Source of the DNA: Azospirillum thiophilum | Lineage (GTDB): Bacteria; Pseudomonadota; Alphaproteobacteria; Azospirillales; Azospirillaceae | Assembly (NCBI RefSeq): GCF_001305595.1 | Contig: NZ_CP012401.1 | Span: 2,243,001-2,307,000 of the forward strand | DNA length: 64,000 nucleotides | Direction: 5' to 3' | Shown: positions 1 to 64,000 of the stretch, piece after piece | Numbering within the stretch: the first letter of the stretch is position 1 | Layout: each line of letters opens with the position of its first letter | Notes under the pieces: model-generated | What the model was told of the DNA's origin: nothing | Database searches by the model: none | Seen by the model: the letters and a program-made list of their open reading frames with translations, nothing else | Translations under genes and position numbers: made by a program

Positions 1-1067
1 AACCGGACGAATCCTCCAAAACGGAGGACCCGACCTCCAAGAAACTCGATGAGGCCCACAAGCAGGGCCAGTTCGCGATGACCCGCGAGGCCGCGAACTG
101 GCTGATGGTCGCGGCGATGCTGGTGGTGCTGATCTCGATCCTGCCCGGAACGATGAAGGGGCTTTTCTTCCGGCTGAACTACTATTTCGAGAATGTCGAC
201 CAGTTCACCTTCGACCGCGCCGGGGTCGGGACGCTGCTGTTCCGGGTGATGATGGATTCGCTGTGGGCGCTGTGGCTGCCCATCCTGCTGTTCGTCGTGG
301 CCGGCGTGCTGTCGACCATCGGGCAGACCGGCTTCCACGTCTCGTGGGAGCTGATCGCGCCGAAATTCAACAAGCTGAACCCGCTGCCCGGCCTGATGAA
401 CATGTTCAAGGCCAACCAGGGGGTGGAACTGCTTAAGAGCATCGCCAAGCTGGCGGTGGTCGGCGGCGTCGCCTACATGGCGCTGGCGCCGATGTTCGCC
501 GGCATCGAGGCCTATATCGGCATCGACATCATGGCGCTGCTGAAGCAGATGGATGGTCTGGCCCACCGCCTGCTGATCTGGGTTCTGGTGGTGCTGACCT
601 TCATCGCCGCCGGCGACTTCCTGTGGCAGAAGCACCAATTCGACAAGAAGATGAAGATGACCAAGCAGGAGGTGAAGGACGAGCACAAGCAGCAGGAAGG
701 CGATCCCATCGTCAAGGGCCGCATCCGCCAGATCCGGTTCGAGCGCGCGCGCAAGCGCATGATGGCCGCGGTGCCCAGCGCCGACGTGGTGGTCACCAAC
801 CCGACCCACTTCGCGGTCGCGCTGAAATACGATCCCGACCAGATGGGCGCGCCGATGGTGCTGGCCAAGGGCGTCGACCAGGTCGCCTTCAAGATCCGCG
901 AGATCGCAGAATCCAACAATGTTCCGGTCATAGAGAACCCTCCGCTCGCCCGTGCGCTCTATGCCGCATGCGATATCGACGCGGAAGTCCCATCCGAGCA
1001 CTATCGGGCGGTCGCCGAAGTCATTACCTATGTCTTCAAGCTCAAGGGGCGGTCGCTGCGCAACTGA
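1..1067 (+). CDS. flhB: FlhB, flagellar type III export gate protein (5' end missing)
   Basis: FlhB is the switch protein of the flagellar type III export apparatus in the inner membrane; its cleaved cytoplasmic domain changes export from rod/hook to filament substrates. The frame is open from base 3 and reads the usual FlhB start region (SSKTEDPTSKKLDEAHKQGQ), so only a few codons lie outside the window. About four hydrophobic segments fill the first two thirds, followed by the charged linker and the autocleavage motif NPTH at 798-809. The C-terminal domain is complete and stops at 1067. The next gene on the same strand is cckA. An internal ATG at 78 is not the true start, because conserved sequence lies upstream of it. 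Confidence 0.97.
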   Translation, partial: PDESSKTEDPTSKKLDEAHKQGQFAMTREAANWLMVAAMLVVLISILPGTMKGLFFRLNYYFENVDQFTFDRAGVGTLLFRVMMDSLWALWLPILLFVVAGVLSTIGQTGFHVSWELIAPKFNKLNPLPGLMNMFKANQGVELLKSIAKLAVVGGVAYMALAPMFAGIEAYIGIDIMALLKQMDGLAHRLLIWVLVVLTFIAAGDFLWQKHQFDKKMKMTKQEVKDEHKQQEGDPIVKGRIRQIRFERARKRMMAAVPSADVVVTNPTHFAVALKYDPDQMGAPMVLAKGVDQVAFKIREIAESNNVPVIENPPLARALYAACDIDAEVPSEHYRAVAEVITYVFKLKGRSLRN

Positions 1068-1198
1068 TCGGCCGCTCCGGAAGCTGGCGGCGGAAGCGAT
1101 CGGCGGGCATGGGCGGCGCGCGTGGGCGGCGGATGCATCCCGATGGAGGCATCATCGGTTTGCCCCCGGTTTTGGAATATGTGCGGCTTGGAGTTTCG

Positions 1199-3712
1199 GT
1201 GGACGAGTCAACTTCCCTTTCCGACACCGCACGCCGCAGGATCACCGGCGGCGCTCCGCCCGGCGGGGCGATGCTGCTGCTCCAGTACGGGCTGGCGCCG
1301 GCCGGGCTGCTGCTGCTGGCCGCCGGCCTGTTGTTGGACCGCGATGCGGTCGGTTGGCTGGGCGCGGCTGCGGCGGCGGCCGGCACCGGCCTGCTGATCG
1401 GCCGCAGCGTCGCGGTGGTGCGGCGATCGGCGCGCGTCGGCGCGCTGCTGGGCGGTGCGCTCGAAGGGATGCCGGCCGGACAGCTGGTCTGCGACGGCGC
1501 CGACGAGGTGCTGTTCGTCAATGCCGCCTTCCGCGAGTTGGCGGGCTGGCGCCGCGGCGAACGGCCGCTGGAGGCGTTGGCGCGCCAGTTCTCCGGCGAT
1601 CCCGACAGCGCGCGCGAGTTCGGCCGCCTGCGCGACCGGGTGCGGGCGGGGGCGGCGGCGTCGGCCGAGCTGGCGATCCCGGCGCTGGACGGCCATCCGC
1701 CGGAATGGCGCAAGGTCCAGGGCCAGCCGGTCGCCGGCTTTCCCGGCTCCGTCCATTGGCGGGTCGAGGACATCACCGCCCGGCGCGAGCTGGAGCATGT
1801 CATGCTGCGCGAGCAGGCCAAGCTCGCCGATTTCATGGAGCATGCGCCGGTCGGCTTCTTTTCCGTCGACCAGAACGGCCAGTTCCTGTTCGTCAACGCC
1901 ACGCTGGCCCAATGGCTGGAGGCCTCGCCGGGCGACCTGACCGACGGTGAGCTGCGGCTGCACGGCGTCCTCGCCGCTCCCCCGGCCGCCGCCCCCTACG
2001 ACCTGTTCGACCATGGCGGCGGCGAGCAGCGCGGCGAGCTGACCATGGTCGGGCTGCATGGCCGCCGGTTCCAGGTGGCGGTCGCGCAGAGCGTGGTGCG
2101 GGCCGACGACGGCACCGTCCACACCCGGTCGGTGGTGCGCGACCTGTCGCCGGAACGCGAGTGGCAGGAGGCGCTGCGCCATTCCGAGCAGCGGTTCCAG
2201 CGCTTCTTCGAGGATGCGCCGATCGGCATCGCCCTGGTCGACGAAACCGGGCAGCTGACCGAATGCAACGAGGCCTTCCTGGCGCTGATCGGCAGCGAGG
2301 CGGGCAGCGTCATCGACCGGCCGATGCCCGACCTGATCGTCCCGGCGGAGCGCGAGGCGGTGACCGCCCGGCTGAAGGCGGTCCAGGGTGGCGCCGATCC
2401 GGCGACCCCGCTGGAGGTGCGGCTGTCCGGCGGGCGGGAGCTGACCGCCCAGCTCTATGCCCGGCGGCTGGTCGGCCCGGTCAAGCCGGACGGACGGCGC
2501 GACGGGGGCGGACTGATCCTTCACTTCATCGACATGACCGAGCGCAAGAGCCTGGAGGCCCAGTTCGCCCAGTCGCAGAAGATGCAGGCGGTCGGCCAGC
2601 TGGCCGGCGGCGTCGCGCACGACTTCAACAATCTGCTGACGGCAATGATCGGCTTCTGCGACCTGCTGCTGCTGCGGCACAAGCCGGGCGACCAGTCCTT
2701 CAGCGACATCATGCAGATCAAGCAGAACGCCAACCGCGCCGCCAATCTGGTGCGGCAGCTGCTGGCCTTCTCGCGCCAGCAGACGCTGCAGCCGCGCGTC
2801 ATCAACGTGACCGACGTGCTGGCCGAGCTGGCGAACCTGTTGCGCCGGCTGATCGGCGAGAACATCGAGCTGAAGATGATCCATGGCCGCGACCTGGGGC
2901 TGGTCAAGGTCGACCAGAACCAGCTGGAGCAGGTCATCATCAATCTGGTGGTCAACGCCCGCGACGCCATGGCCGGCGGCGGCAAGCTGACTGTCAACAC
3001 CACCAACCTCGTCCTGGACCAGCCCGAGCGGCGCGAGCATGAGACGATCCCGCCCGGCGGTTATGTCTCCATCGAGGTGATCGACACCGGCTGCGGCATC
3101 GCGCGCGAGAACCTGCAACGCATCTTCGAGCCCTTCTACACCACCAAGGAGGTCGGGTCGGGCACCGGTCTGGGGCTGTCGACGGTCTATGGCATCGTGC
3201 GGCAGACCGGCGGCTTCGTGCTGGTCGATTCCGCGGTGGGGGAGGGGACCACCTTCACCATCCTGCTGCCCCGCCACCAGGGCGAGCTGCGCCCGGTCGA
3301 CACGGCGGAGCCGCGCGAGCGGCGCGGCAGCGACCTGACCGGCACCGGCATCATCCTGCTGGTCGAGGACGAGGACGCGGTCCGCGTTTTCTCCGCCCGT
3401 GCGCTGCGCAACAAGGGCTATCAGGTGCTGGAGGCCAAGAACGGCGAGGCGGCCCTGCAGCAGATCGAGACCAACGGCGCCTCCATCGACCTGCTGATCA
3501 CCGACGTGGTGATGCCCCAGATGGACGGCCCGACGCTGGCCCGCCATGTCCGCCGGCTGCGGCCGGAGATGCGGGTCATCTTCATTTCCGGCTATGCCGA
3601 GGACCGGCTGGGCGAGATCGACGGCGTCGAGGTGGCCCATTTCCTGCCCAAGCCCTTCTCGCTGAAGCAACTGGCCTCCAAGGTGAAGGAGGTCATCCGC
3701 GACAGCCGGTGA
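1199..3712 (+). CDS. cckA: CckA, cell-cycle hybrid histidine kinase
   Basis: This membrane hybrid kinase/phosphatase feeds phosphate through ChpT to CtrA and CpdR in alphaproteobacteria, which would link it functionally to sciP in this window. An N-terminal pair of hydrophobic segments is followed by PAS-type sensor domains. Then come the H-box GGVAHDFNNLL (His codon 2618-2620), the N-box NLVVNARDAMA, the G-box GTGLGLSTVYG and a C-terminal receiver domain (ILLVEDEDAVR, phospho-acceptor Asp at 3503-3505 in TDVVMPQMDG). I chose the GTG at 1199 because GGAG lies five bases upstream. In-frame ATGs at 1109 and 1133 are possible and would add 22-30 residues. The frame runs open far back into flhB, which is a high-GC artefact. 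Confidence 0.93.
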   Translation: MDESTSLSDTARRRITGGAPPGGAMLLLQYGLAPAGLLLLAAGLLLDRDAVGWLGAAAAAAGTGLLIGRSVAVVRRSARVGALLGGALEGMPAGQLVCDGADEVLFVNAAFRELAGWRRGERPLEALARQFSGDPDSAREFGRLRDRVRAGAAASAELAIPALDGHPPEWRKVQGQPVAGFPGSVHWRVEDITARRELEHVMLREQAKLADFMEHAPVGFFSVDQNGQFLFVNATLAQWLEASPGDLTDGELRLHGVLAAPPAAAPYDLFDHGGGEQRGELTMVGLHGRRFQVAVAQSVVRADDGTVHTRSVVRDLSPEREWQEALRHSEQRFQRFFEDAPIGIALVDETGQLTECNEAFLALIGSEAGSVIDRPMPDLIVPAEREAVTARLKAVQGGADPATPLEVRLSGGRELTAQLYARRLVGPVKPDGRRDGGGLILHFIDMTERKSLEAQFAQSQKMQAVGQLAGGVAHDFNNLLTAMIGFCDLLLLRHKPGDQSFSDIMQIKQNANRAANLVRQLLAFSRQQTLQPRVINVTDVLAELANLLRRLIGENIELKMIHGRDLGLVKVDQNQLEQVIINLVVNARDAMAGGGKLTVNTTNLVLDQPERREHETIPPGGYVSIEVIDTGCGIARENLQRIFEPFYTTKEVGSGTGLGLSTVYGIVRQTGGFVLVDSAVGEGTTFTILLPRHQGELRPVDTAEPRERRGSDLTGTGIILLVEDEDAVRVFSARALRNKGYQVLEAKNGEAALQQIETNGASIDLLITDVVMPQMDGPTLARHVRRLRPEMRVIFISGYAEDRLGEIDGVEVAHFLPKPFSLKQLASKVKEVIRDSR

Positions 3713-3727
3713 GGGCGCGTTTTCCCC

Positions 3728-3847
3728 GCCCCCTCCCTAACCCTCCCCCACCTGCGGTGGGAGAGGGAACTGCCGCTGTCCTTTGTATGACCTCCGCAAG
3801 CGTCCAACCCCCTCTCCCGCAAAGCGGGGGAGGGATGGGGAGGGGGC
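3728..3847. repeat. Palindromic intergenic element, copy 1
   Basis: A 120-bp element begins 16 bp after the cckA stop. Its outer arms are near-perfect inverted repeats about 22 bp long: the left arm contains CCCCCTCCCTAACCCTCCC and the right arm is its complement with two changes. An inner hairpin on the left (CCCCCACCtgcGGTGGG) is followed by GAGAGGGAACTGCCGC and a second inner hairpin (CTCCCGCaaaGCGGGGG). The same layout recurs at 5203, 9617, 45631 and 56627, with a related form at 15357. This copy is the only one lying between two genes on the same strand. Confidence 0.85.
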
Positions 3848-3952
3848 AGCGCGGAGAAGCAGCGGGGAGAGACACCGGGGGAGTGGGAAAAGCGTCCTCC
3901 GGCAAACCCCGGAAAACAGGAACACACCAGAAACATCGGCCCTTGCAAACCA

Positions 3953-3967
3953 GAACGAAAAGAGTAC
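3953..3967 (+). promoter_or_regulatory. Candidate SOS (LexA) box upstream of recA
   Basis: GAAC-N7-GTAC lies 56 bases before the recA start. The alphaproteobacterial LexA box is GTTC-N7-GTTC, which reads GAAC-N7-GAAC on the other strand, so this site has one mismatch. The position suits repression of recA. No other equally good match was seen between cckA and recA. Confidence 0.5.
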
Positions 3968-4022
3968 ATTCAGCTTCGTTGCAAGAGCGCCGACCGTGTG
4001 TTCTAAGAGAGGGGTACCGGGC

Positions 4023-5102
4023 ATGTCGTCCGCACAGCTTCGTTTGGTCGAGAAGGATTCCATGGACAAGCAGAAGGCGCTGGATGCCGCCCTGAGCCAG
4101 ATCGAACGTGCGTTCGGCAAGGGCTCGATCATGAAGCTTGGCACCAAGGAGAATTTGGTCGAGACGGAGGTGGTGTCCACCGGCTCGCTCGGTCTCGACA
4201 TCGCACTGGGCATCGGCGGCCTGCCGCGCGGCCGCATCGTCGAAATCTACGGGCCTGAAAGCTCGGGCAAGACCACGCTGGCGCTGCATGCCATCGCCCA
4301 GGCACAGAAGGCCGGCGGCACCTGCGCGTTCATCGACGCCGAACACGCGCTCGACCCGTCCTATGCCCGCAAGCTCGGCGTCAAGGTCGACGACCTGCTG
4401 ATCTCCCAGCCCGATGCCGGCGAGCAGGCGCTGGAGATCGCCGACACGCTGGTGCGCTCCGGCGCTATCGACGTGCTGGTGGTCGACTCGGTCGCGGCGC
4501 TGGTGCCGCGCGCCGAACTGGAAGGCGAGATGGGCGACAGCCATGTCGGTCTGCATGCCCGCCTGATGAGCCAGGCGCTGCGCAAGCTGACCGGCTCGAT
4601 TTCCAAGTCGAACTGCCTCGTCATCTTCATCAACCAGATCCGCCTGAAGATCGGCGTGATGTTCGGCAATCCGGAGACGACGACCGGCGGCAACGCGCTG
4701 AAGTTCTATGCTTCGGTCCGTCTCGACATCCGCCGCATCGGCGCGATCAAGGACCGCGACGCCGTGGTCGGCAACCAGACCCGCGTCAAGGTGGTGAAGA
4801 ACAAGATGGCCCCGCCGTTCCGCGTGGTCGAGTTCGACATCATGTATGGCGAGGGCGTGTCGAAGGTCGGCGAACTGCTCGATCTCGGCATCCAGGCCGG
4901 GGTGGTGGACAAGTCCGGCGCCTGGTTCAGCTATGACGGCACCCGCATCGGCCAGGGCCGCGAGAACGCCAAGAATTACCTGCGCAACAATCCCGAGATG
5001 GCTGACGCGATCGAGGCCAAGATCCGTGGCAACGCTGGTCTGGTCGCCGACGCCATGATGGGCACCCCGGAAAGCGACGCCGAAGCCTCCACGCCGGAGT
5101 GA
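4023..5102 (+). CDS. recA: RecA recombinase
   Basis: RecA forms ATP-dependent filaments on single-stranded DNA, drives strand exchange and triggers LexA self-cleavage. The 359-residue length is typical. Visible features are the N-terminal [15 protein letters not shown] helix, the Walker A motif GPESSGKTT, the [16 protein letters not shown] region, the DNA-binding loop 2 stretch [20 protein letters not shown], and an acidic C-terminus. The ATG at 4023 is preceded by AGAGGGG; a second ATG at 4062 (MDKQKAL) is a possible shorter start. An SOS-like box lies upstream and a strong terminator follows at 5126. Confidence 0.98.
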
Positions 5103-5125
5103 TCGCAGAGGGTATGTGTGATGAT

Positions 5126-5162
5126 AAAAGCCCCGCCTTCCGAAAGGGAGGCGGGGCTTTTT
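5126..5162 (+). terminator. Rho-independent terminator of recA
   Basis: AAAAGCCCCGCCT pairs with AGGCGGGGCTTTT around a short CCGAAAGG loop region, ending in a T run. It starts 24 bp after the recA stop. The A run on the left makes it potentially bidirectional. Confidence 0.9.
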
Positions 5163-5202
5163 CGCATTTTCAGGCTGACAGGAAATTTGCGGGCGGCGGT
5201 TG

Positions 5203-5386
5203 CCTCCTCCCTAACCCTCCCCCTCTTCGAGGGAGAGGGAACCCTGCTGCCTGGGCATTTACGCTACGCTTACAAGCGTCCTACCCCCTCCACCGCCAAG
5301 CTCTCGCACAAACCTTCGGTTTGTGCTGACGCGACAGGCGGACCGAAGGTCCGCTGAGAGCGGGGGAAGGGATGGGGAGGGGGCAT
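5203..5386. repeat. Palindromic intergenic element, copy 2, with inserted three-way junction
   Basis: This is the largest copy of the family seen at 3728. The left arm carries CTCCTCCCTAACCCTCCCCC and the right arm GGGGAAGGGATGGGGAGGGG. The centre holds an extra fold not present in the other copies. An outer stem GCTCTC/GAGAGC (5300-5305 with 5356-5361) encloses two hairpins, GCACAAACC/GGTTTGTGC (5306-5326) and GCGGACC/GGTCCGC (5338-5354). The element lies between the convergent recA and the minus-strand gene at 5402. Confidence 0.8.
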
Positions 5387-5401
5387 TTGGCGGCCGGCTC
5401 C

Positions 5402-5983
5402 TCACACATCCACCACCATATGCGGCCTGAACGCGCCTTCCAGCGTCAGCAGCAGGTGCAGGTAGACCGCCACCTTGCGGGCGCGGTCGGTGTTGCGGGC
5501 GAGGCAGTCGCGCAGCTGTTCGGCCAGACGCGCGGTTTCCGGGTCCGGCTCCGACATTGCGGCGGCGGTGGCGGCCTGGACGATGTGTTCGGGGTCGACG
5601 GGGAGTGGCGCGGCCGGGTCCTTCAGCAGCGCCTCGGCCAGTGCCTCCTCGTCATGCTGCGGCGCCAGGGCGGCGCCCGGCGGGGAGGGCGGCACGCGGC
5701 GGGACAGGTGGCTGCGCAGATTGTCCTTCAGCCGGGCCCGCTGATGCTCGTCGAGCCCGTCGAACTGGTCGACCTCGTCGAACAGAAGATCATAGAGACG
5801 GCGGCGCTGCGGGTTGGGCGGATGCTGTTCCCGCCGCTCCTGCTCGCGGTCCCGCTGTTCCCGACGCGGGTTGCGCTGGTGGTTGCGGTCGGTGGCGCTG
5901 CCGGAGCGTTCGACCCCGGCGGTGGTGCGGACGCTGAATTCCGGCGGGCCGATGCCGCGGCCGGACGCGAGATTGCCGGACAT
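5402..5983 (-). CDS. Hypothetical protein, charged N-terminal half
   Basis: I do not recognise this 193-residue protein. It starts MSGNLASGRGIGPPEFSVRT. A strongly charged, Arg/Gln/Glu-rich stretch spans residues 30-60 (ATDRNHQRNPRREQRDREQE). A helical segment follows with LYDLLFDEVDQFDGLDEHQR, then a Pro/Ala linker, and a C-terminal helical region ending MVVDV. There is no signal peptide or membrane segment. It is the only gene between the recA terminator/repeat and the glucan synthase, whose stop is 88 bp away on the same strand. The good codon periodicity and low-complexity N-terminus suggest a lineage-specific cytoplasmic protein. Confidence 0.7.
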   Translation of the reverse strand: MSGNLASGRGIGPPEFSVRTTAGVERSGSATDRNHQRNPRREQRDREQERREQHPPNPQRRRLYDLLFDEVDQFDGLDEHQRARLKDNLRSHLSRRVPPSPPGAALAPQHDEEALAEALLKDPAAPLPVDPEHIVQAATAAAMSEPDPETARLAEQLRDCLARNTDRARKVAVYLHLLLTLEGAFRPHMVVDV

Positions 5984-6071
5984 GAGCCGCCTCCCCGGGA
6001 CCGTGTCTCCCAGTGCTCAACTCTGGCATAGCCGGCGCTTCCTTCCAAGCCGAAGCGCCGGCCTATGACCA

Positions 6072-8684
6072 TCAGTCGGCGGCCCCGGCACCGACGGCAC
6101 CGTCGGCCGGGGACGGCTTGCTCTTGCCGAAGCCGATGGTCGGGAAGACGTTGATCAGCGCGGTGATGAAGGCGGCCAGATAGGGCAGCGACTGCACCAC
6201 CAGCAGGCCCGACCACATGAAGGCGTCGCGGTTCTCGTGGCCGAAGACCATGACGATGGCCAGCGCCGCGCCCCACAGCGACACCAGCAGCACCAGCTCC
6301 TCGCGCGCCATCAGGAAGGCCTGCATCAGCGCCGGCTGGTTCTCGCATTTCGGCGTGCGGACGAAGGGCCGGCCGGAGGTGAAGATGCCCAGCCACATGG
6401 CGCGGCCGACCGTGTGGGTCAGCGCCATGCCGGCGACCGCCGCCCCGACCTTGTCCCAGAAGCCGCACTTCACCCGCGCCTCGTAGAGCCACAGCGACGC
6501 GCCGACCTTGAAGGCGAAGACGCTGAGCGTCGGGATCATGAAGACGTTGGGCGGGAACTCGAAATATTTGGGGAAGGCCATCAGGCCGATCGACCACAGG
6601 ATGCCGGCAATGCCGAAGATCATATGGGCGGCGTCGGCGAACCAGGGCAGCCAGCCGGTGATGAAATGGTACTTCTGGCCCGAGGTCAGTTCCTTGGCGC
6701 CCGGCGCCAGCTGGCGCCAATGATGCTTCAGGATCTGCACCGCGCCATAGGCCCAGCGGAAACGCTGCGTCTTGTAGGCGGAGAAGCTGTCGGGAACCAG
6801 CCCCTTGCCGTAGCTCTCCGGCATATAGACCGCCTCATAGCCATGCTCGAACAGGCGCAGGCCGAGATCGGCATCCTCGGTGATGCACCATTCGCCCCAG
6901 CGCCCGACCTTCTCCAGCGCCGACTTGCGGATGATGGTCATGGTGCCGTGCTGGATGATGGCGTTGCGCTCGTTGCGCTGGATCATGCCGATGTGGAAGA
7001 AGCCGGCATATTCCCAGTTGGTCATGCGCTGGAACAGGTCGTGTTCCCACTCGCGATAATCCTGCGGCGACTGGACGAAGCCGACCTCCGGCCGGTTGAA
7101 GTGCGGGATGGTCGCCTTCAGCCAGTCGGGATGGACCTGATAGTCGCTGTCGATCACCGCGATGTGCTCGGCGTCCGGCGCGGTCTGGGCCAGCCCGAAA
7201 TTCAGCGCGCCGGCCTTGAAGCCCGGCCAGTTGTCGAGGTGGAAGAAGCGGAACTTCGGTCCAAGCTTCTTGCAATACTCCTCGACCGGGCGCCAGACCG
7301 CCGGATCCTTGGTGTTGTTGTCGAGCAGCAGCACCTCGTAGTTCGGGTAGTCGAGGGCGGCCAGCGCGTCCAGCGTCTGCATGACCATGTGCGGCGGCTC
7401 GTTGTAGCAGGGCACATGGATCGACACCTTCGCCGCATTGGGCAGAGGTGCTGCGGAGCAGGGGATGAACTTGCGCTTGAACTTGTGCTGCCAGACGACC
7501 TCGGTCAGCTCCATGCCGTCGATCAGCATCACCGCGAACAGCACGAGCTGGCAGAAGATCAGCAGGCCCCAGGCGATCTCGGTGGTGACGGCGAGTCCGG
7601 CGGCCGATGCGGCGCTGACGGTGAAGACCAGGACGGAGGCGACCGCCTGGATCAGCGCGCCGTAGAAGATCTGGCCGCCGATCTTCAGGTCGCTGCGCCG
7701 CCACAGGAAGAACACCAGCGGCAGGAAGCCCAGCGCCACCGCGGTCGCGCACTTGACCTCCCAGTTGCGGATCTCGTTCACCCCGCCGATCATCGGGAAT
7801 TTCGGGTTGCGCTGATAGTCCCACAGGCCCCAGCTGGTGCCGGCGGTGCCCTCGATCTCCCGCTTCCAGGGCTGGTCGAAGGCCTCCATGATGAAGTAGT
7901 CGAGCTTGTTCTGGGCGGCGACGTTCAGGAAGTTGCGGATGAACTTGGCCTGGTTGACCTGGCTGGCCTCGGCGCCGCGGCGCCACGGGCCGTCGGCCGG
8001 CCAGCCGATCTCGCCGATCAGGATGTGCTTGTTCGGGAACTTCGCCTTCAGCTCGTTGTAGCGGAACATGGCGTAATCGACCGACTGGTCGACCGGAACG
8101 CCTTCCCAATAGGGCAGCAGGTGGACGGCGAGGAAGTCGACCGCGTCGGCCAGCTCCGGATTCTTCAGCCAGACGTGCCACGGCTCGGCGATGGAAACCG
8201 GCACGTTGACCTTCTTCTTCACCCGCTTGACGTAGTCGATGGCCTGCGCGACCGTCAGGTCGGCGCGCAGGATCGCCTCGTTCCCGACCAGCACGCGGCG
8301 GACGTTGCTGTTGGCGCGGGCCAGCTTGATCAGTCCGGCCAGTTCCGGCTCGTCGATCTCGGGCTTGCCGGCGGTCCAGGCGCCGGCGGTGACCGGCAGC
8401 CCGTGCTTGGCGGCGATGGCCGCGACCATCTCCGAGCCGTCGGTGGTGGAATAGGTGCGGACCGCCTTCACCGCGCCCTCCAGCGCGTCCATGTCCTTCT
8501 CGATGTCGTCGGCCGACGCCTTGTCGCCCTTGGACGGGCTCTTGTCGGAATGGAAGGGGGTGTAGGCGACGCCGGTGATGGCGCCGGCCCAGGACCGTTC
8601 GTCCACCGGGCGGTTCCACAGCGCCCAGAAGGCGATGTTGCCCAGGATCACCAGGATCAGAACCGCGAAGGCCGATTTACGCAT
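6072..8684 (-). CDS. Bifunctional GH17-GT2 membrane glucan synthase (NdvC-like)
   Basis: This 870-residue inner-membrane protein joins two enzymes. After one N-terminal membrane segment (FAVLILVILGNIAFWALW), residues about 35-310 form a periplasmic GH17-type domain with GVAYTPFHSD, AEPWHVW and the catalytic-Glu motif GEIGWP. Membrane segments follow, then a GT2 domain with VPCYNEPPHMV, the D-x-D-type DSDYQVHPDW, EDADLGLRLFEHG and QRFRW, then more membrane segments. This layout is known from rhizobial NdvC-type proteins linked to beta-1,3/1,6 glucan synthesis; the product here is inferred. The ATG at 8684 was preferred over the upstream GTG at 8708. An opgC operon near 52-55 kb could modify the same glucan. 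Confidence 0.85.
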   Translation of the reverse strand: MRKSAFAVLILVILGNIAFWALWNRPVDERSWAGAITGVAYTPFHSDKSPSKGDKASADDIEKDMDALEGAVKAVRTYSTTDGSEMVAAIAAKHGLPVTAGAWTAGKPEIDEPELAGLIKLARANSNVRRVLVGNEAILRADLTVAQAIDYVKRVKKKVNVPVSIAEPWHVWLKNPELADAVDFLAVHLLPYWEGVPVDQSVDYAMFRYNELKAKFPNKHILIGEIGWPADGPWRRGAEASQVNQAKFIRNFLNVAAQNKLDYFIMEAFDQPWKREIEGTAGTSWGLWDYQRNPKFPMIGGVNEIRNWEVKCATAVALGFLPLVFFLWRRSDLKIGGQIFYGALIQAVASVLVFTVSAASAAGLAVTTEIAWGLLIFCQLVLFAVMLIDGMELTEVVWQHKFKRKFIPCSAAPLPNAAKVSIHVPCYNEPPHMVMQTLDALAALDYPNYEVLLLDNNTKDPAVWRPVEEYCKKLGPKFRFFHLDNWPGFKAGALNFGLAQTAPDAEHIAVIDSDYQVHPDWLKATIPHFNRPEVGFVQSPQDYREWEHDLFQRMTNWEYAGFFHIGMIQRNERNAIIQHGTMTIIRKSALEKVGRWGEWCITEDADLGLRLFEHGYEAVYMPESYGKGLVPDSFSAYKTQRFRWAYGAVQILKHHWRQLAPGAKELTSGQKYHFITGWLPWFADAAHMIFGIAGILWSIGLMAFPKYFEFPPNVFMIPTLSVFAFKVGASLWLYEARVKCGFWDKVGAAVAGMALTHTVGRAMWLGIFTSGRPFVRTPKCENQPALMQAFLMAREELVLLVSLWGAALAIVMVFGHENRDAFMWSGLLVVQSLPYLAAFITALINVFPTIGFGKSKPSPADGAVGAGAAD

Positions 8685-8940
8685 GTGGGTCGTTCTCGCT
8701 CGCCGCACCGGAAAAAACCGAAACGGCCCGTGGGAATGGCGCAGCGCGGCCAGTGCCGCCCCGACCTTCGCCTCGGACCGAACTCAAAACCGTTCCACCA
8801 TCCAACGAATGCCGCACCGGCCTTTGCCCGGCGCGCTGGGGCATTCTATACAGGCTTCCCGGTTGCTCCGCCACTGGCGGCTACAACAGACCAGCCTCCG
8901 GTTCATTCCACCCCAGGATCCGGTCCAGCAGGAGAGAAGC

Positions 8941-9351
8941 ATGTTTTCCCTTAACGAACGGCTGCAAGCCGACACTTATCCTGTCATGGACCTGGATCTT
9001 TGCCGGGTGTTGCTGATGAACAACGCCCTGTGGCCCTGGTTGATCCTGGTGCCGATGCGCGATGGCGCGGTCGAGATCCACCGGCTGGACGAGGCAGACC
9101 AGATCACCCTGATGCGGGAGACCGCCCGCGCGTCCCGCGCGCTGGAGACGCTGTTCGCACCGGACAAGATGAATGTCGGGGCGCTGGGCAACATGGTGCC
9201 GCAACTGCACGTCCATGTGATCGGGCGGACGCGCGGCGACCCGGCATGGCCGGGGCCGGTCTGGGGCTCCGGCCATGCCGAGCCGTACGAGCCGGCCGCC
9301 GCCGCGGCGCTGGTGGAACGTTTGGCGGAGGCATTGCAGGCGGGCGCGTGA
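8941..9351 (+). CDS. HIT family (histidine triad) protein
   Basis: HIT proteins are nucleotide hydrolases or transferases acting through a conserved histidine triad. This 136-residue protein has the family core (LILVPMRDGAVEIHRLDEAD) and the C-terminal motif QLHVHVIGR. The usual third His of H-x-H-x-H is Ile here, as in FHIT-like short proteins of alphaproteobacteria with the following GDPAWPGPVWG. The ATG at 8941 has AGGAGAG just upstream. It is divergent from the glucan synthase with a 256-bp gap and is followed on the same strand by the small gene at 9408. The substrate is unknown. Confidence 0.9.
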   Translation: MFSLNERLQADTYPVMDLDLCRVLLMNNALWPWLILVPMRDGAVEIHRLDEADQITLMRETARASRALETLFAPDKMNVGALGNMVPQLHVHVIGRTRGDPAWPGPVWGSGHAEPYEPAAAAALVERLAEALQAGA

Positions 9352-9407
9352 ACTTTGCCGGTCCGCCGGTGTTTGAGTGGTCAACCATCATTTGGGAGAC
9401 TGCCGCC

Positions 9408-9605
9408 ATGACCGCTCAGGACCGCTCCAAATCCGTGACCTCCGATGCCCCGTCGGACGCCGCCCAGCAGATCGAGGACAAGCTGGTCGAGGAGACCGGC
9501 AAGGCGTCCGGCGATCCCGACAAGCCGGTCCAGAAGAAATGGGACGAGATGGGCGAGCGGGAGGACATCGCCGAGCAGAGCCGGCGGGAGGGCGGCGGGG
9601 TCTGA
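9408..9605 (+). CDS. Small acidic hypothetical protein
   Basis: This 65-residue, highly charged protein (MTAQDRSKSVTSDAPSDAAQ, then EDKLVEETGKASGDPDKPVQ) ends in a Glu/Arg/Gly-rich tail. It has no cysteine, signal or membrane segment and looks disordered. The ATG is preceded by GGGAGACTGCCGCC. It begins 57 bp after the HIT stop and may be cotranscribed with it. Palindromic element copy 3 starts right after its stop. Its composition resembles small stress-associated hydrophilic proteins, but no function can be assigned. Confidence 0.65.
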   Translation: MTAQDRSKSVTSDAPSDAAQQIEDKLVEETGKASGDPDKPVQKKWDEMGEREDIAEQSRREGGGV

Positions 9606-9616
9606 GGGCAGCCATT

Positions 9617-9766
9617 TGCCCCCTCCCTAACCCTCTCCCGCTCTCGGTCGGCCGAAGGCCGGTCCGATCGCGGGAGAGGGGACTGCCGCCGCTCCAGCCA
9701 ACTTCCCCTCTCCCGCGAAAGCGGGGGAGGGAGGGGCCCACGCGCCAGCGTGGGAGGGTGGGGGCC
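9617..9766. repeat. Palindromic intergenic element, copy 3
   Basis: This is a 150-bp copy of the family. The outer arms are TGCCCCCTCCC and GGGAGGGTGGGGGCC. The conserved middle GACTGCCGCCGC is followed by the hairpin CTCCCGCgaaaGCGGGGGAG and a third hairpin CCCACGcgccaGCGTGGG. A small extra hairpin (GGCCgaaGGCC) is inserted in the first loop. It fills the gap between the convergent genes at 9408-9605 and 9774-10727. Confidence 0.85.
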
Positions 9767-9773
9767 GACGACT

Positions 9774-10727
9774 CTACCGGTTCACCGTGCAGGTCAGCGC
9801 CAGCACGTCGGCCGCCTTGTCGAGGTCGTCGGCCTTCACCAGCACATAGTCGGTCTTGTAGGTCGAGATCGCGAAGATCGGCACATGGGCCTGGGCCAGA
9901 GGCACGGCGATGCGGGCCAGGATGCCGAACAGCGTGAAATCCACCGTGCCTTCGACCCGGAAGGCGCGCCAGCCGCGTTCGGCCTTCACGCCGTCGGGTA
10001 CGCGTTCCTCGCGGCACAGGATCGATAGCTCGTCGCCGGAGCGGGTGGCGCCGACCAGCGGGTCGGTCCAGTCGAGCCAGTCCGGCAGCCCATCGCCGGG
10101 CGGCAACTGCGCCACCGCCAGCCGGTCGGGCAGCACCGACAGGGCGAGGCCGGTCTGCTCGCGCACCAGTGCCGCGGTCAGCGTCGCCTCGTCCACCTCG
10201 AAGGGCTTCAGGATGCGCTTCGCGCGGGCGGCCAGAGACGGCACGCCGGACCGCATGGCGCGGCCCAGCATCTCCGCCGAGGTGGCGCGCAGCGCGGCGT
10301 CCGATTCGGCCAGATCGACCACCGCCTGCAGCGCGCTGGTCTGGACGATGCGGCTCGGGCTGTTCTCGAACCAGTCGGCCAGCAGGACGGCGGCGCGGCG
10401 GCGCTGCTCCTCGCTCATGCTCAGGCGCGGCACGATCTGGGCGATGTGCCAGCGCACCTCCACCTGTTCGATGGCGACGGCATCGGTCAGCAGATGGTCG
10501 ACATAGGCGTCGAGCCAGCCGGCATTGCCGCGCGACACCCGTTCCAGCGCGTCGGCGGCGCGCATGCGCACGCTGGCATCGCGGTCGAACAGGCAGCCGA
10601 CCAGTTCGGCCAGCTTGCCGCGGTCGGCCACGATCTCGGCGGCGACGGAGGGGGCGTCGCCCGCGCTCCGCCGGTCGCCGCGCGCCAGCCGCAGGGCCAG
10701 CGGGACGTTACGGATCCTGTCGTCCAT
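9774..10727 (-). CDS. HEAT-repeat / ACT-domain fusion protein
   Basis: This 317-residue protein has two parts. Residues about 1-175 are all-helical, with HEAT-like repeats ([51 protein letters not shown]). Residues about 190-317 match the CASTOR/ACT_7-type fold, including [20 protein letters not shown], an [15 protein letters not shown] strand pair, and a second half with [20 protein letters not shown] followed by [16 protein letters not shown] domains of this kind bind amino acids; the HEAT part suggests a partner protein. The stop of the upstream mfd lies one base away from this gene's start, so the two are probably cotranscribed. The ACT part is usually a stand-alone protein, so the fusion is unusual. 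Confidence 0.75.
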
Positions 10728-10728
10728 C

Positions 10729-13700
10729 TCACCGGCGTCCGGTCGGACGGCCGAAGCGCGTGTTGTTGCCCAGGCGCGACACCAGCTTGGCGCCGGTCGG
10801 CTTGGGCGGTGGCGGGGGAGGGGGCGGCGGCGGAGTCTCGCCGCGCGGCACGCCGCCGCCGGACGCCATCTCCGCCAGATCCTTCACCAGCTTCTGCACG
10901 CTGCGGACGCGGGCCTGCGGATCGGGCCATTCGCGGCTGTAGACCAGCTTGTGGTCGGGCCGCAGCTTCATCAGCGTCAGGTGCTGGGCGATGTAGGTCA
11001 GCAGCTTGGCCGGCTCGGCATAGACATTGTCGTGGAAGGCCAGCACCACGCCCTTCGGCCCGGCATCGACCCGGTCGAGGTTGGCCTGTTTGCACAGCCG
11101 CTTGATGGTGACGACGTCCAGCAGGTTCTCGACCTCCTCCGGCAGCTTGCCGAAGCGGTCGATCAGCTCGGCGGCGAAGCCGTCGACCTCCGCGCGGTCG
11201 ACCAGATCGGCGATGCGGCGGTAGAGCGACAGCCGCACCGTCAGGTCGGGCACATAGGCCTCGGGGATCAGCACCGGCGTGCCGAGATTGATCTGCGGCA
11301 CCCAGTCCTGCGCGGCGGCCGCGGCGACGGCGCCCTCCTGCATCGAGGCGCGGGCGTTGGCGACGGCGTCCTCCAGCATCTGCTGGTACAGCTCGACGCC
11401 GACCTCGCGCACCTGTCCCGACTGCTCCTCGCCCAGCAGATTGCCGGCGCCGCGGATGTCCATGTCGTGGCTGGCGAGCTGGAAGCCGGCGCCCAGGCTG
11501 TCCAGCGTCTCGATGACGTGCAGGCGCTGCTGGGCGGTGGCGCTCAGTGGCTTGTTCGGCGCATAGGTCAGATAGGCGTAGCCGCGCTTCTTCGACCGGC
11601 CGACGCGGCCGCGGATCTGGTAGAGCTGGGCCAGCCCGAACAGGTCGGCGCGGTGGACGATCAGCGTGTTGGCATTCGGGATGTCCAGGCCGCTCTCGAT
11701 GATGTTGGTGGCCAGCAGCACCTCGAACCTGCCCTCGTCGAAGGCGGTCATCACGTCTTCCAGCTCGCTGGCCGCCATCTGGCCGTGGGCGGTGACGATC
11801 TTGACCTCCGGCACCAGCTCGCGCACCCGCTCGGCGACCTTCGCCAGATCCTCCACCCGCGGGCAGACGTAGAAGGACTGGCCGCCGCGGTAATGCTCGC
11901 GCAGGATCGCCTCGCGGATCACCACCGGGTCGTAGGGCAGGACGAAGGTGCGCACCGCCAGACGGTCGACCGGCGGCGTCGCGATCAGCGACAGCTCGCG
12001 CACGCCGGAAAGCGCCATCTGCAGGGTGCGTGGGATCGGCGTGGCGGTCAGCGTCAGCACATGGATGTCGGCGCGCAACTCCTTCAGCCGTTCCTTCTGC
12101 TTGACGCCGAAATGCTGCTCCTCGTCGACGATGACCATGCCGAGCCGCTTGAAGTCCAGCCCCTTGGCCAGCAGGGCGTGGGTGCCGACGACGATGTCGG
12201 CGGTGCCCTCCGCCAGCTCCTTCTTGACCAGGGTCTGCTCGCGGGCGGTGACCATGCGCGACAGCTGGACGACGCGCACCGGCAGGCCGCTGAAGCGGGT
12301 CGAGAAGGTCTTGAAATGCTGGCGGGCCAGCAGGGTGGTGGGCACGACGACGGCGACCTGCTTGCCGCTCATCGCCACCATGAAGGCGGCGCGCAGCGCC
12401 ACCTCGGTCTTGCCGAAGCCGACGTCGCCGCAGACCAGACGGTCCATCGGCCGGCCGCTGCCGAGGTCGGTGAAGATGTCCTCGATCGCCTTCAGCTGGT
12501 CGTCGGTCTCGGGGTAGGGGAAGCGGGCGGCGAACTCCTGGTAGACGCCCTCCGGCGTCAGCACCGGATCGGCCTTCTTCAGCATGCGCTCGGCGGCGAT
12601 CCGCAGCAGGGCTTCCGCCATGTCCTTCAGCCGCTTCTTGACCCGCGCCTTGCGGCCCTGCCAGCCGGCGCCGCCCAGTTTGTCGAGCTGGACGTTGGCA
12701 TCCTCCGAGCCGTAGCGCGACAGCACCTCGATGTTCTCGACCGGGACATAGAGCTTGTCGCCGCCCTCATAGACCAGGCGCAGGCAGTCGTGCGGGGCGC
12801 CGGTGACCTCCAGCGTCTCCAGCCCGTCATAGCGGCCGATGCCGTGGTCCATATGGACGACGATGTCGCCCTCGTGCAGCGCCGAATGCTCGGCGATGAA
12901 GTTGGCGGCCTTGCGCTTCTTCTTGTGCGGCCGGACCAGACGGTCGCCCAGGACGTCCTGCTCGGTGATGACCGCGAGGTCGGGCGAGGTGAAGCCGTGC
13001 TCCATCCCCAGCACGATGGTGCCGATGATGCCGCGGTCGAAGCGGCGGACCTCCTCCATGCTCTCCGCCGGCTCCAGGCCGGGGATGCCGTGGTCGGCCA
13101 GCACGTTGGACAGGCGGTCGCGCGACCCGGCGGAATATCCGGCGATCAGCACCCGCCGGCCGTCGGCGCGCTGGGCCCGGATATGGTCCTTCACCGCGTC
13201 GAAGACGTTGATGTCGGGGCGGTTGCGCTCCTCGGCGAAATCGTGGCCACGCTTGCCGCCGGCATCGACCGTGCCCTTGATGCCGGGGGGCGTCGAGAAC
13301 ACCTGCAACTGCGCCACCGCGCGTTCGCCCATCAGCGCGTCCCAGCCGACGGCGTCGATGAACATCGAGGCGACCGGCACCGGCTTGTAGACCGGCGATC
13401 CCGCCCGCTTCTCGATCGACATCATCGACAGGCGCGAGGCATGGAAATCGACCACCTGCGCCATGCGGGCGTCGCGCGCCTCCGCCGCCTGATGGTCCAG
13501 GCTGACGATGCCGCGCGGCAGGTAGTCCAGCACCGTGTCCATGCTCTCGTGGAACAGCGGCAGCCAATGCTCCATCCCGCCATAGGACCGGCCGGCGGAG
13601 ATCGCCTCGTAGAGCGGGTCGTCGTCGGTCACCGCGCCGAACAGCTCGCGGTAGCCGGAACGGAAGCGGGCGATCCCCGCCTCGTCCAGGAACACCTCCG

Positions 13701-14370
13701 ACATCGGCTTGAGCTCGACCCGCTCGCGCTTGTCGGTGGTGCGCTGGGTCATCGGATCGAAGGCGCGCACCCCCTCCAGTTCGTCGCCGAACAGGTCGAG
13801 GCGCAGCGGCTCGTCGGTGCCGGGCGGGAACAGGTCGACGATGCCGCCGCGCACGGCGAACTCGCCCGGCTCGCGCACCGTCTGGGCGCGTGTGTAGCCG
13901 TTGCCGGCGAGGTAGCGCTGCAGCTTCTCCAGGTCGATGCGGTCGCGCAGTTTGGCCGTGAACAGCGCGTCCTTGAAGGCGCTGCGCGGCGGCACCTTCT
14001 GCACCACCGCGTTCACGGTGGTCAGCACGATCAGCGGGGCCAGCCCGTCGCGGTTCGCCGCGGCGTCGCGCCGGGCGATCAGCCGGGTCAGCGTGTCGAT
14101 GCGCCCGGCGACGATGCCGCCGTTCGGCGATACCCGGTCATAGGGCAGGCAGTCCCAGGCCGGGAAGGTCATCACCTCCAGCTTCGGCGCGAAGAAGGCC
14201 AGCGCTTCGGCCAGCAGGGCGGCGCGGGTGTCGTCCAGCGCCACATGCAGCAGGCCATAGCCCCCGGCCTTCTGCGCAAGCTCCGCCAGGATGCGGGCAT
14301 CGTGACCCTCGGGCGCGCCGCCGATCAGGAGACGGCCGGCGCGGCCGGGCTGGAGATCGAAACTGACCAA
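10729..14370 (-). CDS. mfd: Mfd, transcription-repair coupling factor
   Basis: Mfd is the ATP-dependent translocase that removes stalled RNA polymerase and recruits UvrA. At 1213 residues it is slightly longer than usual. The N-terminal UvrB-like module is followed by the RNA-polymerase-interacting segment ([18 protein letters not shown]), helicase motif [17 protein letters not shown], motif II DEEQHFG, motif [17 protein letters not shown], and motif [21 protein letters not shown]. The C-terminal D7 domain ends in a lineage-specific tail with ten consecutive prolines and an Arg-rich end. It sits downstream of sdhE on the same strand, a common alphaproteobacterial arrangement. Confidence 0.98.
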
Positions 14371-14424
14371 AGGAAAATGCCTCGGGGATGCGGGGAGAGG
14401 GTTTGGAGCCTTGGGCCGGCTCCG

Positions 14425-14748
14425 TCAGGAGCCCTGACGTGGTGTGTATTGGAACGCCGTCAACAGGCGCATCACATCGCCGTCATGCTCGGCCGGCACC
14501 GGCTCGCGGCCCGACATCCAGTCATAGAGGTCGGGATCGCCCAGTTCCAGCAGCGCCTCGAAGCGGTCGAGCATGTCATGGTCGAAGGTCACGACATGGG
14601 CGTCGGCGAAGCTGCCCATCAGCAGATCCATCTCGCGCGTGCCGCGGTGCCAGGAGCGGAAGCGCAGCCGCTTGCGCCGGTTCTCGAGCGATTCGGCAGT
14701 CTCGGGAGCTGCCGTCTCGGGAGCTGGTGGGGTGCCGTTTTCGGTCAT
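14425..14748 (-). CDS. sdhE: SdhE, succinate dehydrogenase flavinylation factor
   Basis: SdhE (FAD assembly factor 2) promotes covalent FAD attachment to succinate dehydrogenase. The protein has 107 residues. The conserved core [20 protein letters not shown] contains the RGxxE-type signature, followed by GSFADAHVV and [18 protein letters not shown]. The first 25 residues are a Pro/Ala-rich extension. It lies 54 bp upstream of mfd on the same strand and is divergent from the guanidine riboswitch and exporter. Confidence 0.93.
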
Positions 14749-14921
14749 TGCAGTCCAACGTCGAAAGCCCCCGACGGCGCCAGAGGCGAAGGGAGGGCGA
14801 AGGAGGGAACCATTCAGGAACCCCATCCTGCACGGGCCGGGCCGGCGATGCAACATTGGCCGCCCGCCTTGACCGCCCGCCTTGACCATGGGTGTAGGAT
14901 GTCCTATCTGCCCTGTGGCCC

Positions 14922-14975
14922 GCGGGGACGACCCCGCCGCTCGACGATGGGCAACCGGGTGGGGACGACCCCGCC
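14922..14975 (+). promoter_or_regulatory. Guanidine-II riboswitch (mini-ykkC motif)
   Basis: Two hairpins both present the loop ACGA closed by G-C pairs. P1 is GCGGGG-ACGA-CCCCGC (14922-14937). P2 is GGTGGGG-ACGA-CCCCGCC (14958-14975, with one T-G pair). They are joined by 20 nt. This is the defining architecture of the guanidine-II class: two short stems with ACGR loops that dimerise upon guanidinium binding. P2 ends five bases before the likely ribosome binding site AGGACGGAG of the Gdx gene, which starts at 14998, so translational control is likely. Confidence 0.92.
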
Positions 14976-14997
14976 ATTCCAGGACGGAGTCGCCGTC

Positions 14998-15315
14998 ATG
15001 GCGTGGGTCACGCTGTTCTTTGCCGGATTGTTCGAGATCGGATGGGCCGTCGGCCTGAAATACACCGAAGGCTTCACCCGCCTGATGCCCAGCCTGCTGA
15101 CCGCGGCGGCCATGCTGGCGAGCCTGGTGCTGCTGGGTTATGCGCTGAAGACGCTGCCGCTTGGAACGGCCTACGCGGTGTGGACCGGCATCGGCACGGT
15201 CGGCACCGCCCTGCTCGGCATGTGGCTGTTCGGCGAACCGGCCGGCGCGCTGCGCCTGCTGTGCATCGCCGCCATCGTCGGCGGGATCGCGGGGTTGAAG
15301 CTGCTGCACGGGTGA
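14998..15315 (+). CDS. gdx: Gdx/SugE-type SMR guanidinium exporter
   Basis: This 105-residue protein has four membrane segments and belongs to the small multidrug resistance family. It carries the Gdx (formerly SugE) signature rather than that of Emr[20 protein letters not shown], with the essential Glu in the first helix, and [20 protein letters not shown]. Gdx proteins exchange guanidinium for protons as antiparallel dimers. The upstream guanidine-II riboswitch strongly supports this role. It appears monocistronic: element copy 4 follows its stop and the next gene is convergent. Confidence 0.95.
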
Positions 15316-15356
15316 GGGATCGCCGGGTGCCCCCACCCTCTCGCATCGGCGGTTTG

Positions 15357-15478
15357 TCCCCTCTCCCCCCCGGGGAGAGGGTTAGGGTGAGGGGGGCGCG
15401 TGGCGGCCCTCCACCAAAAATCCAGCATGTGCATCCCCCTCACCCCGACCCTCTCCCCAGGGGGGAGAGGGGGAGAGT
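15357..15478. repeat. Palindromic intergenic element, copy 4 (variant type)
   Basis: The left half has CCCTCTCCCCCCCGGGGAG followed by AGGGTTAGGGTGAGGGG. The right half has CCCCCTCACCCCGACCCTC followed by TCCCCAGGGGGGAGAGGG. The halves are inverted copies separated by about 35 bp. Sequence and order differ from the other five copies but the building blocks (CCCTAACCCT, GGGAGAGGG) are shared. It lies between the convergent gdx and the GcvR-like gene. Confidence 0.75.
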
Positions 15479-15509
15479 GCCGCGAGGGGGAAACCGTATC
15501 TGCCACCCC

Positions 15510-16034
15510 TCACAGCGCCTCCGTCCGGCAGGTCAGCGCCAGCGTCTCGGCGGTGTTGGCGATGGCGGACAGGCAGACCTCCGCCCGTTCCGCCGGGATC
15601 GAGACGGAAAAGCGCAGCACATAGCGCTCGCCGCTGCGGTCGGGCAGGGTCTGGGCGTCCAGCCGGACGATGTTGGCGTCGAACTGGGTGAAGATCTCTG
15701 ACAGCCGCGCGACGAGGCCGGGCTGGTCGCCGCCCGACACCTCGACCCGGTGGGTGATCAGCGCCTGCGGGCCGGGCTGCGGATCGAAGGCGAAGGGGGT
15801 GACCTTCACCTCGGCGCCGGCCAGCACCGGCAGCGACGACAGGCTGTCCTGCACCTCCGCCACCGTCAGTCCGTCGGGCAACTCGCAGACGGCGGAGAAT
15901 TCCGCACCGCTGCCGAGCGAGGCGAAGGTGGCGTCGCGCAGGTTGATGCCCTGCTCGAACAGATGGCTGGTGATGCCGGATACCAGCCCGACCCGGTCGG
16001 GGCAGAAGGTGGAGACCAGGGCCAATCCCGTCAT
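15510..16034 (-). CDS. GcvR-like tandem ACT-domain regulator
   Basis: This 174-residue protein consists of two ACT domains. The first starts ALVSTFCPDRVGLVSGITSH with the conserved ligand-loop pattern (DRxGLVxxI), and the second is VEVSGGDQPGLVARLSEIFT. The layout is that of the glycine cleavage system repressor GcvR, which senses glycine and acts by protein contact rather than DNA binding. No gcv genes are in view, so the partner is unknown. A second ACT-bearing protein (the HEAT-ACT fusion) lies 5 kb away. The ATG is close to a weak GGAGG-type site. Confidence 0.85.
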   Translation of the reverse strand: MTGLALVSTFCPDRVGLVSGITSHLFEQGINLRDATFASLGSGAEFSAVCELPDGLTVAEVQDSLSSLPVLAGAEVKVTPFAFDPQPGPQALITHRVEVSGGDQPGLVARLSEIFTQFDANIVRLDAQTLPDRSGERYVLRFSVSIPAERAEVCLSAIANTAETLALTCRTEAL

Positions 16035-16134
16035 GGCGTTCCTCCCTAGACGATGATGATCGTGCCGCCGTGATGCGGCCGTTATACGCGATCATCGAAG
16101 CGGTCTATCGGGAACTCCAGCGGAAAAACAGCCC

Positions 16135-16422
16135 TCAGTCCGCGAACAGCCGGCGGGTGGCGGCGCTGATGGCATGGAGCTCCGCCGCCAGCGCCGGGTC
16201 GACATCGTCGACATAGTGGGAGGCGAGCAGGCCGAAATTCAGGTCGTCGGCGCGGTCCAGCCGCTTGGCGCCATCCCGTGCCGCACCGTCCACATAGTCG
16301 AGCTGGCGCTGGATGCTGGTCAGCCAGCCATTCTCCGGTTCCCGCCCTGCCAGTGCGGCAACCCCGGCGGAGGCGCGGGCGATGCGTTGGCGCAACTCGT
16401 CGGTGGTGGCGATGTCGGGCAT
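16135..16422 (-). CDS. Tsi6-like small protein (possible orphan immunity protein)
   Basis: A 95-residue all-helical cytoplasmic protein. The pattern WLTSIQRQLDYVDG, then RLDRADDLNFGLLASHYVDD and DPALAAELHAIS resembles the Tsi6 family, which neutralises the NAD(P)-degrading type VI effector Tse6. The match is from memory and by eye, so it is tentative. No toxin, VgrG, Hcp or PAAR gene is in the window. The next gene upstream on the strand encodes an exported unknown 41 bp away. It might instead be a housekeeping protein of the same fold. Confidence 0.6.
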   Translation of the reverse strand: MPDIATTDELRQRIARASAGVAALAGREPENGWLTSIQRQLDYVDGAARDGAKRLDRADDLNFGLLASHYVDDVDPALAAELHAISAATRRLFAD

Positions 16423-16463
16423 GGCGGGACTCCGTTGCAGAGGGACGGCGGCCGGTCACGGCC

Positions 16464-17033
16464 TTACTGGACGGGGCCGCCGCTGGTCACGCCGGCCTTG
16501 ACGCTGTTGGGGATCACGACCTGGGTGCAGCCGCCCTGCGTCTGGACGCTGGTGCCGGGGGTGCTCCAGCTGTCGACGATGGGGGCCGCGATCGACTTCA
16601 ACCCCTGGCCGGCGGGTAGCACCGCCTTGTATTCCGCGCGGCCTGCGCCCGAGATGCCGAGGCAGTCCGGGGTGGCGGTGACGACGGGCGAGAAGAAATT
16701 GCCGAACCGGATGCTGTCGTAGCCGGTGCGGACATACTGGAACCATGCGGTTCCGGCCGGAATGTCGATCACCTCCAGCGGCTTGGAGAAATCGATGCCC
16801 TTGGAGTCGTCGCCATAACGGGCAGAGGTGAGGTCGGTCGAGGCGTAGAAATAGCTCGCCACCACCACACGTGCGTTCAACTGGTCGGCTCTGGCGCCGT
16901 TGGCCTTGGCGACGGCCGCCTGCTCCGGTGTCGGCGCGGACTGTGCATGGCCCTGGCCCGGCAGTGCGGTCGCCAACGCCAGGAAAAACGCGAATATCAC
17001 TCCGCTCATGGAGCGGAAATGAAAGGTCTTCAT
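16464..17033 (-). CDS. Exported hypothetical protein
   Basis: The 189-residue protein has a clear Sec signal peptide: MKTFHFR, a hydrophobic core with VIFAFFLALATALPG, and a probable cleavage after GHAQ. The mature part is beta-rich with VVVASYFYASTDLTSARYGD, WFQYVRTGYDSIRFGNFFSP, and two cysteines (PDCLG, GGCTQ) that could form a disulfide. It ends in a Gly/Pro-rich tail. I recognise no family. It is on the same strand as the Tsi6-like gene, 41 bp upstream of it, with tldD 147 bp further upstream. Confidence 0.75.
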   Translation of the reverse strand: MKTFHFRSMSGVIFAFFLALATALPGQGHAQSAPTPEQAAVAKANGARADQLNARVVVASYFYASTDLTSARYGDDSKGIDFSKPLEVIDIPAGTAWFQYVRTGYDSIRFGNFFSPVVTATPDCLGISGAGRAEYKAVLPAGQGLKSIAAPIVDSWSTPGTSVQTQGGCTQVVIPNSVKAGVTSGGPVQ

Positions 17034-17180
17034 GGTCGTTCAATCCAGTAGGTTGAAAATATCCGGAAGAACGATACCGATGAAATCGAGAGTTCCAAGC
17101 CCCGAATGCGGATGGGGCCGGACCGCAACGGCGGCCCGACCCCTTTCCGATGGCTGGGAGCTGCGGTGCCCGGGCCGCCG

Positions 17181-18614
<1,434 letters not shown>

Positions 18615-18848
18615 GGAAACTCCGAACGTCTGATGGGGCCTGGTTCCAAGGTAGGACACAGTGTCATAGCGGGCGGTCTCGCGCCCTGCCTTGCGATGTG
18701 TTCTAACGGACTGACTATAGTGTGGCGACGCGCGAGCCGTCCGGCAAGCTTTGGCGGCAAGGTTCGGCGGCGAGGTTCGGCGATGCGCCGCCGGTCCGGC
18801 CGGGCACGAGGGGCAGGCAAGGCCAGCGAAGTGGGGGGAGGGGCGACG

Positions 18849-20255
18849 ATGAACGACGGTGCGGTGCGGACGGCTGCGGGGATGCCGGTCGGCGGCGGTC
18901 CTGCCGTGGCGATGGCCGGGGCGATGGCCGGGGCTATGGCCGGCGCGGTGGGCGGTTCGCGGACCCTGCGCGACCATCCGTTGCGCCAGACCCTGACCAA
19001 CGAGGTCCATGCCCGTCCGCCCGAATCGCTGAACGCCCCGGTGCGGGCCACCATGCTGGCGATGCTGTCGGGCGAGGGGGCGGCGGAGGCGGAGCGGCTG
19101 CACCTGGAGGCCCTGTGCGACTGGGCCGGCGTCGTCCACCCGCCGCAGGGGGCGACCCACCACAGCGCGTCCTTCGGCAGCTTCCACCTGAAATGGGAGC
19201 GCCACACCGAATTCTCGACCTGGACTGTCTTCCGGCCCAGCGCCATGGTGGCGGGCGCCCTGGCCGACCCCTTCGTCGATCCGGCGCTGTCGGCCTTGCC
19301 GCGCGACTGGCTGGCCGGGCTGCCCGGGGATCTGCTGGTCGGCATCCATGTCGCCGTGCTCGACGCCGACATGCCGGAACCGTCGGCCAACATGATGGCG
19401 GCGATGTTCGGGTCGGAGAGCTATGTCGGCTCGCGGATCGCCGGCCGCTCCGCCACCGCCTGGACCGATTTCCGCATCCATGGCGACGGCTTCTCCCGCA
19501 TGCTGGTCGCCGACCATTCGATGACGCCGCGCCAGACCGGCCGGGTCGTCCAGCGCCTGCTGGAGATCGAGACCTACCGTGTGCTGGCCCTGCTGGCGCT
19601 GCCGATGGCACGGGGGGTGCTGCCCCGTCTCGGCCCGATCGAGGCCGGGCTGTCGGAGGTCACCACCCGCATCGCCGGCCTGCGCGGGCTGGAGGACGAG
19701 CGCGACCTGCTCGACCGGCTGACCCTGCTGGCGGCGCAGACCGAGCAGATCGCCGCCGAGACCGCCTTCCGCTTCGGCGCCGCCCGCGCCTATTACGAGC
19801 TGGTCGAGCGGCGGATCGAGGAACTGCGCGAGATCCGGATCGAAGGGTTGCAGACCGTCCAGGAATTCATGGACCGCCGCCTGACCCCGGCCATCCGCAC
19901 CTGCGAGGCGGTCGAACAGCGCATCGAGTCGCTGTCGCAGCGGGTGGCGCGGGCCAGCACCCTGCTGCGCACCCGCGTCGAGATCGCGGTGGAGGGGCAG
20001 AACGCCGAGCTGCTCCAGTCGATGGACCGCCGCGCCCAGCTGCAGCTGCGCCTGCAGGAGACGGTGGAGGGGCTGTCGGTGGTGGCGATCAGCTATTATC
20101 TGGTCGGCATCGTCGGCTATGCCGCCAAGGGCTTGAAGGGGTTCGGGCTGAAGGTCGATCCCGACATGCTGGTCGGGCTGATGATTCCCATCGTCATCGC
20201 CTTCGTCTGGTCGGGGGTGCGGCGGATCCGCAAGGTGCTGGTCGGCGGGCATTGA
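18849..20255 (+). CDS. DUF3422 family membrane-anchored protein
   Basis: This 468-residue protein matches the proteobacterial DUF3422 family of unknown function. Family marks include DHPLRQTLTNEVHARPPESL near the start, HHSASFGSFHLKWERHTEFS, and a long helical/coiled-coil region (about residues 250-400, RRIEELREIRIEGLQTVQEF). Two C-terminal hydrophobic segments (AISYYLVGIVGYAAKG and MLVGLMIPIVIAFVWSGV) would anchor it in the inner membrane with the N-terminal domain cytoplasmic. The N-terminus has an odd low-complexity repeat, AMAGAMAGAMAGA, encoded by three 12-bp units. The start has GGGGAGG upstream. Confidence 0.9.
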   Translation: MNDGAVRTAAGMPVGGGPAVAMAGAMAGAMAGAVGGSRTLRDHPLRQTLTNEVHARPPESLNAPVRATMLAMLSGEGAAEAERLHLEALCDWAGVVHPPQGATHHSASFGSFHLKWERHTEFSTWTVFRPSAMVAGALADPFVDPALSALPRDWLAGLPGDLLVGIHVAVLDADMPEPSANMMAAMFGSESYVGSRIAGRSATAWTDFRIHGDGFSRMLVADHSMTPRQTGRVVQRLLEIETYRVLALLALPMARGVLPRLGPIEAGLSEVTTRIAGLRGLEDERDLLDRLTLLAAQTEQIAAETAFRFGAARAYYELVERRIEELREIRIEGLQTVQEFMDRRLTPAIRTCEAVEQRIESLSQRVARASTLLRTRVEIAVEGQNAELLQSMDRRAQLQLRLQETVEGLSVVAISYYLVGIVGYAAKGLKGFGLKVDPDMLVGLMIPIVIAFVWSGVRRIRKVLVGGH

Positions 20256-20547
20256 GGGGAGCCTGCCCTTATCCGGGCGGGTCACGGTCTCGAACTTCAG
20301 CCGGCGGCAGGGTGCTATGCATGATGTCAAGGCAATGGACGCGATCTTTCCGGTCGGCGAAATGTTTCGTTCGCTTCATGCCCCTCTGTTTCGTTTCTCT
20401 GGAAATCCTTCCGCTGTTTGACGGAGATGTCAGGAATGTTTCCGGGCATTAACGCACTGTCACAAAACATCGGATTTGCCCCAATAGTATCCACTACTGG
20501 AGTATGCATAATCGACCTGAATTGAGTGAACGCGGATGGAGCGGGCG

Positions 20548-22026
20548 ATGTTCGGGCGGGGGAAAAACAATCGGGTGCTGGCGCAGAAGATGGCGGCGCT
20601 CGACGCGCTGCGGGCGAAGGTGATGATTGCGGACGAGAATTTGACCATCGTCCATGTCAACCCCGCGGCGGCGGCGCTGCTGCGCGAGGCGGAAGCGGAC
20701 CTGCGCAAGGAGTTGCCGCGGCTCGACGTGAGCCGGCTGGTCGGCAGCAACATCGACATCTTCCACAAGAATCCGAGTCACCAGCGCGGAATGCTTGGCG
20801 CCCTCACCAAGCCGCACAGCGCCACCATCAAGGTCGGCGGCCACCAATTCGACCTGCTGGTCACGCCGCTGACCGACAATGGCCAACGCATCGGCTTCGT
20901 GGTCGAATGGGCCGACGCCAAGGAGCGGCTGGAGAATGTCGATTACGCCAGCCAGATGGTGGCGATCAGCCGGTCGCAGGCGGTGATCGAGTTCACCACC
21001 GACGGCGTCATCACCAAGGCCAACGAGAATTTCCTGAAGGTGATGGGCTACCGGCTGGACGAGGTGGTCGGCAAGCGCCACGGCATGTTCGTCGAACCGG
21101 CCTATCGCGACAGCCCGGACTATGCCCGTTTCTGGGACACCCTGCGCCGCGGCGAGTTCCAGGCGGCGCAATACAGGCGCATCACCAAATCCGGCAAGGA
21201 CGTGTGGATCGAAGGCGCCTACAACCCGATCTTCGACGAGAAGGGACGGGTGACGAAGATCGTGAAGTTCGCGGTCGACGTCACCGCGCAGGTCTCCCTG
21301 CTGAACAACCTGAAGGGCATGATCGACCGGAATTTCGGCGAGATCGACCAGGCGCTCCTCCTGTCGAACGAGGAGGCCGGCTCGGCCAGCGCCGCCGCCG
21401 AGTCGACGTCGGCAAGCGTGCAGATGGTGGCGGCCAGCGCCGAGGAACTGGTGTCCTCCATCGGCGAGATCTCGCAGAGCATGAGCCGCGCCCGCGCGGC
21501 GACCGACGGCGCCTTCGACCGTACCGTTGCGGTCGGCGCGAGCACCGAGCGTCTGGCGGCGGCGGCCCAGGCGATGAACGGCATCGTCGGGCTGATCAAC
21601 AGCATCGCCGGCCAGATCAACCTGCTGGCGCTGAACGCCACCATCGAGGCGGCGCGTGCCGGCGAGGCCGGCAAGGGCTTTGCCGTAGTGGCGAGCGAGG
21701 TGAAGAACCTCGCCAATCAGGCGGGCAGGGCGACCGAGCAGATCTCCGCCGAGATCGAGGGCATCCAATCGACCTCCAGCGAGGTCGCCAACGCGCTGAC
21801 CGCGATCCGCGAGGAGGTCACCGCCGTGCGGGAGCATGTGACCGGCACGGCGTCCGCGGTGGAGGAGCAGAGCGCCGTCACCCAGACGATGTCCTCCAGC
21901 ATGCAGACCGCATCCGCCGCGGTGGCGACGGTGACCGCCAACATCACCGCCATCTCCGCCACGGTGGAACAGGTCAGCAGTGCCGTCGCGCGAACCAAGG
22001 AGGCGGCGCTGGTCCTGGTCCGTTGA
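20548..22026 (+). CDS. Soluble PAS-PAS methyl-accepting chemotaxis protein
   Basis: This is a cytoplasmic chemoreceptor: no membrane segments are seen in 492 residues. Two PAS domains occupy about residues 20-130 ([20 protein letters not shown]) and 145-265 ([28 protein letters not shown]). The signalling domain carries the hairpin tip [20 protein letters not shown] followed by [18 protein letters not shown] cofactors such as haem or FAD are possible but not shown. The ATG at 20548 has GGAG six bases upstream; an ATG at 20536 is the alternative. It is a lone receptor with no che genes nearby, so it probably works with a chemotaxis cluster elsewhere. Confidence 0.92.
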
Positions 22027-22049
22027 GAAGGGGGCCGTTGAGAAGGGGG
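22020..22049 (+). repeat. 15-bp tandem duplication at the chemoreceptor stop
   Basis: CCGTTGAGAAGGGGG occurs twice in a row. The first copy contains the stop codon of the chemoreceptor gene. It looks like a local slippage event in the 36-bp gap between convergent genes. Confidence 0.8.
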
Positions 22050-22062
22050 CCGCCAGGATGGG

Positions 22063-22860
22063 TCAGCGCCGGTGGAATTCCGGCGGGCGCTTCTCGAAGA
22101 AGGCGGTGATGCCCTCCTTGGCCTCGCCATGGTGCAGCGCCTCGACGAACAGGTCGCTTTCGCGGGCGAGCTGGGTGGCGAAGCTGCCATAGGCCAGTTC
22201 CATCAGCTTCTTGGCCCGGCCCATGGCGCCGGCGGGTCCGTCCGCGATGATCGCCGCCCAGTCGATCGCCGCGGTCAGCGCCCGGCCGGGGGCGGTCACG
22301 CGGTTGACGACGCCGGCGGCATGCAGGCGCGCCGCATCGACCGGTCCGCCGGTCAGCATCAGCTCGGCATAGAGCTGCGGCGGCAAGGCCCGGGCCAGCG
22401 AGGCCGAGGCGCCGCCGTCGGAGGTCAGGCCGACCTTGACATAGGCGGTCAGGAAGCGGGCGTCCTCGGCCGCGACGATCAGGTCGCAGGCCAGCGCCAG
22501 CGAGAAGCCGGCGCCCGCCGCCGGCCCTTCCACCGCGGCGAGGATCGGCTTGGGGCATTCGCGCATCGAGCGGACCCAGCCGTGGAAGCGCTCGATCCCG
22601 TCCCGGTTCTCCGAGCGCGAGCGGCTGCCGTGGTGATAGAGGTTGTTCAGGTGCCCGCCGGAGCTGAAGGCCCCGTCTGCACCGGTCAGCACGATGGCGC
22701 CGATGCCGGGATCGTGCGTCGCCTCGTCGAGCGCGTCGCGGCCGGCCGCCATCATCCGCAGGCCGAGCGCGTTCCGGGTGCCGGCGTCGCTCATGGTCAG
22801 CACCATGACGCGGCCCTGGCGTTCAACCGTCATGCTGCCGGTATCCTGACGTTCGTTCAT
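22063..22860 (-). CDS. Enoyl-CoA hydratase/isomerase family (oxepin-CoA hydrolase alternative type)
   Basis: A 265-residue crotonase-fold protein. The oxyanion-hole strand is GADGAFSSGGHLNNL, and the second CoA-binding block is GPAAGAGFSLALACDLIVAA. In the catalytic region, GLTSDGGASASLARALP has Asp where classical hydratases have the second catalytic Glu. This pattern is seen in PaaG-like isomerases and in the alternative oxepin-CoA hydrolases. The C-terminus ends ITAFFEKRPPEFHRR. No other phenylacetate or beta-oxidation genes are near, so the substrate is uncertain. Confidence 0.88.
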   Translation of the reverse strand: MNERQDTGSMTVERQGRVMVLTMSDAGTRNALGLRMMAAGRDALDEATHDPGIGAIVLTGADGAFSSGGHLNNLYHHGSRSRSENRDGIERFHGWVRSMRECPKPILAAVEGPAAGAGFSLALACDLIVAAEDARFLTAYVKVGLTSDGGASASLARALPPQLYAELMLTGGPVDAARLHAAGVVNRVTAPGRALTAAIDWAAIIADGPAGAMGRAKKLMELAYGSFATQLARESDLFVEALHHGEAKEGITAFFEKRPPEFHRR

Positions 22861-23139
22861 GGTCGTTTCATCCCCGGTTGTCGTTGTCCGGCGGAGTGCC
22901 CGGCGGAGGGAACCTCGCCGACTGGTGGAGGCATTGTGTCAGTGGCGCGGTGCGGCTCCAATCCGTCCGACCGGTATAGGAAGCGGGCGGCATGCGCGGG
23001 AAGCGCCTGTTTTTCCGCAATACCCCGTCCTACCTTGGGGTGAGGCTTATCGACGCGGAGATGGCGGGGGATGGCTCTGGCACTGGGCGGGCAAGGACAA
23101 GGACAGGGACAGGGGAAGGGACGGGGAAGTGGGTACGTG

Positions 23140-23778
23140 ATGGCGGCGCCGGTGCCGCCCTATGCCAACCGTGCCGTCATCCTGCTCTGCGTCCTGGCCT
23201 TCGTGGCACGGCTGCCGCCGGAATCCTTCGCCTTCGTCCCCGCCTATTTCTTCGGAACCGTCGAGCTGGCCGGCCCGTTGCCGACCGCGGCGCTGTGGCG
23301 GGGGCTGTTCGGCCATGTGCTGATCCATGGCGACCTGACGCATCTGGCCTCCAACATGGCGGTGTTGTGGCTGCTGGGCGACGCGGTCGAGCGGGAGGCC
23401 GGGCATGTCCGACATCTGCTGCTGTTCACCGGCGGCACCGTGGCGGCGGCCTTGACCGAGGGGGTGCTGGCGGCCGACCGCATGGCGCCGCTGATCGGGG
23501 CGAGCGGGGCGATCTGCGCGCTGATGGGCGCCTTCCTGTGGCTGCGTCCGCGCCGCGGTCCGCTGGCCCGGCGCTGGCTGCGGCGGCTGGTCCAGGGAGT
23601 GATCGCGGTCTTCGCGCTGCTGAACGCGGCGATGATGCTGATGCCGCCGCCCGCCGATTCGCCGCTGTCGGAGGTCGGCTGGGGCGCCCATGCCGGCGGG
23701 CTGGCCGCCGGGCTGCTGCTGGGGGCGCTGCTGTGCCGGCCGGGACGGTCGGGCCGGCCGGCACCGGGCGGCACCTGA
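23140..23778 (+). CDS. Rhomboid family intramembrane serine protease
   Basis: A 212-residue membrane protein with about six hydrophobic segments. The conserved RGLFGHVLIHGDLTHLASNM carries the L1/TM2 histidines. The nucleophile motif GASGAICALMGAFLW (GxSG) and the catalytic-His helix WGAHAGGLAAGLLLG are intact, so it should be an active protease. The ATG at 23140 has GGGGAAG upstream. A longer start at 23071 would add a Gly/Gln repeat tail encoded by purine-rich GGACAG-like repeats, which I think is not coding. It precedes mtnP by 63 bp on the same strand. Confidence 0.9.
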   Translation: MAAPVPPYANRAVILLCVLAFVARLPPESFAFVPAYFFGTVELAGPLPTAALWRGLFGHVLIHGDLTHLASNMAVLWLLGDAVEREAGHVRHLLLFTGGTVAAALTEGVLAADRMAPLIGASGAICALMGAFLWLRPRRGPLARRWLRRLVQGVIAVFALLNAAMMLMPPPADSPLSEVGWGAHAGGLAAGLLLGALLCRPGRSGRPAPGGT

Positions 23779-23841
23779 ACGGTTGCAATTGCTGGACATG
23801 ACCGGAATACTCCCGCGGATTTCAGCGGGAGGCGGTGAGGA

Positions 23842-24717
<876 letters not shown>

Positions 24718-24790
24718 GCCGGAGCGCCGCGGTGCCCGGAGATCTTGCGGGACATTGCCGACAACGCGGAAAAGCACTATTTTCGGGGAA

Positions 24791-24821
24791 GGCGTGACGG
24801 GGTCGTTACCCCCGGCACGCC
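24791..24821 (+). terminator. Hairpin after mtnP
   Basis: GGCGTG and CACGCC pair around an inner GGGG/CCCC stem with a TCGTTA loop, 73 bp after the mtnP stop. There is no T run, so it is a weak or factor-assisted terminator at best. It lies between mtnP and the opposing small peptide gene. Confidence 0.4.
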
Positions 24822-24828
24822 CGCCCGA

Positions 24829-24903
24829 TCAGCGGTTCAGATACTCGAGCACCAGCTTGAGCAGCTGCAACAGCAGGATCAGGAGAGTGAGGATCTGATT
24901 CAT
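24829..24903 (-). CDS. 24-residue leucine-rich hydrophobic peptide
   Basis: The short reading frame encodes MNQILTLLILLLQLLKLVLE plus YLNR. It would form a single membrane helix with a positively charged tail. On the minus strand the ATG is preceded by GGAGGG at seven bases, one of the best ribosome binding sites in the window, in a 786-bp stretch without other genes. Size and composition recall type I toxin peptides and other small membrane proteins, but no family is recognised and no antisense RNA was identified. It could also be a chance frame. Confidence 0.5.
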   Translation of the reverse strand: MNQILTLLILLLQLLKLVLEYLNR

Positions 24904-25503
24904 CCTCGTTCCCTCCGTCAGAGCGGCGCGGGCGGTGGCCGGTCCACCGCCCCGACCGCCCGGCAACCATGCCAAGCACCCCTGCCGTTTGCACGACGTA
25001 AGTTGCATGTAATTTTGCATGCTCGCTTTTGTGCGCGCGGAAAACACTTGCCAATGGCAAAGGTCTTGGCGAGGGCGCCTGACGGGCCGGCGGCCTGCAC
25101 CCCCTGAACGAAAGTAGGGGTGTGACCCTCACCGGACGTCGCATATATCATCGGTACACGTAACCATTCGGGCAACGGCAAGACGGTTTTGCGGTTGATC
25201 GATGCGGCAGATGGCGGTTGTCCGGAACAATCGCCAATGCTCGCGCCGGCCTGCGATGCAATGCTTCTGTAATTCCGGGAAGCGGCGGCGGCGATCCGTT
25301 GCCGGTGCTGTAATGCGTCCAGATGGTCTTTTCCACGGAATGGAAAAGCTGCGGACCGGCTGTGGAATGGAAGCCATGCAATTTGAAGAATTGCCGGATG
25401 CCCGCTTCGATTTCTAGGATTGTTCGGCCACTATAGTGTCCGCTGTTCGGCAAATGGCGCCATCCGCAACAGGCGTCATGGCCATAACGATGAGGAAACG
25501 TTC
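24904..25503. other. 600-bp intergenic region upstream of the first takP-like gene
   Basis: No convincing gene is seen here. The stretch is less GC-rich than its surroundings, especially 25000-25040 and 25130-25440. It holds the probable promoter region of the small peptide (minus strand) and of the TRAP binding protein (plus strand), including the inverted repeats at 25328 and 25378 and the palindrome CACTATAGTG at 25429-25438. The length leaves room for a small RNA, but no clear structure was found. Confidence 0.5.
25328..25394 (+). promoter_or_regulatory. Two inverted repeats upstream of the takP-like gene
   Basis: CTTTTCCA-N5-TGGAAAAG (25328-25348) and GCAATT-N5-AATTGC (25378-25394) are both perfect and share the same 5-bp spacer. 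They lie 110-176 bp before the start of the binding-protein gene. They look like operator sites for one or two dimeric regulators; no regulator gene is adjacent. Confidence 0.4.
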
Positions 25504-26592
25504 ATGAAGCGTCGTTCCTTCCTGACCTCGGCCGGCGTCGGCGTCGCCGCCAGCACGCTGGCGGCTCCCGCCATCGCGCAGTCGCAGCCGGAGATCCATT
25601 GGCGCCTCGCGTCCAGCTTCCCCAAGAGCCTGGACACCATCTATGGCGCCGCCGACACCATCGCCGCCCGCGTCGCCGCGGCGACCGACGGCAAGTTCAC
25701 CATCCGTCCCTTTGCCGCCGGCGAGATCGTCCCCGGCCTGCAGGTGCTGGACGCGGTGCAGAACGGCACGGTCGAGTGCGGCCACACCGCCAGCTATTAC
25801 TATGTCGGCAAGGATCCGACCTTCACCTTCGACGCGACGGTGCCGTTCGGCCTGAACGCCCGCCAGCAGAACGCCTGGATCTACAATGGCGGCGGCATGG
25901 CCCTGCTGCGCGAGTTCTTCGACGGCTACGGCGTCATGAACTTCCCGGCCGGCAACACCGGCGTGCAGATGGGCGGCTGGTTCCGCAAGGAGATCAAGAC
26001 CGTCGAGGATCTGAAGGGCCTGAAGTTCCGCATCGGCGGCTTCGCCGGGCAGGTGCTGGCCAAGCTGGGCACCGTGCCGCAGCAGATCGCCGGCGGCGAC
26101 ATCTATCCGTCGCTGGAAAAGGGCACCATCGACGCCGCCGAATGGATCGGCCCGTACGACGACGAGAAGCTGGGCTTCAACAAGGTCGCCAAATACTACT
26201 ACTATCCGGGCTGGTGGGAAGGCGGGCTGAACGTCTCGCTGCTGGTCAACAAGCAGCAGTGGGAACAGCTGCCCAAGCAGTACAAGGCCGTCCTGGAGGC
26301 CGCCTGCTTCGAGGCGAACCTGACCATGAACGCCAAGTACGATGCCGAGAATCCGGCGGCGCTCCGCCGTCTGGTCGCCGGTGGCGCCCAGCTGCGCCCG
26401 TTCCCGCGAGACGTGATGGAGGCTTGCTACAAGGCCGCCACCGAGCTGTATGAGGAAACCGCGAAGACGAACCCGAAGTTCGCCAAGATCTACGAGCCGT
26501 GGAAGAAGTTCCGCGACGAGGAATATCTGTGGTTCCGGGTTGCCGAGAACTCCTTCGACAACTTCGCCTTCACCGCCGGCCTGAAGCGCTGA
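25504..26592 (+). CDS. TakP-like TRAP transporter substrate-binding protein, copy A
   Basis: A periplasmic solute receptor of the DctP family, 362 residues. The twin-arginine-type leader [20 protein letters not shown] ends at AIAQ. The mature part strongly resembles the alpha-keto-acid receptor TakP of Rhodobacter: [49 protein letters not shown] and [11 protein letters not shown], which line the ligand and cation site. A closely related paralogue is at 55508. Neither has membrane subunit genes (DctQ/DctM) beside it. The start has GAGGAAACGTTC upstream. A terminator follows at 26622. Confidence 0.93.
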   Translation: MKRRSFLTSAGVGVAASTLAAPAIAQSQPEIHWRLASSFPKSLDTIYGAADTIAARVAAATDGKFTIRPFAAGEIVPGLQVLDAVQNGTVECGHTASYYYVGKDPTFTFDATVPFGLNARQQNAWIYNGGGMALLREFFDGYGVMNFPAGNTGVQMGGWFRKEIKTVEDLKGLKFRIGGFAGQVLAKLGTVPQQIAGGDIYPSLEKGTIDAAEWIGPYDDEKLGFNKVAKYYYYPGWWEGGLNVSLLVNKQQWEQLPKQYKAVLEAACFEANLTMNAKYDAENPAALRRLVAGGAQLRPFPRDVMEACYKAATELYEETAKTNPKFAKIYEPWKKFRDEEYLWFRVAENSFDNFAFTAGLKR

Positions 26593-26621
26593 CGGCAGGC
26601 GCCGGCGAAAAAGCCCCGCCC

Positions 26622-26657
26622 AAGACCCCCGCGACCCGACCGGTCGCGGGGGTCTTT
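26622..26657 (+). terminator. Terminator after takP-like copy A
   Basis: AAGACCCCCGCGACC pairs perfectly with GGTCGCGGGGGTCTT around CGACC, followed by a short T run. It lies between two convergent genes and could serve both. Confidence 0.88.
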
Positions 26658-26675
26658 CCTTTCAGGCCATCTTCT

Positions 26676-27119
26676 TCAGGCGGGGCGGCCGGGCGCCAGC
26701 AGGTTGGCGATCATGGTCTGCACCACCTCGCCGTCCTGGTTCAGGGTGGTGGTCTTCACCCGCAGGATGCCCTGGTCGGGCCGCTTGGCCGAGCGCCGGG
26801 CTTCCAGCACCTCCATCTCGATGCGCAGCACGTCGCCGGGCCGGGTCGGCCGCGGCCAGCCGATCTGATCGACCCCCATGCCGATATAGCCGCCGGCCAG
26901 CCGGGCGTCGCTGCCGACGATCATCCGCATGGTCAGCCCGGCGGTGTGCCAGCCGCTGGCCGCCAGCCCGCGGAACAGCGTGTCCTTCGCCGCGTCGGCA
27001 TCCAGGTGGAAGGGCTGCGGATCGAACTGGCGGGCGTAGGCGACGATCTCCGCCGCATCGACGGTCAACGGTCCGCCGGTGAAGCGGTCGCCTACCGTGA
27101 CATCCTCGAAATAGCGCAT
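26676..27119 (-). CDS. MaoC-like dehydratase
   Basis: A 147-residue hot-dog-fold protein of the (R)-enoyl-CoA hydratase type. MRYFEDVTVGDRFTGGPLTV opens the fold. The hydratase block FDPQPFHLDADAAKDTLFRG carries the Asp and His pair, followed by ASGWHTAGLTMRM. The substrate is not evident. The start at 27119 has GGAG nine bases upstream and matches the family's N-terminus; an ATG at 27140 would add seven residues. It is divergent from the tetR gene across a large operator, so it is the most likely target of that regulator. Confidence 0.88.
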   Translation of the reverse strand: MRYFEDVTVGDRFTGGPLTVDAAEIVAYARQFDPQPFHLDADAAKDTLFRGLAASGWHTAGLTMRMIVGSDARLAGGYIGMGVDQIGWPRPTRPGDVLRIEMEVLEARRSAKRPDQGILRVKTTTLNQDGEVVQTMIANLLAPGRPA

Positions 27120-27166
27120 CCCCCGGGCTCCGTTCGTCATTGTGGTCAGGCCTGTGCCGACGGTCT

Positions 27167-27216
27167 ATGATACAGACCTGTCTCATCACAGTCAGAGTGA
27201 GACAGGTCTGTATCAT
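27167..27216. promoter_or_regulatory. Perfect 19-bp inverted repeat operator between maoC and tetR
   Basis: ATGATACAGACCTGTCTCA (27167-27185) and its exact reverse complement (27198-27216) are separated by 12 bp. Each arm also holds an AGAC-N2-GTCT palindrome, so each arm looks like a complete binding site for a TetR dimer, giving two sites in mirror orientation. They sit 48 bp before maoC and 49 bp before tetR, almost exactly symmetrical. Autoregulation of tetR and repression of maoC is the natural reading. Confidence 0.8.
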
Positions 27217-27265
27217 TGTCAACCGCCGGCTTGGCCGGGCCGGCTGCCACAGGGCGGGGATTGGA

Positions 27266-27886
27266 ATGGAAGAGACCGTGACCGTGAAGAAGCCGGCGCG
27301 CGAGCGGATTCTCGACGCCGCGGCGGAGCTGTTCTACCGCGACGGCATCCGCGCGGTCGGAGTCGATACGGTCATTGCCCGGTCCGGCGTAGCGAAGATG
27401 AGTCTGTACCGGAACTTCGCATCGAAGGATGAGCTGGTCTGCGCCTATCTGGAGCGCAACATCGCCCAGCATGCCGCGTGGTGGGACAGGGTGACCGCCC
27501 GCCATCCGGATGACCCGCGCGCCCAGATGCAGGCGCTGTTCACGGCGCTCGGCCACTGGATCGACCATCCGAAATTCCAGGGCTGCCCCTTCACCAGCGC
27601 CGCCGCCGAACTGCGCGATCCCGCCAATCCGGCGCATGCGCTGGCGGTGGCGCACAAGCGCATGGTCCGCGACCGCCTGCGCGCGCTGGCCGCCGCCGCG
27701 GGCGCGGACTGTCCGGAGCGTTTGACGGCGCAGCTGCAACTTTTGATGGAAGGCGCCTATGCCGCCGGCCGGGCGTTGGATCTGGGGGCGGGCAACGGGG
27801 CGGTGGCGAGCGCGGCGGCGGCCCTCATAGACAGGGCCTGTGGCGCGGGACCTGCCGGCCGGAAAATCCTGAACGCAGGCCAATAA
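27266..27886 (+). CDS. TetR family transcriptional regulator
   Basis: A 206-residue regulator. The N-terminal helix-turn-helix is typical: RERILDAAAELFYRDGIRAV, then VDTVIARSGVAKMSLYRNFA with the recognition helix, and SKDELVCAYLERN. The C-terminal ligand domain has QMQALFTALGHWIDHPKFQG, with a cysteine (GCPF) as in the YcdC/NemR-like group, and ends RKILNAGQ. The ATG at 27266 follows GGGCGGGGATTGGA. It is divergent from maoC and flanked by the mirror operator. The ligand is unknown, perhaps an acyl-CoA or aldehyde given the neighbour. Confidence 0.92.
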   Translation: MEETVTVKKPARERILDAAAELFYRDGIRAVGVDTVIARSGVAKMSLYRNFASKDELVCAYLERNIAQHAAWWDRVTARHPDDPRAQMQALFTALGHWIDHPKFQGCPFTSAAAELRDPANPAHALAVAHKRMVRDRLRALAAAAGADCPERLTAQLQLLMEGAYAAGRALDLGAGNGAVASAAAALIDRACGAGPAGRKILNAGQ

Positions 27887-27892
27887 ACGCAG

Positions 27893-27920
27893 GAACGCCG
27901 CAGGCGGATCTGCGGCGTTC
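27893..27920. terminator. Hairpin between tetR and sciP
   Basis: GAACGCCGCAG pairs perfectly with CTGCGGCGTTC around GCGGAT. It lies 7 bp after the tetR stop and 26 bp from the sciP stop, so it can serve both convergent genes. It has no T run. Confidence 0.65.
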
Positions 27921-27945
27921 GGTCGGCGCTGCTCCGCCTGTTGCG

Positions 27946-28278
27946 CTATTCCGCCACGGTGAGGCGGTCGCGGACGGGCTGCTGGCCGGGACGGTAGTCC
28001 TGCAGGCGGGTGGCGCGCAGGCCGCGCATGCCGTGGCTGTCGATCAGCCGCTGCCAGGACAGGAATTCCTCGACCGACAGGGTATAGCGGCGACAGGCCT
28101 CCTCCAGGCTGATCAGGCCCGAACGGACGCCGGCGACCACTTCCGCCTTGCGGCGCATCACCCAACGCTTGGTGTCGGGCGGGGGAAGGTCGTTTTCGGT
28201 CATGGGACGCCCTTCGGGGCCAATGACCGATGCACCGGCTGCGCTGTCGTCGCCGATGTCGAGTTCTACGAGTGCCAT
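27946..28278 (-). CDS. sciP: SciP, inhibitor of CtrA-activated transcription (DUF1153)
   Basis: SciP is a small helix-turn-helix protein that binds CtrA or its target promoters and blocks CtrA-activated genes. The 110-residue protein has the near-invariant core: PPPDTKRWVMRRKAEVVAGV, RSGLISLEEACRRYTLSVEE, FLSWQRLIDSHGMRGLRATR. The ATG at 28278 is used; the frame continues to a weaker TTG at 28293. It sits at the end of the flagellar block, on the same strand as flgD, with a CtrA-like box upstream. Together with cckA at 1.2 kb it ties the window to cell-cycle control of motility. Confidence 0.93.
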   Translation of the reverse strand: MALVELDIGDDSAAGASVIGPEGRPMTENDLPPPDTKRWVMRRKAEVVAGVRSGLISLEEACRRYTLSVEEFLSWQRLIDSHGMRGLRATRLQDYRPGQQPVRDRLTVAE

Positions 28279-28340
28279 GCGCGGACGCTCCAACCCAAAC
28301 TGTGGATTCCACGATTTCGGGGTACTCTAGGCGCCGGCAC

Positions 28341-28355
28341 TTAACAAATGGCTAA
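28341..28355 (-). promoter_or_regulatory. CtrA-like box upstream of sciP
   Basis: TTAA-N7-CTAA (TTAG-N7-TTAA on the coding strand) lies 62 bp before the sciP start in an AT-rich patch that stands out from its surroundings. The CtrA consensus is TTAA-N7-TTAA, so there is one mismatch. In Caulobacter, sciP is itself activated by CtrA. Confidence 0.45.
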
Positions 28356-28466
28356 ACGATAGAGTTAATGATTTATTGTGGATAAGGCCTCCTCCGGAAG
28401 GTTATGACAGGGCGGGGCAGGGGGCAGCGCGGGACGGGGCCGACCCTGCCGTCCCCCGCATCCCGG

Positions 28467-29207
28467 TCAGTAGACCGTCGTCAGCTTCGACAGCGGGACT
28501 TCGCTGGCGCCGATGTTCAGCACGGTTTCGCCGTCCTTGTTGCTGCCGATGCCGGCGACGGTGCCGAAGGTGTAGGTGGTCGCCTTGATGGTGTCGTCCT
28601 TGTTCTCCGCAACCGGGGCGACGTTCATGCGGTAGCTGCCCGGCTGCACCGCGCGGCCGTCGTTGTCCTTGAAGTCCCAATTGACCGAATGCTTGGTGCC
28701 GGCCGTGGACTCGCCCTTCATGGAGCGGATGATGTTGCCCTTGGCGTCGAGGATGTCGACGCGGACCGACTTGGCCGAGGTCTCCAGCTCGTAGCCCAGC
28801 GGGGCCTGGGTCATGCCGTTGGTGTACTGGAAGGTGTCGCCCTGGAAGGCGACCAGGCGGCCGAGATAGGCGAGGTTGGTGGAGGCGGTGCCGGCGCCCT
28901 GCAACTGCACCAGCTTGTCCAGGCGGCTGTTGGTGCCGATGTTCTGCTCGACGTTCGCGAAGTCGACCAGCTGCTTGGTCAGGTCGTTGGTGTCGAGCGG
29001 CTTCAGCGGATCCTGGTTCTTCATCTGCGTGGTCAGCAGGGTGAGGAAGGTCTGGAAATTGTCGCCCAGCCCTTTGGTCGCCGAGGCGGTCTTGTCGGCA
29101 TCGGTCTGGGGCGCCTTGGTGTTGGACGTCGTCGACCCGGTCGACTTCCCACCCGAATAGGTGCCGTACTGGTTCAGGGTCGGGGTGGTGGGATCGGTCG
29201 TGGTCAT
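28467..29207 (-). CDS. flgD: FlgD, flagellar hook assembly (cap) protein
   Basis: FlgD caps the growing hook and directs FlgE polymerisation. The 246-residue protein has a Ser/Thr-rich exported N-terminus, then the family block NFQTFLTLLTTQMKNQDPLK plus PLDTNDLTKQLVDFANVEQN. The C-terminal beta domain contains VRVDILDAKGNIIRSMKGES and HSVNWDFKDNDGRAVQPGSY. It follows fliK by 72 bp and shares its sigma-54-like promoter. The hook gene flgE, usually next, is not in the window. Confidence 0.96.
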   Translation of the reverse strand: MTTTDPTTPTLNQYGTYSGGKSTGSTTSNTKAPQTDADKTASATKGLGDNFQTFLTLLTTQMKNQDPLKPLDTNDLTKQLVDFANVEQNIGTNSRLDKLVQLQGAGTASTNLAYLGRLVAFQGDTFQYTNGMTQAPLGYELETSAKSVRVDILDAKGNIIRSMKGESTAGTKHSVNWDFKDNDGRAVQPGSYRMNVAPVAENKDDTIKATTYTFGTVAGIGSNKDGETVLNIGASEVPLSKLTTVY

Positions 29208-29279
29208 GGCGGTCGTCCTCTATGGCCCTTCTGGCCTTGTGTCTCGGTTGCGCTCGCCGGCCGTGGCCGGGATGAGGCG

Positions 29280-31175
29280 TCAGGCGCGGATGTCCAGTCG
29301 CCCGTTGCCGAGCGTGGCGGTGTAGGCGGCACCGTCGGCCACCTCCTCGTCGCCGCTTCCGCCGACGCCGCGGCCGCGCCGGCCCGACCCTCCCCGTCCG
29401 TCTCCCCGCCCGTCATTGGCGAAGGGGTTGCCTTCGCCGCGCAGGCTGAAGTTCAGGCTGTTGGAGTCCGTCTGCAGTCCAGCGTCTTGCAAGGCCCGTT
29501 CCAAGCCGCGGCTGTCACGCTGCAGGAGTTCCAGGGTCTGCGCCTTTTCCACCGCGACCATTGCGCTGACCCGGCCGTCGGCGCCGATGTCCAGCTTGAT
29601 GTCGATCCGCCCCAGTTCGGCCGGGTGCAGGTTGATGGTGAACTGGTCGATCTCGTCGCCGACATTCTTCTTGATGTGGACGGCCATCTGGTCCTGGACG
29701 CCCAGCGGCATGCCGGCGCTGCCGCGCGACGGGCGCAGGGTCGCCGTGGCATGGGGCTGGTCGATGCCTGCCGCGATGGTGTGGACGCCTTCCATCGCCG
29801 CCAGCGCCGGATGGAGATGCGGCCCGGCCGCGGTGGTGGAGCCGCTGCCGGCCGTGGCGCCGGCCGCACCGACCCCCTCCAATCCGCCTTCCAGCGCGCC
29901 GGCCTCCCGGGCCGCGGCGATCGCCGCTGCAGTCGGGGCGGCCGGGGTGGCGAGCGGGGCCGGCTGCGCGGCCGGCTGGGGGATCGCCTGGGGCTGGGCA
30001 TCGCCGCGCCCGCCGCCATTGGTGCCGCCATTGCCGCTGCCGTCGGAACCGCCCTGCCTGGCGCCGCCGCTCTTTGCCTTGGCGGCGGCGAGCAGGTCGG
30101 CGAAGCGGTCGGGCAGCACCCCGTCCTCGGTCGGCAGGGCTTCGGCCGACGAGCCGTCGGCCTCGGCAGCATCGGCTTCGGCAGTTCCGGCCAGGGCAAT
30201 CCCGGCCTGGGCGGCGACGGCGCCCTGGCCGGCGGCGGTCTGGCCGTCGACCCGGCCGGCGTCGCCAGCCGCGGTCTTGGCGGCCTGGCCGGCGGCGGCC
30301 TGCGCCTGCGCCTGCGCCTGCGCCAGTTGGGCCGCCGGATCGACGGCGCCGCCCGCACCGCCGGCCGCGTCGCCGCCCGGACTCCCGGCATCGGCCGCAT
30401 CTCCGGCCGCGGACTTGGCTCCCGGCATCAGCGCGGCGAGGATCAGGTCGCTGGCCTGGGGGACCGGCGGTTGGGCTGGCGGCTGGGCCGTCTGCTGGGT
30501 CGGCTCGGGTTCGGCCGGTGCCGCGGCCTGTTCCTCGGCGGCACCGTCCTGCTTGGACGGATCGCCGTTCCCGGCCACATTGGCGGCGGCGTCCGCCTCC
30601 TGCTGTCCGGTGCCGTCGGCAGGCGCCGCATCGGCGTCGTCGCCGGCCGCCTTCCCGGCAGCATCCGTGCCGTCGGCGGTTTTTGCCGCGTCGGTTTTTG
30701 CCGGGGCCTTCGCCGGCTTGTCGGTCGCGGCCGGCTTGCGGTCGTCGCGCCGGGCCTGGGCGGTGCGGTCGTCGGTTCCGTCGGCTTGCCGTTTGGTTGC
30801 GTCCGGCATGCGGGCGGCGTCCGCGTCGTCAGCATCGGAACGGGCGGCCTGGAGAGCCCGGTCACGGCCCGGATCGTTGCGTGGCTCGGCCCGCACCGCG
30901 GCCTTGCGCTGCGCGTCGGCTGCGCGGGCCTCGCGTGCGTCCCTGGCGTCGTCGGCGGCGGTGCGGGCTGCATCGCGTGCGGCCGTGCTGCGGGCTGCGG
31001 CTGCGTCGCGGGCTGTGTCCTCGGCCTGTTCGCGCTTGCGCGCGGCGGCGTCGGTCAGCATGCGGTCCATCATCTTGGAGAACTGGTCGCTCTTGGCCGT
31101 CGTCGCCTGGGTCTGCTGGGATTGGGCGAGACCGTCGAACAAGGAAGCGGCGATGTTGTTCGATTGGATGTCCAT
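29280..31175 (-). CDS. fliK: FliK, flagellar hook-length control protein
   Basis: FliK measures hook length and triggers the FlhB specificity switch; its partner flhB is at the other end of this window. It has 631 residues. The N-terminal and middle 500 residues are an Ala/Asp/Arg/Gln-rich disordered ruler (for example AQLAQAQAQAQAAAGQAAKT). The conserved C-terminal domain spans about residues 500-600: LHPAELGRIDIKLDIGADGR, then VSAMVAVEKAQTLELLQRDS and LERALQDAGLQ. The tail is Gly/Arg-rich. The start MDIQSNNIAASLFDGLAQ at 31175 has GAGAGG upstream and gives a normal N-terminus. Confidence 0.93.
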   Translation of the reverse strand: MDIQSNNIAASLFDGLAQSQQTQATTAKSDQFSKMMDRMLTDAAARKREQAEDTARDAAAARSTAARDAARTAADDARDAREARAADAQRKAAVRAEPRNDPGRDRALQAARSDADDADAARMPDATKRQADGTDDRTAQARRDDRKPAATDKPAKAPAKTDAAKTADGTDAAGKAAGDDADAAPADGTGQQEADAAANVAGNGDPSKQDGAAEEQAAAPAEPEPTQQTAQPPAQPPVPQASDLILAALMPGAKSAAGDAADAGSPGGDAAGGAGGAVDPAAQLAQAQAQAQAAAGQAAKTAAGDAGRVDGQTAAGQGAVAAQAGIALAGTAEADAAEADGSSAEALPTEDGVLPDRFADLLAAAKAKSGGARQGGSDGSGNGGTNGGGRGDAQPQAIPQPAAQPAPLATPAAPTAAAIAAAREAGALEGGLEGVGAAGATAGSGSTTAAGPHLHPALAAMEGVHTIAAGIDQPHATATLRPSRGSAGMPLGVQDQMAVHIKKNVGDEIDQFTINLHPAELGRIDIKLDIGADGRVSAMVAVEKAQTLELLQRDSRGLERALQDAGLQTDSNSLNFSLRGEGNPFANDGRGDGRGGSGRRGRGVGGSGDEEVADGAAYTATLGNGRLDIRA

Positions 31176-31229
31176 GGAACGGCCTCTCGGGGACGGCGGA
31201 GCGCACCGACGGCGGTGCGACAGGACCAA

Positions 31230-31245
31230 TGCAACCGGCGGGCCA
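31230..31245 (-). promoter_or_regulatory. Sigma-54 promoter of fliK-flgD
   Basis: On the minus strand the sequence reads TGGCCCG-CCGG-TTGCA. It has the GG-N10-GC spacing and one mismatch to TGGCACG-N4-TTGCA. The -12 element is 55 bp before the fliK start. Confidence 0.75.
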
Positions 31246-31408
31246 ATTCGGGCGTCCATCCTGGCGCCATGCCGGAGCGCCGCCGGGGGGCTCTCCGGCC
31301 CGGGCCGGTCGGCAGTTCCCGCCCCGTCGTGCCGGCCGGACCGGCAAAATCCGCCGGGTTCCCCGGCCTTTCTTGCCGCGCCGTCATGGGCCATGCCGCG
31401 GCGGGCGA

Positions 31409-31442
31409 AGAAAAGGCCGCCCCGATGGTTGGGGGCGGCCTT
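31409..31442 (-). terminator. Terminator of flgI-flgJ-flgN
   Basis: AAGGCCGCCCC pairs with GGGGCGGCCTT, followed on the minus strand by TTCTTCG. It lies about 90 bp after the flgN stop and separates that operon from the fliK promoter. Confidence 0.8.
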
Positions 31443-31486
31443 CCGAAACGGTTCGGCAGTCACGGATGAAGGGGGGCGGCGTCCCG

Positions 31487-31514
31487 GTCCAAGCCTTCAG
31501 GTCCAAGCCTTCAG
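31487..31514. repeat. 14-bp tandem repeat near the flgN stop
   Basis: GTCCAAGCCTTCAG is present twice in direct succession, followed by a degraded third copy (GTCCGGGCCTCCCG). It lies just downstream of flgN. The remaining bases of the 355-bp gap 31176-31530 hold the sigma-54 promoter, the terminator and Pro/Gly-codon-like GC-rich DNA with no gene. Confidence 0.75.
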
Positions 31515-31530
31515 GTCCGGGCCTCCCGGT

Positions 31531-32040
31531 TCAGAGCCGGGTGTTGAGCGCGGCGGAGGTGCGCGGCCCGCTGGGCGGCGGGGAATAGCCGCGGCCGCCG
31601 CCCATATGCGCGGCATAGGCGGTGGACGGGGCTTTCTGCTGGCGGCTGATGACGCCGACGACGGTGTCGACCATGATCTTCTGGGCGGCGCCGCCGACGC
31701 GCAGCGCCTCGGCATTGTCGGCGGTGGCGGCGTAGAGCTTGGCGGTGGCGTCCTTCAGCGTGGTCTTCAGCTCCACCGGCAGGGCTATCAGCCCATCGCG
31801 GTCGACGCGCAGCAGGCGGGAGATTTCCTCGTAGACCAGCGTCATCGGCTGCTTGTCCCGGCCGATCTGGGCCAGCTCCTTGGCCGGGCGGCGGGCGCGG
31901 ACGGCGGCGGCCTCGCGCTCCAGAACGGCGGTCAGGCGCCCCATCAGGTCGACCAGCGCGACCGCGCGTTCCTGCGCGTTCTTCGGCAGGTTGGCGGCGG
32001 GCTTGGCCTGTTGGGGAAAACGGACGTCGACCTTATCCAT
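31531..32040 (-). CDS. flgN: FlgN-like flagellar export chaperone
   Basis: A 169-residue helical protein. ALVDLMGRLTAVLEREAAAV starts a long helix, followed by RARRPAKELAQIGRDKQPMT and YEEISRLLRVDR, as in alphaproteobacterial FlgN, the chaperone for hook-associated proteins FlgK and FlgL. The C-terminal 50 residues are low-complexity Gly/Pro-rich. The gene overlaps flgJ by 8 bp and ends the flgI operon. Sequence conservation in this family is weak, so the call leans on position and helical pattern. Confidence 0.7.
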   Translation of the reverse strand: MDKVDVRFPQQAKPAANLPKNAQERAVALVDLMGRLTAVLEREAAAVRARRPAKELAQIGRDKQPMTLVYEEISRLLRVDRDGLIALPVELKTTLKDATAKLYAATADNAEALRVGGAAQKIMVDTVVGVISRQQKAPSTAYAAHMGGGRGYSPPPSGPRTSAALNTRL

Positions 32041-32404
32041 GGCTGGCCTCCTGGGCGCGAAGAAGCTCTTGGTAAACCTGATTGGCGATGCCGAAGCCGC
32101 CGCGTTGGGTGATCTGCTTGCCGAACTGCTCGATCAGCATCGGCCGGAACATCTCCTCGCCGCGGCCGCCGCCGAAGGTCTCGTCGGTGCCGATGCCTTC
32201 GAACATCGGGCCGAGCATCTGCGACACGAACTGGCTCTCGAATTCTGTGGCCGACTTGCGCAGCTGGGCAAGCTTTGCCGGGTCGACCTTTGCCTCCAGG
32301 TCGGAAATCCTTGCCAGGGTCCGCACGCCATATCCGGCGGCCTGGGCGCGCTCCACCAGCGAGGGCGGGGCCGAAGCGGCGGAAATGGCGGGGCTCATGG
32401 TCAT
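32033..32404 (-). CDS. flgJ: FlgJ-type rod-binding protein (no muramidase domain)
   Basis: This corresponds only to the N-terminal, rod-capping part of FlgJ: 123 residues with LAQLRKSATEFESQFVSQML, GPMFEGIGTDETFGGGRGEE and the end block GGFGIANQVYQELL. Alphaproteobacteria commonly lack the fused peptidoglycan hydrolase domain, so the short length is normal. The start overlaps the flgI stop (TGATG), indicating translational coupling. ATG codons at 32404 and 32398 are both possible. Confidence 0.88.
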   Translation of the reverse strand: MTMSPAISAASAPPSLVERAQAAGYGVRTLARISDLEAKVDPAKLAQLRKSATEFESQFVSQMLGPMFEGIGTDETFGGGRGEEMFRPMLIEQFGKQITQRGGFGIANQVYQELLRAQEASHG

Positions 32405-33549
32405 CAGATCACCTCGATCTCGGCTTGCAGGGCTCCGGCGGCCTTGATCGACTGGAGAATGGCGATCATGTCCCGCGGTCCCACTCCAAGCGCATTCAAG
32501 GATTGTACCAACTCCTGCAGCGTCACCCCGGCATTCATCACGGCGAGGCGGTTGTTGGACTGCTCGTCGACCTGGATGTCGGTGCGCGGCACCACCGCGG
32601 TCTGGCCCTGGCTGAAGGGGCCTGGCTGGCTGACCTGCGGCGTCTCGGTGATGCGGATGGTCAGGTTGCCCTGGGCGATGGCGACGGTGGAGATGCGGAC
32701 ATTCTCGCCCATCACGATGACCCCGGACTTCTCGTCCACCACCACGCGGGCGACCTGGTCGGGGGTGATGCGCAGCTGTTCGATCTCCGTCACCAGCCCG
32801 ACGATGTCCCCGCGGCGCGCGTCCGGCACGTTCAGCAGCACCGACGCCGGGTCAGTGGCCTGGGCACGGTTGCCGCGCAGCTGGATGTTGATGGCGGTCG
32901 CCACCCGCTGGGCGGTGGTGAAGTCGGGGTTGCGCAAGGAAAGCCGCAGCACCGGCAGCTCGGCCAGCGAGAACTGGATCTCGCGCTCGACGATGGCGCC
33001 GGAGGAGATGCGGCCGGCGGTCGGCACGCCGCGGGTCACGCTGGCGCCCTGGCCCTGGGCGGAGAATCCCGACACCGCGATCGGCCCCTGGGCGACGGCA
33101 TAGACCTCGCCGTCGGCGCCCATCATCGGGGTGACCAGCAGGGTGCCGCCGAGCAGGCTCTTGGCATCGCCCATCGCCGACACGGTGACGTCGATCCGCG
33201 TTCCCTGCGCCGCATAGGCGTTCAGGGTCGCCGTCACCATCACCGCCGCCACGTTCTTGGTGCGCATGTTGGTGCCGCGGGTGTTGACGCCCATCCGTTC
33301 CAGCATGCCGGTCAGGCTCTGTTCGGTGAAGGGCGAGTTGTTCAGGCTGTCGCCGGTGCCGTTGAGGCCCACCACCAGCCCGTAGCCGATCAGCATGTTG
33401 TCGCGCACGCCCTCCACATCGACGATGTCCTTGATACGGGCGGACGCGGCCTCGGCCGGTGCCGCCCCCGCGAGGGAAAGCGCCAGCAGGGCGGACAGCA
33501 GCGAGACAAGGACGCGGCGGCCGGCAAGGCGAAGGGCGGTGGGGGTCAT
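32404..33549 (-). CDS. flgI: FlgI, flagellar P-ring protein
   Basis: FlgI forms the periplasmic P-ring around the rod. It has 381 residues. A Sec signal peptide (VLVSLLSALLALSLAGAAPA, cleavage near AEA) precedes ASARIKDIVDVEGVRDNMLI and GYGLVVGLNGTGDSLNNSPF. Later blocks are NVAAVMVTATLNAYAAQGTR and GTLLVTPMMGADGEVYAVAQ. It is first in flgI-flgJ-flgN, divergent from fliX with a sigma-54-like promoter between. Confidence 0.97.
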   Translation of the reverse strand: MTPTALRLAGRRVLVSLLSALLALSLAGAAPAEAASARIKDIVDVEGVRDNMLIGYGLVVGLNGTGDSLNNSPFTEQSLTGMLERMGVNTRGTNMRTKNVAAVMVTATLNAYAAQGTRIDVTVSAMGDAKSLLGGTLLVTPMMGADGEVYAVAQGPIAVSGFSAQGQGASVTRGVPTAGRISSGAIVEREIQFSLAELPVLRLSLRNPDFTTAQRVATAINIQLRGNRAQATDPASVLLNVPDARRGDIVGLVTEIEQLRITPDQVARVVVDEKSGVIVMGENVRISTVAIAQGNLTIRITETPQVSQPGPFSQGQTAVVPRTDIQVDEQSNNRLAVMNAGVTLQELVQSLNALGVGPRDMIAILQSIKAAGALQAEIEVI

Positions 33550-33583
33550 GACGCGGGCACTCCTGAACTCGTGCCCATCCCTA

Positions 33584-33599
33584 TACAAACGCCGTGCCA
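33584..33599 (-). promoter_or_regulatory. Sigma-54-like promoter of flgI
   Basis: The minus strand reads TGGCACG-GCGT-TTGTA. It matches TGGCACG-N4-TTGCA except that the -12 GC is GT. It lies 35-50 bp before flgI in the flgI/fliX divergent region. Confidence 0.55.
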
Positions 33600-33779
33600 G
33601 TGGCTGTGGATGGCGGCTTTCCGCCCTTGCCCTGAAAAACGCCCGCAATATGGCGCCTTTCGGTCACAGCCGGTCGGCAATTTTTGCCCGATTGCGGCAA
33701 GCCTTGACCGGATGTTAAGGTTGATCCATCTACAGTGCGCGCGTTTACGCATCCTTTACTGCAAACGGTTGCACGGATC

Positions 33780-34205
33780 ATGAAAGTCGAAGGCACCGGA
33801 AACATACGCGGCAGCGGTTCGGTCCGCCGCACCGGCAAGGCCGAAGGCTCGTCCGGCGCCGCGTTCTCCAAGCAGCTGGTGGGAGACTCCGGCTCCGCCC
33901 ACGGCGTCAGCGGCACCGCCGCCACCGGCGGGGTTTCCGGTGTGCTGGCCGTGCAGGAGGTCGATGCGACCGACGACGCCACCGCGCGGGCGTCGCGCGG
34001 CAAGATGCGGGCGGAGGAGATGCTGGACCGGCTGGAGGAAATCCAGCACGGCCTGCTGTCCGGCACGCTGTCGGTGCAGAAGCTGACCGATCTGGCCAAG
34101 GTCATCCAGACCCGCCGCGCCCAGGTGGACGACCCCAACCTCGCCGAGATCCTAGACGAGATCGACCTGCGCGCGCAGGTGGAGCTTGCGAAGCTCACCT
34201 CCTGA
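33780..34205 (+). CDS. fliX: FliX, flagellar assembly regulator
   Basis: FliX couples early basal-body assembly to the sigma-54 activator FlbD in alphaproteobacteria. The 141-residue protein has a Gly/Ser-rich N-terminal half beginning MKVEGTGNIRGSGSVRRTGK. The conserved helical C-terminal part is RAEEMLDRLEEIQHGLLSGT, then LSVQKLTDLAKVIQTRRAQV and LAEILDEIDLRAQVELAKL. The ATG at 33780 was chosen for the typical MKVEG start. It is divergent from flgI, as in Caulobacter. The three sigma-54-like promoters here are the sort of target it would influence. Confidence 0.92.
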   Translation: MKVEGTGNIRGSGSVRRTGKAEGSSGAAFSKQLVGDSGSAHGVSGTAATGGVSGVLAVQEVDATDDATARASRGKMRAEEMLDRLEEIQHGLLSGTLSVQKLTDLAKVIQTRRAQVDDPNLAEILDEIDLRAQVELAKLTS

Positions 34206-34406
34206 CCGCCGGGCGGCCGCAATGCCGTCAGGCGCGCCGCCAAGCGCGCGGCGGTTGCGGCGGCGGATTTGCCGCGGTCACAAATCTTTTTTATTCCAAG
34301 GGCTTGTTCGGTCGTTCCGGGGGCGAACCATAGGGTTGCGGTCCCGACCTTGCATCCCTATACTCCGCGCCGCCCGGATCACCCCTTTTTCGCTGGATGC
34401 TTTCGG

Positions 34407-34826
34407 ATGACGTCGCCGCTTCTGCCCCAGAACTATTCCCCGTCGGAAGACGAGGAGTTCATGAACCCGATCATGCGGGAGTATTTCCGCCAGAAGCTGC
34501 TGCGCTGGCGCGCGGAACTTCTCGCGGAATCCACCGGCACGCTGAACAGCCTCCAGGAAGGCGGTATCCAGGAACCGGATATCGCCGACCGCGCCTCGGC
34601 CGAGACCGACCGCGCGCTGGAACTGCGCACCCGTGACCGCGAACGCAAGCTGATCTCCAAGATCGATGCGGCGCTGGAGCGTCTCGTCGACGGTAGCTTC
34701 GGCTATTGCGAGGAGACCGGCGACCCGATCTCCGTCCGCCGGCTGGACGCCCGCCCGATCGCGACGCTGAGCCTGGAGGCCCAGGAGCGTCACGAGCGGA
34801 TGGAACGCACCCAGCGCGACGACTGA
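34407..34826 (+). CDS. dksA: DksA family protein with cysteine-depleted finger
   Basis: DksA binds the RNA polymerase secondary channel and potentiates ppGpp. The 139-residue protein has the coiled-coil arm (MREYFRQKLLRWRAELLAES; DRASAETDRALELRTRDRER) and the globular end GSFGYCEETGDPISVRRLDA. Only one of the four zinc-binding cysteines of classical DksA remains, as in several alphaproteobacterial DksA proteins. The closing block RPIATLSLEAQERHERMER is intact. It lies 200 bp after fliX on the same strand. Confidence 0.93.
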   Translation: MTSPLLPQNYSPSEDEEFMNPIMREYFRQKLLRWRAELLAESTGTLNSLQEGGIQEPDIADRASAETDRALELRTRDRERKLISKIDAALERLVDGSFGYCEETGDPISVRRLDARPIATLSLEAQERHERMERTQRDD

Positions 34827-35084
34827 GGCCGCGCCCGGCCGGGCGCGGTCCTGCCATGCCGACCCGATCCCCCGATATCCATCGTCGGGGGGAAAGGGGT
34901 TGTGCGTTCACGGTCGACGGCATCGACAGGGCAGGCGGCCGGCAGGGCTCCCTCCCGCCGCCTTGTATTCCGGCCAAATCCCACCGAATCACAGGTTTGA
35001 TCACAGGCTTGCCACGGGGCGATTGTCCGGTCCCTAATCCAATCCGGTCCGGCAGGACGATTGGCGGAACGGGAGCAGGCGCCG

Positions 35085-36632
35085 GTGCGCATTCACATCA
35101 TCAACCCGGCGGCGGATTTCCCCAGCTATCACACCGCCGACGTCTTCGCGGCCTGGGGGCTGGGCGGGCGCACCAGTGTGGCCGACCTGTCGACCGCGAC
35201 GCTGGCCGCCTTCGTCCCGGCGGGCTGGGACATCCGTCTGACCGACGAGGCGCTGACCCCGCTGCCGGAGCATCCCGCGGCCGGTGATGGCGGCGGTGAT
35301 GCCGACATCGTCGCCATCACCGGCAAGGTGTCGCAGCGCAACCGTATGCTGCAGCTGGCCGACCGTTACCGCGCGCTGGGGCGGCGCGTGGTGATCGGCG
35401 GCTCCTATGCCTCGCTCAGCCCCGACGACGTGCGGCCCCATGCCGACGTGCTGGTGACCGGCGAGATCGAGGACATCGCCGAGGAGCTGTTCGCCGATCT
35501 CTCCGCCGGGCGTCCGCGCGACCGCTACGAGGGGACGCGGCCCGACCTGCGGCGGTCGCCGGTGCCGCGCTGGGATCTCTATCCCAACGATCGCGCCAAT
35601 CTGGGCGCCATCCAGACCTCGCGCGGCTGTCCGTTCCAATGCGATTTCTGCGACGTCATCCAGTATCTCGGCCGCAAGCAGCGCCACAAGGATCCGGAAC
35701 AGGTGGTTGCCGAGCTGGAGGTGCTATACCGCCACGGCTACCGCCGGGTCTTCCTGGCCGACGACAACTTCACCGTCTACCGCAACCGCGCGCATGACAT
35801 GCTGGCGGCGCTGCGCCGCTGGAACGAGGCGCATGCCGACGCGCCGGTGCGCTTCATGACCCAGGTGTCGATCGATCTGGCCCGCGATGCCGACCTGATG
35901 GCAGCCTGCAAGGCGGCCGGGCTGGACAGCGTCTTCATCGGCATCGAGACCATCAACGAGGACAGCCTGCGCCAGGCCGGCAAGCGCCAGAACCTGTACC
36001 AGTCGACCGCCGACTCGCTGGCCGCCATCCTGTCGCAGGGCATCGCGGTGTCGGGCGGCATCATCGTCGGCTTCGACGCCGACGGGCCGGACATCTTCGA
36101 GCGGTTGGCCGGCTTCATCCACGATCAGGCGGTTCCGGTGCTGTCGGTTGGCGCCCTGGTGGCGCCGCCGGGAACGCCGCTGCATGACCGGCTGGCGGCG
36201 GAAGGGCGGCTGACCGGCGCCGACTGGCAGAGCGCGGCCAGCCCCTTCACCACCAATATCCGCCCGGCGCGGATGAGCCGGCGGCAACTGCTCGACGGGC
36301 TGTCGCGGCTGTGCGACGACATCTACAGCCCGGCCGCCTACAGCCGGCGGATCGCCAATTTCCTCTCCGCCTATGGTGGAGGGGGGGCGGCTTCCGCTCC
36401 GGTGCCGCATCCCGTGCCGTTGCCGCCCCTGCTGCGCAGCGTGCTGAAACGCCTGTCGGGACTGGGTGCGGCGGAAAAGCGGATGATCCTTGGCGCCCTG
36501 TCCGCCGCGCAGTGGCGTCCCGACGCCCAGGCGGAGGTGGTGGAGGCGCTGGTCCGCTACGCCCAGATCCGCCACATGCTGAGTGCCGCCGCCGGCCAGC
36601 CTGCAGCCGATCCGCTCGCCGCCACCGGATGA
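35085..36632 (+). CDS. B12-binding radical SAM protein
   Basis: A 515-residue enzyme. The N-terminal cobalamin-binding Rossmann part runs to about residue 140 (ADIVAITGKVSQRNRMLQLA; VVIGGSYASLSPDDVRPHAD). The radical SAM domain carries the 4Fe-4S motif CPFQCDFCD after QTSRG, then FLADDNFTVYRNRAHDML and DSVFIGIETINEDSLRQAGK. A C-terminal helical extension (DUF4070-like region) follows. Substrate unknown; relatives include methyltransferases and hopanoid or tetrapyrrole modifiers. I prefer the GTG at 35085 (GGAG nine bases upstream; MRIHIINPAAD start) over a TTG at 35061. No obvious pathway partner is adjacent. Confidence 0.88.
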   Translation: MRIHIINPAADFPSYHTADVFAAWGLGGRTSVADLSTATLAAFVPAGWDIRLTDEALTPLPEHPAAGDGGGDADIVAITGKVSQRNRMLQLADRYRALGRRVVIGGSYASLSPDDVRPHADVLVTGEIEDIAEELFADLSAGRPRDRYEGTRPDLRRSPVPRWDLYPNDRANLGAIQTSRGCPFQCDFCDVIQYLGRKQRHKDPEQVVAELEVLYRHGYRRVFLADDNFTVYRNRAHDMLAALRRWNEAHADAPVRFMTQVSIDLARDADLMAACKAAGLDSVFIGIETINEDSLRQAGKRQNLYQSTADSLAAILSQGIAVSGGIIVGFDADGPDIFERLAGFIHDQAVPVLSVGALVAPPGTPLHDRLAAEGRLTGADWQSAASPFTTNIRPARMSRRQLLDGLSRLCDDIYSPAAYSRRIANFLSAYGGGGAASAPVPHPVPLPPLLRSVLKRLSGLGAAEKRMILGALSAAQWRPDAQAEVVEALVRYAQIRHMLSAAAGQPAADPLAATG

Positions 36633-36722
36633 GGCCGGGCGGCCGGAGCGGAGATGGAGCGGAACCATTGCCTTCCCCCGGGGGTTCCGGTTTGCGGTTC
36701 CAAAACTCCCGGAGGAAAAGCC

Positions 36723-36950
36723 ATGGACAACGAGACCTTCAACCTCGACCTGCGCAAGTTCCTGAAGCAGGTCGGCGTCACCTCGCAGCGCGAGATCGAG
36801 CTGGCTGTCGGCCGCGCCCTCGCTTCAGGCCGGTTGGACGGGGTCGGGTCGCTGCCGGTCCGCATGGTCCTGACCGTCGACGGCATCGGCCTGACCCACG
36901 AGGTTACCGGCGACCTGTCGCTGGAGCGGGAGAGCGGTCAGCCGGGATGA
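36723..36950 (+). CDS. DUF6494 family small protein
   Basis: A 75-residue cytoplasmic protein with the family pattern MDNETFNLDLRKFLKQVGVT, then SQREIELAVGRALASGRLDG and a two-strand end (VRMVLTVDGIGLTHEVTGDL). No function is known. The ATG has CCCGGAGGAAAAGCC upstream, a very good ribosome site. Its last 13 bp overlap the 3' end of the convergent ATP-grasp gene, an unusual tail-to-tail overlap. Confidence 0.85.
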   Translation: MDNETFNLDLRKFLKQVGVTSQREIELAVGRALASGRLDGVGSLPVRMVLTVDGIGLTHEVTGDLSLERESGQPG

Positions 36951-38083
36951 AGCTGCGGCGTGATGCTGATGATCGCCGCGGTCATCCGGCGCTCGTTCCA
37001 CGGCACGTCGTGGTAGGCTTCGGTCAGATAGCGGCTGTAGGGGTCGCGAATCCATTCCGCCGGGAACAGGGCCACCGTCTTCCGTCCTGCCGGATCGGCG
37101 GTCCCGGCGGCAACGGGTTGGCCTGTCAGCGCCGAGGCCATCGCCCGGCACAGGTCCGCCCCGGCCAGCCGGCCGAGATGGGTGGTCTGGGTCGGGCGGC
37201 CGTTGAACTCCAGGAACACCGGCGGTCCGCCATCCTCGGGCAGGATCGCGTCGATGCCGCCGAAGCCGGAATAGCCCGCCAGTTCCACCACCCGCCAGGC
37301 GGTCTCCAGCAGTGCCGGCTCATGGCCCAGCTCGATCACCGATGCGGGGCCGAAGGGGGCCGGCTGCTGGTGCAGGACCGTATAGGTGAAACCCGCCAGC
37401 ATCCGCCCGTTCAGTGCGGCGAACGAGACCGAGGCCGCGCGTCCACGCACGAACTCCTGCGCGACGAGGCCGCAGTCGGCAGGCAGCGGCGTACCGTCCT
37501 GAGTATGGAGCGCCGGATCCATCGCCCGTTCGATCGCCTGCCGCGCGTCTGCCACCGGCACCACGCCGCGTCCGGCGGAGCTGTAATCGCGTTTCAGCAG
37601 GAGAGGCGTGCCGAGCCCGGCGAGATCGGCCGCGGCGGTGCGGCCCGGTTCGATCATGATCTGGCGAGGCGTGCGGATGCCGGCCGCTGCCGCCCGCTCG
37701 ACGCAGCGCGACCGCAAGGCTTCCCACGGCGGGCCGCCGTACCATGCCCCGATGGCGCGCAATCCCCAGGCATCGGCGCCGGTCGCCGGAACGCGGTCCA
37801 GCAACCGCCCCGCACCGGCGAGTGCCACGGCGGCACTCTCCTCGCAGGCGATGACGATGTCGGCCCGTGCCTCCGCCGCGGCGCGCGCCGCGGTGATGGC
37901 GAGATCGTCGGCTGTCAACGATGAGGAAAAGCTGACCCCGCCATCGAGGAAATCGCTGAACAGGAGCAGAGAGTTCTTCGGGCAGACCACATGGACGCGA
38001 AAGCCTGCCGCTTTCAACGCGGCGGGCATCCGGGCGGTGCCGAATCGGTACATCGCGCTGGACACGAGCAGTGCCGTGGGCAT
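36938..38083 (-). CDS. ATP-grasp domain protein
   Basis: A 381-residue cytoplasmic ATP-grasp enzyme. The N-terminal preATP-grasp part is ALLVSSAMYRFGTARMPAAL, then VHVVCPKNSLLL. The ATP-grasp core has PLLLKRDYSSAGRGVVPV (nucleotide-binding Lys and glycine loop), GLVAQEFVRGRAASVSFAAL and the metal-binding end VFLEFNGRPTQTTHLGRLAG. ATP-grasp enzymes join a carboxylate to an amine or thiol; the substrates here are unknown. It stands alone, convergent with the DUF6494 gene and divergent from the DUF1289 gene. Confidence 0.85.
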   Translation of the reverse strand: MPTALLVSSAMYRFGTARMPAALKAAGFRVHVVCPKNSLLLFSDFLDGGVSFSSSLTADDLAITAARAAAEARADIVIACEESAAVALAGAGRLLDRVPATGADAWGLRAIGAWYGGPPWEALRSRCVERAAAAGIRTPRQIMIEPGRTAAADLAGLGTPLLLKRDYSSAGRGVVPVADARQAIERAMDPALHTQDGTPLPADCGLVAQEFVRGRAASVSFAALNGRMLAGFTYTVLHQQPAPFGPASVIELGHEPALLETAWRVVELAGYSGFGGIDAILPEDGGPPVFLEFNGRPTQTTHLGRLAGADLCRAMASALTGQPVAAGTADPAGRKTVALFPAEWIRDPYSRYLTEAYHDVPWNERRMTAAIISITPQLHPG

Positions 38084-38276
38084 TCGGGGGCTTCGGGCTG
38101 GTGGAAGGACGGCAGAGGTCTAGACCGCCGGACCGGCGACGGCAACCACCTCCGTTCCATCGAAGGCAGCCACGCGCCCGCCGGAGCCGCGGCCATCGAG
38201 GAGGGCATTGAGCGGCCCCCGCCTTTGGTCTAGGGATGGCACCGTCGATTACCGTCCGCCAGGGGAGCCCCACCGC

Positions 38277-38432
38277 ATGAGCGACGATCCGGATTGCCTT
38301 GGCATGTGCGCCATCGACGGCGACGTCTGCACCGGTTGCGGCCGCACGCTCGATCAGATCAACGCGGCCCGCGGCGACGAGGTCGGCGGGGAGGATGAGG
38401 GCCAGGGTGAGGGCAGGCGCCCGGCCGGCTGA
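38277..38432 (+). CDS. DUF1289 small cysteine-cluster protein
   Basis: A 51-residue protein with the DUF1289 pattern: CLGMCAIDGDVCTGCGRTLD, i.e. C-x3-C-x6-C-x2-C, likely a metal-binding knuckle. The usual Trp after the second pair is missing and the C-terminus is an acidic Gly/Glu tail, so it may be a diverged member. Function unknown. It lies between the divergent ATP-grasp gene and the 3' end of flgH. Confidence 0.8.
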   Translation: MSDDPDCLGMCAIDGDVCTGCGRTLDQINAARGDEVGGEDEGQGEGRRPAG

Positions 38433-38572
38433 CGCATCCGCCGCAGGGCGGCGGAAACGGCCCGGCAAAACCGCCCGGTCGGCAGAAATGTCCCGTCGTC
38501 CGATGAACAGCTTGACGGCCCGGCTCCCCCTGCTGCGGGATCCGGGCCGCCGCCTGTCCGTCAGGCACGTCC

Positions 38573-39337
38573 TCAGAACGGCATGATGATGTCGTAGAGC
38601 TGCTGGCCGTAGCGCGGCTGCTGGACGTCGCTGATCTGGCCGCGGCCGCCGTAGGAGATGCGGGCCTCGGCGATCTTCTCGTAGCTGATGGTGTTCTGGG
38701 CGGTGATGTCCTCGGGGCGGATCACGCCGTGGATCTGCAGGTCGCGGACTTCGAAATTGACCCGGACCTCCTGGCGCCCCTGGATGACCAGATTGCCGTT
38801 GGGCAGCGACTGGGTCACCAACGCCGCCACCTTCAGGTCGATCTGCTCGTTGCGGTTGACCGAGCCCTTGCCGTCGTTGCTGGTGTCGCTCGACAGGTCG
38901 ACCAGGCTGGAGGCCGAGGCGCCGGCCGGCAGCACGCGGCTCAGCGTGCCGGCCTCCAGGCCGAACAGGTTCGGCATGCCGGCCTTTTCGCTGTTGGCGC
39001 GCGAGCGCTTGCTCTCGTTTGCGACCTTGGCGCTGTCGTCGATCGAGATGTTGATGGTCAGGATGTCGCCGACCTTCGCCGCGCGCTGGTCCTTGAAGAA
39101 GGCCTTGGCCCCGGTGCGCCACAGCGAGTTCGGGTTGCGCTCGGTCGGCAGCGGGGTCGGCATCGGCAGGCTGACCGGCTGGTAGCCCGCCCTGGCCTGC
39201 GGATCCTGGATGGAGGACAGCTCCGGCGCCTTGCCGATGTCGGCGATGCGCGAGGCGGCACCGCAGGCGGTCAGGGACAGGGCGGCGGTCGTGACCATCG
39301 CGACGCGGAGCAGGCTGGTGGCGTAGGTGGCGGTCAT
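38573..39337 (-). CDS. flgH: FlgH, flagellar L-ring lipoprotein
   Basis: FlgH makes the outer-membrane L-ring. The 254-residue protein has a lipoprotein signal ending LSLTACG (lipidated Cys 25). Family blocks are NPNSLWRTGAKAFFKDQRAA, KVGDILTINISIDDSAKVAN, and the C-terminal VRVNFEVRDLQIHGVIRPED with ISYEKIAEARISYGGRG. It is the last gene of flgF-flgG-flgA-flgH, 13 bp after flgA. Confidence 0.97.
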   Translation of the reverse strand: MTATYATSLLRVAMVTTAALSLTACGAASRIADIGKAPELSSIQDPQARAGYQPVSLPMPTPLPTERNPNSLWRTGAKAFFKDQRAAKVGDILTINISIDDSAKVANESKRSRANSEKAGMPNLFGLEAGTLSRVLPAGASASSLVDLSSDTSNDGKGSVNRNEQIDLKVAALVTQSLPNGNLVIQGRQEVRVNFEVRDLQIHGVIRPEDITAQNTISYEKIAEARISYGGRGQISDVQQPRYGQQLYDIIMPF

Positions 39338-39350
39338 TGGAGATTTCTCC

Positions 39351-40136
39351 TCACTGCGCGATGGTGCCGGGCTTTGCCACGGCGACGACGTTGGGGCCTG
39401 CGACCGTCGCTTCGACGATGCGGTTGGACTGGATGTTGACGACGCGGATGACCTCGCCCCGGCCGCCGTCCTGCAGGGCCTTGCCCTGGGTGGTCAGCGT
39501 CATCGCCGGTGTGGTCAGGGTGATGGTGACCAGCGAGCCCTTGTCGATCATGCGCGGCGACTGCAGGTCGCGCAGCCGCACGGCCTGGTTGGTGGAGATG
39601 CCGCGCCGCGGCGTCATGCCGATCAGCTGGGCGTCGGTGGCGGCGGTGTCGCTGGTGGTCATGTCGGCGCGCACGTCCTGCCAGTCGACGTCTCCCGGCC
39701 CGATGATGTCGCCGGGGATGACGCGGCGGGTCAGCACCGGGATCTGCACCACGCCGAAGGCGCGGCCCGACACCGGCAGGCGCACCGCGGTCCCCGTCAC
39801 CACCACCTCGGCGGCGAAGCGGCCCTGCACCGGGCTGTAATAGAGATTCTCGACCGCCAACCCGCCGCCGCCCTGGGGGGCGCGCAGTTCCGCCACGCGG
39901 GTGTCCAGCTCCATCTGCAGCCGGCCGAGCGTCACCACCTTCGACAGCGCGTCGGACAGCACGGCCTCGACGTGCGGCATCCCGTAGACGAGTTCGGGGG
40001 CCGGGGCGGCGGCCACGCCCGCCGCGGTGGCGGCCAGCCCGGCGACCGGAGCGGTCATCAGGGCGGCGCCGAGCAGGAGGGCGGAGAGGCTGCGGGTGGC
40101 GAAGCTTCTGGCGGGGCGGTTGGCGGGGCGGATCAT
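39351..40136 (-). CDS. flgA: FlgA, P-ring assembly chaperone
   Basis: FlgA is a periplasmic chaperone for FlgI. The 261-residue protein has a Sec signal (SLSALLLGAALMTAPVAGLA) and two beta domains. The C-terminal SAF-type part contains VLTRRVIPGDIIGPGDVDWQ, MTPRRGISTNQAVRLRDLQS, and GSLVTITLTTPAMTLTTQGK. It lies between flgG and flgH. Confidence 0.95.
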   Translation of the reverse strand: MIRPANRPARSFATRSLSALLLGAALMTAPVAGLAATAAGVAAAPAPELVYGMPHVEAVLSDALSKVVTLGRLQMELDTRVAELRAPQGGGGLAVENLYYSPVQGRFAAEVVVTGTAVRLPVSGRAFGVVQIPVLTRRVIPGDIIGPGDVDWQDVRADMTTSDTAATDAQLIGMTPRRGISTNQAVRLRDLQSPRMIDKGSLVTITLTTPAMTLTTQGKALQDGGRGEVIRVVNIQSNRIVEATVAGPNVVAVAKPGTIAQ

Positions 40137-40184
40137 GGCGGCAATTCCCGAGTTGAGGCCGAGAGGAAGGACCGGGGACCGGCG

Positions 40185-40970
40185 TTACTTCATCTGGCTG
40201 GCTTGCTGCATCATCTCGTCGGTGGTCTTGATGACCTTGGAGTTCATCTCGTAGGCGCGCTGCGCGGTGATCAGGGTCGTGATCTCCTGCACCACGTTGA
40301 CGTTCGAGGTCTCCAGAGCGCCCTGGGTGATGCGGCCGAAGCCGGGGGCGCCGGGGTTGCCGGTCACGGCCTGGCCCGAGGCGCCCGTTTCCAGGAACAG
40401 GTTGTCGCCCGTGGCCTCCAGGCCGGCGGCGTTGGCGAAGGTGCTCAGCTGGATCTGGCCGACATTCTGCGTCGCCGTCTGGCCATCCAGCTTCACCATC
40501 ACCTCGCCCGAGGAGTTGATGGCGATGTCGACCGCATCGGTCGGGATGGTGATGTTGGGCTGGATCGGATAGCCGTCGGCGGTGACGATCACGCCTTCCG
40601 GCGACAGCTTGAAGTTGCCGGCGCGGGTATAGGAGGTGTCGCCGCTGGGCAGCGTCACCTGGAAATAGCCCGAGCCGTTGATGGCGACGTCCAGCTTGTT
40701 GTCGGTGATGTTCAGGTTGCCCTGTTCCAGCACCCGGGCCACCGCGGCGACGCGCACGCCGGCGCCCACCTGCACGCCGGTCGGCACCACGGTGCCGGCA
40801 TCCGACGAGGTCGAGCCGATGCGGCGGAAATTCTGGTACAGCAGGTCCTGGAATTCGGCCCGCTGCTTCTTGTAGCCGGTGGTGGTCGAGTTGGCGATGT
40901 TGTTGGAGATCGTCTCGACGTTGAGCTGCTGGGCGATCATGCCGGTGGCGCCGATGGCGAGGCTGCGCAT
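40185..40970 (-). CDS. flgG: FlgG, distal rod protein
   Basis: A 261-residue rod protein. The N-terminal axial motif is QQLNVETISNNIANSTTTGY followed by KKQRAEFQDLLYQNFRRIGS. The rod-specific D1 domain has VRVAAVARVLEQGNLNITDN and YTRAGNFKLSPEGVIVTADG. The C-terminal helix LETSNVNVVQEITTLITAQR, then YEMNSKVIKTTDEMMQQAS, is typical. It follows flgF by 31 bp. Confidence 0.98.
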   Translation of the reverse strand: MRSLAIGATGMIAQQLNVETISNNIANSTTTGYKKQRAEFQDLLYQNFRRIGSTSSDAGTVVPTGVQVGAGVRVAAVARVLEQGNLNITDNKLDVAINGSGYFQVTLPSGDTSYTRAGNFKLSPEGVIVTADGYPIQPNITIPTDAVDIAINSSGEVMVKLDGQTATQNVGQIQLSTFANAAGLEATGDNLFLETGASGQAVTGNPGAPGFGRITQGALETSNVNVVQEITTLITAQRAYEMNSKVIKTTDEMMQQASQMK

Positions 40971-41001
40971 TGTGGTCTTCTCCTCTCGTCGTCGGTCTGG
41001 T

Positions 41002-41724
41002 TCAGACGCTGCGGCCCAGACGCTGGATCATCGTGCGGATGCGCTCGTGCTCGTTGTCCATCATCCGCTGGGCGGACATGTACTGACGCTGGACCTCGAT
41101 CATCTGCGTCATCTCGACCACGGGCTTTACGTTGGAACCTTCAAGCAAACCCTGTGCCACTTTCGTCTCGACCGGGGCGGGCTCGGGCTGCTCGTCGGTG
41201 ACGTACAGGCCGTTGCCGACCTCGGTCATCAGCTGCTCGTTCTTGAAGGTGACGATGTTCAGCTTGCCGACCGGTCCCAGCTCGGTGGCGACGGTGCCGT
41301 CGCCGCTGACCTTGACGTCGCTGGTGCCGGCCGGCATGACCAGCGGCTGGCCGTTGTTGGCCAGGACCGGCAGGCCGCCGGCATCGACGATCTGGCGCTG
41401 GTCGTTCAGGCGGAAATTGCCGGCGCGGGTGTAGCGAGGGCCGCTGGCGGTATCGACGGTGAAGTATCCCTGGCCGGTCAGCGCCAGATCCAGCGGGTTG
41501 CCGGTCTGGGTCATGGCGCCGTTGGACAGGTCGCGCACCACGGCGCGGTCCTGGACGAAGCTGACCTTCTCGTGCAGGCCCGGCCTTTCGACGAATTCGG
41601 TGAACAGCATCCGCTGGTTCTTGTAGCCGGCCGTGTTCATGTTCGCGATGTTGTTCGAGGTGACGTCCAGCTGGCGTTGCAGTGCCATCTGGCGCGACAT
41701 GGCGACGTAGATCGAATTTTCCAT
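41002..41724 (-). CDS. flgF: FlgF, proximal rod protein
   Basis: A 240-residue rod protein with MENSIYVAMSRQMALQRQLD and VTSNNIANMNTAGYKNQRML at the start. The middle has QTGNPLDLALTGQGYFTVDT and YTRAGNFRLNDQRQIVDAGG, and the C-terminal helix is VKPVVEMTQMIEVQRQYMSA. It is the first gene of flgF-flgG-flgA-flgH, with a textbook sigma-54 promoter 63 bp upstream. Confidence 0.97.
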   Translation of the reverse strand: MENSIYVAMSRQMALQRQLDVTSNNIANMNTAGYKNQRMLFTEFVERPGLHEKVSFVQDRAVVRDLSNGAMTQTGNPLDLALTGQGYFTVDTASGPRYTRAGNFRLNDQRQIVDAGGLPVLANNGQPLVMPAGTSDVKVSGDGTVATELGPVGKLNIVTFKNEQLMTEVGNGLYVTDEQPEPAPVETKVAQGLLEGSNVKPVVEMTQMIEVQRQYMSAQRMMDNEHERIRTMIQRLGRSV

Positions 41725-41786
41725 CTTGCGGCCTCTTCACCTTGCGAACTGATCGGGCGGAACCGTCCGACCGGCGAAAGGGACAA

Positions 41787-41802
41787 TGCAGGCGGCGTGC
41801 CA
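41787..41802 (-). promoter_or_regulatory. Sigma-54 promoter of flgF-flgG-flgA-flgH
   Basis: The minus strand reads TGGCACG-CCGC-CTGCA. GG and GC are exactly ten bases apart, and only one base differs from TGGCACG-N4-TTGCA. The -12 element lies about 64 bp before the flgF start. Confidence 0.82.
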
Positions 41803-41834
41803 GTTCCGTCGAAGCTCCCGGACAGCAGGAAACC

Positions 41835-41946
41835 GGGCAAGGACGGGGCGTTCCCGCCGGGTGGGGCAGGGGATGCCGGGCAGAATCTGCCGGGGGACGG
41901 GATGTCCTTGCCGGGTCCGGCCGGGCAAGGACATCCCGTTCCCGCC
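41835..41946. repeat. Direct and inverted repeat cluster between divergent flagellar operons
   Basis: GGGCAAGGAC-N5-GTTCCCGCC occurs twice (41835-41858 and 41923-41946) with different 5-bp centres. An inverted copy, ACGGGATGTCCTTGCC (41897-41912), pairs perfectly with 41924-41939 to form a 16-bp hairpin with an 11-nt loop. The cluster starts about 30 bp upstream of the sigma-54 promoter, where an enhancer-binding activator would sit. The rest of the 554-bp gap 41725-42278 has no gene and a short AT-rich patch at 42189-42216, probably the fliL promoter. Confidence 0.7.
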
Positions 41947-42278
41947 GCAACGGGCTGCGGCGGGGCGATGACGGTCCGGCCCGCCGGCCCGGGAAGGGCG
42001 GCGGGTCGCGGAGGCGGAGTCCGGGCGTCGCGGCGGCCGGTCCGGGAGATGAGGCCCGGGAGATGGAGTCCGGGGGATCGACAGGCGCCGCGCAGGGACT
42101 GCCGGGCAGCCCCAATCAAGAACCGTGCCGAAACCGCAACGGATGGTGCAAACCTGTCCGCCCGGGGCGGTCCACCGGCCACTCGAAAGGAGTTATTAAC
42201 TATCCCAAAAGTAGCTTTGACCTGGACAGGCGGGGGATGCCCTGTGCCCTTGCGTAGCTCGAACGATTCCAGGATGTC

Positions 42279-42830
42279 ATGGCTGCCGAATCCAATGCCG
42301 GCGAACTTTCGACCGACGGCCTGCCCCGGAAGAAATTCAGCGGCAAGAAGCTGGTTCTGTTCGTCGTCCTGCCGCTCGTCCTGCTGATCGGCGCCGGTGC
42401 GGGCGTCTATTTCTCCGGCCTGCTCGACAGCCTGCTGGGCAAGGAGGAGCCGGCGGCGGAGGGCGAGCAGGCCGCGGCGGAGGGCGAGCATGGGGCCGAG
42501 CCGGGCAAGGCCGATCCGCATGCCGCCCCGGTCTTCTACGACCTGCCGGACATGCTGGTAAACCTGAACACCGGCAACAAGCGGCCGGCCTTTCTGAAGA
42601 TCAAGATCTCGATCCAGCTGTCCAAGCCGGAGGATGTCGGCGCGGTGGAGCATGTTCTGCCGCGCATCATCGACAATTTCCAGGTGTATCTGCGCGAATT
42701 GCGGCTGGAGGATCTGCGCGGGTCGGCCGGCATGTACCGGCTGCGCCAGGAACTGCTGCTGCGCATCACCGCCGCGGCCTTTCCGGTGAAGGTGAAGGAC
42801 GTGCTGTTCAAGGAAATGCTGGTCCAGTGA
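42279..42830 (+). CDS. fliL: FliL, flagellar stator-associated protein
   Basis: FliL surrounds or supports the MotAB stator at the basal body. The 183-residue protein has one membrane segment (LVLFVVLPLVLLIGAGAGVY), an acidic Ala/Glu linker, and the periplasmic domain: FYDLPDMLVNLNTGNKRPAF, LKIKISIQLSKPEDVGAVEH, and the end YRLRQELLLRITAAAFPVKV. It is first of fliL-fliM-DUF6468-motE. Confidence 0.95.
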   Translation: MAAESNAGELSTDGLPRKKFSGKKLVLFVVLPLVLLIGAGAGVYFSGLLDSLLGKEEPAAEGEQAAAEGEHGAEPGKADPHAAPVFYDLPDMLVNLNTGNKRPAFLKIKISIQLSKPEDVGAVEHVLPRIIDNFQVYLRELRLEDLRGSAGMYRLRQELLLRITAAAFPVKVKDVLFKEMLVQ

Positions 42831-42879
42831 CGGCCGTGCCGGTTTGGACGGCGGCCCGGTCGGGTGGGGGTTGAGGCCG

Positions 42880-43953
42880 ATGAGCGACACCGAAGAGCTG
42901 AGCGAAGAGGAAAGGCTTGCCGCCGAATGGGCGGCACTGGCCGAGGACAGCGGCGACGTCGGCGACATGGGCGGCGGCGGGTCGACCCGTGTCCTCAACC
43001 AGGACGAGATCGACAGCCTGCTCGGCTTCGACCAGGGCGGTGCCGGCGACGGCGACAATTCCGGCATCATGGCGCTGGTCAACTCGGCGCTGGTCAACTA
43101 CGAACGCCTGCCCATGCTGGAGGTGGTCTTCGACCGCCTCGTCCGCATGATGTCCACCAGCTTGCGCAATTTCACCTCCGACAATGTCGAGGTCAGCCTC
43201 GACCAGATCTCGTCGGTGCGCTTCGGCGACTATCTGAACTCGATCCCGCTGCCGGCGATGCTGTCGGTCTTCAAGGCGGAGGAGTGGGACAATTACGGCC
43301 TGATGGTCGTGGACTCGGCGCTGATCTATTCCATCGTCGACGTGCTGCTGGGCGGCCGGCGCGGCACGGCGGCGATGCGCATCGAAGGGCGCCCCTACAC
43401 CACCATCGAGCGCAACCTCGTGGAACGCATGGTCCATGTGGTGCTGTCCGACCTGTCCGCCGCCTTCGACCCGCTGTCGCCCGTCACCTTCCGCTTCGAC
43501 CGGCTGGAGACCAACCCGCGCTTCGCCACCATCGCGCGGCCCGCCAACGCGGCGGTGCTGGTCAAGCTGCGCATCGACATGGAGGATCGCGGCGGCCGGC
43601 TGGAGCTGATGATCCCCTATGCGACGCTGGAGCCGGTGCGCGAACTGCTGCTCCAGATGTTCATGGGCGAGAAGTTCGGCCGTGACTCGATCTGGGAAAC
43701 CCACCTGGCCTCGGAGCTGATGGTGACGGACGTCGATCTGTCCGCCGTGCTGGACGAGGTGACGATGACCCTGCACGACGTGCTGAACTGGCGCGTCGGC
43801 ACCCGTATCCTGCTGAACGCCACCCCGGACGGCGCCATAGAGCTGCGCTGCGGCGACGTGTCGATGTTCCAGGGGCGGATGGGGCGCAAGGGCGGGCACA
43901 TCGCCGTCCGGCTGGAAAAGGAACTGCCCAAGCAGGAGGTCATGAGGCTATGA
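42880..43953 (+). CDS. fliM: FliM, flagellar motor switch protein
   Basis: FliM is the C-ring protein that binds phospho-CheY and passes the switch signal to FliG. The 357-residue protein has an acidic N-terminus, the LNQDEIDSLLGFDQGG segment, and the GGxG-type middle domain (NYERLPMLEVVFDRLVRMMS; SVFKAEEWDNYGLMVVDSAL; LVERMVHVVLSDLSAAFDPL). The C-terminal SpoA domain is VTMTLHDVLNWRVGTRILL. The ATG at 42880 (MSDTEELSEEERL) was chosen. Its stop overlaps the next start by four bases (ATGA). Confidence 0.97.
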   Translation: MSDTEELSEEERLAAEWAALAEDSGDVGDMGGGGSTRVLNQDEIDSLLGFDQGGAGDGDNSGIMALVNSALVNYERLPMLEVVFDRLVRMMSTSLRNFTSDNVEVSLDQISSVRFGDYLNSIPLPAMLSVFKAEEWDNYGLMVVDSALIYSIVDVLLGGRRGTAAMRIEGRPYTTIERNLVERMVHVVLSDLSAAFDPLSPVTFRFDRLETNPRFATIARPANAAVLVKLRIDMEDRGGRLELMIPYATLEPVRELLLQMFMGEKFGRDSIWETHLASELMVTDVDLSAVLDEVTMTLHDVLNWRVGTRILLNATPDGAIELRCGDVSMFQGRMGRKGGHIAVRLEKELPKQEVMRL

Positions 43954-44615
43954 GTCCGCTGGTCTCCATCATCATCGATGTCGTGATGGTCGGCCTGCTG
44001 GCGGCGACCATCGCCTACGCGATCATCCTGAACCGGCAGATCATCGCGCTGCGCGAAAGCCGCGGCGAGATGGCCGAACTGATCCGGGGCCTCAACGAGG
44101 CGATGGGGCGGGCGGAGACCGGGGTGCGCACGCTGAAGAAGGCGGCCGGCGACACGGGCGAGGAGCTTCAGCGCACCGTCGCCAAGGCTCAGGCCCTGCG
44201 CGACGAACTGCATTTCATGATCGAGGCGGCCGACACGCTGGCGAACCGGCTGGGCGGCGTCGGGGGCCGCGACGGCCTGCGCGGCGATGCGGCCCGGGAT
44301 ATGGGCCGTGAAATGGGACGCTCTGCCGCCGTCGCCCCGCCGCTGGCGGCGCGCAGCCCGGCCCGGGCGCCGCTGGTGGCGCCGCGACCCGCCCTGCGCA
44401 GCTTCCCGGCCGAGGACGATGACGACCATCACGACGCGCCGCCGCCCGCCCGCCTCGACCCCGGCCGGTCCGATGCGCCGCCGCGCCGCGCCGTCGCCCG
44501 GGCGGAGCCGGCGGGCGAGCCGCGCGACCCCATGCTGCGCGACGGCGAAAGCCTGTCGCGGGCCGAACGCGAACTGCTGCAGGCGATCGAGAACGCCGGT
44601 AAGGGGCTCGGATGA
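43950..44615 (+). CDS. DUF6468 flagellar-operon protein
   Basis: A 221-residue protein with one N-terminal membrane segment (SIIIDVVMVGLLAATIAYAI), a coiled coil to about residue 95 (IIALRESRGEMAELIRGLNE; TLKKAAGDTGEELQRTVAKA), an Ala/Arg/Pro-rich linker, and a short conserved end SLSRAERELLQAIENAGKGL. It is found beside fliM in Rhodospirillales (DUF6468). Start and stop overlap both neighbours by four bases, so it is made together with FliM and MotE. A motor-associated role is inferred from position only. Confidence 0.82.
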   Translation: MSPLVSIIIDVVMVGLLAATIAYAIILNRQIIALRESRGEMAELIRGLNEAMGRAETGVRTLKKAAGDTGEELQRTVAKAQALRDELHFMIEAADTLANRLGGVGGRDGLRGDAARDMGREMGRSAAVAPPLAARSPARAPLVAPRPALRSFPAEDDDDHHDAPPPARLDPGRSDAPPRRAVARAEPAGEPRDPMLRDGESLSRAERELLQAIENAGKGLG

Positions 44616-45601
44616 GCATGCGCACCAATGACGGACGGCCTGCCGCGGCGGCGGGCGGCACTGCGGAACCCAGGGTGGTGATCCGTCCGGCCGGCGCCGC
44701 GCCGACCGGCGTGCGCACCTCCCCCACGCTCGCCGCGCAGCAGGCCCAGCAGGCGCAACTGCCGGCCGTGCGCCCAGCCGGCAAGGCTCCGGTGAAGAAG
44801 GGCAAGGGCAAGGCCAAGGCGCGCAAGCCGGCGCGGCCGCGCGTGCCGCTGACCGAGCGGCTGCGGGCTCGGATGCGCGGTTTCCGCTTCCGCTTGCTGC
44901 CGCTGACCATCTTCGTCGCGGTGATGATGCTGGGGGTGCGGGTCGGCGATCTGTGGCGGCTCGCCACCCATGACGCCCGCCTGCCCGATTTCCCGGTCAG
45001 CCTCGCCCAGGGGCCGCAAAGCAACACCCCGGCGACGCCGCCCGGCCAGACCCCGCCCGCCGCCACCACCAAGCCGATGGCGAACGCGACCGGCAAGGAG
45101 CCGCCGCCGGCCCCCGGCGGGGCGAGCGCCGCGGCCGGCGCCCCGGCCGCCAATGCGCCGCCGGCCCCGCTCGGCCCGATCGACAACCAGGAACTGCTCC
45201 AGCATTTCGCCGACCGCCGCGCCGAGATCGAGCGCCGCACCAAGGAGATGGAACAGCGCGAAGCCCTGCTGGCCGCCGCCGAGAAGCGGATCGACCAGAA
45301 GGTGGCGGAGATGGAGAAGACCCGCGCCGACATCCAGAAGCTGATGGCCCAGGGCGACGACAAGCAGTCGGCGCAGCTGGAAAGCCTGGTGAAGATCTAC
45401 GAGACGATGAAGCCGAAGGAAGCGGCCCGCATCTTCGAGGAACTCGACATGCCGGTGCTGCTGGGCGTCATCCAGAAGATGAAGGAACAGAAGACCGCGC
45501 CGATCCTGGCCGCCATGGACCCGGTGAAGGCCAAGGAGGTCACCTCGGCCCTGGTCGAACGCCGCGTGCCGCTGACGGCGACGGTCACGGTTCCGAAGTA
45601 G
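44612..45601 (+). CDS. motE: MotE-like flagellar motor chaperone
   Basis: MotE is the periplasmic chaperone of MotC in rhizobia; the C-terminal MgtE_N-like domain is the mark. The 329-residue protein has a Lys/Arg-rich cytoplasmic N-terminus, one membrane segment (LLPLTIFVAVMMLGVRVGDL), a Pro/Ala linker, and a coiled coil (ADRRAEIERRTKEMEQREAL). The conserved end is YETMKPKEAARIFEELDMPV, LLGVIQKMKEQKTAPILAAM, and DPVKAKEVTSALVERR. It is last in the fliL operon and is followed by element copy 5. No motC is in view. Confidence 0.85.
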   Translation: MSMRTNDGRPAAAAGGTAEPRVVIRPAGAAPTGVRTSPTLAAQQAQQAQLPAVRPAGKAPVKKGKGKAKARKPARPRVPLTERLRARMRGFRFRLLPLTIFVAVMMLGVRVGDLWRLATHDARLPDFPVSLAQGPQSNTPATPPGQTPPAATTKPMANATGKEPPPAPGGASAAAGAPAANAPPAPLGPIDNQELLQHFADRRAEIERRTKEMEQREALLAAAEKRIDQKVAEMEKTRADIQKLMAQGDDKQSAQLESLVKIYETMKPKEAARIFEELDMPVLLGVIQKMKEQKTAPILAAMDPVKAKEVTSALVERRVPLTATVTVPK

Positions 45602-45630
45602 GGACGATTTTACTTGGTGGGGCACTCAGC

Positions 45631-45762
45631 GGTGCCCCCTCCCTAACCCTCCCCCACCTTCGGTGGGAGAGGGGACTGCCGCCGCATTGCGAATTTGCCC
45701 TCTCCCGCCGAAGGCGGGGGAGGGAGGGACCCGCGGCGAAGCCGTGGGAGGGAGGGGGCACC
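45631..45762. repeat. Palindromic intergenic element, copy 5 (best-defined ends)
   Basis: This 132-bp copy is bounded by perfect 14-bp inverted repeats GGTGCCCCCTCCCT and AGGGAGGGGGCACC. Inside are CCCCCACCttcGGTGGG, the conserved GACTGCCGCCGC, CTCCCGCCgaaGGCGGGGGAG, and the third hairpin CCGCGGCgaaGCCGTGG. It fills the gap between the convergent motE and parC genes. Confidence 0.88.
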
Positions 45763-45785
45763 AGAAAGCACCCCCAAACCCCCTG

Positions 45786-48011
<2,226 letters not shown>

Positions 48012-48023
48012 GATCAGGGGGGT

Positions 48024-48755
48024 TTAGCAGTTTAAGCCGGCGCGCGCTACCGCGTTCGCGTAACGTTCCCTCAAGCGGTCGCGCGCCGGCGGCAGGGGGC
48101 CGTTCAGGACGTGGCGCTCCAGGAAATGCGCGGTCAGCCGCAGCCCGTCGGCGACCGCGGCGGGGCCGCCGCCGCCACGCCCGGCCAGGAAATCGGGCAG
48201 GGGAAGCAGCCGGTCGCGGTAGGGCTCGCCCACCGAGGCGGTCACCGCGCGGCCGGTGCGCGGGCTGACGAAGGCGAGATAGTCGTTGGCCCCCGTCACC
48301 GCGCAACGGTCGAGGTCGAGCCCGAATCCAAGCTCGGCCAGCAGCCCGATCTCCCAGCGGACATAGGTCTCGGCCCAGGCCGGGCCGTCGAGCAGACCGA
48401 ACAGGGTGAGCAGCCCGTCGAACAGCGCCGGGTGCGGCTCATGCTCGGGCAGGGCGGCCTCGACCAGGGCGCAGGCACTGATCAGCGCCGCCAGCGCCTG
48501 CGCGTCGTCGAAGAAGCCGGCGGCATAGCCCTTGACCGGCTCCAGGGTGAAATGGCCGAGATGTTCGGGCAGGCGCCCGCGCCAGCGGACGGCGACCAGG
48601 GTTCCCGGCTCCAGCGTGCCGCGCTGGCGGGCGGAGCGGCCGCCCATCACCATGCCGGCATGGCGGCCGTGATCGCGCGTCAGCAGCGTCGCGACGGCGG
48701 AGCCTTCGCCTTGCGGGCGGGACGACAGAACGATTCCCTGATCGGACCAGTCCAT
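48024..48755 (-). CDS. recO: RecO, DNA repair mediator
   Basis: RecO, with RecR, loads RecA onto SSB-coated single-stranded DNA. The 243-residue protein has the OB-fold N-terminus (WSDQGIVLSSRPQGEGSAVA; GMVMGGRSARQRGTLEPGTL) and a helical C-terminal domain (YVRWEIGLLAELGFGLDLDR, CAVTG). Only one of the zinc cysteines seen in some RecO proteins is obvious. It precedes parC and is divergent from the PAS-GGDEF-EAL gene. Confidence 0.95.
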   Translation of the reverse strand: MDWSDQGIVLSSRPQGEGSAVATLLTRDHGRHAGMVMGGRSARQRGTLEPGTLVAVRWRGRLPEHLGHFTLEPVKGYAAGFFDDAQALAALISACALVEAALPEHEPHPALFDGLLTLFGLLDGPAWAETYVRWEIGLLAELGFGLDLDRCAVTGANDYLAFVSPRTGRAVTASVGEPYRDRLLPLPDFLAGRGGGGPAAVADGLRLTAHFLERHVLNGPLPPARDRLRERYANAVARAGLNC

Positions 48756-48974
48756 TGGGGGCCGTTCGCAGGTGGAGGCAGCGGTTTATCCTAATATAGG
48801 AAAAAATTTCTCGAAGGGAACCGTTCGTGACGCTGCCGGGTTGGGGCAAGCGGATGCATTCGCGGGGGGCATTCATGTTTTCTTCACCAGACTCGCCCTA
48901 GAATTGCACCTCGCTGGTGGGTCGCCCCGCCAATCGCTGATCGCTGATCGCAGACCGGGGCCGACGAGGGGTCT

Positions 48975-51539
48975 TTGAACACCAACATCGACCGATATCT
49001 GCTGGCGGAAATGGCTGGCTCCGAAGGCGTCTGGGATTGGGATCTGCGCAGCGACACGCTGTATCTCTCCCCCCGCTTCAAGGGCTTTCTCGGGCTGGCC
49101 CCGGGCGACACCGGCCGCGACGCCAACCGGCCGAACGACTGGCTGTCGCTGGTCCATCCCGAGGATGTCGACTGGCTGCACGCCTCGTTCGAGGCACAGA
49201 TGGTCGGGCTGTCGGTTCCCTTCCAGATCGAGCATCGCGTCCGTCGCGCCGATTTCTCCGCCCCTTCCGCCAATGGCGCCAAGCCGCGCTGGCGCTGGCT
49301 GGTCTGCCGCGGCATGGCGGTGATGGACGATGCCGGCATGCCGGTCCGGCTGGTAGGCTCCGTCGCCGACATCACCGACCGCAAGCATGCCGAGCAGGAG
49401 CTGCGCCGCAGCGAGGAGCGCTATTCGCTCGCCGCAGCCGCCAGCAACGACGGGCTCTATGACTGGGATCTGGTCACCGACCGCGTCTATTACTCTCCGC
49501 GCTGGGCCTCGTTGCTGGGGCTGGTGCCGGGGGAGTTGACCGACCATCCGCGGGAATGGCTGGGCCGCATCCATCCGGCCGACCGGAGGATCCTGACCGA
49601 TGCGCTGGCCGGGATGGCGGCGGCCGATCCGGACACCGATCCGGACGGGGAGCCGGCTGCGGACGCGGCCTTCCAGGTCGAATACCGCATGCGCAACGCC
49701 GCCGGGGCCACCCGCTGGATGGCCTGCCGCGGCATCGCCGTGCTTGACGATGCCGGCAAGCCGATCCGGCTGGTCGGCAGCCAGGCCGACGTGACCGACC
49801 GCAAGACCGCCGAGCAGCGCCTGCGCCAGAGCGAGGAGCGCTATGCGCTCGCCGCCGCCGGGGCGGCCGACGGGCTGTGGGACTGGCATCTCGACAGCGG
49901 CGAGGTCTATTACTCGCCGCGCTGGAAAGCGATGCTGGGCTTCGACGATGCGGAGATCGCCGGCACCGTCGACGAATGGTTCCAGCGTGTGCTGCCCGAC
50001 GACCTGGACGGGCTGCGCACTGCCATCAACCTCCATGTGGCCGGCGAGCGTCCCCACCTTCAGCACGAGTTCCGCATCCGCTGCAAGACCGGCACCGAGC
50101 TGTGGATGCTGGTGCGCGGGCTGGCGGTGCGCAACGACAGGGGCTGCGCCGTCCGTATGGCCGGTTCGATGACCGACATCACCGCGCGCAAGCAGGCCGA
50201 ACAGCAGATCCTGTTCAATGCCGTCCATGACAGCATGACCGGCCTGCCGAACCGCACATTGTTGCTCGACCGCATCGGGCAGGCGCTGGACCGCAACCGC
50301 CGTGCCGGCGCCCGGCCCTTCGCGGTGATCATCGTCGATCTCGACCGCTTCAAGGCGATCAACGACGCGCTCGGCAGCAGCACCGGCGACCGTGTCCTGC
50401 GCGTCGTCGCCCAGCGGCTGGACGTGAACCGCCGCGTTGGCGACACGCTGGCCCGCCTGTCTGCCGACGAGTTCGCCGTGCTGCTGGACGAACTGGACGA
50501 TGCCGGCGACGCGCTGGAGGCGGCCGAGCGCATGGCCCGCGCCATCTCCCGCCCGGTCCCGCAGGAGGAGGGGCGCGACATCGTGATGACCGCCTCGATC
50601 GGCGTGGCGCTCAGCCAGACCGGCTACGAGCGGGCGGAGGACATGCTGCGCGACGCCAGCCTCGCCATGTACCGCGCCAAGAGCGGCGGGCGGGCGCGCA
50701 TCGACGTGTTCGACGCCAACCTGCGCCGGCAGGCGATGGCGGCGATGCGGATGGAGGCCGACCTGCGCGCCGCGCTGGAGCAGGGGCAGCTCTGCCTGCA
50801 CTACCAGCCGATCGTGCTGCTGGAGACCGGCGCCATCGCCGGGTTCGAGGCGCTGATGCGCTGGAACCATCCCGACCGCGGGCTGGTCTCGCCGGTCGAA
50901 TTCATCCCGCTGGCGGAGGAGACCGGGCTGATCGCGCCGATGGGCCGCTGGGCGCTGGGCGAGGCGGTGCGGCAGCTCGCCGCCTGGCAGGCGCGCTTTC
51001 CCCGCGCGGTGCCGCTGTTCATGAGCGTCAACGTCTCCACCCGCCAGTTCCGCGACGACGATCTGGTGGGCGCGGTGCGCGACCTGCTGGACTCCGTGCC
51101 GATCCCGCCGTCGAGCCTGAAGCTGGAAGTGACCGAAAGCCTGCTGATGAAGGATCCGGACGAATGCCGGATGCTGATGCAGAGCATCCGCGACATGGAC
51201 GTGCGGATTTCGATCGACGATTTCGGCACCGGCTATTCGTCGCTGGCCTACCTGCACAAGCTGCCGGTCGATGTGCTGAAGATCGACCGCAGCTTCGTCC
51301 GTGCGGTGTCGATGGGGGAGAGCAACGCCGCCATCGTCCAGGTCATCGCCGGGCTTGCCACCATTTTGCGGCTCGACACCGTGGCGGAAGGGGTGGAAAC
51401 GGCGGACGAAGCGGTGTATTTGCGCGGCATCCTGTGCAAATACGCGCAAGGCTTCCATTTCGCCCGCCCGGCCCTGCCGGAGGCGGTGGAGCGTCTGCTG
51501 GCCGCCGAGGTCTGCGCGGCCCTGCCGGCGCCGGCCTGA
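48975..51539 (+). CDS. Triple-PAS GGDEF-EAL protein, probable c-di-GMP phosphodiesterase
   Basis: This cytoplasmic protein has 854 residues and no membrane segment. Three PAS/PAC units occupy about residues 10-140, 145-285 and 290-420. Each ends with a TD-type linker, and units two and three open with near-identical RRSEERYSLAAAASNDGLYD and RQSEERYALAAAGAADGLWD. The GGDEF domain is degenerate (RLSADEF in place of R-x-GGDEF), so cyclase activity is unlikely. The EAL domain is complete: AGFEALMRWNHP, NVSTRQF, LKLEVTESLLM, SIDDFGTGYSSLAYLHKLPV and DVLKIDRSFV. Start is a TTG at 48975 after GAGGGG; an ATG at 49011 lacks a ribosome site. Likely input: PAS-bound ligand; output: c-di-GMP breakdown, affecting motility. 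Confidence 0.92.
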   Translation: MNTNIDRYLLAEMAGSEGVWDWDLRSDTLYLSPRFKGFLGLAPGDTGRDANRPNDWLSLVHPEDVDWLHASFEAQMVGLSVPFQIEHRVRRADFSAPSANGAKPRWRWLVCRGMAVMDDAGMPVRLVGSVADITDRKHAEQELRRSEERYSLAAAASNDGLYDWDLVTDRVYYSPRWASLLGLVPGELTDHPREWLGRIHPADRRILTDALAGMAAADPDTDPDGEPAADAAFQVEYRMRNAAGATRWMACRGIAVLDDAGKPIRLVGSQADVTDRKTAEQRLRQSEERYALAAAGAADGLWDWHLDSGEVYYSPRWKAMLGFDDAEIAGTVDEWFQRVLPDDLDGLRTAINLHVAGERPHLQHEFRIRCKTGTELWMLVRGLAVRNDRGCAVRMAGSMTDITARKQAEQQILFNAVHDSMTGLPNRTLLLDRIGQALDRNRRAGARPFAVIIVDLDRFKAINDALGSSTGDRVLRVVAQRLDVNRRVGDTLARLSADEFAVLLDELDDAGDALEAAERMARAISRPVPQEEGRDIVMTASIGVALSQTGYERAEDMLRDASLAMYRAKSGGRARIDVFDANLRRQAMAAMRMEADLRAALEQGQLCLHYQPIVLLETGAIAGFEALMRWNHPDRGLVSPVEFIPLAEETGLIAPMGRWALGEAVRQLAAWQARFPRAVPLFMSVNVSTRQFRDDDLVGAVRDLLDSVPIPPSSLKLEVTESLLMKDPDECRMLMQSIRDMDVRISIDDFGTGYSSLAYLHKLPVDVLKIDRSFVRAVSMGESNAAIVQVIAGLATILRLDTVAEGVETADEAVYLRGILCKYAQGFHFARPALPEAVERLLAAEVCAALPAPA

Positions 51540-51561
51540 CCTGTTTTTTGGAGATCCCGTT

Positions 51562-51945
51562 ATGTCCGACCGCGATTGCGGGGAATGCACCCTGTGCTGC
51601 AAGCTGATGGGGGTGCCGGAACTGAAGAAGCCGTCGGCCAAATGGTGCGCGTCCTGCGACCAGGGCAAGGGCTGCTCGATCTACGAGGACCGGCCGCAAT
51701 CCTGCCGGAACTTCCAGTGCTTCTGGCTGATGGACGAGAATTTCCCCGAGGAGTTCCGCCCCGACCGCATCCACGCGCTGGCCGCCTTCAACGACGTCAA
51801 GGACAGCTGCGTCCTGCATGTCGACCCGGCCAAGCCGCGTGCCATGGGCAGCCCCGAGGTCCAGGCGCTGACCGACGCGCTGCTGAAGGTCTATTCGAAG
51901 GTGTTCTTCCTCTGCGGCAAGGAAAGCGCCCTGATGCAGCGATAA
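51562..51945 (+). CDS. YkgJ-like cysteine cluster protein
   Basis: A 127-residue protein with eight or more conserved cysteines in its first half: CGECTLCCKLMG, then WCASCDQGKGCSIYEDRPQS with CRNFQC. This is the YkgJ/CxxCxxCC family (PF03692), thought to bind zinc or an iron-sulfur cluster; function unknown. The ATG follows TTGGAGATCCCGTT, and the gene is 22 bp after the GGDEF-EAL stop, so the two are probably cotranscribed. The next gene is convergent, 25 bp away. Confidence 0.88.
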   Translation: MSDRDCGECTLCCKLMGVPELKKPSAKWCASCDQGKGCSIYEDRPQSCRNFQCFWLMDENFPEEFRPDRIHALAAFNDVKDSCVLHVDPAKPRAMGSPEVQALTDALLKVYSKVFFLCGKESALMQR

Positions 51946-51970
51946 GTGTTGCAGCGGTGGGCGGCGCGTC

Positions 51971-52807
51971 CTACCGCGCCAGCCCGCTGTTGTGGACGCG
52001 GACGGCATCCTCGATGCCGACCGCCAGCATGCTGGCGACGCAGTCGTAGCCGCCGTCATTCTGGTGCACGCCGTCCGGCCCGATCAGGTCGGTGACGGTC
52101 ATCCGGCGCGAGTCCACCAGGGAGCGCATGACCGCGAAACGGTGGAACAGCCCGACGCGCTCGTCGGCGGCGATGTCGGCGATGCGCGCCAGCATCGGGG
52201 CGACGCCGGCCTTCTCCACCATCCTCGGGGCGTATTGCAAATCCATCAGCACGACGTCGATGCCGACGGCGCGCAGCCGCTCGACCCCCTGGCGCACCGA
52301 GCGTTCGCTAAGCCCCTGGTCGCCGTCGCGCAGCACCGTGTTGGCGCCGACCTGCCAGATGACCAGATCCGGCCTTGCCGCCAGCGCATCGGCGTCGATC
52401 CGCTTCTCGGTCTGGTCGTCGGTCTCGCCGTTGATCCCGCGGTTCAGCACCGCGATGTCGGCCATGCCGAAGCGGTTGCGCAGGTGATGGGCGAGGCGGG
52501 CCGGATAGGTCTTGTCCGGACCGCTCGCCCCCGCCCCGGCGGTGGAGGAGGAGCCGATGGCGACAATCCGGATCGGCTCGCCGGCGGCGATGCGCCGCGA
52601 CAGCAGCGGCAGCGGCGCCGAGAGCGCCGCGGCGCCGCGCGGAAGCTGGCATTGCACCGGCGGCGGCGCGGCGTCGGCGGCCCGCGCCGCCGGAGCGGCG
52701 GAGAGGGTGGCGGCAGACAGGATGGCGGCGGCGATCGGCGCGAAGGCACGGGCGCGGGCACCCGATCGGGCGCTGGATCTGACGGGCTTAGGCAGGGCAG
52801 GGCTCAA
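51971..52807 (-). CDS. Periplasmic SGNH/GDSL hydrolase
   Basis: A 278-residue exported hydrolase. After a signal segment (AFAPIAAAILSAATLSAAPA), block I is IVAIGSSSTAGAGASGPDKT with the nucleophile Ser, block II/III is VLNRGINGETDDQTEK with the oxyanion Gly/Asn, and block V is IGPDGVHQNDGGY with the Asp-x-x-His pair. It therefore looks catalytically complete, probably a deacetylase or esterase on a glycan. I prefer the TTG at 52807, which overlaps the stop of the upstream gene (TTGA) and has GGAG eight bases before it. An ATG at 52873 would give a longer overlap. Confidence 0.82.
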   Translation of the reverse strand: MSPALPKPVRSSARSGARARAFAPIAAAILSAATLSAAPAARAADAAPPPVQCQLPRGAAALSAPLPLLSRRIAAGEPIRIVAIGSSSTAGAGASGPDKTYPARLAHHLRNRFGMADIAVLNRGINGETDDQTEKRIDADALAARPDLVIWQVGANTVLRDGDQGLSERSVRQGVERLRAVGIDVVLMDLQYAPRMVEKAGVAPMLARIADIAADERVGLFHRFAVMRSLVDSRRMTVTDLIGPDGVHQNDGGYDCVASMLAVGIEDAVRVHNSGLAR

Positions 52808-53595
52808 TGACCGGCTCCGTTGCGTCGGTCGACCATCGTGGCGACGCTTTCCGCCAGCAATTGTCCGATGCAACGGTGAACGAAATCATAAGAACGGCGC
52901 TTTGCCTCGTCGCCTTCGTCGGCGAAGTCGACCCGGCCGTCCTCGACCCAGTGCCGCATGATGTCGTAGCGCGGGAAATGGAAGACGTCCGAGCTCTGTG
53001 CCAGCCAGGACATGTAGGAGACGTAGGGGGCGAAGTCGATCAACTGCGCCGTGTGCATGCTGTATTGCATGTCCATGATGACGATATCGGCGCCGCGCCG
53101 CTGTACTTCGGCGATGCCGTTCTGGAGCGCGATGCCGAAACTCTCCGGATCGAGGCTGCGCATCGCGTCCACGGTGCCGGTCTGCCAGACCACCAGCGCC
53201 GGCCGCCGCTCCTCCACCGCCCGGGCCAGCGGCGCGACCATCGCCGGCGCCGCCTCGCCGGGCAGGCTCAGCACGGAGATGCGGATGTCGAGGCCGGGCA
53301 GGCGGCGCTTCAACTCCTCCTCCAGTCGGACCGGATAGCCGACGATGCCGGGCTTCGGGTTCGGCTTGGCGGAATGGGCGATCAGGATGGACAGCGTCCG
53401 GTCTTCGGCCAGCCGGGATGCGACCCGTGGCAAGGCTTCGCCGGGGGCGAGGACGCTGTCCGGCACGGCGCAGGCTGGATCGGCCGGCATGCCGGCGCGG
53501 GCCTCGGTACGCGCGCCCGCCACCATCACAGCCAGCACCATGGCCGCCAGCAGCATGGCCGCAGCGGCCGGCGACCGCCGAACCTGTCGTCTCAT
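52804..53595 (-). CDS. Degenerate SGNH-fold periplasmic protein
   Basis: A 263-residue exported protein (signal: AAAAMLLAAMVLAVMVAGAR). Its fold order matches the SGNH gene downstream: LSILIAHSAKPNPKPGIVGY in place of block I, VVWQTGTVDAMRSLDPESFG, VQRRGADIVIMDMQYSMHTA, and an end RSYDFVHRCIGQLLAE. The canonical GDS/GSSS serine block and the D-x-x-H pair are not conserved in the usual form. It may be an inactive partner or use an altered site. It sits between opgC and the intact SGNH gene and is translationally coupled to the latter. Confidence 0.75.
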   Translation of the reverse strand: MRRQVRRSPAAAAMLLAAMVLAVMVAGARTEARAGMPADPACAVPDSVLAPGEALPRVASRLAEDRTLSILIAHSAKPNPKPGIVGYPVRLEEELKRRLPGLDIRISVLSLPGEAAPAMVAPLARAVEERRPALVVWQTGTVDAMRSLDPESFGIALQNGIAEVQRRGADIVIMDMQYSMHTAQLIDFAPYVSYMSWLAQSSDVFHFPRYDIMRHWVEDGRVDFADEGDEAKRRSYDFVHRCIGQLLAESVATMVDRRNGAGH

Positions 53596-53638
53596 CCGTT
53601 CCCCATGCGCTCCCTTACGCGCGCGCTCCTGGCACCGC

Positions 53639-54811
53639 TCATGCGCTCAGCTTTCCGGCGGACGCGGCCTTGGGGCGGCGGACCCGTCCGGCAGAGCGGT
53701 ACCAGCCCAGGAAACGGGCCAGCAGCACCATCGCGGCGATGCCGAGCACGGTAACAAGGAACTGGGCGGAAAGCGAGCCGCTGACATGGACGAGCACCGT
53801 CTGCCCGGCGAAGGACAGCAGCACGCCCAGGCAGAACACCGGCAGCGACTGCCGCCCGCAATCGAGCACCGGGGCGGCCAGCGTCCCGCCCAGCCAGGGC
53901 GCGTCGGCGGGCACCAGCCGGAGGACGAGATAGGCCAGCGCGAAGAAATGGAGCAGCCGGAGCGGGTCGAGGTCGGTCTTGCTGATGGGGTAGAGGATCT
54001 CGGTCAGCGCGACCGGGATCAGCGCGTGGAGCGGGGCGAACTTCCAGGACAGCGCCAGGAACAGGCTCGCCAGCAGGACCGCCGCCGCCGCCAGCGCCAC
54101 CGGCCGGCGGAAGCGGGTCGCCGCGGCGCGCAGGTCGGGCCGGCCCTGCAGCACGGCGCCGAGCACGAACAGGAACTGCCAGGTGAAGGGGTTGAAGTAC
54201 CAGACGCCGCCATCCGGATAGGTCGGCAGGTTCCAGCCCCAGTGCCGGGCGGCGCCATAGAGCGCGGCCGACCCGGCCAGCACCGCCAGCGGCCGGCTGC
54301 GCAGGGCCGGCAGCAGCAGCGGGAAGGCCAGCAGCAGCACGATGTAGAGCGGCAGCACGTCGAGGTTCGCCGGGCGGAACTTCAGCAGCAGCGCCTGGGT
54401 CAGGGCGCCCACCGGATCCTGGAAATAGCCTGCGATGCCCATCTCCTCGGCGAACAGCGGGCTGTCGAAGGCGCGGGCGGTGTAGGCGATCTGGGCGGTG
54501 AAGGCGAAGAACAGGATGATGTAGGTGACGTAGAGCGACCAGCAGCGGTGCAGCACCTGCGCCCCCGCCATCGGCAGCCCCTGTCCCTGCAGTGTCCGGC
54601 CATAGACCAGGGCCGCGGTGTAGCCGGAGATGAAGACAAAGATCTCGGTGGCGTCGCTCAGCCCGAAATTCCGCGGCGTCGCCCATGAGATCTGGTTCGC
54701 CGGGATGTGGTTCACGAAGATGAACCACAGGGCGAGCCCGCGGAAGAAGTCGAGCCGCAGATCGCGTGCCGCCGCCCCCTTCGCCTCGTCTGCCATGCTT
54801 GCGTCGGTCAT
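53639..54811 (-). CDS. opgC: OpgC-type membrane acyltransferase
   Basis: OpgC proteins succinylate osmoregulated periplasmic glucans. The 390-residue protein has about ten membrane segments and the OpgC pattern: RDLRLDFFRGLALWFIFVNH at the start (Arg and His of the acyltransferase core), SDATEIFVFISGYTAALVYG, and WYFNPFTWQFLFVLGAVLQG. It is followed by two SGNH-type periplasmic genes on the same strand, a layout suggesting synthesis and trimming of acyl groups on a glucan. The GH17-GT2 synthase at 6-8.7 kb is a candidate source of that glucan. Confidence 0.88.
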   Translation of the reverse strand: MTDASMADEAKGAAARDLRLDFFRGLALWFIFVNHIPANQISWATPRNFGLSDATEIFVFISGYTAALVYGRTLQGQGLPMAGAQVLHRCWSLYVTYIILFFAFTAQIAYTARAFDSPLFAEEMGIAGYFQDPVGALTQALLLKFRPANLDVLPLYIVLLLAFPLLLPALRSRPLAVLAGSAALYGAARHWGWNLPTYPDGGVWYFNPFTWQFLFVLGAVLQGRPDLRAAATRFRRPVALAAAAVLLASLFLALSWKFAPLHALIPVALTEILYPISKTDLDPLRLLHFFALAYLVLRLVPADAPWLGGTLAAPVLDCGRQSLPVFCLGVLLSFAGQTVLVHVSGSLSAQFLVTVLGIAAMVLLARFLGWYRSAGRVRRPKAASAGKLSA

Positions 54812-56605
<1,794 letters not shown>

Positions 56606-56626
56606 GGGCAGTCTGCTTCAGGTTTT

Positions 56627-56757
56627 TGCCCCCTCCCTAACCCTCCCCCGCCTTCGGCGGGAGAGGGAACTGCCGCCGCTCTCTGCTCTCCTCCCTCTCC
56701 TGCCGAAGGCGGGGGAGGGAAGGGGCCCATGGCATCGCCATGGGAAGGGTGGGGGCA
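56627..56757. repeat. Palindromic intergenic element, copy 6
   Basis: A 131-bp copy with outer arms TGCCCCCTCCC and GGGTGGGGGCA. It includes CCCCCGCCttcGGCGGG, the conserved AACTGCCGCCGC, CTGCCgaaGGCGGGGGAG and the third hairpin CCCATGGcatcGCCATGGG. It lies between the convergent takP-like copy B and the MBL hydrolase gene. The order of hairpins is the same as in copies 3 and 5. Confidence 0.87.
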
Positions 56758-56764
56758 TCCCCCT

Positions 56765-57589
56765 TCACACCTCGATCACCAGCCCGTCGTAAGCCGGCTC
56801 GACACCCGCCGGCAGGATGCGGCGCAGGCTGTCGTAATCCATGCTGTTGTCCATGTGGGTCAGGTAGGCCCGCCGCGGCTGCACCCGCTCGATCCACTCC
56901 AGCGTCAGCGCCAGATGCGCATGCACCGGATGCGGCGGCTCCAGCCGGCCGCAATCGACCACCCAGGTCTCCACCCCGGCCAGGGCCTCGAAGGCCCGCT
57001 CGTCCAGCCGCACCACGTCGGTCGAATAGGCGAAGCCGCCGAAGCGGTAGCCGACCGTCCGCATATAGCCGTGGTCCTGCTCGAACGGCGTGATCTTTAG
57101 CCCCTTCACCGTGAACGGCCCGTCGATCCGGTGCGCCTTCAGCACCGGCCGGTAGAAGGGATAGCCGTCCGGCAGCGGGTCGAAGCAATAGGGAAAGCGG
57201 ACCTCGATGTCGCGCAGATGCTCATCCCAGCCATAGGCGTCGATCGGGGCATGCATCTGGCGGCAGATCTCGCGCAGCTCGTCGATGCCGTGGCAATGGT
57301 CGGCATGCTGGTGGGTCCACAGCACGGCGTCCAACCGGGCACAGCCGCTGTCGAGCAACTGCTGCCGCAGGTCGGGCGAGCTGTCGACCAGGACGGAGAC
57401 GCCGCCCTGGTCGACCAGCACCGACGGGCGCATCCGCCGGTTTTTCGGATTGGCCGGATCGCAACGGCCCCACTGGCCGCCGGGCACCCCGGCGATCACC
57501 GGCACCCCGCGCGACCCGCCGCAGCCAAGAATGGTCACGCGCATCGACCCACCGCCGTCCGGGCCGGGTGATGCGCCGTCCACACTCAT
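56765..57589 (-). CDS. MBL-fold metallohydrolase (PhnP-like)
   Basis: A 274-residue metallo-beta-lactamase-fold hydrolase, close to PhnP and to RNase Z-like phosphodiesterases. MRVTILGCGGSRGVPVIAGV starts the fold, RMRPSVLVDQGGVSVLVDSS follows, and the metal motif is WTHQHADHCHGIDELREI (HxHxDH), with FAYSTDVVRLDE and VDCGR later and a His in YLTHMDNSMDY. The start at 57589 overlaps the tatD stop (ATGA); an internal ATG at 57544 is also possible. It is commonly found after tatD in alphaproteobacteria. The natural substrate is unknown. Confidence 0.9.
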   Translation of the reverse strand: MSVDGASPGPDGGGSMRVTILGCGGSRGVPVIAGVPGGQWGRCDPANPKNRRMRPSVLVDQGGVSVLVDSSPDLRQQLLDSGCARLDAVLWTHQHADHCHGIDELREICRQMHAPIDAYGWDEHLRDIEVRFPYCFDPLPDGYPFYRPVLKAHRIDGPFTVKGLKITPFEQDHGYMRTVGYRFGGFAYSTDVVRLDERAFEALAGVETWVVDCGRLEPPHPVHAHLALTLEWIERVQPRRAYLTHMDNSMDYDSLRRILPAGVEPAYDGLVIEV

Positions 57590-58380
57590 GCAGCCGCCGT
57601 GTCGATGGTGGCCTTGTCGAACAGGCGGAAGAAATTCTCGGTGGTGGCCCGCGCCAGTTCCGCCGCCGTGACCCCCTTCACCTCGGCGACGCAGGCCGCG
57701 GTGTGGGTGACATAGGCCGGCTCGTTGCGCTTGCCGCGGAAGGGGATCGGCGCGAGATAGGGCGCGTCGGTCTCCACCAGGATGCGGTCGAGCGGCACGT
57801 CCTTCACGATGGCGCGCAGTTCCTCCGACTTCTTGAAGGTGACGATCCCCGACAGCGACAGGGTGAAGCCGTACTCCAGCGCCTCTTCCGCCAGGGCGCG
57901 GCCGGAGCTGAAGCAGTGCAGCAGCCCCTTCACCGTCTGCCCGGCGGACTCCTCCTTGACGATGCGCATGGTGTCGTCGTCGGCATCGCGGGTATGGACG
58001 ATCAGCGGCAGGCCGGTTTCCAGGCTGGCACGGATGTGCCGGCGGAAGCACTCCTGCTGCTGGTCGCGCGGGCTCTTGTCATAGAAGTAATCGAGCCCCG
58101 TCTCGCCCAGCCCGATCACCTTGGGGTGGCGCGACAGCTCCACCAGCCTTTCGGTCGTGGTGATGGCGAACTCCTCCGCCGCCTGGTGGGGATGGACGCC
58201 CACCGTGCAGAGGATGTCGTCATAGCGCTCCGCCACCGCCAGGATGCGGTCGAAACGGCTGATGTAGGTGCAGATGGTGACCATCCGTCCGATGCCGGCC
58301 TGCCGGGCGCGGTCGACGACCGCGTCCAGCTCCTCGGCGAAATCGGGGAAGTCGAGATGGCAATGGCTGTCGACGAGCAT
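57586..58380 (-). CDS. tatD: TatD family 3'-5' deoxyribonuclease
   Basis: TatD enzymes are metal-dependent hydrolases with exonuclease activity in DNA repair and fragment degradation. The 264-residue protein has LVDSHCHLDFPDF (metal His pair), VGVHPHQA, IGLGETGLDYFYDKS with the metal Glu, LPLIVHTRDADDDT, and ILVETDAPYLAPIPFRGKRN with the final Asp. It lies 8 bp downstream of metG and overlaps the MBL gene by four bases. Confidence 0.96.
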   Translation of the reverse strand: MLVDSHCHLDFPDFAEELDAVVDRARQAGIGRMVTICTYISRFDRILAVAERYDDILCTVGVHPHQAAEEFAITTTERLVELSRHPKVIGLGETGLDYFYDKSPRDQQQECFRRHIRASLETGLPLIVHTRDADDDTMRIVKEESAGQTVKGLLHCFSSGRALAEEALEYGFTLSLSGIVTFKKSEELRAIVKDVPLDRILVETDAPYLAPIPFRGKRNEPAYVTHTAACVAEVKGVTAAELARATTENFFRLFDKATIDTAAA

Positions 58381-58388
58381 TCCGGAAC

Positions 58389-59939
58389 TCAGGCCTTGGG
58401 TTCTTCGACGTAACGCGGGAAGACGCCCTGCGGCGACGGCAGCGGCGTGCCGGCGGCCAGCGCGCCCGACGGCCCGAAGCTGCCGAAGCCACGCGCGTCC
58501 GGCCCCAGCGCCAGCAAATCGAGGATGCGGGCAGAGGCGTCCGGCATCACCGGCTGGGTCAGGATGGCGAGATGGCGGATCGTCTCGGCCAGCACATAGA
58601 GCACGGTCGCCATGCGCGCCGGGTCGGTCTTCTTCAGCGCCCACGGGGCCTGTTCGTCGACATAGCGGTTGGCGTCGCCGACCACCGCCCAGATGGCGTC
58701 GAGCGCCTTGTGGAAGGCCTGCGCCTTGATCTCCGCCCGCACGATGTCGAGCATGCCGTAGGCGGCGCCGAGCAGCGCGTTATCCGCCTCGGTGAAGGCG
58801 CCCGGCACCGGCACGGCGGCACCGCAGTTCTTGCCGATCATCGACAGCACGCGCTGCACGAGGTTGCCGTAATCGTTGGCGAGGTTGCCGTTGATCCGGT
58901 TGACCATCTGCTTGTGCGAGAAGTCGCCGTCATTGCCGAACGGCACCTCGCGCAGCAGGAAATAGCGCGTCTGGTCGAGGCCGTAGGTGTCGACCAGCGT
59001 TTCCGGCGCGATGACGTTGCCGAGCGACTTCGACATCTTCTGGCCTTCGATCGTCCACCAGCCATGGGCGAAGACGCGGCGCGGCGGCTCCAGCCCGGCG
59101 GCCATCAGGAAGGCCGGCCAATAGACGGCGTGGAAGCGCAGGATGTCCTTGCCGACCATGTGCAGGTCGGCCGGCCAATACTTGGCATACTCGCCGGTCG
59201 TGTCGGGATAGCCGACGGCGGTGATGTAGTTGGCGAGCGCGTCGAGCCAGACATACATGATGTGGGCGTCGTCGCCCGGCACCGGGATGCCCCACTTGAA
59301 GGTGGTGCGGCTGACCGACAGATCCTTCAGCCCCGACTTGACGAAGGCCATCACCTCGTTGCGCTTGCCGGCCGGGGCGATGAAATCCGGGTTCGCCTCA
59401 TAGAACGCGATCAGCCGGTCCTGCCAGGCCGAGAGCTTGAAGAAGTAGGACGGCTCCTCCACCCACTCGCATTCGGCGCCGGTCGGGGCGATCTTCTTGC
59501 CGGCCGGGCTGGTGGTCAGCTCGTCCTCGCCGTAGAAGGCCTCGTCGCGGACCGAATACCAGCCGGCATAGGAACCGAGATAGATCTCGCCCTTGTCCTT
59601 CAGCACCGTCCACAGCGCCTGCACCGACGCGACATGGCGCGGCTCGGTGGTGCGGATGAAGTCGTCGTTGGAATAATTCATCAGCGACACGAGATCGCGG
59701 AAGTTCTGCGACACCCGGTCGGTGAAATCCTGCGGCGGGATGCCGGCCTTCTCCGCCGACTTCTCCACCTTCTGGCCATGCTCGTCGGTGCCGGTCAGGA
59801 ACTTCACGTCATAGCCGTCGAGCCGCATGAACCGGGCGAGGACGTCGCAGGCAAGCGTCGTGTAGGCGTGGCCGATGTGCGGCACGTCGTTCACGTAATA
59901 GATCGGCGTCGTCAGGTAGAAGGTCTTCGGCCCGGCCAT
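58389..59939 (-). CDS. metG: Methionyl-tRNA synthetase
   Basis: A 516-residue class I synthetase. The HIGH motif is in YYVNDVPHIGHAYTTLACDV and KMSKS in GQKMSKSLGNVIAPETLVD. The anticodon domain includes RINGNLANDYGNLVQRVLSM. The length and the absence of a four-cysteine knuckle place it in the short MetG type without the C-terminal tRNA-binding extension. The ATG at 59939 (MAGPKTFYLTT) was preferred to 59963. It lies between holB and tatD on the same strand. Confidence 0.97.
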   Translation of the reverse strand: MAGPKTFYLTTPIYYVNDVPHIGHAYTTLACDVLARFMRLDGYDVKFLTGTDEHGQKVEKSAEKAGIPPQDFTDRVSQNFRDLVSLMNYSNDDFIRTTEPRHVASVQALWTVLKDKGEIYLGSYAGWYSVRDEAFYGEDELTTSPAGKKIAPTGAECEWVEEPSYFFKLSAWQDRLIAFYEANPDFIAPAGKRNEVMAFVKSGLKDLSVSRTTFKWGIPVPGDDAHIMYVWLDALANYITAVGYPDTTGEYAKYWPADLHMVGKDILRFHAVYWPAFLMAAGLEPPRRVFAHGWWTIEGQKMSKSLGNVIAPETLVDTYGLDQTRYFLLREVPFGNDGDFSHKQMVNRINGNLANDYGNLVQRVLSMIGKNCGAAVPVPGAFTEADNALLGAAYGMLDIVRAEIKAQAFHKALDAIWAVVGDANRYVDEQAPWALKKTDPARMATVLYVLAETIRHLAILTQPVMPDASARILDLLALGPDARGFGSFGPSGALAAGTPLPSPQGVFPRYVEEPKA

Positions 59940-59987
59940 TTGCGGCACTTTCTTTCCAATCAAGGTTACCCGGCAGGTGGACCGACG

Positions 59988-61106
59988 CTAGGCGGCGGCC
60001 GTTTCCAGCGCCGCCAGGGCGTTCAGGAGCACCTGCTTGCGATCCAGGTTCGCGGATTCCGCGCGCGCGAAAAGACGCTGAACCTTTTCCCACACCTCCA
60101 CCCAACGTTCAAGACCGCGGGCGTTGGCCAGCCGGGTCATCAGCGCGGCCTCGCCCGCCACCACCTCCGCCGGCCAGGCCCCCCGGGCGAGCGAACGGGC
60201 GAAGCGGGCCAGCCACCAGACCAGCAACTCGGTTGCCGTCTCGTACAGCCCGTCATCCTGCTTGCGGGTCAGCTTGTCGGCGAAGGCGTGGGCGGCGGCG
60301 ATGTCGAGGCGGGGCAGGGCGGAGAGCAGCCCGACCATCTCGCGGTAGAGCGCCAGCCCGCCGGCATCGGCCAGATCGATGGCGCGGCCGACGCTGCCCT
60401 CCGACAGGCGGGAGAGCGCGGCGCGGTCCTCTTCGGCGATGTCGGGGCGGTGCTGCCCCAGCAGCGCGACGACGGCGTCCTCTTCCAGCGGCTTCAGCGT
60501 CAGCTTGCGGCAGCGCGAGCGGATGGTCGGCAGCATGCCGCCCGGATTGTCGCTGACCAGCAGCAGCAGGGCGCCGGGCGGCGGCTCCTCCAGGATCTTC
60601 AGGATGGCGTTCAGGCCGCTCAGGTTCATGCGGTCGGCGCCATCGATCACCGCAACGCGCCAGCCGCCTTCCGAGGAGGTGCGGCGCAGGAAGGGGCCGA
60701 TCTTGCGCACGTCGTCGACGGCGATGTCGCGTTTCAGCCGGTCCTTCTTCTCGTCGCGCTGGCGTTCCACCGTCAGCAGGTCGGCATGGCCGCCCGACGC
60801 GACCCGGCGGAACACCGGATGCTCAGGCGGGATGTGCAGCGACGTCACCGGAGCGGCCCCGCCGAACAGGCTGTCGCCATGCGGTTCCTGCGCCAGGACG
60901 AAGCGGGCGAAGCGGAAGGCCAGCGTCGCCTTGCCGACGCCGGGGGTGCCGCCGATCAGCCAGGCATGCGGCAGCCGGCCGGAATTCCAGGCCTCCAGCA
61001 GCAGCCGTTCGGCCTCGTCATGGCCGGCGAGGTCGGGATTGCGGCGCGGGGCCAGCGTCTCCTCCGCCTCCGGCGCGGCGGCCGCGGTGCCGCGTGCCTT
61101 GCTCAC
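59988..61106 (-). CDS. holB: DNA polymerase III subunit delta'
   Basis: The clamp-loader delta' subunit, 372 residues. After an Ala-rich start, the AAA+ fold shows PHAWLIGGTPGVGKATLAFR (P-loop), RLKRDIAVDDVRKIGPFLRR, VAVIDGADRMNLSGLNAILK and EEPPPGALLLLVSDNPGGML. The helical C-terminal part follows. The GTG at 61106 overlaps the tmk stop (GTGA), which decides the start. tmk-holB-metG-tatD is a widely conserved order. Confidence 0.95.
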   Translation of the reverse strand: MSKARGTAAAAPEAEETLAPRRNPDLAGHDEAERLLLEAWNSGRLPHAWLIGGTPGVGKATLAFRFARFVLAQEPHGDSLFGGAAPVTSLHIPPEHPVFRRVASGGHADLLTVERQRDEKKDRLKRDIAVDDVRKIGPFLRRTSSEGGWRVAVIDGADRMNLSGLNAILKILEEPPPGALLLLVSDNPGGMLPTIRSRCRKLTLKPLEEDAVVALLGQHRPDIAEEDRAALSRLSEGSVGRAIDLADAGGLALYREMVGLLSALPRLDIAAAHAFADKLTRKQDDGLYETATELLVWWLARFARSLARGAWPAEVVAGEAALMTRLANARGLERWVEVWEKVQRLFARAESANLDRKQVLLNALAALETAAA

Positions 61107-61771
61107 GACCGCAGCCCCAGCCGGGCGGACACCGCGTCCCGGATCCGCGCCTGGACGGTGTCGGGATCGGCATCGGCGTCGATCACCGCGCAGCGCTCCG
61201 GCTCGCGGCGGGCGATGTCGAGGAAGCCGTCGCGCAGCCGCTGGTGGAATCCGATGTCCATCCGCTCGTAACGGTCCTCGCCGCCATGGCGCGACGCGGC
61301 GCGGCGCAGTCCCGTCTCGACCTCGATGTCGAGGATCAGCGTCAGGTCGGGGCGGAAGCCACCCAGCGCCGCCCGTTGCAAAGTCTCCACCAGCTCGCGC
61401 CCGAGCCCGAGCCCGTAGCCCTGATAGGCCATGGTGCTGTCGAAGAAGCGGTCGCACAGAACCCAGCGCCCGGCCTCCAGCGCCGGCCAGACGGTGCGCT
61501 CCAGATGGTCGCGGCGGGCGGCGGTGTGCAGCAGCGCCTCGGTCACCGGGCTCCAGCGGCCGGTTTCGCCGGTCACCAGCAGGCCGCGGATTTCCTCGGC
61601 CCCCGGCGACCCGCCCGGCTCGCGCGTCGTCACCAGATCGGCGCCGCGGGCACGCAGGGTCTCGCGCAGGGAGTCGGCCAGCCGGCGCAATTGCGTCGAC
61701 TTGCCCGCACCCTCGCCGCCTTCCAGCGTGATGAAGCGGCCACGGTCCGCAGAGGCCGCGGAGGCGGTCAT
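61103..61771 (-). CDS. tmk: Thymidylate kinase
   Basis: Phosphorylates dTMP to dTDP. The 222-residue protein has the P-loop RFITLEGGEGAGKSTQLRRL, the dTMP site TTREPGGSPGAEEIRGLLV, and the LID/DR motif WVLCDRFFDSTMAYQGYGLG. The end is SARLGLRS. It follows dacA by 11 bp and overlaps holB by four bases. Confidence 0.97.
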   Translation of the reverse strand: MTASAASADRGRFITLEGGEGAGKSTQLRRLADSLRETLRARGADLVTTREPGGSPGAEEIRGLLVTGETGRWSPVTEALLHTAARRDHLERTVWPALEAGRWVLCDRFFDSTMAYQGYGLGLGRELVETLQRAALGGFRPDLTLILDIEVETGLRRAASRHGGEDRYERMDIGFHQRLRDGFLDIARREPERCAVIDADADPDTVQARIRDAVSARLGLRS

Positions 61772-61782
61772 CGTCGTCCCGG

Positions 61783-62970
61783 TCACAGGCTGTTGCCGAA
61801 CACGAGATACTTGGCGGCGGCGAAGGCGCGGCCGAAGATGCCGGCCTTCGGCACGTCCTGGGCGGCCACCACCGGCACCTCCTTGCCCGGGAAGCCGGGG
61901 GCGGAGATCACCAGCTTGCCGACGGTGTCGCCCTTCTTGATCGGCGCGGCCACCGGGGAGTTGCTGATCAGCGACACCTTCATGCCGGGGCGGTCGGTGC
62001 GGGCCATGGTGACGCTCAGATTCTGCGGCACGGTGACCGGAACCGTCTCGCGCTCGCCCAGCCAGACGGGGATCTGCTCGATCGTCTCGCCGCCCTTGTA
62101 GAGCGTGTAGGACGCGAACTCGCGGAAGCCCCATTCCAGCAGCCGGGCCGATTCGTCGGCGCGCGCCTGCATGCTGGGCAGGCCGTTGACCACCAGCAGC
62201 AGCCGGCGCCCCTCGCGCTCGCCCGACGCGGTCAGGCCGTAGCCGCCGGCATCGGTGTGGCCGGTCTTCATGCCGTCGACATCCATGCCGCGGTACAGCA
62301 GCGGGTTGCGGTTGCCCTGGTTGATGCCGTGGTACTTGAACTCCCGGATCGAGTAATACCGGTAATATTCCGGGAATTCCTTGATCAGATGCTCGGCCAG
62401 GAGCGCGAGGTCGCGGGCGGTCATATAGTGGTTGGGGTCGGGCCAGCCGGTGGAGTTGGCGAAGTTGCTGGCCTTCAGCCCCAGCTCCCTGGCCCGGCGG
62501 TTCGCCTGCTCGGCGAAGGCGCTCTCCGAGCCTGACAGCCCCTCGGCCAGCACGATGCAGGCGTCGTTGCCGGACTGGACGATCATGCCCTTGATCAGGT
62601 CGTCGACCTTGATGTTGTTGTGCAGCTCCACGAACATCTTGGAGCCCTGCATGCGCCAGGCGCGTTCGCTGACCGGCAGGGTGCTGTCCAGCGACAGGCG
62701 GCCGCTCTTCAGCGCCTCGAACACCATGTAGCCGGTCATGATCTTGCTCATCGACGAGGGCGCCATGCGCTCGTCGGCGTTCTTCTCGAACAGGACGGTG
62801 TTCGAGGTCAGATCGAGCAGGATCGCCTGCTTGGCGATGGTGTCCAGCGTCGCCGCCCGGGCGTCGGCGGCGCCGGCGGCTATCGTGGCCCCGGCCATCA
62901 TGGCTATCCCGGCCGCGGCGGCGACGGAACGGCCGAAAACGGCGCACAGGCGGACGACAACAGCGTTCAT
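61783..62970 (-). CDS. dacA: D-alanyl-D-alanine carboxypeptidase (PBP5/6 type)
   Basis: A 395-residue periplasmic penicillin-binding protein that trims pentapeptides. A signal peptide (AAAAGIAMMAGATIAAGAAD) precedes the active-site motifs SMSK (in MAPSSMSKIMTG), SGN (in VQSGNDACIVLAEG) and KTG (in GMKTGHTDAGGYGLTASG). The C-terminal PBP5_C-like beta domain and an amphipathic end (IFGRAFAAAKYLVFGNSL) for membrane attachment follow. GGAGG precedes the ATG at 62970. It sits downstream of rlpA, another septal cell-wall enzyme. Confidence 0.96.
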   Translation of the reverse strand: MNAVVVRLCAVFGRSVAAAAGIAMMAGATIAAGAADARAATLDTIAKQAILLDLTSNTVLFEKNADERMAPSSMSKIMTGYMVFEALKSGRLSLDSTLPVSERAWRMQGSKMFVELHNNIKVDDLIKGMIVQSGNDACIVLAEGLSGSESAFAEQANRRARELGLKASNFANSTGWPDPNHYMTARDLALLAEHLIKEFPEYYRYYSIREFKYHGINQGNRNPLLYRGMDVDGMKTGHTDAGGYGLTASGEREGRRLLLVVNGLPSMQARADESARLLEWGFREFASYTLYKGGETIEQIPVWLGERETVPVTVPQNLSVTMARTDRPGMKVSLISNSPVAAPIKKGDTVGKLVISAPGFPGKEVPVVAAQDVPKAGIFGRAFAAAKYLVFGNSL

Positions 62971-63016
62971 GGCAACAATCCTCCAAGGACACTCGGTAAC
63001 AGGCGCTCCGCTATGG

Positions 63017-63072
63017 GCGTCGGGCCATCGGCGCCGGGTCATCGGCGTCGGGCCATTGGCTTCGGGCCATGG
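63017..63072. repeat. Four 14-bp tandem repeats between rlpA and dacA
   Basis: Units of GCGTCGGGCCATCG repeat four times with one to three changes each (63017-63030, 63031-63044, 63045-63058, 63059-63072). The spacing is exactly 14 bp. It lies in the 142-bp gap between rlpA and dacA, about 45-100 bp upstream of dacA. Confidence 0.85.
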
Positions 63073-63112
63073 ACGTCCGGCGGAGCGGTCGGGTGGGACG
63101 GGCTCGCCCGGA

Positions 63113-64000
63113 TCAATCCACCACGATTTTGGCCTCCGTAAGGCCGGCCTGAATGATCTGGTTGAGCAGGGCGTCGGCGCGGTCCACGCTGTCGAGCGGA
63201 CCGACCCGGACGCGTTGAAGGGTCATTCCGGCCGACCGCGTCCGGCTGATGCTGGCGCGTTGGCCGATGGCGGACAGCCGGGCGCGGGCCTTGGCGACAT
63301 TCTCCTCGCTGCCATAGGCGCCGACCTGAACATAGATGGCGTCGTGCCCCTGCACCGGCAATTGCGCCACCACCGGGGCCGGCACGAAGCGGCCCTCCGA
63401 CATGCTGCCGGCCAGGGTCGCGGGCGGCGGCACCGGGGCGCCGACGGTGGGCGGCCGGGCGGTCCCGGTCGAGCCGCCGGGCATCGTCACCGGCCCGGCC
63501 GGGCCGCTGACCTCGATCCGGCCGCGCGGGGCGGCCTTCGGCGGCGGGCCGTCCAGCTCCGCCAGCAGCGGGGCGGGGGTGCCCTGGCGCGCGGCGGCGG
63601 CGATGGCGCGGCTTTCCTCCGCCAGGATCTGCACGCGGACCTTGGCGGTGCCGGGGCCGTCGAAGCCCAGCAGCTGGGCGCCGCGGCGCGACATGTCGAT
63701 GACGCGGCCGTTGGCATAGGGGCCGCGGTCATTGATCCGCACCACGACGGCGCGCCCGTTGTCCAGGTTGGTGACGCGCACCAGGCTCGGCATCGGCAGG
63801 GTCCGATGGGCGGCGGTCAGCTCGTTCTGGTCGTAGATCTCGCCGTTGGCGGTGGTCTTCTCATGGAAGCCGGGGCCGTACCAGGACGCGATGCCGGTCT
63901 CGTCATAGCCGTAATCTTCCTTGGGATAATACCAGACACCGTTGATCTGGTAGGGCTTGCCCACCTTGTAGATGCCGCTGGTCGGCAGGCCGGTGTTGGT
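63113..64000 (-). CDS. rlpA: RlpA septal ring lytic transglycosylase (5' end missing)
   Basis: RlpA cleaves denuded glycan strands at the septum. The frame is open to the window edge; the visible 295 residues include the DPBB domain (GIASWYGPGFHEKTTANGEI, YDQNELTAAHRTLPMPSLVR, VVVRINDRGPYANGRVIDMS), a Pro/Gly-rich linker and a C-terminal SPOR domain (AIYVQVGAYGSEENVAKARA; LQRVRVGPLDSVDRADALLN). The lipoprotein signal lies outside the window. It is the first gene seen of the run leading to dacA and tmk. Confidence 0.95.
   Translation of the reverse strand, partial: TNTGLPTSGIYKVGKPYQINGVWYYPKEDYGYDETGIASWYGPGFHEKTTANGEIYDQNELTAAHRTLPMPSLVRVTNLDNGRAVVVRINDRGPYANGRVIDMSRRGAQLLGFDGPGTAKVRVQILAEESRAIAAAARQGTPAPLLAELDGPPPKAAPRGRIEVSGPAGPVTMPGGSTGTARPPTVGAPVPPPATLAGSMSEGRFVPAPVVAQLPVQGHDAIYVQVGAYGSEENVAKARARLSAIGQRASISRTRSAGMTLQRVRVGPLDSVDRADALLNQIIQAGLTEAKIVVD

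Follow-up and report, generated by a model that had tools for sequence, protein, structure and literature searches.

The window, a 64,000-nucleotide stretch of the Azospirillum thiophilum genome, carries on its minus strand a single open reading frame (9774–10727; 317 codons, ATG start) whose 317-amino acid product combines a predicted HEAT-type helical repeat half with a double-ACT half. Directly upstream on the same strand lies mfd (10729–14370), encoding the transcription-repair coupling factor and recognized by the Pfam domains TRCF, CarD_TRCF_RID, DEAD, Helicase_C, and UvrB_inter. Only one base separates the end of mfd at 10729 from the ATG of the fusion gene, as originally predicted for this locus. 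The next gene upstream is sdhE (sdh5; 14425–14760, minus strand, start approximate; Pfam PF03937, E 2.4e-25). SdhE (Sdh5) is the flavinator of succinate dehydrogenase. Judged by strand and spacing, sdhE, mfd, and the fusion gene presumably form an operon and would be co-transcribed.

Beyond the stop codon of the fusion gene, a 65-amino acid open reading frame is located on the plus strand (9408–9605). It has no Pfam match; among 30 named Azospirillum loci, 10 contain a match to it. The stretch between this frame and the fusion gene (9620–9770) is rich in G+C and contains, as judged by eye, inverted CCTCTCCCGC/GCGGGAGAGG-type motifs. A scan of positions 9350–11000 for sigma-70 promoters and terminators detected none, and about none is expected from such a scan.

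Domain architecture and predicted fold

The ACT half was recognized by two Pfam families, A9CJY8-like_N at residues 203–245 (E 5.8e-9, 35.7 bits, cut-off 27) and ACT_7 at residues 249–309 (E 2.1e-20, 72.7 bits, cut-off 27). Residues 195–316 (9780–10145, minus strand) are predicted to form a double-ACT unit of the CASTOR/Atu0741 family, and both Pfam and the full-length structure model place one such unit in each chain. Structures of bacterial CASTOR-type ACT proteins have been available since 2005. The best structural match is 1zhv (Atu0741), with a VIA Z-score of 16.7 and an rmsd of 2.1 over 124 aligned residues (34% identity) and a Foldseek E-value of 1.1e-10. CASTOR1 and VC0802 (1zvp) rank after it in Foldseek; the latter was aligned by VIA over 119 residues at 13% identity (Z 12.8). 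By sequence, the ACT half matches CASTOR1/2 with an E-value of about 2e-10. Atu0741 shares the double-ACT unit and VC0802 the ACT_7-type fold with the fusion protein, but both are stand-alone proteins of about 130 amino acids without a HEAT half. Their PDB entries are named hypothetical protein (1zhv) and protein of unknown function (1zvp).

For the other half, the Pfam scores fall below the cut-offs, which mark the detection limit of these models rather than define HEAT-repeat proteins: HEAT_2 reaches 18.8 bits with the whole protein and 21.1 bits with the half alone (E 3.8e-4; cut-off 27.7), HEAT 19.8 bits with the half alone (cut-off 23.5). NCBIfam assigned no family to the fusion protein at its own cut-off. 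Because the Pfam HEAT models score below their cut-offs, the assignment leans on the structure model. Modelled alone with AF2, the half yielded nine helices in stacked antiparallel pairs, i.e., a solenoid, at a pLDDT of 89.2 and a pTM of 0.83. Residues 8–173 (10209–10706, minus strand) are accordingly annotated as a predicted HEAT-type helical solenoid. The full-length model, built from 27 Azospirillum sequences (pLDDT 82.7, pTM 0.54), shows helices up to residue 173, a linker of low confidence at residues 176–186 (10170–10202, minus strand), and then the ACT unit. With a pTM of 0.54 and a weak linker, this model does not fix the mutual orientation or packing of the two halves. The original prediction had described a HEAT scaffold joined to a CASTOR-type ACT domain in one frame; the 317-residue open reading frame, the Pfam ACT domains, and the predicted HEAT fold bear this out, and fold prediction supports either half.

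The best 50 VIA matches listed for the HEAT half are all HEAT/ARM structures with Z-scores of 12.5–14.7. The first among the matches listed is 5n3u_B (CpcF; Z 14.7, 159 aligned residues, 2.9 Å, 14% identity), and adaptins, importins, designed armadillos, and E. coli YibA follow at nearly equal rank. Foldseek detected no match for the HEAT half alone at an E-value of 0.001 or better. The matches point to a solenoid and not to a function, near-equal ranks being expected of helical repeats, which reach such Z-scores without kinship. The CpcE/CpcF phycocyanin lyase (5n3u) resembles the HEAT half in its HEAT-type solenoid and its size, but it is a cyanobacterial pigment lyase and lacks an ACT half. 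With a bilin lyase subunit heading the VIA matches listed, the HEAT half could be taken for an enzyme-like solenoid, or one that binds a pigment, instead of a scaffold for proteins. Such a role is very improbable, given that importins, adaptins, and designed armadillos lie within about 1–2 Z units of CpcF, that scores of this height arise without kinship, and that Foldseek returned no match at the threshold above.

Conservation in Azospirillum and linkage to mfd

The order was sampled by one family of 82 genomes, 45 from Azospirillum and 37 from other genera. Of the 45 Azospirillum genomes, 43 contain a single open frame, free of internal stops, that matches both halves; identity goes down to 57%, and none of the 43 orthologues is split. 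Neither half was matched at an E-value of 0.001 in the two remaining Azospirillum genomes, G009 and G028, both of which keep mfd. The mean column identity is 72% for the HEAT half and 68% for the ACT half. Both halves are under purifying selection: dN/dS (Nei–Gojobori) was 0.05–0.42 for the HEAT half and 0.05–0.29 for the ACT half in all 13 pairs chosen for the comparison, several of which are close. Residues 176–193, between the halves, carried no replacement in nine of these 13 pairs. A frameshift, a split gene, or a sequencing error as the origin of the fusion is ruled out by the 43 intact frames among 45 genomes and the dN/dS values of both halves. It is also hardly credible that the frame arose by chance, through read-through or a frameshift between two neighboring genes, and has no function as a fusion. 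Outside the genus, the halves were found as separate genes only, which would fit such an event, but a single frame kept in 43 of 43 genomes down to 57% identity and selection on both halves argue against it.

The linkage to mfd assumed in the original prediction extends beyond the window: the fusion gene follows mfd on the same strand in 41 of the 43 genomes. G064 and G017 are the exceptions: each carries the two genes on separate contigs, and the upstream end of the fusion gene lies 234 and 71 bases, respectively, from the edge of a contig. The aligned ends of mfd and the fusion gene range from an overlap of 8 bases to a distance of 107 bases across the genomes. The single base found in the window is thus not matched by a gap as narrow in many other genomes, and tight coupling is not general. 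Of 30 named loci, 28 show the order sdhE–mfd–fusion; in the remaining two, the contig ends 234 and 74 bases upstream of the fusion gene. On the far side of the fusion gene, a small open reading frame, a HIT gene, a glycosyltransferase gene, and recA were matched in 10, 9, 9, and 5 of the 30 loci, respectively, within flanks of at most 6 kb that are shorter in some loci and may miss recA. According to these counts, the sdhE–mfd–fusion order is kept and the far side is not.

All 82 genomes of the family contain mfd, and 39 of them are devoid of the fusion. In a tree of 21 Mfd proteins, including those of 11 of the 43 fusion genomes, G009 fell among the fusion-bearing species, together with G022 (support 96/94), and G028 branched outside them. 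Two histories would account for this: a single gain with one loss, or a gain at the base of the genus with two losses. A second Mfd-like match at an E-value of 1e-150 or better was observed in 32 of the 45 Azospirillum genomes, the window's own included (38–48% identity over the matched part; e.g., G000:C3:199641-201590).

The two halves outside Azospirillum

Among the 37 family genomes of other genera, none encodes the fusion and 15 contain an ACT-only gene (16 matches). In all 15, this gene and mfd are on separate contigs or more than 1.5 Mb apart, several of the assemblies being fragmented. The 48 loci inspected outside the genus comprised 12 with a HEAT frame, 35 with an ACT frame, one with neither (L152), and none with both in one frame; since L103 and L132 represent the same gene, the 12 HEAT-only loci correspond to 11 genes. 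One genome of the class sample (G156) encodes a HEAT-only and an ACT-only protein on different contigs. The long open frames around six ACT-only genes (L070, L131, L137, L141, L144, and L145) gave no HEAT match, and their upstream part looks non-coding by eye.

In the class sample (385 genomes, up to five candidates scored per genome), the fusion profile matched 17 genomes and spanned both halves only in two from Azospirillum. Within the phylum sample of 398 genomes, the HEAT profile matched three and the ACT profile 21, the source genome included in each case. The phylum of the metagenome-assembled genome (MAG) harboring L103 was represented by 201 genomes, of which 19 were matched, each by one half only. 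A scan of genome contigs recovered 31 loci: 30 fusions, 29 of them from Azospirillum and one from "Roseomonas genomospecies 6", and one HEAT-only gene from a MAG. Its patterns came from the HEAT half only, and fusions in which this half has diverged would have escaped it. None of 21 plasmid records covered 80% of the fusion. As far as the sampled genomes go, the fusion is a new combination of two known families that is confined to Azospirillum. In line with the original prediction that no HEAT–ACT fusion had been described, a literature search at listing level found no paper on one. The fusion presumably arose once; the tree of ACT halves, short and poorly resolved and with the long rows L068 and L072 unsafely placed, neither proves nor excludes one origin.

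The solitary bacterial HEAT proteins (about 166–213 amino acids) match most of the HEAT-half profile of the fusion, with E-values from 1.9e-41 to 1.6e-11 for L062:2673-3251, L103:5944-6585, and L128:5983-6507, but they lack the ACT half and have other genomic neighbors. No characterization of these relatives was found. L062:2673-3251 passes the HEAT_2 cut-off (28.7 bits). On the minus strand, it overlaps the end of a gene for a 3-methyladenine DNA glycosylase (3199–3780, minus strand; Pfam Adenine_glyco, E 1.1e-80). HEAT-only genes of one genus are located behind a ribonucleotide reductase gene (assigned by Pfam at two of three loci), L067 behind a fatty-acid desaturase gene and a further relative behind a GyrI-like gene (both Pfam), L140 and L155 behind a tpiA-like gene (by eye), and still others behind different genes. 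ACT-only genes are similarly scattered. L054 follows an NTF2-like gene (Pfam), and L068:4968-5348 overlaps, on the minus strand, the end of a dihydroorotate dehydrogenase gene (5345–6403, minus strand; Pfam DHO_dh, E 4.4e-83), which hints at a pyrimidine link at that locus. From these varied neighbors, each half appears as a small cassette placed behind various genes, the site in Azospirillum being mfd.

With the window's Mfd as query, no mfd match was obtained at the 15 ACT-only and five HEAT-only loci searched outside the genus (8–12.5 kb each; 5.2 kb for L060 and 6 kb for L063). An ancestral arrangement with a HEAT or ACT gene already beside mfd was also considered and rejected: behind mfd in 12 family genomes of other genera and in G009 and G028, neither inspection by eye nor the profiles detected such a gene. 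Within about 2 kb behind mfd and on its strand, five of these 12 genomes of other genera encode a small protein starting with MSETYV, MSDTYV, or MSESYA (L036, L037, L038, L040, and L042; L038 without a Pfam match).

These distributions bear on whether the protein works with Mfd. As an Mfd accessory protein, it would sense amino-acid or stress state and tune transcription-coupled repair. Its place beside mfd speaks for this, being kept in 41 genomes out of 43 (with the genes on different contigs in the remaining two) even though the far-side genes differ, and so do the glycosylase and ribonucleotide reductase neighbors of some HEAT-only relatives. However, 39 of the 82 family genomes have mfd and no fusion, G009 and G028 among them, the ACT-only genes lie far from mfd or on other contigs, and other HEAT-only relatives follow the desaturase, GyrI-like, and tpiA-like genes. 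The mfd neighborhood therefore belongs to the genus and not to the domains, and an accessory role is unlikely. Less probable still, and in our view improbable, is a genus-specific adaptor that acts through Mfd: its HEAT half would dock to Mfd or RNA polymerase, its ACT half would read a ligand, and transcription-coupled repair or stalled RNA polymerase would thereby be coupled to the amino-acid state. Shared expression alone fits the data as well as a possible role with Mfd does. The tie to transcription-coupled repair put forward in the original prediction thus found no backing in the mfd-bearing genomes without the fusion, two Azospirillum genomes among them, or in the loci outside the genus, where no mfd was found. 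Were the link functional, nutrients would feed into transcription-coupled repair; this would be a surprise and, on present evidence, is unlikely.

Putative ligand pocket and proposed function

Human CASTOR1 is the cytosolic arginine sensor of mTORC1. CASTOR1 and CASTOR2 belong to the same ACT family as the fusion protein by sequence and fold, but they consist of two tandem ACT units without a HEAT half, whereas the fusion protein has one unit and a HEAT half. In CASTOR1, Asp304 and Ser111 contact arginine; binding is lost with the exchange D304A and weakened with S111A (PMC5187391). The same source describes GATOR2, the partner of CASTOR1, as absent from prokaryotes. In the sequence alignment, the two residues correspond to Asp293 (codon at 9849–9851, minus strand) and Pro283 of the fusion protein, respectively; the former is the position of the contact to the arginine guanidinium group.

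Residues were counted in 37 of the 43 fusion proteins (without those of G062, G063, G065, G066, G068, and G069; L024 was dropped as the same gene as L051). Position 293 is Asp in 33, His in three, and Glu in one, and all 35 ACT-only frames have Asp there as well. Position 283, equivalent to Ser111, is Pro in 32, Ser in four, and Ala in one. A conserved pocket in the ACT half is likely from these alignments, although the three His and one Glu at position 293 show that it is not constant. Because Asp293 is shared by all ACT-only frames, it is not diagnostic of a CASTOR1-like arginine sensor, and because the Ser111 position is mostly Pro, arginine itself is not indicated as the ligand. Arginine sensing in the manner of CASTOR1 was discarded on the latter ground. 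Amino-acid binding by the ACT half is plausible by family.

Our preferred reading, held tentatively as a serious candidate rather than a probable one, is that of a cytosolic two-domain adaptor in which a dimerizing ACT module with a small amino-acid-like ligand controls a partner held by the HEAT half. Two stand-alone gene families would have been joined in Azospirillum. The double-ACT unit, a single-unit bacterial form of CASTOR, most likely dimerizes, and a pair of such units would reproduce the arrangement of four ACT domains found within the single chain of CASTOR1. A small amino-acid-like ligand would bind at or near the ACT dimer interface, and its presence or absence would alter how the HEAT solenoid presents itself to the partner, so that dimerization, ligand binding, partner binding, and switching would all reside in one protein. 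Standing behind sdhE and mfd in one putative operon, the protein would be made along with SdhE and Mfd, not necessarily to work jointly with them.

The ACT half might instead serve as a dimerization or structural module without a ligand, leaving the protein a constitutive HEAT scaffold. The replacement of Asp293 in four of 37 proteins and the prevalence of Pro at the Ser111 position are compatible with this, as is a HEAT half about as conserved as the ACT half. On the other hand, an Asp retained by 33 of the 37 fusion proteins and by every ACT-only frame seems more than dimerization by itself would call for, and a purely structural ACT half appears rather unlikely. The natural occurrence of a bacterial CASTOR-type ACT unit fused to a binding scaffold suggests that one or more proteins of this type act by holding a partner. 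The fusion offers a concrete handle on the role of the small bacterial ACT proteins and could bear on the origin of the mTORC1 arginine sensors.

The pocket differs in the clade of G029, G031, and G036 (L046, L047, and L045, respectively). Here, the motif STYxTD is changed to STAASH, which replaces the aromatic residue by Ala and Asp293 by His, and 5–11 extra residues precede Gly260. In this clade, the ligand pocket may have been lost or changed.
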